DNA from: a virus
IMG/VR virus record: IMGVR_UViG_3300046753_000228
Coordinates: 1-26,800 of that record
DNA: 26,800 nt
Strand: one strand, 5' to 3'
The notes beneath the pieces were generated by a model. That model saw nothing but the letters and a program-made list of their open reading frames with translations. It did no database searches and was not told the origin of the DNA. The translations under genes were made by a program, and so were the position numbers. Positions 1 to 26,800 of the stretch are shown piece after piece (the stretch's first letter is position 1; the number at the start of each line of letters is the position of its first letter).

Positions 1-144
1 AAAATCTCCCACAGGTAGTTCCATATGTCGCAATGCAAGAGCACGGCGGATTGTTTCCTCTGTTCCTGGAGTACATGTACCTGCAGTTGTCTGAACAGGT
101 GTCCATTTTCTTTTCCTTTGTAGTAGTTTTTCGTACGGGTTCAT
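1..144 (-). CDS. Unidentified protein, N-terminal part only (runs off window)
   Basis: An open frame starts with ATG at 144, two bases after the stop of the ribonucleotide reductase gene, and continues to the window edge. The visible 48 residues begin MNPYEKLLQRKRKWTPVQ and end in a motif HMELPVGDF. The tight spacing shows it is the next gene of the same operon. By position it could be the small (beta) subunit of the reductase, but no ferritin-like iron-ligand motif is visible in this short part and I do not recognise the N-terminus. Function left open. Confidence 0.6.
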   Translation of the reverse strand, partial: MNPYEKLLQRKRKWTPVQTTAGTCTPGTEETIRRALALRHMELPVGDF

Positions 145-146
145 AG

Positions 147-1532
147 CTATTCGGCACAATCACATTGAGGTTCAGGTTTGTTTACTGACTCCATGAAAAG
201 TTCTGTTAGATAATCATCAACTTCATCTTCTGAAATTGCTGCATAAGCATTAGTCTTATCTTGAACATCACCCATCACTTGGAGTGAATAATATAAAGAT
301 GTTTGTGGAGACCTAAGCCACTCTTCAATAAAGTCCTCATCCATGACAGCCAAATCTGACCACCAGTTGAATGAATACCCATGGAGAAGTCCACTGGTTT
401 GGTAGAGACGCATGATGCCATCTGCTACACGTTTGTAATTTTCCCAGCCTACTTCTGAAGCAATTTCTACTTCACCGTAGTCATAAGTTTGCACACCAAA
501 GGTACCAGAATCACGGTCAACTGTCCTTGCAATAGGTGGTGCAATCTCAGGACAACATGTATAACCATCAGCATCCTGTGAGCGGTAGCTACAAGACGCT
601 GTAGGAGCGATAGCAAAGGCTCGGGTCATTCCATACTCATGAGCAACTAACGAAGCATCACGGATGCCATGGGATAGTTGTTGTACAAGTGAATAAGCTG
701 CAGTTGCTGCTACTTCTCCTGCTGAGTATTGATCGAGAGCAGTTCCGAACTGTTCGTAGGTGACACCGTACCTCCGCAAGAGGTTTGCAAGACCCAAGAC
801 TCCAAGTCCAACCTGTCGATCTGTGGCAGCAGGTAGGTATTCTCCAGTCTCTCCAACACCTGTTTCAGAATGTAATTGGCAAAGCTCTTGCATCCCCGCA
901 ACGAAAGCACCAGGGATCTGTTCGAAGCTGCAGGCTCCAAGGTTAATATGTTCGAGCAAGCATGTGCCTCTACTGGGCAAGTACACCTCAAGACATACAT
1001 TTCCTCTGATTCTTTCTGTTCCTGCATAACGTACTTTATTTAGCCAGATATCTCCAGCTTTAATTCCTTTGATTAGTTTGAGTTTGATAGAGGATGACAT
1101 CTCATCCCACCAGTCTTGAGTGATATTGACGCAACGTTTTACCCAAGGTAATACATCACGTGGTGTAGAAATGAACTCTTCTACATCGTTATGATTAGCG
1201 TCTAAATGGAGGACGATAGCTCCGTTTTTATATTTTCCGCCCCGCCTGAGAGTTTCGTTAAGAGCCGAATAGATTCGTCCAAATGATACAGGACCACTCG
1301 CAACGACGCCAGACTCTCGCGTGAAGCCTCGGTAGTCAAGGTCTGATAAGTGGATTGCAACGCCCGCGCCGTTTCGTAGAGCGTGACTAGCGAATCTCCA
1401 TGATGCTTCGATACCATTGGGTCCTTCCATTTCATTTGTAACATTCATAACGGTGCACGACACCGGGAGACGGCCACTAGGATCATCGATCCATGATTGA
1501 ACACGTCCAGTTCTAGAAATTAAGTCGCTCAT
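147..1532 (-). CDS. Ribonucleotide reductase, catalytic (alpha) subunit, short cyanophage type
   Basis: 461 aa. Reduces ribonucleotides to deoxyribonucleotides for phage DNA synthesis. All three catalytic cysteines can be placed: C26 in LPVSC, C180 in NVCLE (with N178 and E182) and C191 in GTCLLEHINL. Other family blocks are RNGAGVAIHLSD (53-64), KNGAIVLHLDANHNDVEEF (102-120) and IAPTASCSYR near the middle. A YY pair at 414-415 resembles the radical-transfer tyrosine pair of class I enzymes, and the tail ends in CDC, the usual place of the shuttle cysteines. It lacks the N-terminal ATP cone and is far shorter than bacterial NrdA. Cyanopodovirus reductases of this kind were long called class II; the YY pair favours class I. 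ATG at 1532 overlaps the mazG-like stop (ATGA), fixing the start. Confidence 0.9.
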   Translation of the reverse strand: MSDLISRTGRVQSWIDDPSGRLPVSCTVMNVTNEMEGPNGIEASWRFASHALRNGAGVAIHLSDLDYRGFTRESGVVASGPVSFGRIYSALNETLRRGGKYKNGAIVLHLDANHNDVEEFISTPRDVLPWVKRCVNITQDWWDEMSSSIKLKLIKGIKAGDIWLNKVRYAGTERIRGNVCLEVYLPSRGTCLLEHINLGACSFEQIPGAFVAGMQELCQLHSETGVGETGEYLPAATDRQVGLGVLGLANLLRRYGVTYEQFGTALDQYSAGEVAATAAYSLVQQLSHGIRDASLVAHEYGMTRAFAIAPTASCSYRSQDADGYTCCPEIAPPIARTVDRDSGTFGVQTYDYGEVEIASEVGWENYKRVADGIMRLYQTSGLLHGYSFNWWSDLAVMDEDFIEEWLRSPQTSLYYSLQVMGDVQDKTNAYAAISEDEVDDYLTELFMESVNKPEPQCDCAE

Positions 1533-1906
1533 TTAACTAAGTCAGATAGGTTTGGTGGTTGATAGTTTGGTCCCTTCATTACTTTTCCGTCTCGACGACG
1601 AATAGGTTTACCGTCAAGACCAAGCTTTGATAGGTTTGATTTATGAACACGGTCCATAGCTTCTTCGAGATCCCATTCCATGTTTTCTGCATATTGAAAT
1701 GCTACATAGACCAGATCAGCTAATTCTTTTAGTTCATTTTCATAGCCTTCTTCAGTGGCTGCATACATGAACTCTTTGAACTCTTCAACGATCAAATCCC
1801 GTTGCATAGTCCGGCTCTCCTGTGAGTTCTGGATCCCATAAGCTGTACGGAATTCCACTGCTTGGTCGGACAGGCTCTGCGATGTTAAGTGTGTGTTGTA
1901 GTTCAT
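1529..1906 (-). CDS. MazG-like nucleotide pyrophosphohydrolase
   Basis: 125 aa from the ATG at 1906. The MazG-type metal-binding pattern is visible: ExxE in VEEFKEF, followed by ExxD in KELADLVY. The C-terminus (HKSNLSKLGLDGKPI, then GKVMKGPNYQPP) is typical of phage MazG-like proteins that hydrolyse NTPs or dNTPs. I chose 1906 because residues such as AVEFRTAYGIQ match the usual N-terminal helix; a longer frame opens at 1993 but lies deep in the upstream gene, and an ATG at 1807 would remove the helix. With the 1906 start it overlaps the DUF3310 gene by 122 nt out of frame. A GAGA stretch just before the ATG is the only Shine-Dalgarno-like signal. Its stop overlaps the reductase start. Confidence 0.8.
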   Translation of the reverse strand: MNYNTHLTSQSLSDQAVEFRTAYGIQNSQESRTMQRDLIVEEFKEFMYAATEEGYENELKELADLVYVAFQYAENMEWDLEEAMDRVHKSNLSKLGLDGKPIRRRDGKVMKGPNYQPPNLSDLVK

Positions 1907-2084
1907 TCTCAAGATAGTGGATAGCTTTTTTAAGGTCTTGTGCTTTCGAGTTAGCATCTTTGAAACCGGCTCGGCTAATATATTTAATAGCATTACCTAG
2001 ATGATAGTTTAATCCTTGGTCTCTGATGTAGTCCCAGACTTCAATGGATCCTCGGGTGTAGTGAGCGGGAGAATAGTGGGCCAT
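1785..2084 (-). CDS. DUF3310-type phage protein (T7 gp1.7 N-terminal family)
   Basis: 99 aa. The DUF3310 signature is clear: SPAHY, then IEVWDYIRDQG, then LGNAIKYISRAGFKD and DLKKAIHYLENE (residues about 5 to 60). The domain is common in phage nucleotide-metabolism clusters and is found in T7 gp1.7, a nucleotide kinase; the isolated domain has no firm activity of its own. The core ends near residue 62; the remaining tail of about 37 residues lies over the mazG-like N-terminus and may be only a by-product of the overlap. Its first 76 nt overlap the end of the nblA-like gene. Confidence 0.8.
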   Translation of the reverse strand: MAHYSPAHYTRGSIEVWDYIRDQGLNYHLGNAIKYISRAGFKDANSKAQDLKKAIHYLENELQHTLNIAEPVRPSSGIPYSLWDPELTGEPDYATGFDR

Positions 2085-2242
2085 TCTTTAAGTAGTTGTG
2101 AGATGTTATTAGTAAGGATAAAGTTAGTCTTCTGTAGATCTAGAAACAACTCAATCATTTGTTGAGGAGGACACTTCTGAAGTAGATCCTCCATCCTCTT
2201 AAGTTTAAATTCTTGCTCAATAGTGATCTCAGTTACTGGCAT
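2009..2242 (-). CDS. nblA: NblA-like phycobilisome degradation adaptor
   Basis: 77 aa from the ATG at 2242. Cyanobacterial NblA is a small helical adaptor that links phycobiliproteins to Clp protease so that phycobilisomes are dismantled. Here MPVTEITIEQEFKLKRMEDL matches the NblA start (family pattern ELxLEQEFxxRxxE), followed by QQMIELFLDLQKTN and QLLKEWP, equivalent to the family's ELLKHxWG end that includes the Leu and Lys implicated in Clp binding. A longer frame opens at 2290, but start 2242 gives the usual NblA spacing to LEQ and leaves only 14 nt of overlap with the exonuclease. The NblA core ends near residue 52; the last 25 residues overlap the DUF3310 gene and are not family-like. 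nblA is known in freshwater cyanophages and reported from uncultured marine ones. Identification is by eye. Confidence 0.72.
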   Translation of the reverse strand: MPVTEITIEQEFKLKRMEDLLQKCPPQQMIELFLDLQKTNFILTNNISQLLKEWPTILPLTTPEDPLKSGTTSETKD

Positions 2243-2957
2243 TGGTGGGATTCCATAGTATGGGTCTGTTGTTTTCGAAGTCATAGTCATCAGCAGTAAG
2301 GATTTTTGCTAGTCGTGCATTCTGTAAGGCATCCTTTTCTGTGAGACCTTTTGATGCAAATGCGGAGACAACACTATTCCAAGTGTATCCATTTTCCGCA
2401 AAAAATTTTGAGCTAGTTTTTACACCGAACCCTGGTGCACCTGCATAACCATCAGTACTATCACCTGATAATGTTTGTATAAGGAACCATTGCCAACCAT
2501 TTATATCATCGATTGTGAATGTCTCTTTTAAGTTATACACAGTACCAGGTATTTGTTTCATATCCTTGTCAGGAGATACAATCACACAGTCATCATTCGA
2601 TGTTGCATAAATCCCCATTGCATCATCAGCTTCCAATGTAGGCATGATGATCAATCGATATGATTCAGATAGTTTATTGATTACTCGTTTGTAACCACAG
2701 GGCTTCTTACGGTTCCGATGACCTTTGTAATCTGAAGCAACTGACTTACGAAAGTTAGTTGAATCACTGAAGAACAAGATAATATCAGGATCAAAGAATT
2801 CAGATTTGATCTTATCAATCTCCCTGACAGTACTTCCATAAGCCTCTTTAAATGAACTTCCTACTACGATTACATCTTCTCCATAATCAATATCATATTC
2901 AGCACTAGCACAAGACTTATAAACGATATAGTCAGCATCAATTAGTAGGGTAGTCAT
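2229..2957 (-). CDS. 5'-3' exonuclease, T7 gp6/FEN family
   Basis: 242 aa. Degrades DNA from 5' ends; in T7-like phages it removes RNA primers and breaks down host DNA. Family landmarks in order: LLIDADYIVYKS at residues 4-15 (first metal site), SDSTNFRKSVASDYKGHR (about 65-82), LEADDAMG (about 108-115), VIVSPDKDMKQIPG (about 125-138) and a helix-hairpin-helix-like LSGDSTDGYAGAPGFGVKTS (about 164-183). Length is close to that of other cyanophage gp6 proteins. The ATG at 2957 overlaps the stop of the preceding 38-aa gene (ATGA). It follows the polymerase in the T7 order gp4-gp5-gp6. Confidence 0.9.
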   Translation of the reverse strand: MTTLLIDADYIVYKSCASAEYDIDYGEDVIVVGSSFKEAYGSTVREIDKIKSEFFDPDIILFFSDSTNFRKSVASDYKGHRNRKKPCGYKRVINKLSESYRLIIMPTLEADDAMGIYATSNDDCVIVSPDKDMKQIPGTVYNLKETFTIDDINGWQWFLIQTLSGDSTDGYAGAPGFGVKTSSKFFAENGYTWNSVVSAFASKGLTEKDALQNARLAKILTADDYDFENNRPILWNPTNASN

Positions 2958-3070
2958 CCTTGCCCTCTTGATAGCTTCTTATTATGTTTGGCTTTAGATA
3001 GTTTACTTTGACCTTGTGTTGTCTTCTTTTTGACGGCTTTAATCTGCTCGCCTTTCTTTCCGTATAGCAT
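2954..3070 (-). CDS. Small lysine-rich protein between polymerase and exonuclease genes
   Basis: A 38-aa frame exactly filling the interval between the DNA polymerase and gp6-like genes. Its ATG at 3070 overlaps the polymerase stop (TAATG) and its stop overlaps the exonuclease ATG (ATGA). It starts MLYGKKGEQIKAVKKKT and is very basic (about a dozen Lys), with no hydrophobic segment. The double coupling is the main evidence that it is translated. T7 also carries small genes between 5 and 6, but I see no specific match. A nucleic-acid-binding role would be a guess from charge alone. Confidence 0.6.
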   Translation of the reverse strand: MLYGKKGEQIKAVKKKTTQGQSKLSKAKHNKKLSRGQG

Positions 3071-4341
3071 TAGTGGGTTTCGCTCCAGTTTTTTCCTTTG
3101 GTTGCTTCTGCGTCGATTCTGATTCTGAGGTTGTAGTATTCACCTGATTCAATCGATGAGAGTACCAAGGATGAACATAAGTCTTCTGCATGTTTAGGTT
3201 CTACTTCGAACTGAAGTTCATCATGAATGAACCCTAGTTGAGAGCAGCATAATTTTAATTCTTTAATGTGGTCTTGATTGATAACCATCCAACGCTTCGC
3301 GACTACACCGGCTCCTGATTGGAGGAGGAAGTTAAGCGCTTTGTGAGAGCTATCAACTGCAATTTTTCTTCCATCGAGAGATCGTATGTAGCCTTTTTCC
3401 GAAGCTTTCTTAATTGCTTGAAGGAGTCCTTCCAATCCCTCAACAGCATCAATGTATGCAGCGCGGATCTCCTTACCTTTTCGTTTAGCACTTGATGATG
3501 AGAGTTGTTTATCGTATGAGTGGCCAATCTTTTCGTCACCTGCGCCGTATAGAAACGCATACGTGACGGTCTTAACTAGCTTCCGTGTAATACCTATCTT
3601 GTCTGCATTTACCTGATGGATATCTCCATTGAGGAGGATCTCGGCGTATCTTCCATCGTCGTACTTAGCCAAGTAGTGACTAAGCATCCGAAGCTCAATG
3701 CCAGAAAGGTCAGCACCAACCATGCATAAGCCTGGACTTGGGATAAAGAGTCTTCTAAATCTTTCGTCGCTTGGGACTTGTGCAAGGTTGGGGTTTCGAT
3801 GTGCACACCTGTGTGTAGATGTTGCAACGCTGCAGTGATGATGTATCCGGTCATTCGTACATTGCTTCAGCCAAGCGTTCACGCCTTCCGAGAGGAGACC
3901 AAGCATTTTCATTACCGTCAAACATCTCGCGAACTTCATAGAAATCGGAGACGCTATTTCCTTCAGGATAACTTCGTCGATAACTGGTTTCCCAGTAGCT
4001 GTCAAACTCGTTGGAGTCCAACCATAGAATGTTTGCAATATCCATGAAATGTGATCTCTTGATGTTGGGTTAAGTTCTTTTAGTCGAGTAGAGGATGCAC
4101 CCGCGACATATCCTTGGCGGCTATTATTTCGTTTCGGAGTGAATTCTGCTCCTGCGACGTAAGGGTGTTGCCTGCGTAGTGACTCTTCAATCTCTTGAAG
4201 CTCTTGGGTGAGAGTCGCCACAAGTTTCCATGCAGCAAGCTCGTCAAATCTCCATCCATGTATTTCTTGTTGTGTAAGGATTGTTTGTACTTGGTGCTCA
4301 AGCTGAACCCATTCGGGCAGAGTAATAGATGTGTTGTTCAT
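3070..4341 (-). CDS. DNA polymerase, family A (T7 gp5), polymerase part of a split gene
   Basis: 423 aa carrying the palm, fingers and thumb of a T7-type polymerase but no 3'-5' exonuclease domain. Motif A is GADLSGIELRMLSHYLAKYD (about 214-233), motif B is KTVTYAFLYGAGDEKIG (about 257-273) and motif C is FIHDELQFE (about 372-380) with the catalytic HDE. These line up with T7 gp5 from just before the point where its linker joins the polymerase domain. The ATG at 4341 lies in the same reading phase as the exonuclease gene upstream, but a TAA sits two codons before it and an HNH gene separates the halves. No good Shine-Dalgarno precedes the ATG, so translation may be coupled to the HNH frame, which overlaps by 44 nt. 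The two proteins would have to assemble into one enzyme. Confidence 0.88.
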   Translation of the reverse strand: MNNTSITLPEWVQLEHQVQTILTQQEIHGWRFDELAAWKLVATLTQELQEIEESLRRQHPYVAGAEFTPKRNNSRQGYVAGASSTRLKELNPTSRDHISWILQTFYGWTPTSLTATGKPVIDEVILKEIASPISMKFARCLTVMKMLGLLSEGVNAWLKQCTNDRIHHHCSVATSTHRCAHRNPNLAQVPSDERFRRLFIPSPGLCMVGADLSGIELRMLSHYLAKYDDGRYAEILLNGDIHQVNADKIGITRKLVKTVTYAFLYGAGDEKIGHSYDKQLSSSSAKRKGKEIRAAYIDAVEGLEGLLQAIKKASEKGYIRSLDGRKIAVDSSHKALNFLLQSGAGVVAKRWMVINQDHIKELKLCCSQLGFIHDELQFEVEPKHAEDLCSSLVLSSIESGEYYNLRIRIDAEATKGKNWSETH

Positions 4342-4693
4342 GCGTTCTTACTGAGTGGCAGTTAGCGCATAAGACATCGCATTTAGCAATCTCTTTTTCA
4401 ATAGACTCCCATGATCTTTTTGGATCCTGAGATATATTGAAGGTCTTCGTGGTGTGATCACGGTGGTCAAAATGTAGTGCGGCAGGGTGTTCGTTATATC
4501 CACAACGAGAGCAGCCAGCATCAAGCTTTATTTGATCTAACTTTTCTCGCCGTGCTTTCTGATAGTTTTGAGTTGATTTGTATTTAGTTGGAGAGGTATC
4601 CTTACAACGTGGTGAGCAGTATTTACTCCAAGATCTACTTGGCTGAAAGATTACGCCACAGGTTCCGCAAGGTATTTTTGAAAGTGTTGCCAT
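4298..4693 (-). CDS. HNH endonuclease inserted in the DNA polymerase gene
   Basis: 131 aa from the ATG at 4693 (a longer frame opens at 4759, inside the exonuclease domain). An N-terminal zinc-binding part with CGTC and CSPRC precedes an HNH fold: CSRCGYNEHPAALHFDHRDH, then LCANCHSVRTHEQH, giving two CxxC pairs and the H-N-H core. Such genes are usually homing endonucleases that cut the uninterrupted allele and spread by repair. The frame overlaps the exonuclease gene by 43 nt and the polymerase gene by 44 nt and fills almost the whole insert, so no space remains for a group I intron core; it is also out of frame with both halves, so it is not an intein. Comparable intronless insertions splitting phage replication or nucleotide genes are known in T4-like phages. 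Confidence 0.85.
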   Translation of the reverse strand: MATLSKIPCGTCGVIFQPSRSWSKYCSPRCKDTSPTKYKSTQNYQKARREKLDQIKLDAGCSRCGYNEHPAALHFDHRDHTTKTFNISQDPKRSWESIEKEIAKCDVLCANCHSVRTHEQHIYYSARMGSA

Positions 4694-5184
4694 AATTTTG
4701 TAGTTACTTTTACGTCCTGGACGCAATACATCTCCATTTCTTGTGACCAATCCTTCCAATCAGTGTCTTTACCAAAGTTTCCTTTGTATTCACCTAATCG
4801 ATAACCGTAGGACTCAAGAGAATGGCGGCCATATAATTTCAATGGCATGTTTTTCCAATTATGTTTCTTATCTACTTCAATCATGTTCGAATGGTATAGA
4901 CGTGATAGTAATAAAGTATCAATGACAATACCAGGAGACACAAACCAAGGATATAGTTTACGAAGAACAGGAATGTCGTACCCAATAACATTGTGACCCA
5001 TGATGCAGTCAGCATCAGCCAACCGCTGTATCCCTCGTACAACAGGTTCTTCATTACCTTGGTCGTTATACGAGATAGTTTCTTTTGTATTGAAATCATA
5101 AATTGCTAGACAGTGGATTGTAGAAACTTCGTGTAATAAACCATCAGTTTCTAAGTCAAAGATCAGACTCACTTCTGTTTCCAT
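4651..5184 (-). CDS. DNA polymerase 3'-5' exonuclease domain (T7 gp5 N-terminal part), split gene
   Basis: 177 aa equal to the proofreading domain of T7 gp5. Exo I is FDLETDGLL (about 9-17, acidic D and E), Exo II is GHNVIGYDIPVL (about 62-73), followed by IDTLLLSRLYHSN (T7: IDTLVLSRLIHSN) and GRHSLESYGYRLGEYKG, and Exo III is YCVQDVKVTTKL (about 154-165). The domain match ends at HFQKYL, where T7 gp5 continues through a linker into the polymerase domain; here the frame reads three or four more codons and stops, over the start of the HNH gene. The protein could work alone as an exonuclease or pair with the polymerase half. Confidence 0.88.
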   Translation of the reverse strand: METEVSLIFDLETDGLLHEVSTIHCLAIYDFNTKETISYNDQGNEEPVVRGIQRLADADCIMGHNVIGYDIPVLRKLYPWFVSPGIVIDTLLLSRLYHSNMIEVDKKHNWKNMPLKLYGRHSLESYGYRLGEYKGNFGKDTDWKDWSQEMEMYCVQDVKVTTKLWQHFQKYLAEPVA

Positions 5185-5252
5185 ACATATGTTTTGTCTA
5201 CAAATTGTGCTCGTTTAATAGCTGCTTCAGTAGGTGGGTTTGGCTTATTCAA
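5169..5252 (-). CDS. Possible micro-ORF (27 aa) before the exonuclease gene, TTG start
   Basis: The 84-nt gap between the primase-helicase and the exonuclease gene contains a frame that could start at TTG 5252 and overlaps the exonuclease start. The peptide, NKPNPPTEAAIKRAQFVDK and on to VWKQK, looks protein-like, but there is no ATG and no Shine-Dalgarno. It may equally be the remnant of a larger gene. Confidence 0.22.
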   Translation of the reverse strand: MNKPNPPTEAAIKRAQFVDKTYVWKQK

Positions 5253-5268
5253 TTTTGTACGCTGAAAA

Positions 5269-6864
5269 TTAAAAATCTGTTGTTGGATCGAATTCAGGTT
5301 CACTTTGTGTCTCCGTAAATTTACATTTATCTAGGTCATACTTCAGTGTACAAGCTACTCCAACCTCGCCAGAATAGCGATTTTTAAGCACTCTAACTGT
5401 CGTAAAACCTCCATCTTTGTCGGATTGCTGGTCGCGTTCCAATCCAATGACCGAATCGCTGAGTTGAGAGATAGCAGCAGATCCTCGCAACTGTCCGAGC
5501 GTAACTCTTGCTCCTTCTTCATGATTAATGTCACCTGATGTCCTCTTGAGATGTGATACGAGAAATAATGCAATACCAGTTCGTTCTACAAGAGAACGTA
5601 GGCGTGTCATGGTTGCATCTATCATTCGTCTTTCATCTCCATCTAATCCACTAAGTAGAATAGACAGGTGATCAAGGAAGATAATTTTGCAGTCAAGACC
5701 ATTAGCTAAATATTCAATTCTATTATAGATAACATCAGGATCATAAGACCCGAAGCCATCAAATAAGAATAGGTTCCAAGCAGCTAATGTTGTGTCAAAT
5801 GCACTGACAAGCTCTTCACGTTTAGGTTCCCCTAGATGTAATGACTTACCAACTGCTACTGACATGAGACCAAGAGCCGTTCTTTTGTTTGATTCTTCTA
5901 AGGCTAGATAACCAACACGTTCACCAGCTTGTAGCAGTGATGTTGCTAGGTCTCTACATATGGAACTCTTTCCTATTCCAGAACCAGCCGTGATAGTCGT
6001 TAACTCACCGTAACGAATTCCATGAAGTTTGTCATTAAGACCTTCAAATGGATAGAGATGATCATGTGGTGGTGAAGGTGATGTTACTACTTCAAGTAAT
6101 GACTTACCTTCAATGATTCCATCAGGTCGATAAGCTTGTTTGCCATAGAAAGCTTGATCAATAGCTTTATCATCATTAGCCTGCCAAGCATCTGAGAGGT
6201 CCTTATAGCCGTCTAGACGGACGATAAACACCTTGCCTGGTGGTAATACACTAGCGGCTTCTTTAGCAGCCTTCTGGCCTGGTTCATCACTGTCAAACCA
6301 AAGAAGGATTCGCTCATAACCTTGCAAGAATTCATAGTTCTTTTGAACTGCCTTCTTAGCACCTTGTGCTCCTGTTGGTAGTGATACTACGTCCCATGTA
6401 GGACGACGTTGATACCATGTAGCAGCATCTAACTCACCCTCAGTAATGACAATCTGTGTGCCATGACCCTTCCATAAATGTTGACCAAAGAATGATCCAT
6501 CTGATTCACCTTCATAGAAGAACTCTTTATTTACAGTACGGGTCTTTGCACCTATTGGTGCTCCATTCTTATCATGATAGTAAAACCTTAGTTTATTACC
6601 ATCTCTGTAGATCTTAAATTTCTCACAAGTTTTTTCAGAGAGGTTTCTTTTTTGCAGCCGTCCGGCTGATCCTATGTAACTCATTCGAGTTGGTGATCGA
6701 TTGTGAATAGTAACTGGTGTATCTTCTCCTGGTTTCCATGCATGACATACAAAACAAAAAGAGTGGCCATCAGAGTAAATTGAATTACCATCTGATGAAC
6801 CACATTCAGTACAGGCGTCATGCCTTAGAAACTCAGACAAGCCAGTCGATTGGTATGTTTCCAT
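5269..6864 (-). CDS. Primase-helicase (T7 gp4 type)
   Basis: 531 aa from the ATG at 6864 (a frame opens at 6906, but METYQSTGLSEFL is the natural start). It primes and unwinds DNA at the phage fork. The N-terminal zinc ribbon has C18, C21, C37 and C40; a TOPRIM primase core follows, with VITEGELDAAT and LLWFDSDEPGQ. The C-terminal RecA-type helicase has Walker A in TAGSGIGKSS, Walker B in IIFLDHLSIL, a switch region LVSHLKRTSG and an arginine-containing LKNRYSGEVG. The C-terminus is acidic (EPEFDPTTDF), as in T7 gp4, where the acidic tail contacts the polymerase. It overlaps the endonuclease I gene by 32 nt. Confidence 0.92.
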   Translation of the reverse strand: METYQSTGLSEFLRHDACTECGSSDGNSIYSDGHSFCFVCHAWKPGEDTPVTIHNRSPTRMSYIGSAGRLQKRNLSEKTCEKFKIYRDGNKLRFYYHDKNGAPIGAKTRTVNKEFFYEGESDGSFFGQHLWKGHGTQIVITEGELDAATWYQRRPTWDVVSLPTGAQGAKKAVQKNYEFLQGYERILLWFDSDEPGQKAAKEAASVLPPGKVFIVRLDGYKDLSDAWQANDDKAIDQAFYGKQAYRPDGIIEGKSLLEVVTSPSPPHDHLYPFEGLNDKLHGIRYGELTTITAGSGIGKSSICRDLATSLLQAGERVGYLALEESNKRTALGLMSVAVGKSLHLGEPKREELVSAFDTTLAAWNLFLFDGFGSYDPDVIYNRIEYLANGLDCKIIFLDHLSILLSGLDGDERRMIDATMTRLRSLVERTGIALFLVSHLKRTSGDINHEEGARVTLGQLRGSAAISQLSDSVIGLERDQQSDKDGGFTTVRVLKNRYSGEVGVACTLKYDLDKCKFTETQSEPEFDPTTDF

Positions 6865-7186
6865 AACTTGTCCAAGGTATATTGTGCTTTTCGCACCACT
6901 TAGCATATGTTGTTTTTGACTTCTTACTAATCTTATTGAATGGAGCCTGGAAGACCATCCTTAAATCAATTTCTGGATGTTGCTGTTTGACGGCCTTAAT
7001 CTTCCTACGATCCTCTGCTTCCCAGTACCCTTTGCACTCAAGATAAACACCGTTAGGCAGAAGAAAATCAGGAGTGTAGTTATGTTGAATTTCATATGGA
7101 ACCTTAGTGGATTCATACTCATACTTCACTCCTAAATTAATCATAAGATCAGCAACCTTTTCCTCTAGTCCTGATCGGAATGCCAT
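6833..7186 (-). CDS. Endonuclease I, Holliday-junction resolvase (T7 gp3)
   Basis: 117 aa. Resolves branched DNA before packaging and helps degrade host DNA in T7-like phages. The PD-(D/E)xK active site is intact: an early Glu in GLEEKV (residues 6-11), PDFLLPNG (Asp about residue 40) and YLECKGYW (ExK about residues 49-51). Length is slightly below the 149 aa of T7 gp3 and normal for cyanopodoviruses. The ATG overlaps the stop of the preceding 43-aa gene by one base (TAATG). Confidence 0.92.
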   Translation of the reverse strand: MAFRSGLEEKVADLMINLGVKYEYESTKVPYEIQHNYTPDFLLPNGVYLECKGYWEAEDRRKIKAVKQQHPEIDLRMVFQAPFNKISKKSKTTYAKWCEKHNIPWTSYGNIPIDWLV

Positions 7187-7317
7187 TATTTCTTGCTCTT
7201 TTTAAGAAGCATGTCAATGATTGCTTGCTTCTCCTTGGTAAGTTTGTTTGCTTTTTTAGTAACCTTTTCTGCCTCACCAACAGGATTGAATAAGATCTTA
7301 AGTAGGTTTTTATCCAT
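7186..7317 (-). CDS. Small basic protein (43 aa) upstream of endonuclease I
   Basis: A 43-aa frame with an AAGG/GGGA Shine-Dalgarno just upstream of the ATG at 7317 and a stop overlapping the endonuclease I start (TAATG). It starts MDKNLLKILFNPVGEAEKV and is lysine-rich and helical in composition, ending MLLKKSKK. No family recognised. The ribosome-binding site and coupling support real translation. Confidence 0.65.
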   Translation of the reverse strand: MDKNLLKILFNPVGEAEKVTKKANKLTKEKQAIIDMLLKKSKK

Positions 7318-7338
7318 TTGTCCCTTTTCCTTGTGGCA

Positions 7339-7407
7339 TTACCAACTATAGAAGGTGTACATCAAACATGCTCCACCGTAGAAGCCACTAGTAAAATCTA
7401 AATACAT
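7339..7407 (-). CDS. Possible 22-aa hydrophobic microprotein after hli
   Basis: The frame begins at an ATG overlapping the hli stop (TGATG) and encodes 22 residues, starting MYLDFTSGFYGGACLMYT and ending with an aromatic FYSW. Five genes in a row here are joined by one-base stop-start overlaps, and this frame keeps that pattern. The composition suggests a very short membrane-associated peptide. No known family recognised. Confidence 0.42.
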   Translation of the reverse strand: MYLDFTSGFYGGACLMYTFYSW

Positions 7408-7598
7408 CAGAAGATACCAGGGATAAGTTGACCTGTAACTGCATAGGCTCCTAGAGCAGCGATGACACCAAGCATTGCAAGTCGTCCATTAAGACGCTCA
7501 GCTTTTTCATTGTGATTTTCGTACACTTCGATTAACTCCATTGGGGGTTCTTTTGCAAAAATGTTTTGACGACCGTGGTCTTCGTTAGTAACTGTCAT
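7407..7598 (-). CDS. hli: High-light-inducible protein (Hli), single transmembrane helix
   Basis: 63 aa. Hli proteins bind chlorophyll and carotenoids and protect photosystems from excess light; phage copies are thought to keep photosynthesis running during infection. The Hli core is plain: AERLNGRLAMLGVIAALGAY (residues 33-52) holds the ExxNGRxAMxG chlorophyll-binding motif within the membrane helix, followed by the usual GQLIPG tail. The N-terminal 30 residues are a charged phage-specific extension. Its ATG overlaps the SSB stop (TGATG), so it is co-translated with replication genes rather than placed beside psbA. Confidence 0.93.
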   Translation of the reverse strand: MTVTNEDHGRQNIFAKEPPMELIEVYENHNEKAERLNGRLAMLGVIAALGAYAVTGQLIPGIF

Positions 7599-8170
7599 CA
7601 GAAGTCCACCTCATCAGTGTTTTCTGTTGCAGTAACAGTAACGTTAGGTTCAGATGTTTTAAATCCTTGGGTAGTGCCAAACAAAGCAGCTACATCCTCA
7701 GTATTCATATCACCTGTGTCTACTCCAGCTTCACTATTGAGTGAGACTACCTGTACTCCTTGACACTTCAAGCTAGTACCATAAGTGACACCATCCTTGA
7801 GGATGTAAGGCTTCTGATAGAACGCTACCTTCACGGCAGAGCCAGAGTAGATAGGTGTATTGATATCAGTGATTTGTGTACCTTCTGTATCAACTACAGC
7901 AGGACGGTTCTCCTCGTTCCAAGAGAACTTGATCTTATACTTACCTTCTGATACTTCTTCCCATGGCTCAGGCTTACAAACACTGCGCTTAGGGTTCTTT
8001 AGTTTCGACTCACACCACTTAAGGGTATCGACTCGATCTTCTTCTAGTTTATCGATCATATCTTGATCAACAACTGTAGATAGGGAATAGCCAAACTTAC
8101 TTGGCTTCATGATTGCTTGGAAGCCCTCAAGAATGACGGGCTCTTTGGTGACTAGGGTGTTACGTGCCAT
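7598..8170 (-). CDS. Single-stranded DNA-binding protein (T7 gp2.5 type)
   Basis: 190 aa. Coats single-stranded DNA and coordinates polymerase and helicase. Recognised by position directly upstream of the gp3/gp4 module, by the OB-fold-like sequence containing the stretches KFGYSLSTVVD and KIKFSWNEENRPAV, and by an acidic tail ending DEVDF with the terminal Phe typical of gp2.5. Length is a little under the 232 aa of T7 gp2.5. ATG overlaps the preceding stop (TAATG). Confidence 0.85.
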   Translation of the reverse strand: MARNTLVTKEPVILEGFQAIMKPSKFGYSLSTVVDQDMIDKLEEDRVDTLKWCESKLKNPKRSVCKPEPWEEVSEGKYKIKFSWNEENRPAVVDTEGTQITDINTPIYSGSAVKVAFYQKPYILKDGVTYGTSLKCQGVQVVSLNSEAGVDTGDMNTEDVAALFGTTQGFKTSEPNVTVTATENTDEVDF

Positions 8171-8400
8171 TAGGTGAAATTACAGGTAGTTTCTTTCAGA
8201 AGATTGCAGAGATCTATGTAGATAAACTCAGCTTCCTCTATATGATTTTTATTTATACACTCAGTGATCATATGTATGAGTGTATGACAATGCTTGATGT
8301 AATCGTTTGTAGAAGTGCAAGTCTTAGCTCTTGAAAGAGCGACATCCCATCGATCAGTGAGATTACAATAATCGTAGTAAGACTGCGGTATCGTTAGCAT
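8170..8400 (-). CDS. Hypothetical protein between RNA polymerase and SSB genes
   Basis: 76 aa, coupled on both sides: its ATG overlaps the RNA polymerase stop (TGATG) and its stop overlaps the SSB start (TAATG). Rich in Cys (five) and His, with regular helical repeats such as YIKHCHTLIHMITECINK. The Cys and His are not in an obvious zinc-finger spacing. No function can be assigned. Confidence 0.7.
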   Translation of the reverse strand: MLTIPQSYYDYCNLTDRWDVALSRAKTCTSTNDYIKHCHTLIHMITECINKNHIEEAEFIYIDLCNLLKETTCNFT

Positions 8401-10763
8401 CAGCAGAAAAAATAAGTGGATTCAATCACTGACTCAGGACATAAGTCCCCAATGATCGGAGGTTTTGTTTCAGCACCAATCTGTGCAGCCCATGACGTTA
8501 AGTAGTCATTCTCTGCAAAGAGATGCATGTACGTTTGACGTACGATTGTGGATAAGGTTGACATATCCGTTGCTCTGCATAAAACAGAATCATGGATTAA
8601 TGCAATAGGTGAGTCAAACCTTAACGCAGATAGATGTAAAAGTGAGGCATCTAATGAGTGGATTAGATTAGGACTAGTAGCAGACTTATGATGTAATAGG
8701 TCTACTATGTCTGAATCTTCAGTGGCTACTGTAATCTGTACTCTACCAAGTAATTGCAGAGTTACTTTTTCAGTAATTTTCTTATTAAGCTTTTGAGTGA
8801 CAACAAACCCTGATGGTGTTGCCCATTTAAGATGTGTTGCACCACGCTTAATAGCTTTAGCTACCTCTGATTCAATCCAGGCCATAACAGCCATAGGACC
8901 AGGTACTACTTCAGGCATGACACCTGTAATACCTTTCTTCTTATTACCTCTCAGTTGATCAACAACATGAGTTAGATCATCCTTTGAGATGTCATAATCG
9001 AACTCTTCCTTCAATGCTTTCTTAATGTAGTCTCTATTACTATGAGCCTTGGCATTGTATGGAATAGTCATGACACATCGCTTGACTATCTTTCTATTGA
9101 AGTAAGGTCTTAGATGCTCGTGGATGTTTGGTTTAAGGTGCTCGGCGACGACGGCATAGGCATCGGCAGGTCGTTCTCCTGGCAGGACATTGACAAGACT
9201 TGCAGTTCTTGCGTCTCGGCATAGTCCGGCGAGTATCTGTAGACCACTGCAGGTGGCATCAGTTGCAATTGGCAGAGCAGTGTAATTTCGATCACAGTTA
9301 ATTACGGTGTGGTAGTATTCATCACATGACGCTAGAAATTGCCATGGATCTTCAGCAGCTTCCCAAATAGGTAGACTACCAATAGGGTCTAGTGCGACAG
9401 CACATATGACCTCATCATTCTCAGCTACCCAATCAAGTCTTTCTTGAATTGGTGCTTTATCTAGACCATATGTAGTAGCTACTTGAAAAGCTAACCACTC
9501 TTCAGCTTCTGGTGTCATAAATGCTTCCTCTGCAAAGAGTAACAATGACTTACCAAAGTCTGTATCTTGTGGTGTTAGGAATGCAGGGATTGGATAAGCT
9601 CTACCCCTATAGTCAAATGACCACGGTATGAAGAACTCCTTCTTATCTTTAAAGAGCCTAGCTGCTTCCATTGTCATGCGTGTTCTACATGACTTCTTAA
9701 ATGATGCTGCGTTCTTGTTTAGAACTTCAGCAGCCCTTCGTCTGTAGTCTTTACGAGAATCTTTGTTCTCTGCAATATCTACAGGCTTAGGTGGTAGAGG
9801 CATCTCTACAATAGGGATGAATTTCTTCACTGCAATACCTTTCTCCATCAACGTTTCAGCAACGTCCATGATGAATGGATTGACTCGATAACCAACCTTT
9901 TGAATCTTATTAAGAAACTGAATTGGTGTTTCTCCCTGTATAGGGTCCACACCGCGTCGAACCATGTCGTGGCCCCGCATTACCTCGTTTAAAAGGTAAC
10001 CACCTTGCCTTGATTGTGACCAATCATTAGGCTCAATTAGCATTGGATATGCAATTGGTGAGAATAACTCAGCCTGTGCCATTACCTCATCCTTAATCTC
10101 CATAAAGGCTGGAGTAGGTTCTATACAAATTTTACTATTTCTACCCTCTTTCCTATCTATTTTTTCAAACCAACCACTTGATTTCATCACACAGTCAAGT
10201 AACCAATTTCCTAGCTTAACTCTATTAACTGCTCCCCATTTAGTCCATTGAGGTACATTATAACGTTGAATTAGCGTCCTTACAATGACAAACTTTTGAT
10301 GCGTGCCAGTAGTATTATGCCAATAGTTCTTTTTAATAACATTTAGCAGACCAGGACAGTTCTTCTCATAGAACTGCATCTGAGCCTCTTCCTCTACTGC
10401 TGTACCAATAGCTTCTGCGACTGTTACTAATTTATTTGAATTATCTTTATAGCTAAATACCTTATCAAAGATAACTTTACAAGCAATAGCACCAGCGGCA
10501 CCAGCTTCTATAGGCGCTAAGTATTGGTGTATCTCAGCAAATGACTTGCCGATATAGCCTTCTTTGATTCGTTTCTTGGTCTCTTCGATTCGTTTGGTAA
10601 CAAGAGGCAAAAGAGTGCTGATACTGCTACAACCGTAAACAGTTGCAGAGGCGTAGCTCTTACCCTCGAGATCTCTCGTGTTCTTGCGTAGACGCTCAAG
10701 TCCCATTCGGATTGCGTCTCTTTCGAATTGAACTTGCTCTTCAATTTGTGCAGGTGTTGCCAG
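8400..10763 (-). CDS. DNA-directed RNA polymerase, single subunit (T7 gp1 type), apparent CTG start
   Basis: 787 aa if started at CTG 10763. Transcribes the middle and late phage genes. Catalytic elements are all present: DATCSGLQILAGL (T7 D537 region), KRCVMTIPYNAK (T7 K631 and Y639 region) and ALIHDSVLC (T7 D812 region). The first ATG is 10706, but the 19 codons before it read (L)ATPAQIEEQVQFERDAIR and align with T7 RNAP, whose REQLALEHESYEMG precedes the same MG. An AGAGGT Shine-Dalgarno lies six bases before the CTG; no ATG, GTG or TTG occurs in this frame between the CTG and an in-frame stop ten codons upstream. The gene follows the integrase after a short gap containing a hairpin. Confidence 0.93.
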   Translation of the reverse strand: MATPAQIEEQVQFERDAIRMGLERLRKNTRDLEGKSYASATVYGCSSISTLLPLVTKRIEETKKRIKEGYIGKSFAEIHQYLAPIEAGAAGAIACKVIFDKVFSYKDNSNKLVTVAEAIGTAVEEEAQMQFYEKNCPGLLNVIKKNYWHNTTGTHQKFVIVRTLIQRYNVPQWTKWGAVNRVKLGNWLLDCVMKSSGWFEKIDRKEGRNSKICIEPTPAFMEIKDEVMAQAELFSPIAYPMLIEPNDWSQSRQGGYLLNEVMRGHDMVRRGVDPIQGETPIQFLNKIQKVGYRVNPFIMDVAETLMEKGIAVKKFIPIVEMPLPPKPVDIAENKDSRKDYRRRAAEVLNKNAASFKKSCRTRMTMEAARLFKDKKEFFIPWSFDYRGRAYPIPAFLTPQDTDFGKSLLLFAEEAFMTPEAEEWLAFQVATTYGLDKAPIQERLDWVAENDEVICAVALDPIGSLPIWEAAEDPWQFLASCDEYYHTVINCDRNYTALPIATDATCSGLQILAGLCRDARTASLVNVLPGERPADAYAVVAEHLKPNIHEHLRPYFNRKIVKRCVMTIPYNAKAHSNRDYIKKALKEEFDYDISKDDLTHVVDQLRGNKKKGITGVMPEVVPGPMAVMAWIESEVAKAIKRGATHLKWATPSGFVVTQKLNKKITEKVTLQLLGRVQITVATEDSDIVDLLHHKSATSPNLIHSLDASLLHLSALRFDSPIALIHDSVLCRATDMSTLSTIVRQTYMHLFAENDYLTSWAAQIGAETKPPIIGDLCPESVIESTYFFC

Positions 10764-10769
10764 ATTTTT

Positions 10770-10775
10770 ACCTCT
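10770..10775 (-). promoter_or_regulatory. Shine-Dalgarno site for RNA polymerase (decides CTG start)
   Basis: AGAGGT on the minus strand, six bases before CTG 10763. It supports initiation there rather than at ATG 10706, which has only a weak AGAGA stretch upstream. Confidence 0.6.
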
Positions 10776-10793
10776 ATGATTGTGAATTAGTTA

Positions 10794-10817
10794 AGGGTAT
10801 AAGCGGACCTATACCCT
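10794..10817 (-). terminator. Hairpin between integrase and RNA polymerase genes
   Basis: Perfect 8-bp inverted repeat, AGGGTATA and TATACCCT, with an 8-nt loop. No U-run follows it on the minus strand, so it may be an attenuator, an mRNA-processing site or a protein-binding site rather than a full terminator. A TCACAATC motif (10778-10785) follows it immediately, before the RNA polymerase ribosome-binding site. Confidence 0.45.
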
Positions 10818-10855
10818 AGTGTAATTGATTAGTTTGTAGGTGTTAGATGGTGCAT

Positions 10856-11710
10856 CTAGCCAAAAACACTGGCCAGTGCTGCATCTCGGCTCTTATCTGT
10901 AGCTTTAGCGTACCGCAAAGTTGTCTTATATAGCTTGTGTCCCATCATATCCATAAGTACTCTTAGTTGTGTTCCTGATTCTATATTCCAAGTCGCAAAG
11001 CTATGACGAAGGGAGTGGAATACATAATGTGGTTCCTTACCTATCTGTCGTGTTGCTTTCTTGAAATACCAAAGCACTGACTTACCATTCTGCCATTCAT
11101 CACCAAAGATGTTGCAGTCTGGATGAGTACCAACGACACGATCTTTGACAATCTGTTGTATTGGATCTGCGATAGGTAACACTCTCCAATCACCATTCTT
11201 GGTGTTGAATCCTGGCCTACCACCAAAGTACAGGCAGTTCTTGTCAAGGTCTACGTCCTTGGCTTTAAGAGTTAGTAGCTCAGTCATGCGACCACCAGTA
11301 CATGCAGCGAATCTGATTAACTCACTGAGTGCACTGTTGGTGATAGAACATAACTCATCCACTTCCTCTTGTGTGAAGAAGTAAGGTCTACCTACTGACT
11401 CTTTGTACTGCTTGACCTTTGGTGGTGCAAAGTCAATCTCTTCCTCATCATATAGGTGTGACAATACCGTCGTAACGGGTGTTACCCTCCTATTGATTGA
11501 GCCATTACAAATTTCTCTGTCCTCCATATCCATTTGATAGGATTTGAGGAACTTACGGTTGATATCCTTTAGTAGGAAATCCTCACCCGCGAAATCTGTG
11601 AAGTGTTGGCAATTGATAGCCGTTGCTTGCTTTCCGCTTCCGTGTTTCCACGAATAGCGGGTTCTAAAGGTGTAATCAACACCCTGTTGCCAAGTGACAA
11701 TGTCACCCAT
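10856..11710 (-). CDS. int: Tyrosine-type integrase/site-specific recombinase
   Basis: 284 aa from the ATG at 11710 (a GTG at 11746 opens a longer frame, but 11710 overlaps the MarR-like stop and suits the N-terminal domain). The catalytic set is complete: Arg in CTGGRMTELL (about 152-161), HxxR in HSLRHSFATW (about 231-240), the histidine of MMGHKLYKTT and the nucleophilic Tyr in LRYAKAT. The N-terminal SAM-like DNA-binding domain covers about residues 1-100. Integrases precede the RNA polymerase gene in many cyanopodoviruses, though lysogeny is rarely shown. I found no tRNA-like attP in the gap downstream. Confidence 0.92.
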   Translation of the reverse strand: MGDIVTWQQGVDYTFRTRYSWKHGSGKQATAINCQHFTDFAGEDFLLKDINRKFLKSYQMDMEDREICNGSINRRVTPVTTVLSHLYDEEEIDFAPPKVKQYKESVGRPYFFTQEEVDELCSITNSALSELIRFAACTGGRMTELLTLKAKDVDLDKNCLYFGGRPGFNTKNGDWRVLPIADPIQQIVKDRVVGTHPDCNIFGDEWQNGKSVLWYFKKATRQIGKEPHYVFHSLRHSFATWNIESGTQLRVLMDMMGHKLYKTTLRYAKATDKSRDAALASVFG

Positions 11711-12059
11711 AAATAGTGTCCTTGAATTGGTCAATGAAGTCTTCACCTTTGGGAGTTAGCCTTGTTAAGTGTCTACGTCCATTACTAGGATCAGTGTACT
11801 TTTCTACTAGTCCTAAACCAGGTTTCTTAAGCCTGTTATTCCAGACACATAGAAGGTCAATCATCCTTGATGATGAAGCAGAACTAAAATCCAAGTCGTC
11901 TTCTATTGCTTGCTTATGGCAAGGATTGTGAGAAGCAATATAAAGAAGACAGGAAACGGCTTGTCCAGGTACTTCACGATGCAAAGTACGTAGTAACTCC
12001 CATCCTTGAAGAACAGAGTTCACCCGTCTATCTGTCTCCGTCCGTTTAAGGGGATCCAT
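11703..12059 (-). CDS. MarR-like winged-helix transcription regulator
   Basis: 118 aa. Shows the MarR winged-helix pattern: PGQAVSCLLYIASHNPC, a recognition-helix segment DLDFSSASSSRMIDLL (about 54-69), GLGLVEKYTDPSNGRRH for the wing and LTRLTPKGEDFI. It sits directly upstream of the integrase with an 8-nt overlap and downstream of a predicted promoter at 12084-12112, so it may control its own operon (MarR, integrase, RNA polymerase) and act in a lysis/integration or early/late switch. No Shine-Dalgarno is seen before the ATG; the transcript may be nearly leaderless. Confidence 0.75.
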   Translation of the reverse strand: MDPLKRTETDRRVNSVLQGWELLRTLHREVPGQAVSCLLYIASHNPCHKQAIEDDLDFSSASSSRMIDLLCVWNNRLKKPGLGLVEKYTDPSNGRRHLTRLTPKGEDFIDQFKDTIYG

Positions 12060-12083
12060 TTAGGAAAGGAGAACTCAATGATA

Positions 12084-12112
12084 ATTATACCACAGTGTAC
12101 GTGTAATGTGCG
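12084..12112 (-). promoter_or_regulatory. Predicted extended -10 promoter of the MarR-integrase operon
   Basis: On the minus strand TGG precedes a perfect TATAAT (12084-12089), an extended -10 element; the -35 position is poor. GTACACT lies four bases before the -10, exactly as in the two early promoters at 14709 and 14856. Just upstream (12116-12166) TGAAACCAAA occurs twice around an imperfect palindrome, a possible operator. Confidence 0.55.
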
Positions 12113-12197
12113 GCGATGAAACCAAATGTCATAACGTGATACGTCATTGAAACCAAAATAGATCAAAGAATGAAATGCGAATCATTATCACTATGAA

Positions 12198-12386
12198 TTA
12201 GTTATTGACTTCTGTCTGGTCTTGATGGTACGAATCGAGCATATGGTTTTGATGTAAGTACATCTCCACTGCATCACTAATAAGGTTTAATAGGGTGGTT
12301 TGCTCTTCTGCTGCCTTTACCTTAAGTCGATGATGAACGTGGTCTTTAAGAAGACATGTTACACGTTTCAAGTAAATTCCACTCAA
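12198..12386 (-). CDS. Ribbon-helix-helix-like small DNA-binding protein, TTG start
   Basis: 62 aa from TTG 12386 (another TTG at residue 6 gives KRVTCLLKDHVHHRL). The pattern of one short strand (KRVTCLL), a basic helix (DHVHHRLKVKAAEE) and a second helix (LLNLISDAVEMYLHQN) is that of RHH/Arc-type repressors and antitoxin N-domains. No toxin gene is adjacent. The TTG overlaps the stop of the 49-aa gene upstream. It could regulate the early promoters, whose -10 regions carry inverted repeats; this is inference. Confidence 0.6.
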   Translation of the reverse strand: MSGIYLKRVTCLLKDHVHHRLKVKAAEEQTTLLNLISDAVEMYLHQNHMLDSYHQDQTEVNN

Positions 12387-12532
12387 TACGGCTCATGATA
12401 CCCAGTATCAACGTCTAAAGAGCATTCTGATGTAAATACATCCAGTAGTTCTTGCAGTTGTAAGTCATCATTATTTGTAACGCCATGAGCTAAATAGAAT
12501 GAGTATTCTTGCTCAGTCAATTGTTCAATCAT
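12383..12532 (-). CDS. Small acidic protein (49 aa)
   Basis: ATG at 12532 overlaps the end of the upstream gene by 8 nt; the stop overlaps the next TTG start. The sequence begins MIEQLTEQEYSFYLAHGV and is acidic (LQLQELLDVFTSE). Small acidic early proteins are typical of phage takeover regions. No family recognised. Confidence 0.5.
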   Translation of the reverse strand: MIEQLTEQEYSFYLAHGVTNNDDLQLQELLDVFTSECSLDVDTGYHEPY

Positions 12533-12833
12533 TTGTTGGTTCATTAAGCTTTACTAAGTGGATAGATTCTGCGTTGACGATTGTGACCTCATGATCACCA
12601 TTAGCTAAGTACTTGATTAGCCTTTTCTGTGCTGATTTAGCGTTCTGATATGAATGCTCAGTAATCTTGCCTGTTTCTATATTCTGTACTCTCAAGATAC
12701 ATTCAACAGAAGCAGGTAATTCCCAAGCACATAGTTTCCATTCGTAGAACTCATCCCAACTACATGACTCAAAGTATTCATGCGGGGCGTCCTTGATAGC
12801 ATCGTAATTATTAGGGTAATACTTACCACTCAT
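12525..12833 (-). CDS. Hypothetical early protein (102 aa)
   Basis: Starts at ATG 12833. It has an acidic, aromatic N-terminal half (HEYFESCSWDEFYEWKL) and a C-terminal part of alternating strands and a helix (ECILRVQNIETGKI, QNAKSAQKRLIKYL). It overlaps the upstream 59-aa gene by 11 nt and the 49-aa gene downstream by 8 nt. No known domain recognised. Confidence 0.65.
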   Translation of the reverse strand: MSGKYYPNNYDAIKDAPHEYFESCSWDEFYEWKLCAWELPASVECILRVQNIETGKITEHSYQNAKSAQKRLIKYLANGDHEVTIVNAESIHLVKLNEPTND

Positions 12834-13002
12834 CACTCATCCTCACGTCCTTAAGTGTACAATTGCGGCGACTGGATAGCTCCAAAGCTGTATATGCAGC
12901 GTCCTCAGAATTGGAAGCTACGACATACTCATAAAGAATATCGTCACCGTCTTGCAATAAGACCTCATATTCGTTTAATTTTATTTGTCCAAGTAATGGC
13001 AT
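12823..13002 (-). CDS. Small hypothetical early protein (59 aa)
   Basis: Start chosen at ATG 13002 (MPLLGQIKLNEYEVLLQDGD); a GTG at 13047 would extend into a region with two TCACAATC motifs and the terminator upstream. The composition (strand-strand-helix, SEDAAYTALELSS) resembles short phage proteins of a simple alpha/beta fold. An AAGGA is present but 14 nt from the ATG, too far for a strong site. Function unknown. Confidence 0.55.
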   Translation of the reverse strand: MPLLGQIKLNEYEVLLQDGDDILYEYVVASNSEDAAYTALELSSRRNCTLKDVRMSDEW

Positions 13003-13047
13003 AGGCGTAGTCTGCGTCCTTGATGATTGTGAAAAGATTGTGAACAC

Positions 13048-13079
13048 AAAAAAAAAGTAATTCTAATTAAGAACTACTT
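13048..13079 (-). terminator. Rho-independent terminator in the early region
   Basis: On the minus strand a 10-bp stem (AAGTAGTTCT with AGAATTACTT, one G-U pair) and a 5-nt loop are followed by nine T. AT-rich but with a strong U-tract. It ends the first early block before the 59-aa gene. Confidence 0.65.
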
Positions 13080-13124
13080 ACGATTGTTTTGTAATTCTAA
13101 TTAAGAACTACTTATGATTGTATT
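13057..13124 (-). repeat. Tandem 34-bp direct repeat (two copies of the hairpin)
   Basis: Units 13057-13090 and 13091-13124 match at all but two positions. Each encodes the same hairpin; only the second one transcribed is followed by the T-run. Looks like a recent tandem duplication of a terminator stem. Confidence 0.85.
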
Positions 13125-13172
13125 GTAGATAAATACTATGTAATCTATATTAGAAAGTAGAGTTTACTGTAA

Positions 13173-13385
13173 TCATTGAAACTCCTTGTTGTTTAAATCA
13201 ATCAAATCTTTGTTTATTTTGTTTGAATAATAACGTGATGTGATTCGATTTGAACGTTGCCAGATAATAGCAGTACTAAATAGTCCTACCATGCCGACAA
13301 TTGCAAGGATGATAGTAGACTCAGAAGGAACAAACATAGTTAGAAAAGTGATAGATTGTGAATTATTGAATAAAGAGTAAGTCAT
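13173..13385 (-). CDS. Small membrane protein (70 aa)
   Basis: ATG at 13385 overlaps the upstream stop (ATGA) and has GGAGA seven bases before it. One membrane helix is evident (STIILAIVGMVGLFSTAIIW, about residues 23-42), followed by a basic, polar tail (RSNRITSRYYSNK). An inner start at ATG 13337 (MFVPSES) lies 16 nt after a TCACAATC motif and would give 54 aa, so two forms are possible. Holin-like size, but its early position argues against lysis. Function unknown. Confidence 0.55.
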   Translation of the reverse strand: MTYSLFNNSQSITFLTMFVPSESTIILAIVGMVGLFSTAIIWQRSNRITSRYYSNKINKDLIDLNNKEFQ

Positions 13386-13519
13386 TCAAACTCTCCGTCA
13401 ATTTGCTCAAGAAAATCATAGAAATCAGGTGTCCACATTTCAATAGATAACCAATCACTGAATAAGTCATAAGCAAAATCTACACTGATTTGAAACTTAG
13501 TGTCGTTATACAACATCAT
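13382..13519 (-). CDS. Small acidic protein (45 aa)
   Basis: Strong Shine-Dalgarno GGAGG (13524-13528) lies four bases before ATG 13519 and seven before ATG 13516; either may be used. The peptide (NDTKFQISVDFAYDLFSDWL and on to FLEQIDGEFE) is acidic and aromatic. It overlaps the 108-aa gene upstream and the membrane-protein gene downstream. No family recognised. Confidence 0.6.
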   Translation of the reverse strand: MMLYNDTKFQISVDFAYDLFSDWLSIEMWTPDFYDFLEQIDGEFE

Positions 13520-13842
13520 GCAACCTCCGCATAAACTTCTTCGTCAGTCATTGAATTGATATAATCATATGCAACTAACTCGATAAAAGTCCACACTAAC
13601 TTATTCTTCATATCTGTCATATCATGGCAGTCAGTAACAAGTTCAAACAAGAAGTCTTCACCAAAGATATCACGCAAAGAGTCATAGATATCCTCCTCAT
13701 ACTTATCAAAGAATTCAGTTGTTTCAGTGTAATAGATATGAGAGGATGCACACCCTGATGCACATCCATGATTGGCAATATCATTCAACTCCTCAGAGTC
13801 ATATGTTTTGAGAATGGAAGTAATAGCAGGTGAAAATGTCAT
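13516..13842 (-). CDS. Conserved-looking hypothetical phage protein with HGCASGCASSHIYY motif
   Basis: 108 aa, acidic. A Cys-rich motif HGCASGCASSHIYY (residues 25-38) is followed by FFDKYEEDIYDSLRDIFGED and helices to the C-terminus. I have the impression that this motif plus the downstream acidic helix recurs in phage early proteins of unknown function (DUF-type), but cannot name the family with certainty. A TCACAATC motif lies 14 nt before the ATG. No ribosome-binding site is visible. Confidence 0.65.
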   Translation of the reverse strand: MTFSPAITSILKTYDSEELNDIANHGCASGCASSHIYYTETTEFFDKYEEDIYDSLRDIFGEDFLFELVTDCHDMTDMKNKLVWTFIELVAYDYINSMTDEEVYAEVA

Positions 13843-13885
13843 AGAGAAAGTGTAAAGATTGTGAAAGGATACTTAAGTGTACAAA

Positions 13886-14125
13886 TCAGGTGATGTTGTA
13901 AGACAAAACATACTTGTCATAAGGGAGTAAGTTCTCATTAACCCAAAAACCAAGACTCATATTCTTATTGAATACTAGGTTAAGGATTGAACGCTTGGAG
14001 ACATTCCAATAGCGATATGTCTCACCACTCTTATAGACAACATCGACAATGCCAGATAAAACATTGACGAAGATATCTTCTACACAGGAAGAAGAACGCT
14101 TGGAAACAGTAAGTGGAATGTACAT
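13886..14125 (-). CDS. KTSC-like domain protein, copy 2
   Basis: 79 aa. Paralogue of the next gene upstream: RSSSCVEDIFVNVLSGIVDV, then YKSGETYRYWNVSKR and SLGFWVNEN. The layout (SS, strand, short strand, SG, aromatic Y, helix, GFWxN) resembles the KTSC domain found at the C-terminus of some lysyl-tRNA synthetases and in many small phage proteins; its role there is unknown. It has an extra 15-residue tail. A TCACAATC motif lies 15 nt before the ATG. Confidence 0.6.
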   Translation of the reverse strand: MYIPLTVSKRSSSCVEDIFVNVLSGIVDVVYKSGETYRYWNVSKRSILNLVFNKNMSLGFWVNENLLPYDKYVLSYNIT

Positions 14126-14165
14126 AATAAAAAGGTGAAAGATTGTGAGTGTTAATTAGAGTGGA

Positions 14166-14363
14166 TTACTTACAGTTCTTGTTGAACCAGAAACCGAAAG
14201 AGATGCAAGGATTAAGTAATTCTTGAATAGCATCTAGAGTGACAGAGTAGTAGTGAACAGCACCACTCATAAATTGTACGCGAACCTTAGAAGTAGCAAG
14301 GTTGAAATCAATGTCTTCGATAAAGGAAGAAGAACGGGCAGGAGCAACAACGAAAGCAGACAT
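14166..14363 (-). CDS. KTSC-like domain protein, copy 1 (first early gene)
   Basis: 65 aa, the first gene after the early promoters. It shares the pattern of the neighbouring gene: RSSSFIEDIDFNLATSKVRV, FMSGAVHYYSVTLDA and SFGFWFNKN. Sequence identity between the two is low to moderate, pointing to an old duplication. A TCACAATC motif lies 16 nt upstream of the ATG. No Shine-Dalgarno is present, so initiation relies on something else. Confidence 0.6.
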   Translation of the reverse strand: MSAFVVAPARSSSFIEDIDFNLATSKVRVQFMSGAVHYYSVTLDAIQELLNPCISFGFWFNKNCK

Positions 14364-14708
14364 AATAATAAAGCGAATGGATTGTGAAAGTAAATTGAAC
14401 AGTATTGAACTAGTCTTAGTTAATACTTAGTGGATTGATTTATCAATCAACCCTAGGTACGATAATCTTAATCTTCTTAAGAGCACGTAATTGCCACGAC
14501 TTAATCTTTGTATGAGTCGTTGGTTTCTTACTGATGTGATTCAATAGAAGAAAGATGTTTAAGTGTACAGGTTAACAGACTAACTGTTATGTATTCAGTT
14601 GTAGTTGAATCAATTAAATGATTCTCTGTTGCTGCAGTATCGGCAGGATAACTAACGCGATAGGAGCGTCACCTTTATTCAGTTTGTGTGTTTTTTGTCC
14701 ACTCTTAT
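14364..14708 (-). other. Gene-free early leader
   Basis: About 345 nt between the proximal early promoter and the first early gene, without an ATG-initiated frame of note on the minus strand. It contains a 7+7 bp palindrome GATTGAT/ATCAATC (14433-14448), weaker stems ACGACT/AGTCGT and TAACAG/CTGTTA, a GTACACT copy at 14562-14568 and a TCACAATC motif at 14380-14387. It could be a structured 5' leader. Confidence 0.5.
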
Positions 14709-14737
14709 AATATAGCAGAGTGTACAGGTTTTGTCAA
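14709..14737 (-). promoter_or_regulatory. Early sigma70 promoter, proximal
   Basis: On the minus strand: perfect -35 TTGACA (14732-14737), 17-bp spacer, -10 TATATT (14709-14714). GTACACT ends four bases before the -10, and CACTCT/AGAGTG form an inverted repeat around the -10, a plausible operator. Drives the early genes by host RNA polymerase. Confidence 0.78.
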
Positions 14738-14855
14738 TAGGTGAGTGCCACTTCGTTGACTGTCTCCTGTTCGACTCCGGTTTCCGGTTCTACTAAGGAG
14801 AGGAGAGTGAATAAGGTTGACTAGACTTCGCGTCAGTTCCTTTGTCCACTGTTCT

Positions 14856-14884
14856 AATATACACGAGTGTACCGGATAAGTCAT
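14856..14884 (-). promoter_or_regulatory. Early sigma70 promoter, distal
   Basis: Minus strand -35 ATGACT (14879-14884), 17-bp spacer, -10 TATATT (14856-14861). GTACACT is again four bases before the -10, and the sequence downstream of the -10 (AGTGGACAAA) is shared with the proximal promoter, so the two are diverged copies about 147 bp apart. Confidence 0.65.
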
Positions 14885-15148
14885 GAGCATTTATACTCAT
14901 AGTATGATAAGCGTTGCCTATGTCATTGATGATATACTCTTATCTATTATGTATGGTTACTATGTGTTGCTAACTGTGTTGTCACTAAGTAATACGATTG
15001 TGATTTGATTGTGAATGATACTTAGTGAGTATATTTACAGGGTTGGGCGGACAGATAACGAGACAATCAATGATACAAAGTGTTACATTATTGGCACGAT
15101 ATCGTCACTATATTGAGATTAATCGATTAGATTGTCTGTCTAATCAGC
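14885..15148. other. Genome-end junction region without genes
   Basis: Lies between the terminator of the late block and the early promoters, where the ends of a T7-like genome should meet. It holds a 10-bp perfect inverted repeat TCACTAAGTA/TACTTAGTGA (14982-14991 and 15019-15028) whose 27-nt loop contains two TCACAATC motifs, and a hairpin GATTAGA/TCTAATC at 15125-15145. No credible reading frame was found. The terminal repeat itself cannot be delimited from one copy. Confidence 0.5.
14982..15028. repeat. 10-bp inverted repeat around two TCACAATC motifs
   Basis: Arms TCACTAAGTA and TACTTAGTGA are perfect; the loop carries TCACAATC twice, 3 nt apart. Possible binding or processing site near the genome ends. 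Confidence 0.7.
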
Positions 15149-15171
15149 AAAAAAGACCCCCCATTAGGGGG
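15149..15171 (-). terminator. Strong rho-independent terminator ending the late block
   Basis: Minus strand: CCCCC, loop TAAT, GGGGG, then GTCTTTTTT. It lies 53 nt after the last late gene and marks the right end of transcription, like the T7 late terminator region. Confidence 0.85.
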
Positions 15172-15223
15172 AAATTGCGTCCCGGTGTATCGATATAAGG
15201 GTTCAGAAATTTATATTATTTTT

Positions 15224-15535
15224 TTAAGTGATCATTTTAGTATTATCAGTAGGAGACTCCTCTTCCTCTTGCACTTCAGACGCAAAGGAAGTATCTTTAC
15301 GGGACTCTAATTTAGACTGAACATAAAGTTCATCCATCTGAAGACACCATTCTTTCAGAGCTTTACCAGAATCAGTAAATTTAGCAGTACCCAACGTTCT
15401 CCAACAGTCTTTAGGATCAGTATGTCCTTTAGTAGTACCTTTATAATGAGATACAAAGTAATTAGGACCTTCTCTTGTACGTGTATACGTAAAGGAACAG
15501 GAAGGAGTATTACCTTCAAACTCTAATGGTTGCAT
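15224..15535 (-). CDS. Hypothetical protein after the large terminase
   Basis: 103 aa starting MQPLEFEGN. The middle is rich in Thr, Tyr and Gly (SFTYTRTREGPNYFVSHYKG) and the end is a Glu-rich, probably disordered tail (SEVQEEEESPTDNTK). Last gene before the terminator. T7 carries a small gene (19.5) at this place, but I see no sequence match. Function unknown. Confidence 0.65.
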   Translation of the reverse strand: MQPLEFEGNTPSCSFTYTRTREGPNYFVSHYKGTTKGHTDPKDCWRTLGTAKFTDSGKALKEWCLQMDELYVQSKLESRKDTSFASEVQEEEESPTDNTKMIT

Positions 15536-15692
15536 ATAATGTTTGTATTATTGATGAGTAGATAGTAATAAGATTCAATGATTATCAACAACAATGATAA
15601 ATTGAGAATAAAGATTCAGTATTAAAATGGATTTGTTGTCATTGGGGTTTACCCCGTACTTACAGAATATCCATTCAGAGGATATTAATAAA

Positions 15693-15729
15693 GAAGGAAG
15701 AGCTACTTGTAAAAGTAGTGTCTTCCTTC
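15693..15729 (-). terminator. Long hairpin downstream of the large terminase
   Basis: Fifteen base pairs in two blocks separated by a small internal loop, tetraloop TTAC on the minus strand, then a TTTATT run. Stable enough to terminate or to protect the terminase mRNA 3' end. Confidence 0.55.
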
Positions 15730-15758
15730 AGTAAGGGGTCGGGTCCACCCTTCCCTTC

Positions 15759-15779
15759 CCCTATATAGGGTCCACACCG
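15759..15779 (-). promoter_or_regulatory. Candidate phage RNA polymerase promoter
   Basis: The minus strand reads GTGTGGACCC then TATATAGGGG and purines, comparable to the T7 TATAGGGAGA initiation region. A near-copy, sharing the 16-nt core TATAGGGTCCACACCG (plus-strand sense), occurs at 9934-9954. In T7 a promoter (phiOR) also lies after the terminase gene near the right end. Two copies only, so tentative. Confidence 0.3.
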
Positions 15780-15782
15780 GTC

Positions 15783-17513
15783 CTAAACCCAGTGGTCAAC
15801 AGTCTTTTTACCAGCTAGTAAATTTGATTGTCTACGTTGATCTAAACCCATCCCAAAAGCCATATGATTAGCAGCAGCTTGGGGGTCATCTAACCATTCT
15901 TCCATCATTTGATTCCAGTCATCTCTACGTTCTAACTTAATAGATTCAGAGGCAGAGATAGCCATAGCATCGGTGTAATATTTAACACCTTGAGCTAAGC
16001 AGTCTAATCTGTCATCGTGTTTAACAGCACCTTTCTCTCTACACATACGAGACATCTGGTAGAAGAGCATATAGAGGAGACGTTCTTCAGGTGGAGCATC
16101 GGGGTTAGATTTAAAGTCCCATTCAACGACGGAACGATTAACGATAAGACGATGTTGATTAAGGACAGGTTCTAAGGCATCAATTATACGGTCTTCTTTA
16201 CGAACATTGGCACGAACCTCTTCAATATCAATAGCTTGTTTAGTTTGTTGGAGATGTTTTTTAAATAGTTCACCGACCATACCATCACCGAAGTTAGTTT
16301 CGATAAGTAGTTTAGTGACACCATATTTCTTACAACCTCTTAGAACATCGAGTAATGTCTTATCGGAGTATCCATCTCTATAAGCACGCATTTCGTGCAA
16401 GTACAGAAAACCATTGCGTTGTGAGATATAAGCCGCAGCCGTTTCATCTGTGCCACGGCCCGACGGGTCAATTGAGCAGATTGTTTCTGTGTAAGGGTTC
16501 CAGTTTCCTTGTAACTGCATTGGAGAGTAGAAATAATCTCCAGGTAGACCCACAGTGGGGAGGTCTTTGATAACGTTTTGGGGGTCTGAGCACCAGACAA
16601 CGGAATCGGGAGCAGTAGAAGGATTAACAGAAGTGACGATAAGATCGGCACATTTAAGCGGGAATTTTTCAGCATCACTTAGAGAAGTATCGAGCATGAA
16701 TTGCAACATAAAGTTGCTACGGCCCATTGCTGCTTCACGTTCTAGAAGATCCAGGTCTTCGAAACGATCCGGGTCCGTCGGTTTCCAAATCTCCGCACCG
16801 TTTTCGATGTCTTCCTGCAACTGTGGCGAGAGCAGACCTTCGTAGTTTTCCGTTTTACGCGGGTAACGCGCGGGCCATACGAACGGACGATAGTTACGCT
16901 CGGCGAGTTTACGATATATGGTGAAGGTGGTCTGGGGTGTTCCAAGAAAAAGAATACGGGAATCATTTTTAGGAGTAAGGATAGATTCTGCTTCAGTGCA
17001 GAGTTGTAATAGTTTTTCTCTCATGAGTTCAGTCATGGAGTTACCAGGGACTTCGATATCGTCAAGGATCATCAGGTCAGCACGGGAACCCGTAAGTTGA
17101 CCAGTAATACCAACTGACTTAACAGAAGGAGCCTGGTGAGGTGGACAGTTAATATCAAAGGAGACACGAGACCAACGAGAGTTATCGTCTTTAGGTCTCA
17201 TATGATTTAACCAAGGTGTCTCAATGATTAGCTTCTGAAGGAAGATGGACATGTTATCTGCACGTTCTTTAGAAGCAGAGATAATCATGATCTTCTTTTC
17301 ACTGTCTTTAAATAAGGTCCATAGGACAAATGCACCGGTAATCCAAGATTTACCTACACCCCTGAAAGCTTGGATCTGTAGACGTTTAGGACCGTGTTGT
17401 AAGTAATCAGCAATAGAGTACTGTGCACGTGTGGGACTAGGAAGGTCTAATTGACCCCACAGCGCCTGCAGGAAGAGCTTAAAGTCATCTTTAAGTAGAT
17501 CTATAGTATTCAT
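15783..17513 (-). CDS. terL: Large terminase subunit (T7 gp19 type)
   Basis: 576 aa. ATP-driven DNA-packaging motor with nuclease activity. Walker A lies in FRGVGKSW (50-57), Walker B in LMILDDIEV (147-155), motif III-like LFLGTPQT at 189-196. The RNase H-fold nuclease has CSIDPSGRGTDETA (346-359) and HDDRLD (499-504) with the expected acidic residues. Length matches T7 gp19 (586 aa). Start ATG 17513 follows a small terminator-like hairpin. Confidence 0.94.
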   Translation of the reverse strand: MNTIDLLKDDFKLFLQALWGQLDLPSPTRAQYSIADYLQHGPKRLQIQAFRGVGKSWITGAFVLWTLFKDSEKKIMIISASKERADNMSIFLQKLIIETPWLNHMRPKDDNSRWSRVSFDINCPPHQAPSVKSVGITGQLTGSRADLMILDDIEVPGNSMTELMREKLLQLCTEAESILTPKNDSRILFLGTPQTTFTIYRKLAERNYRPFVWPARYPRKTENYEGLLSPQLQEDIENGAEIWKPTDPDRFEDLDLLEREAAMGRSNFMLQFMLDTSLSDAEKFPLKCADLIVTSVNPSTAPDSVVWCSDPQNVIKDLPTVGLPGDYFYSPMQLQGNWNPYTETICSIDPSGRGTDETAAAYISQRNGFLYLHEMRAYRDGYSDKTLLDVLRGCKKYGVTKLLIETNFGDGMVGELFKKHLQQTKQAIDIEEVRANVRKEDRIIDALEPVLNQHRLIVNRSVVEWDFKSNPDAPPEERLLYMLFYQMSRMCREKGAVKHDDRLDCLAQGVKYYTDAMAISASESIKLERRDDWNQMMEEWLDDPQAAANHMAFGMGLDQRRQSNLLAGKKTVDHWV

Positions 17514-17582
17514 AAGTTAAGGGGTGTTGTAGGGTCATATGGAGTAGTAAGGCATTCACCAGCGTGGCCAGAACTTCTTTGA

Positions 17583-17747
17583 ATGAAAAACGAACTACAG
17601 TTCGCTCATGGAAGGAACTGCATCTCTTTTTTTATTCAAGGGGTAAGTTTGATTCGATCTGCTGGATTAGATCCCGAAGTTAAACTTCAGGTAGTTTTTG
17701 AAATGTTGATTTTGGAGGACGTTTCATATAACCACCGATTTGAATAG
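17583..17747 (+). CDS. Possible plus-strand small gene antisense to the end of the 484-aa gene
   Basis: 54 aa, one of the few credible frames on the opposite strand. It begins MKNELQFAHGRNCISFFIQG and continues with SAGLDPEVKLQVVFEMLILE, a sensible soluble-protein composition with two likely helices. It overlaps the last 68 nt of the 484-aa gene antisense and fills part of the gap before terL. It lacks a Shine-Dalgarno and has a stop directly before the ATG. I have a faint impression of similar small cyanophage proteins but cannot name a family. Confidence 0.35.
   Translation: MKNELQFAHGRNCISFFIQGVSLIRSAGLDPEVKLQVVFEMLILEDVSYNHRFE
17586..17606 (-). terminator. Weak terminator between the 484-aa gene and terL
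   Basis: Minus strand CGAAC, loop TGTA, GTTCG, followed by five T; two further G-U/A-U pairs are possible. Short stem, so perhaps an attenuator. It lies inside the possible plus-strand gene. Confidence 0.4.
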
Positions 17748-19134
17748 CTTTACCAACGCCTTCTGGTAACTCATTAATTATTTTACCTCCAAATTTCTTA
17801 GATGTAATTTGTTCTGTCATCCATTGGTTGTATTTAGCATACAACTCAATTAATTCAAAAGCATCATTAATATCAGCTTCGCCAGATACAATAGCTCTAC
17901 CTAATTCTTGACTAAGATCAGCAAAGTCACCTGGTGCTGTTGAACCTTTTGTAGAAAGTGGTTTACCGGGAGATTTAGGCTCGAAACCCATATCTTTGAT
18001 AAAGTTATGCCAGTTAGTATGTTTAGCTTCCTTTAGAATAGCTATATTTTTAGATACACCAGAACTATTTAAACCTAAACTTTCCATTTTTTTAAATAAG
18101 TTAGCAGCAACTAATGGATCACTATTAGCTATACTGAGAATAAATTCACCTGCTTCTTTGTTTCCAAATACATGATGCCATTGATCTTTACTAAGTATAT
18201 TAGTAAATTTAGTAATATAATTTCTAGCTGAGCTTGAAGAATACATTTCTATATCTTGATGATTTGGATTTAAAGATGCAGCATCATACAGTTCTCTTTG
18301 CCTATCCCCTTTAATTTGTTTGCCTGTTTTGTCCCATTTTGTTCTAAGCCCCTCCATACGATCAGCACGTTCAAGTTGTTGATCAAGTACACCACCTTTA
18401 TTAAGTGCTAGTTCGTCAGCAGTAATGAAGGTATTCTTTTTAGATAACTTACCACCTTGACCACGCCTAAATGTATCAGCTAATTCTCTATGGTTTTGGT
18501 CTCCATACAGCTTTCTAGCTCTTGTTTGCCAATTAGTTGGTGTTGGTAAAGTAGAGGCAGCGTAATAATCAAATCCAGGCTTAGCGGCTCGTGAAGTTGT
18601 TCTTGCTAAGTCAGCAACAACATTCATACCTGTGGCAGCTCTTTTAACTACATTTCCAACACCTGCAGTACCAGCAGCAGTTAATACTTCACTAGTAATT
18701 ATTGGAGATATTTTTGTTGTCTTAGATACAAATTCATTAGCAACATTAAAACTTTGTCCAACATTATTAATACCAGTACGAATACCTTGTGGTAATCCTT
18801 GGTATAATTGGACACCTTGTCTGACTACATCTACAGCTTTAGATTTAACTTGTTCAGGTAGAGCATCTACACCAATATTGATAGCTTGATTTACATCAGT
18901 ACCTGAACGGGTTGAAGCAATATGACCTGCTCTAAATTCAGGACCTTCTTTTAATTTGTTATATGAGTCTTGTGATTGCCAACCATAGTTTTGACCTGAC
19001 CAATAGACATCTTGATTGTTTAAAGTTGCTTGTGTTCCAATGGTTCTATTTTCATCTGTAGTATTACCACCAGCTTTTTTCTGTTTAGTTAGAAAATTAT
19101 GCAGCCTTTGGTTTACATTAAATAACTCATTCAT
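17680..19134 (-). CDS. Large hypothetical protein with HHVFG and NWHNFIK motifs
   Basis: 484 aa, located between the packaging genes. The N-terminal 100 residues are polar and Gln/Asn-rich; about residues 105-180 are small-residue-rich helices (ITSEVLTAAGTAGVGNVV), as in proteins inserted in or sliding through tails. The C-terminal part has WHHVFGNKEAGEFI (about 327-340) and, some 50 residues on, HTNWHNFIKDMGFEP. Paired His motifs of this kind resemble HNH-like polymorphic-toxin nucleases, but the third ligand set is not clear, so a nuclease role is only a suggestion. A terminator ends exactly at its start codon and no Shine-Dalgarno is present, so expression may be low or read-through dependent. 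Confidence 0.7.
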   Translation of the reverse strand: MNELFNVNQRLHNFLTKQKKAGGNTTDENRTIGTQATLNNQDVYWSGQNYGWQSQDSYNKLKEGPEFRAGHIASTRSGTDVNQAINIGVDALPEQVKSKAVDVVRQGVQLYQGLPQGIRTGINNVGQSFNVANEFVSKTTKISPIITSEVLTAAGTAGVGNVVKRAATGMNVVADLARTTSRAAKPGFDYYAASTLPTPTNWQTRARKLYGDQNHRELADTFRRGQGGKLSKKNTFITADELALNKGGVLDQQLERADRMEGLRTKWDKTGKQIKGDRQRELYDAASLNPNHQDIEMYSSSSARNYITKFTNILSKDQWHHVFGNKEAGEFILSIANSDPLVAANLFKKMESLGLNSSGVSKNIAILKEAKHTNWHNFIKDMGFEPKSPGKPLSTKGSTAPGDFADLSQELGRAIVSGEADINDAFELIELYAKYNQWMTEQITSKKFGGKIINELPEGVGKAIQIGGYMKRPPKSTFQKLPEV

Positions 19135-19162
19135 AAAAAAAAAGCCCCACCAAAGGCAGGGC
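19135..19162 (-). terminator. Terminator abutting the start codon of the 484-aa gene
   Basis: Minus strand 8-bp stem GCCCTGCC/GGTGGGGC (two G-U pairs), loop TTT, then nine T running directly into the ATG at 19134. Classic rho-independent form, in an unusual position. Confidence 0.75.
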
Positions 19163-19186
19163 AGTATGTGTATGTGTACAGGTTGA

Positions 19187-19492
19187 TTAGTAACCTAATT
19201 TGTCACTACGTTGTGCAGAGTTATTCTTCGGATCAAGTTCATCAAAGATTTTTGCTCTTTGATCACCAGACACTTTTACACCACCTTCTTTAATAACTTG
19301 GTTAATAGCGTTTTTAGTACCTTTACGCATTTGTTTCATATCCTGTTGCTGCTTATAAGCCATATCAGCATTAGCAGCTTGTTGGCGGGTATGAGAGTTA
19401 ACTGCAGAAGGTTTAGTACCTCTAATAATCTGTTGACCAGGACTTACTTTTGTACCTAGTGCTTTATTTAGTTTCTTGTTTGGATCTTTCAT
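19187..19492 (-). CDS. Hypothetical basic, polar protein (101 aa)
   Basis: Begins MKDPNKKLNKALGTKV; rich in Lys, Gln and Asn, without hydrophobic core stretches, probably helical (QQAANADMAYKQQQDMKQMR). It ends just before the terminator at 19135-19162. It could be a small virion or scaffold-like component in the packaging cluster; nothing in the sequence proves this. Confidence 0.6.
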   Translation of the reverse strand: MKDPNKKLNKALGTKVSPGQQIIRGTKPSAVNSHTRQQAANADMAYKQQQDMKQMRKGTKNAINQVIKEGGVKVSGDQRAKIFDELDPKNNSAQRSDKLGY

Positions 19493-19501
19493 GTGTTGTT
19501 T

Positions 19502-19834
19502 TCAGCCATTTGTATGATTAATGATTAGTGATTCTCGTAGTAAATTCTCTCCAAACTTGGCTCTCATCCAAGATCGCCAATGGTGGCTTCCTTTATCCTG
19601 ATTACATTTGGTACATGCTGATACAACATTTGTATAAACGTCTTGTCCCCCCATAGAACGAGGGTGAACATGGTCCAAAGTAAGTTCGTGTAGTTCATAA
19701 GTTTCTCCGCAATAAACACAAGTGCAGCCAAAGTATTCTTTTATACTGCGTCTCCAAAGACGCTTAGCTTCTGAGGAGGTCATGGTTATTAGGTTGTATA
19801 GGTAGTGATCAGGAGTTGGAAGTAGCGGCGTCAT
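19502..19834 (-). CDS. HNH endonuclease, free-standing
   Basis: 110 aa. HNH core: CVYCGETYELHELTLDHVHP (residues 39-58) with RSMGG, then VVSACTKCNQDKG; two CxxC pairs bind structural zinc and DH is the catalytic pair. The form is close to small phage and bacterial HNH nucleases. The ATG overlaps the preceding stop (ATGA). In many phages HNH proteins near terminase genes help packaging; a homing role is equally possible. Confidence 0.85.
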   Translation of the reverse strand: MTPLLPTPDHYLYNLITMTSSEAKRLWRRSIKEYFGCTCVYCGETYELHELTLDHVHPRSMGGQDVYTNVVSACTKCNQDKGSHHWRSWMRAKFGENLLRESLIINHTNG

Positions 19835-20067
19835 GCGTGAATGCCCTTTTTAGATCGGTTAGCTTTAGGTGATGCGAGTACTACACCTTTACTGGTGTGA
19901 GATACATCCTTACCATCACCCTTCTTACCAATCTTCAAAGAGCCAACATAAGCGTTATGTTTTAGCTGTTTACCTTTTTTTGTTTTCTGATACTTAGATT
20001 GTTGCTTTAAACGCCGTTGATTTGCTTCAGGATTGGCGTCATAATACTTTTGTGTTTTACCTTTCAT
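19831..20067 (-). CDS. Small, very basic protein (78 aa)
   Basis: Begins MKGKTQKYYDANPEANQRRL; highly rich in Lys and Arg, with a distinctive C-terminus GKKGDGKDVSHTSKGVVLAS then KANRSKKGIHA. This ending looks like a conserved family of small structural or packaging-linked phage proteins, but I cannot name it securely. The stop overlaps the HNH start, and the ATG overlaps the end of the fibre-like gene. Confidence 0.6.
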   Translation of the reverse strand: MKGKTQKYYDANPEANQRRLKQQSKYQKTKKGKQLKHNAYVGSLKIGKKGDGKDVSHTSKGVVLASPKANRSKKGIHA

Positions 20068-20918
20068 GAGAGATTAATGGGCATATTATGGATGGCTTTA
20101 ATAGATTGATATACACTAATCAAAGCAGTAATTTTAGATTCAAGATTAGTTATTCTATTCTCTAATACAGTATCTGTAGGGTTGTTATTGTTTAATAAGC
20201 CAATAAGGCTTTCTAAGGTATCTGTGCGGGTCTGTATAGCGTCTAAACCATCAGTTAGGTTAGATAGGTCAGGTTGACTAAAATCAATAGCCTCAAGAGC
20301 ATTTAAACGTGTAGTTATAGGTGTTAGGTCAACACTTTCAAAAGTAGCTGATTCTAAAGTAGTAACACGTGTATCTAGATCATCAACGTCATCAAATAAT
20401 GTAGACAAACGTCTACGTGGTGAAGCACGGGTAAATGAGCCATTACTAAAAGTACCTAGCTCAACGTCTGTAGTTTTAATACCATCTTCAGCATTTAGGT
20501 TGCTTTCGAAAGATGAATTTCCTTTAACAGTTAAGTCACCTTCAATTACGAAGTCATCAGTACCACCTTGCAGTTCTTCTACAGCTTCAAATAGTTCTGA
20601 TAGTAGTTTAGGTGGATTGTAAGATACCCATCCTTGTGTTGAACTATTATATTCTACTAATTCAACTTCAGGTGATTTAATAATGCCAGGATTACTAGCA
20701 GGTCCACCGACATTAATAGAAGATGAAAAATAAGTTTCTTCAAAGAATCCAACATTATCTTTAAAGGTAACAATTCCTAAAAATTCTATAGCACCTTCAA
20801 AATTTACATCTCCTTTAAATGAAGCTTCATCGTAGACATTTAATAAATAGGTGTTGACTATATTAAAATCACCACCTTCACCTTGTAGGGTTTGTGCACC
20901 GTTATATGCGCTTCCCAT
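20064..20918 (-). CDS. Coiled-coil fibre-like virion protein
   Basis: 284 aa. The N-terminal half has alternating beta stretches as in phage fibre shafts (SFKGDVNFEGAIEFLGIVTF, FVIEGDLTVKGNSSF), and the C-terminal half has heptad-like helices (DDLDTRVTTLES, LDAIQTRTDTLESL, LENRITNLESKI) typical of trimeric coiled coils. Probably an accessory fibre or tail appendage. It overlaps the end of the small terminase gene by 17 nt. Confidence 0.6.
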   Translation of the reverse strand: MGSAYNGAQTLQGEGGDFNIVNTYLLNVYDEASFKGDVNFEGAIEFLGIVTFKDNVGFFEETYFSSSINVGGPASNPGIIKSPEVELVEYNSSTQGWVSYNPPKLLSELFEAVEELQGGTDDFVIEGDLTVKGNSSFESNLNAEDGIKTTDVELGTFSNGSFTRASPRRRLSTLFDDVDDLDTRVTTLESATFESVDLTPITTRLNALEAIDFSQPDLSNLTDGLDAIQTRTDTLESLIGLLNNNNPTDTVLENRITNLESKITALISVYQSIKAIHNMPINLS

Positions 20919-21147
20919 ACAATCTCTCCTGAACTAATGTGGGATCAACAGTAGGGAGGATGTTTGCTAGTTTATCTAGTGGATTACCTTCATATGCGAT
21001 ACCACTAATGTCGTTTGTTTTTAGCCAATCACAAGCTGCTTTTAAATCTTGAGTAGAAGCCTCACCACTTTTCACACGGGCAAGAAATTCTTTGGTAACA
21101 AGGTTATGCAGTTCGTTGAACTGGTCTTCAGTTGCTTTGTTCTTCAT
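20902..21147 (-). CDS. Probable small terminase subunit (T7 gp18 position)
   Basis: 81 aa. Helical, with LHNLVTKEFLARVKSGEAST and QDLKAACDWLKTNDI (about 13-47), the helix pair seen in small DNA-packaging proteins that bind DNA and recruit the large subunit. Assigned mainly by size, helical form and its place in the packaging cluster. In T7 gp18 lies directly before gp19; here five genes separate it from terL. It overlaps the endonuclease VII-like gene by 20 nt. Confidence 0.6.
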   Translation of the reverse strand: MKNKATEDQFNELHNLVTKEFLARVKSGEASTQDLKAACDWLKTNDISGIAYEGNPLDKLANILPTVDPTLVQERLYGKRI

Positions 21148-21433
21148 CGTTTAAATAGGTAATAGCTCGGGAAAGTAGAGAGATATCATCCTTAAATTTA
21201 CCTAGACCTTGGTTACATTCTTGGCAAAGTAGACCACGAACTCGATTACTAGAGTGGCAATGGTCTACAGCAAAACGGTCGCCTTTTCCTTTAGGGTTAG
21301 CAGAACCACAAATTTTACATTTGTAATCCTGCCTTTTTAGCATCTCATCGTATTGCTCTGATGAGATCCCGTAGCGTCTTTGTAAAAGATAGTTTCTTTC
21401 ATACTCCCGTCTTTGAGAACGGGTTTGATTCAT
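21128..21433 (-). CDS. Endonuclease VII-like HNH protein
   Basis: 101 aa. The pattern CKICG, then VDHCHSSNRVRGLLCQECNQ and GLGKFKDDISLLSRAITYL is that of the recombination endonuclease VII family (T4 gp49 zinc-binding His-Me-finger fold). T4 endonuclease VII resolves junctions, but short relatives in phages are often mobile nucleases. The N-terminus (RSQRREYERNYLLQRRYGIS) is the usual lead-in of these proteins. A separate T7-type resolvase exists at 6833-7186, so this is more likely a homing-type gene. Confidence 0.85.
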   Translation of the reverse strand: MNQTRSQRREYERNYLLQRRYGISSEQYDEMLKRQDYKCKICGSANPKGKGDRFAVDHCHSSNRVRGLLCQECNQGLGKFKDDISLLSRAITYLNDEEQSN

Positions 21434-21464
21434 TCTTCGGTTGCTTTCTTTTTCATAAATGTAA

Positions 21465-23210
21465 TTATGTTTGTGTTCCTACAACAGTGTCCCCGATCAT
21501 AAGTTTTCCATCAGTACCAACAGTCAGCTCATAAGCAGTACCACTTGTGTCGTAAAGACGAATTATATTAAAATGACCAGTACTCCATCGAGCAGTACCA
21601 GATCCCAAAGTCATAGTCTGAGTGCTGCCTGGTGCCAAAGCATTTTCTGATAATGTAAGGAGTTCCGCTTCAGTTTCATCTTCCCCTTCCCCTTCCTTAA
21701 CAAAATACTTAACCTGCCCACCACGTGCATTATGCTCAATTCTCAAATCTGGAATATCTGTTAATGAGGTAAACCCGGTTTCATCGAAGAACATAAAGGA
21801 ATTTCTACCGTTAGAACGAGAAATGAAGTTTGAATCATTTTTAGTAGCCGAGCCCTCAGGTGAAAGAACCCTATACTGAGATAAGATGTTTGTAGACTTA
21901 AAATCAGCTGCACTCTTTACATGGTAATCCCCATAAAACTTAGATGAACCAAGAGTAGCAAGACCTTTAGTTGGATCAGTAGAAGGATCAGATTGATTAG
22001 AAAAATTACCAGAGAATGTATATCTAGCAGGTAAATCATAAATTTTCTGCCCAACATCACGACCAATAGCCAGCTTGATATCACCTTCAGTGATAGTCAC
22101 ACTATCGACAATACTAGCATTTAATGCAAAGAGTGCTTTTGAATAGTGTGAGTTACGATCATGGAATGTGAGGCCATTGATGGCGAGGTCAAGACTGGTA
22201 TCGGAAGAGGTGTCAAAATAGAACACATTCTGGTTACCAGTTGCAGGATCCTCATCAGCAAAATCAGTCTCAACATGAAGATCAAAATGAAGTTGCTCAA
22301 AGTAATTACGAGCAGCACCATCTAAATTCTTACTGGCATGAAGTGTGATTAAATTAGTGTCAGGACTGTGTGCTGCATTTACACCAGCAACCAAATAACA
22401 AGCAATAAACTGGTGGAAAATAGCACCTGAACCAATCCAGACAGCTCCTCCTTTATTTGTCCTTCTAAAGTCACAGCGAATAAAAGTGTTTCTTAGGAAT
22501 GATCCAATATCACCAACCTGTGGTGTGCTCGTAAACTCAGAAGTAACTCCCCAGTGGTTGTGGCTATCTTGTATTAGGCAGTAAGAATTATGATTATTCC
22601 ATCCATTTTTAATGAAGACGTCATCAAAGTAAACATCTTCAGAGCAGAAGTTATAAACACCAGCCCAACCGTAGTAGCCTTTAATTTCTATGGTTGAGAA
22701 TCTATGACTATCTGAAGCTACACCATCAGCATTACGACCAATTTGAAAGGCACATCTAGGAATCTCAGTAATATCAGAAGTAGGATCACCTATAGTTGTA
22801 AAAGTACCTCCATTCCACATGCATTTACGGGAATTTAAAAGATCAAATGCAGGTTTTTCCGTCATCTCCAGCTTGAAAAAAGCACCTCGTGCTTCTACAT
22901 AGAAAGGAGAATGAGCAAGACGCCATGATGTTAGGTTAATGGTATCAGTAAGGCGATATTCACCAGGAGGTATGAGGACTTGAATTCCATACCCCTTTAC
23001 TTGGCTAGCTGTGTTAGCTGGTAGTCCTGTGTTTGGATCAGTGTAGCTAATGTTATCATAACCAAATGAATTATTAGCTTTTACATAATCAAAACAAGCC
23101 TGAATAGCAGCAGTGTCATCAGTAACACCATCACCAACTGCACCAAAATCTAATACGCTAACTCCATTGTTGGGCCAGTTAGCTAAGGCCCGTGTTTTAG
23201 TTCGTGTCAT
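21465..23210 (-). CDS. Tail spike with pectate-lyase-type beta-helix
   Basis: 581 aa. Residues 18-40 (VSVLDFGAVGDGVTDDTAAI) are the signature start of the pectate-lyase-3 beta-helix found in phage tail spikes that bind or cut surface glycans. Long stretches of short beta repeats follow to about residue 400. It lacks the T7 tail-fibre N-terminal anchor, so it must attach through another protein, probably the 1042-aa spike encoded just upstream. The C-terminus ends in a small beta domain (GTDGKLMIGDTVVG). Confidence 0.85.
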   Translation of the reverse strand: MTRTKTRALANWPNNGVSVLDFGAVGDGVTDDTAAIQACFDYVKANNSFGYDNISYTDPNTGLPANTASQVKGYGIQVLIPPGEYRLTDTINLTSWRLAHSPFYVEARGAFFKLEMTEKPAFDLLNSRKCMWNGGTFTTIGDPTSDITEIPRCAFQIGRNADGVASDSHRFSTIEIKGYYGWAGVYNFCSEDVYFDDVFIKNGWNNHNSYCLIQDSHNHWGVTSEFTSTPQVGDIGSFLRNTFIRCDFRRTNKGGAVWIGSGAIFHQFIACYLVAGVNAAHSPDTNLITLHASKNLDGAARNYFEQLHFDLHVETDFADEDPATGNQNVFYFDTSSDTSLDLAINGLTFHDRNSHYSKALFALNASIVDSVTITEGDIKLAIGRDVGQKIYDLPARYTFSGNFSNQSDPSTDPTKGLATLGSSKFYGDYHVKSAADFKSTNILSQYRVLSPEGSATKNDSNFISRSNGRNSFMFFDETGFTSLTDIPDLRIEHNARGGQVKYFVKEGEGEDETEAELLTLSENALAPGSTQTMTLGSGTARWSTGHFNIIRLYDTSGTAYELTVGTDGKLMIGDTVVGTQT

Positions 23211-23216
23211 AATAAA

Positions 23217-26200
23217 TTAGTTTGCTGATACAAGTTTCACGTCTACTGACCAATCAAGATCAACACCTGAGTCACCACTTACAAAGACTGTAAGAGCGTC
23301 AACGTCTTCTGGTGCTACATAAATGAATCTAGCCGAACCATTTAATTGAGCACCGCTGGTATGAGTTGGAGCACTAGCACTAGATGTACCCGAAGTTATA
23401 CAGAGATAAATATTGGAAGCACTAACAAAATAGTCACCAGCGCTATATGCATTGTCACCCTGAAAGGTATTACCGCCACCATTTAAAAGGATGAGTTTAA
23501 TAGGGCATTTGTTGCTAGTTAAATTGTTCAGCCTGTAGATTACTTCTTGATGAGGGTCTGAAAGATTACTTGCTGTGGTAGTTCTAATAACATACCTCTC
23601 TTCGCTAGCAATTACCTTGTTTGTTCCGTTTGTTGATGCTGCTGATGCGTTGATATAAATGAGATATGTCTGCTCAGGTGCTGTCGTGGCTACATTAAAC
23701 AGAAAAGGTTGTCCACCGGCGTAACCGGTAGTTGAAGTTGTGTAAGTATCATCGATGGTTGTGCCAGCTTGTGGCATCGTGTTATCCGATACAACTGTAC
23801 GCATGCCCTTAGCGATTGGAATTCTATAAGGTTGACCGTCTGTAGTATCTACTTTGGCAAAGTTGTTTGAAGTAAGTACAAGTGATTGATTAACAGCGGT
23901 AGCGCCTGACAGGTTCAGTTGTACGCTAGATCTGAGAGGGTTTTGAGAAGTATCAAAGTTACAACCAGTGATAGTGACCCCTCTCGCTTCAATAAAAGCA
24001 TCACCACCCGATAAAGAAGCAACATTATTGTAGTTATTATTGCCAAAGAAGCAGTTGGAAACAATCAGGTTTTCGACCTCAAGCCTGGTGTTACCAGCAC
24101 CTTCTACAATTAAGCCTCGGATACCTGCTTGTAAAAACTCACATTGGTCAAAAGACACTTCTTTAAATAGGTTGGTATAAGTACCAATGCTAGATGCGTC
24201 TACTGCAATTTTAACGCAATTAGAGGTACCACCTTGCGTCCCTCTGAATTTACAAGTAGAGAAGAATATGTCTTGATACAGTCTAGTGTTGCTGGTAACA
24301 GCCCCACCAATAAAAACATGTTGAGTTTGCCCTATGGCATTATCAAAGTATGTGTTAATAACACGTATATCAGTGATTGTATTGCTGTAAATAGTCCCCG
24401 CAGGAGTAACGCTTAAAGAACTTTCTATGCCACCAGTAGTATGGCATTGAGTAATGTACAAACCATCAACTGAATTCACCTTGATGACATTTTGAATGTT
24501 GTTATATCCTCCACCCCAGAACTCGCAATCTGTGATATGTAGACCACCTCCAGGGGTATAGCTATTGGAGGAGTCGTAGACACCATTTAGCTCCAGAAAA
24601 CATTCAGCGTTGGTTCTCCTGGCAGTGACTCTAAATTGACAGTTAGTAATTTCCCATTGATTAGCCCTATAACAAACTACATGCTTGTACCAACCATAGA
24701 ACGCACAATCTGAAATACCACCTAGTGACATCCTGTTTAATTGGATGGCCACTGCATTATCACTTACACTATAATTTACAAAAAATAAATTAGAGAAAGT
24801 AGTGTGATAAATGGGGGCAGACGTTGCTGCATCTACATTACCAGATAAATCCTCACCAACCATGAAAACAACAATGTCAGCATCAGTTGTTATCTTGCTT
24901 CCCTTGCCTGGATCGCCAAAGAAGCCAGCACCATCAAAAGTGGAGGGTACATTAATTGTTGAGGTGACATAATAATCACCACTAGGGAAGTATAAAGAAG
25001 CCCCAGAATCATTCATGTGACTTGGAAACTGAGTGGCTAAATAATTTATAGCTGCCTGAATAGCATCCGTATCATCAGTTACTCCATCACCTACAGCACC
25101 AAAGTCTTTAACACTTACATACTGCTCTAGACGCTGCTGTACGGTCTGTTCTACACCACTGCCGGGGTATGTATAAGTAATACCACCTGCACCTTGAACA
25201 GTACCGGTCTGAATGTAGTTACAGGAGTGAACATCAATGACATCACCTTCTACAGCACCTTGGGCAAGGATGATAGAGACCCTATCGTTAGCACCATAAT
25301 CAACATCCCTAGTAAGCAGAGCTCCATTAAGGAACACAGACTCAAACCCAGGGCTGTAAGCCAAGGGCAAAGTACCGCTACCATTACCAGTAAATACGGT
25401 TTGACCAGCATCAGCTTCATCTACCCACCGTGTATAGGGGAAGGTATCAAAGTTAGCACTTACTTCTACAACCTTAAGGCTGTTATAGCTAAGCACCATT
25501 GCTTCATCACCAGCCAGCAAAGGTTGCTTTAGTGTGATCCTATCTGAGGTGACTGTGTAGTCATCACTAGGGGTAAGGGTTGAACCATTAACCGTGACGA
25601 TCTCATTACCAGGGGCAATAGGGGCAATAGGGTCAAGGACAGTCTCACCACCACCTGCTTTGATGATATAGCGAACAACAGGTAGAGAAGAGATGTTTCC
25701 ACCTGATCCAATTAAGATTCCATCTACATACTGTTTGTTTACAGCATCAGCAGCATCTTCAGGACTACCTAGTGAGGTAATCTTCTGGTTAGACATGGCC
25801 AGTTGGCCTGTCATTGTGTCACCAGTGACGTTTACATATTTGCCATCTAAAGAATCTAACTCAGATTGAATCTCATCTATCTCAGATTCAAACTCAGATT
25901 CAATCCTATCTATCTCAGATTCAATTTCATCTATATTATCTTGAATACTATCAATCTCATCATTAATAGAATCAATTTGATCTTGCTGATCATCTGAAAC
26001 TTCATGTCCTTCTTCAATAGATTGACGTAGAAGTTCAAAATCACCGTTCAAATCAGTTGCTCTAATGGCTCCACCTTGTACAAAAGTAGAATACTTAGCA
26101 GTACCAAAAGATTGACTGATGTCTGTTTCACGTAAGATCTGAAAACTATCTGGAACTACATTCGTAAACCGAATTGCAGTGGCTCCATCAAATTCCCAGT

Positions 26201-26345
26201 CAGTGACGTATGTATATTCATTTGTATTTGTATCATAGGTACGTACTTTGACCTGTGATACTTGGTCATATTCAAATGTAATGGCATAACGGGTGGAGCC
26301 AGTATTTCTGTATTCGTTTATTACGTCGTTGTGAGTTAATGACAT
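23217..26345 (-). CDS. Tail fibre/spike with T7-type N-terminus and beta-helix
   Basis: 1042 aa. Residues about 1-110 match the T7 gp17 tail-fibre anchor domain that binds the tail tube (FEYDQVSQVKVRTYD, QILRETDISQ, AIRATDLNGDFELL). A coiled coil follows (about 118-168) built of Ile/Asp/Glu heptads, then a GDTMTGQLAMSNQKITSLG shaft motif (about 175-193). From about residue 415 comes a pectate-lyase-like beta-helix starting VSVKDFGAVGDGVTDDTDAI, the same motif as the second spike. It probably recognises host surface polysaccharide; no specific enzymatic residues can be named. Confidence 0.9.
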   Translation of the reverse strand: MSLTHNDVINEYRNTGSTRYAITFEYDQVSQVKVRTYDTNTNEYTYVTDWEFDGATAIRFTNVVPDSFQILRETDISQSFGTAKYSTFVQGGAIRATDLNGDFELLRQSIEEGHEVSDDQQDQIDSINDEIDSIQDNIDEIESEIDRIESEFESEIDEIQSELDSLDGKYVNVTGDTMTGQLAMSNQKITSLGSPEDAADAVNKQYVDGILIGSGGNISSLPVVRYIIKAGGGETVLDPIAPIAPGNEIVTVNGSTLTPSDDYTVTSDRITLKQPLLAGDEAMVLSYNSLKVVEVSANFDTFPYTRWVDEADAGQTVFTGNGSGTLPLAYSPGFESVFLNGALLTRDVDYGANDRVSIILAQGAVEGDVIDVHSCNYIQTGTVQGAGGITYTYPGSGVEQTVQQRLEQYVSVKDFGAVGDGVTDDTDAIQAAINYLATQFPSHMNDSGASLYFPSGDYYVTSTINVPSTFDGAGFFGDPGKGSKITTDADIVVFMVGEDLSGNVDAATSAPIYHTTFSNLFFVNYSVSDNAVAIQLNRMSLGGISDCAFYGWYKHVVCYRANQWEITNCQFRVTARRTNAECFLELNGVYDSSNSYTPGGGLHITDCEFWGGGYNNIQNVIKVNSVDGLYITQCHTTGGIESSLSVTPAGTIYSNTITDIRVINTYFDNAIGQTQHVFIGGAVTSNTRLYQDIFFSTCKFRGTQGGTSNCVKIAVDASSIGTYTNLFKEVSFDQCEFLQAGIRGLIVEGAGNTRLEVENLIVSNCFFGNNNYNNVASLSGGDAFIEARGVTITGCNFDTSQNPLRSSVQLNLSGATAVNQSLVLTSNNFAKVDTTDGQPYRIPIAKGMRTVVSDNTMPQAGTTIDDTYTTSTTGYAGGQPFLFNVATTAPEQTYLIYINASAASTNGTNKVIASEERYVIRTTTASNLSDPHQEVIYRLNNLTSNKCPIKLILLNGGGNTFQGDNAYSAGDYFVSASNIYLCITSGTSSASAPTHTSGAQLNGSARFIYVAPEDVDALTVFVSGDSGVDLDWSVDVKLVSAN

Positions 26346-26347
26346 AG

Positions 26348-26800
26348 TTATTTATTGGGGTTTTGTAAGATCTGTTGTCGTAAATCACCAGCAGTCTCTT
26401 TTGCACCTTTGAAATTACCTTGATTAATCTTGTCATCGACGATCTTCTGCAGTACACCTTGGTTAACAAGGTCTGCACGGTTACGTTCTAGTGATGCCCA
26501 AGCTTGATCAAAGGCAATATTATGCTCTTCATCTAATAGTTCATATAATCTAGTCTCTTTAATTGGGAAATCCTGTTGGTTTTGTAGTCCCCGTTCTTTA
26601 GCATAACGCTTTAGTTCATTCTGCCACCATTTATCAGGACGCATAAGTAGCTTCTCTACTTTTTTACCAAGTTTATATGTTTTACCCATGTAGGTATTGA
26701 TATAATTCAATTGATCCTTAGTTAATTCACGGTTATTGATTGGATTCCTACGTGGTTTCTGTAGTCCATCCCAACCTGTACGAAGTAGTTCTTCACGCCA
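26348..26800 (-). CDS. Probable internal virion protein, C-terminal end (runs off window)
   Basis: The frame is open to the window edge; the 150 visible residues are the end of a longer protein and not a separate gene (the first start codons inside the window are internal). The sequence is charged and helical (KLGKKVEKLLMRPDKWW, VDDKINQGNFKGAKETAGDL). In T7-like genomes the gene before the tail fibre is the gp16-type internal core protein, so that is the likely identity; no transglycosylase motif lies in the visible part. It ends two bases before the tail-fibre start. Confidence 0.6.
   Translation of the reverse strand, partial: WREELLRTGWDGLQKPRRNPINNRELTKDQLNYINTYMGKTYKLGKKVEKLLMRPDKWWQNELKRYAKERGLQNQQDFPIKETRLYELLDEEHNIAFDQAWASLERNRADLVNQGVLQKIVDDKINQGNFKGAKETAGDLRQQILQNPNK

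Follow-up and report, generated by a model that had tools for sequence, protein, structure and literature searches.

Oriented pseudo-palindromic sites in the early region of integrase-carrying T7-like cyanophages, probable operators of a MarR-like protein

Organization of the Early Region

The analyzed window, a stretch of 26,800 nucleotides (positions 1 to 26,800 of the IMG/VR record IMGVR_UViG_3300046753_000228), originates from a T7-like cyanophage of the P-SSP7 group. On the minus strand, the terminase gene is followed by the left genome end, a series of small early genes, the gene of a MarR-like protein, an integrase gene, the gene of a T7-like RNA polymerase (RNAP), and the replication genes. 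The annotations of P-SSP7, S-CBP1, S-CBP3, and S-TIP37 show the early genes in the same order. The left genome end of P-SSP7 aligned by eye with the window near position 15195; therefore, the window seems to cross the terminal junction. Given a junction at this place, the twin promoters described below seem to lie ~310–490 bases inside the genome end. The features of the region are listed in Table 1.

Table 1. Coordinates of genes, promoters, and sites in the window.
Feature	Position	Strand	Remarks
T7-like RNA polymerase	8400..10706	-	PF00940, 3.8e-65
Site ATTACACTAGGGTATAG in the integrase–RNAP gap	10809..10825	-	Matrix score 16.5; equivalent place in relatives
Tyrosine integrase	10856..11746	-	PF00589, 3.3e-21; co-occurs with the MarR-like gene
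MarR-like winged-helix protein, proposed binder	11703..12059	-	118 aa; fold model and profile
orfX, unannotated ORF	12020..12166	-	48 aa, TTG start; between the RHH-like and MarR-like genes, overlapping the start of the latter
Third string, GTACACT-N4-TATAAT	12084..12100	-	orfX coding sequence; promoter unsupported
GTACACT copy 12854	12844..12861	-	Coding; encodes CTLKDV at the end of the neighboring gene
Copy TGTACACTTAAGTATCCT	13866..13883	-	Flanked by two small genes, with an ATG 24 bases downstream; matrix score 10.6
Degenerate third left-end copy TGTACACTTAAACATCTT	14552..14569	-	Right half absent
Left-end site 2, GTACACTCTGCTATATTATAAGAGTGGAC	14697..14725	-	Matrix score 10.7; interior matches L076
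Sigma-70-like promoter 2, TTGACA-17-TATATT	14709..14737	-	11/12
Left-end site 1, GTACACTCGTGTATATTAGAACAGTGGAC	14844..14872	-	Operator-like dyad spanning the -10 and start; matrix score 12.9; interior matches L076
Sigma-70-like promoter 1, ATGACT-17-TATATT	14856..14884	-	9/12, a quality that shuffles also reach

Left-End Promoters and Inverted Repeats

The string GTACACT-N4-TATAWT was found three times on the minus strand (14872–14856, 14725–14709, and 12100–12084) and not at all on the plus strand, whereas the mean over 400 dinucleotide shuffles was 0.005 and no shuffle had more than 1. Thus, the three strings noted in the preliminary description of this DNA exist and exceed the chance expectation. 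The additional GTACACT copies that it had placed at 14562, 13876, and 12854 were also present, along with three others at 11793 (-), 5345 (-), and 7521 (+). The heptamer by itself was weakly enriched, with 9 copies vs. 4.2 expected and 2 of 100 shuffles equally high.

The inverted repeat said to surround the -10 proved to be real at both left-end sites, where it reads GTACACT-N15-AGTGGAC (14872–14844 and 14725–14697). The same pair was found in the relative L076, where the interiors are CACTCGTGTATATTA and CACTCTGCTATATTA and the inverted arms are likewise present, and an inverted arm was located 9 bases downstream at the left-end sites of L005, L010, L012, L013, L024, and L028. The claim of promoters held for these two sites, which have -35 and -10 hexamers at the 16–18 base distance of sigma-70-type promoters with 9 (14872) and 11 (14725) of 12 matches; the region contained 10 promoter matches of the 9/12 kind vs. 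4.5 in shuffles. A string near GAACCTTGACAACTTCATA was kept at the left end of integrase-carrying and integrase-negative phages alike (at ~425–445 in L089 and directly after the left-end site in L005 and L013) and may belong to the terminal repeat or to a leader RNA.

The promoter claim failed for the third string, at 12100, which had been placed upstream of the MarR-like gene. No -35 was found there (best match 3/6), the TATAAT was not conserved (TATGCT in several relatives), and the string lies in a coding frame. The DNA upstream of the MarR-like gene is kept as protein, reading ...YDIWFHRRTLHVHCGIIIIE... in the window and VHLG in distant phages, and the frame, designated orfX, carries HVHCG or VHLG near the end of the protein. 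It was free of stops in all 28 loci checked, in 23 of which the protein motif was recognized automatically. The leader of the MarR-like gene in S-TIP37 retains the coded VHLG and not the site variant of that phage, which fits coding constraint. A third promoter was therefore rejected, since the conserved reading frame explains the string, which may nevertheless have a dual role as coding sequence and binding site. A tblastn search recovered the orfX protein in 27 integrase-carrying loci and in no integrase-negative locus, so the MarR–integrase cassette may include orfX as its third gene. The DNA of the 12854 copy was also present in the integrase-negative L020.

Geometry of the Sites

The left-end motif belongs to a wider family of sites, roughly aaccTRTMC-ACTNNS-GTATA, located at the left end and between the integrase and RNAP genes. 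Its half-sites, TRTMC and GKAYA, are separated by 6 bases with a conserved ACT at the left of this middle, which makes the sites pseudo-palindromic and directional at the same time. Among 57 chosen sites, arm complementarity was 3.39 of 6 at the 6-base gap vs. 0.77–1.91 at other gaps. A winged-helix dimer is expected to bind half-sites arranged in this way, with a 6-base middle, and the dyad is suggestive of an operator bound by a MarR dimer. The covariation of the arms within sites was weak: 150, 232, and 602 of 5000 re-pairings were equally high for arms of 5, 6, and 7, with the window site at 14568 left out (its right half is absent) and three S-TIP37 sites shifted by one base.

Distribution of the Site Family in Related Phages

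Related loci were sampled through the RNAP, and 80 of the 170 relatives reported were kept. In the integrase–RNAP gap, one pattern recognized a site in 29 of 35 integrase-carrying loci. From 14 distinct sites of this gap, a weight matrix of 17 bases was derived, which located additional sites in the early regions of integrase-carrying relatives. Since the counts before RNAP are high by construction, the fair test lies outside the MarR–integrase cassette. There, the integrase-carrying relatives had 54 sites on the transcribed strand and 5 in reverse in 76.5 kb, near-duplicate contigs included and pre-RNAP sites of the training type in L003 and L027 contributing two of the 54; the integrase-negative relatives had 5 forward and no reverse sites in 102.1 kb. 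With pre-RNAP sites and near-duplicates included, at least one site at threshold 12 was present in 34 of 37 integrase-carrying and 5 of 35 integrase-negative loci, and at least two sites were present in 25 and 0 loci, respectively. The integrase-carrying S-TIP37, P-SSP2, and S-SRP01 had no site at this threshold.

A scan of whole records with the pattern, allowing one mismatch, gave a similar strand bias. In five integrase-carrying records, the transcribed strand accounted for 38 matches and the opposite strand for 7, and the reversed control pattern matched once; records without integrase contained 3 (L020), 1 (L040), 0 (L042), and 0 (L074) matches, and L034, assigned to neither group, contained 1. 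The L002 record had one match, on the opposite strand, between positions 135 and 37,339 of 46,451. The family was thus largely absent from structural genes and from integrase-negative relatives. The members within the KTSC, u53, integrase, and RNAP genes may be coding coincidences. The sites of the window itself scored 9.8–16.5, below many of those in relatives, several of which had two sites near attP, scoring 9.3–9.8 and 18–22, ~160 and 105 bases before RNAP. Conservation in related phages had been named in advance as a check on the motif, and the sites do recur, at early promoters and together with the MarR–integrase cassette.

In some lineages the motif appears in altered form. The best repeated word family of P-SSP3, obtained without the matrix, comprised GATACACCATGGTATAAT and three more copies, all forward, two of the four at the left end, one before an early gene, and one in the integrase–RNAP gap. 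P-SSP2 has a variant like that of P-SSP3 at the left end and before RNAP, and S-TIP37 has sites resembling CCTGTGC-N6-GCACAGG, two at the left end and one before RNAP, forward only. These variants share position and layout with the site family, the score of the P-SSP2 pair being one that shuffles reach. When left-end and pre-RNAP stretches were compared within single genomes, most of the 18 genomes showed a similarity close to that of shuffles, and S-TIP37 alone was clearly above it (19 vs. a null maximum of 17). P-SSP2 reached 18 (null maximum 19) and S-CBP3 reached 17 (null maximum 17), and these two count as variants for the sole reason that their highest-scoring pairs correspond to the motif. 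The same comparison gave no convincing variant in S-SRP01, and the repeated word families of HTVC105P and HTVC019P included no comparable oriented family. The variant of S-TIP37 was absent from the word families listed for that phage; therefore, the word search misses variants with three copies.

On the RNAP tree of 79 rows, the integrase label required 10 changes; eight named rows, as well as rows with <600 bases before RNAP, short rows, and rows with a broken frame, were left out. L020 and its kin, which have no integrase, nested inside an integrase-carrying clade, and L020 had no left-end site at threshold 8. Conversely, L051 and S-CBP1, with an integrase and three sites each outside the cassette, nested with the integrase-negative L094, L095, L072, and L077, which had no sites outside the cassette at threshold 12. 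A tree-corrected test of independent pairs was underpowered, with only 6 supported pairs, and gave no significant result: on average, 2.3 pairs differed in the same way, 0.4 in the opposite way, and 3.3 showed no difference (median p 0.5).

The MarR-Like Protein and the Integrase

The modeled product of 11703–12059 has a winged-helix fold of the MarR type (pLDDT 91.7), and the top rows of both Foldseek and VIA-align were MarR proteins. Among the matches were MarR–DNA complexes, namely 5hlg (Z 12.6, rmsd 2.0 over 81) and 5h3r (Z 12.4, rmsd 1.6 over 77). The single sequence scored below the Pfam cut-offs, with 18 bits vs. 27 for MarR_2 and 14.8 vs. 24.6 for MarR, while 9 of 26 relatives matched MarR_2 at E 0.01 or better and the profile of the family matched MarR structures of the PDB at 2.7e-05. 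Predicted fold and profile therefore support membership in the MarR family, although the single-sequence score falls short.

Of 72 loci, near-duplicate contigs included, 37 contained both the MarR-like and the integrase gene, and the other 35 contained neither. The preliminary description had proposed either this protein or the RHH-like protein as the regulator. The best candidate binder is the MarR-like protein, given its confident MarR fold and the co-occurrence of its gene with the integrase gene (72 of 72 loci). The RHH-like protein was a poor candidate and was set aside: tblastn found a homolog in only 7 of the 37 MarR-positive loci, although a 62-aa query can be missed.

Integration of T7-like cyanophages is known to occur at tRNA-Leu and to yield no stable lysogens, none having been found for S-TIP37 either, and a 2021 study identified no homologs of known lysis repressors in these phages, as stated in passages of the paper (PMC8776855). 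The gap between the integrase and RNAP genes of the window (10706–10856) contained no tRNA-Leu-like stretch recognizable by eye, unlike that of L024 or S-CBP1; therefore, the lineage of the window may integrate elsewhere.

Possible Function of the Sites

On balance, we consider it somewhat probable that the sites serve as operators of the phage MarR-like protein. The earlier idea of a dedicated regulator of early transcription agrees with the conservation of the sites, their location at early promoters, and their association with the MarR–integrase cassette. Its second half, a shut-off of the integrase, rested on the third string, which coding constraint explains. In the proposed course of events, early transcription by host RNA polymerase from the left-end promoters would supply the MarR-like protein, which would bind in dimeric form. 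On the two left-end sites, the protein would cover the -10 and the start of the sigma-70-like promoters and close early transcription, at the site in the integrase–RNAP gap it would limit transcription into the phage RNAP gene, and at the other oriented sites it may hinder the elongating polymerase as a stoperator-like roadblock. Early or lytic transcription would thereby be damped around the time of integration. In its widest form, the proposal is a MarR-type repressor regulon of integrase-carrying T7-like cyanophages, in which oriented operators and stoperator-like sites spread across the entire early region would silence early transcription at the promoter as well as by roadblock, and which strictly lytic sister lineages would have lost along with the integrase; taken in full, we regard this form as tentative and rather doubtful. 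The single strand orientation is unexpected for plain palindromic operators and counts against the operator reading. The weak covariation of the arms, the three integrase-carrying phages with no site at threshold 12, the comparatively low scores in the window, and the nonsignificant pairs test likewise weigh against it.

Alternatively, the sites might be promoters of the phage's own T7-like RNAP, with the twin sites as left-end phage promoters. Promoters of T7 and T3 have the core CACTNNNG, and the sites contain a T7-like CACT core, point in one direction, and precede genes, including directly the RNAP gene, as the phage-specific promoter of LUZ100 also does according to passages of its description (PMC10134795). 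We consider this unlikely, since almost no matches fall in structural genes, although such promoters should precede middle and late genes, integrase-negative lineages with closely related RNAPs lack the sites, the specificity loop of the RNAP does not track the motif by eye, and the half-sites form a dyad. The promoter published for the Syn5 RNAP differs in sequence from the site family (PMC3950665, in the part available), and the intergenic stretches of P-SSP7, S-TIP37, S-CBP1, and S-SBP1 gave no convincing motif of a late phage-RNAP promoter.

The association with the cassette applies to the integrase exactly as to the MarR-like protein, and the sites could be arm-type sites bound by the integrase, or by a complex of both proteins, in integration or excision. 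Two sites lie near attP in several relatives, and the similarity of MarR-like proteins predicted that of the sites no better than the similarity of integrases did (rho 0.47 vs. 0.54, n=12, neither significant). However, many sites are kilobases from attP, at early promoters, and L051 and S-CBP3 have the same type of site despite a very different integrase (31% to that of the window), which makes integrase binding quite improbable. We give equally little credence to the view that the pair is no more than a duplicated host-type promoter, all other members of the family being due to coding coincidence and to sequence shared within lineages. The pair does fit the -35/17/-10 scheme, and the copies at 12854 and 12100 and those in the integrase and RNAP genes are clearly coding; nevertheless, enrichment and strand bias persist outside the cassette in integrase-carrying genomes, the sites are nearly absent from integrase-negative relatives, which also need host promoters, and most sites have no -35 (5 or 6 of 6 matches at 15–19 bases in 5 of 32 left-end sites vs. 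3.4% at random positions). The cyanobacterial NtcA-type box, GTA-N8-TAC, was considered as well, since some sites read GTA-N8-TAC or -TAT; it was set aside, as the GTCCACT variants break the box.

For the operator reading, several known systems provide comparisons, each taken from passages of the paper cited. As in the MarR–integrase lysogeny modules proposed for the temperate T7-like phage LUZ100, and for Pasto and the pelagiphages cited with it, the MarR-like gene directly precedes the integrase and RNAP genes (PMC10134795). In LUZ100, MarR was proposed to bind sites flanking the promoter before RNAP; compared by description, the phages studied here differ in that oriented sites are numerous throughout the early region and occur at two left-end host-type promoters. 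In a pelagiphage study, the role suggested for MarR is to assist in redirecting transcription to the phage and not to repress it (PMC12753301); therefore, the MarR-like protein may instead activate. In the cluster A mycobacteriophage L5, a two-domain monomeric repressor binds at promoters and between genes, at more than 20 asymmetric 13-base operators and stoperators whose orientation is tied to the direction of transcription (PMC9283540). The repetition in one orientation relative to transcription is shared with L5 (54/5 and 38/7 in the two scans above), whereas the sites here are fewer, longer, and pseudo-palindromic, the protein is of MarR type, and the elongation block is putative. Promoter shut-off has a functional precedent, by analogy, in T7 Gp5.7, a small (7 kDa) MarR-like winged-helix protein that represses the early promoters A1–A3 of the host RNAP through interaction with DNA and host RNAP, the available passages mentioning neither an integrase partner nor a repeated site family (PMC5569994).

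No recognizable description of the site family in cyanophages was found among the titles and abstract openings of the open-access papers searched. Defined sites beside the MarR–integrase cassette make the repressor question directly testable with respect to the binder, its target, and the reason why integration stays transient. The family may also serve as a metagenome marker distinguishing integrase-carrying from integrase-free cyanopodoviruses.

Other Small Genes of the Window

Three further minus-strand regions of the window deserve description. A 153-aa ORF (4298–4759) is located between the exonuclease and polymerase parts of the split DNA polymerase and shows by eye a pattern that we take to be HNH-like. 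A small ORF with a hydrophobic stretch (13173–13385) is ~81–83% similar at the DNA level to a stretch of the Synechococcus phages S-SBP1 and S-RIP1 that carries no annotation there. Two adjoining small KTSC-like proteins are encoded at 13886–14363, the second matching at 0.00019, below the Pfam cut-off; the pair resembles genes of S-SBP1 and S-RIP1 and is probably an old duplication.
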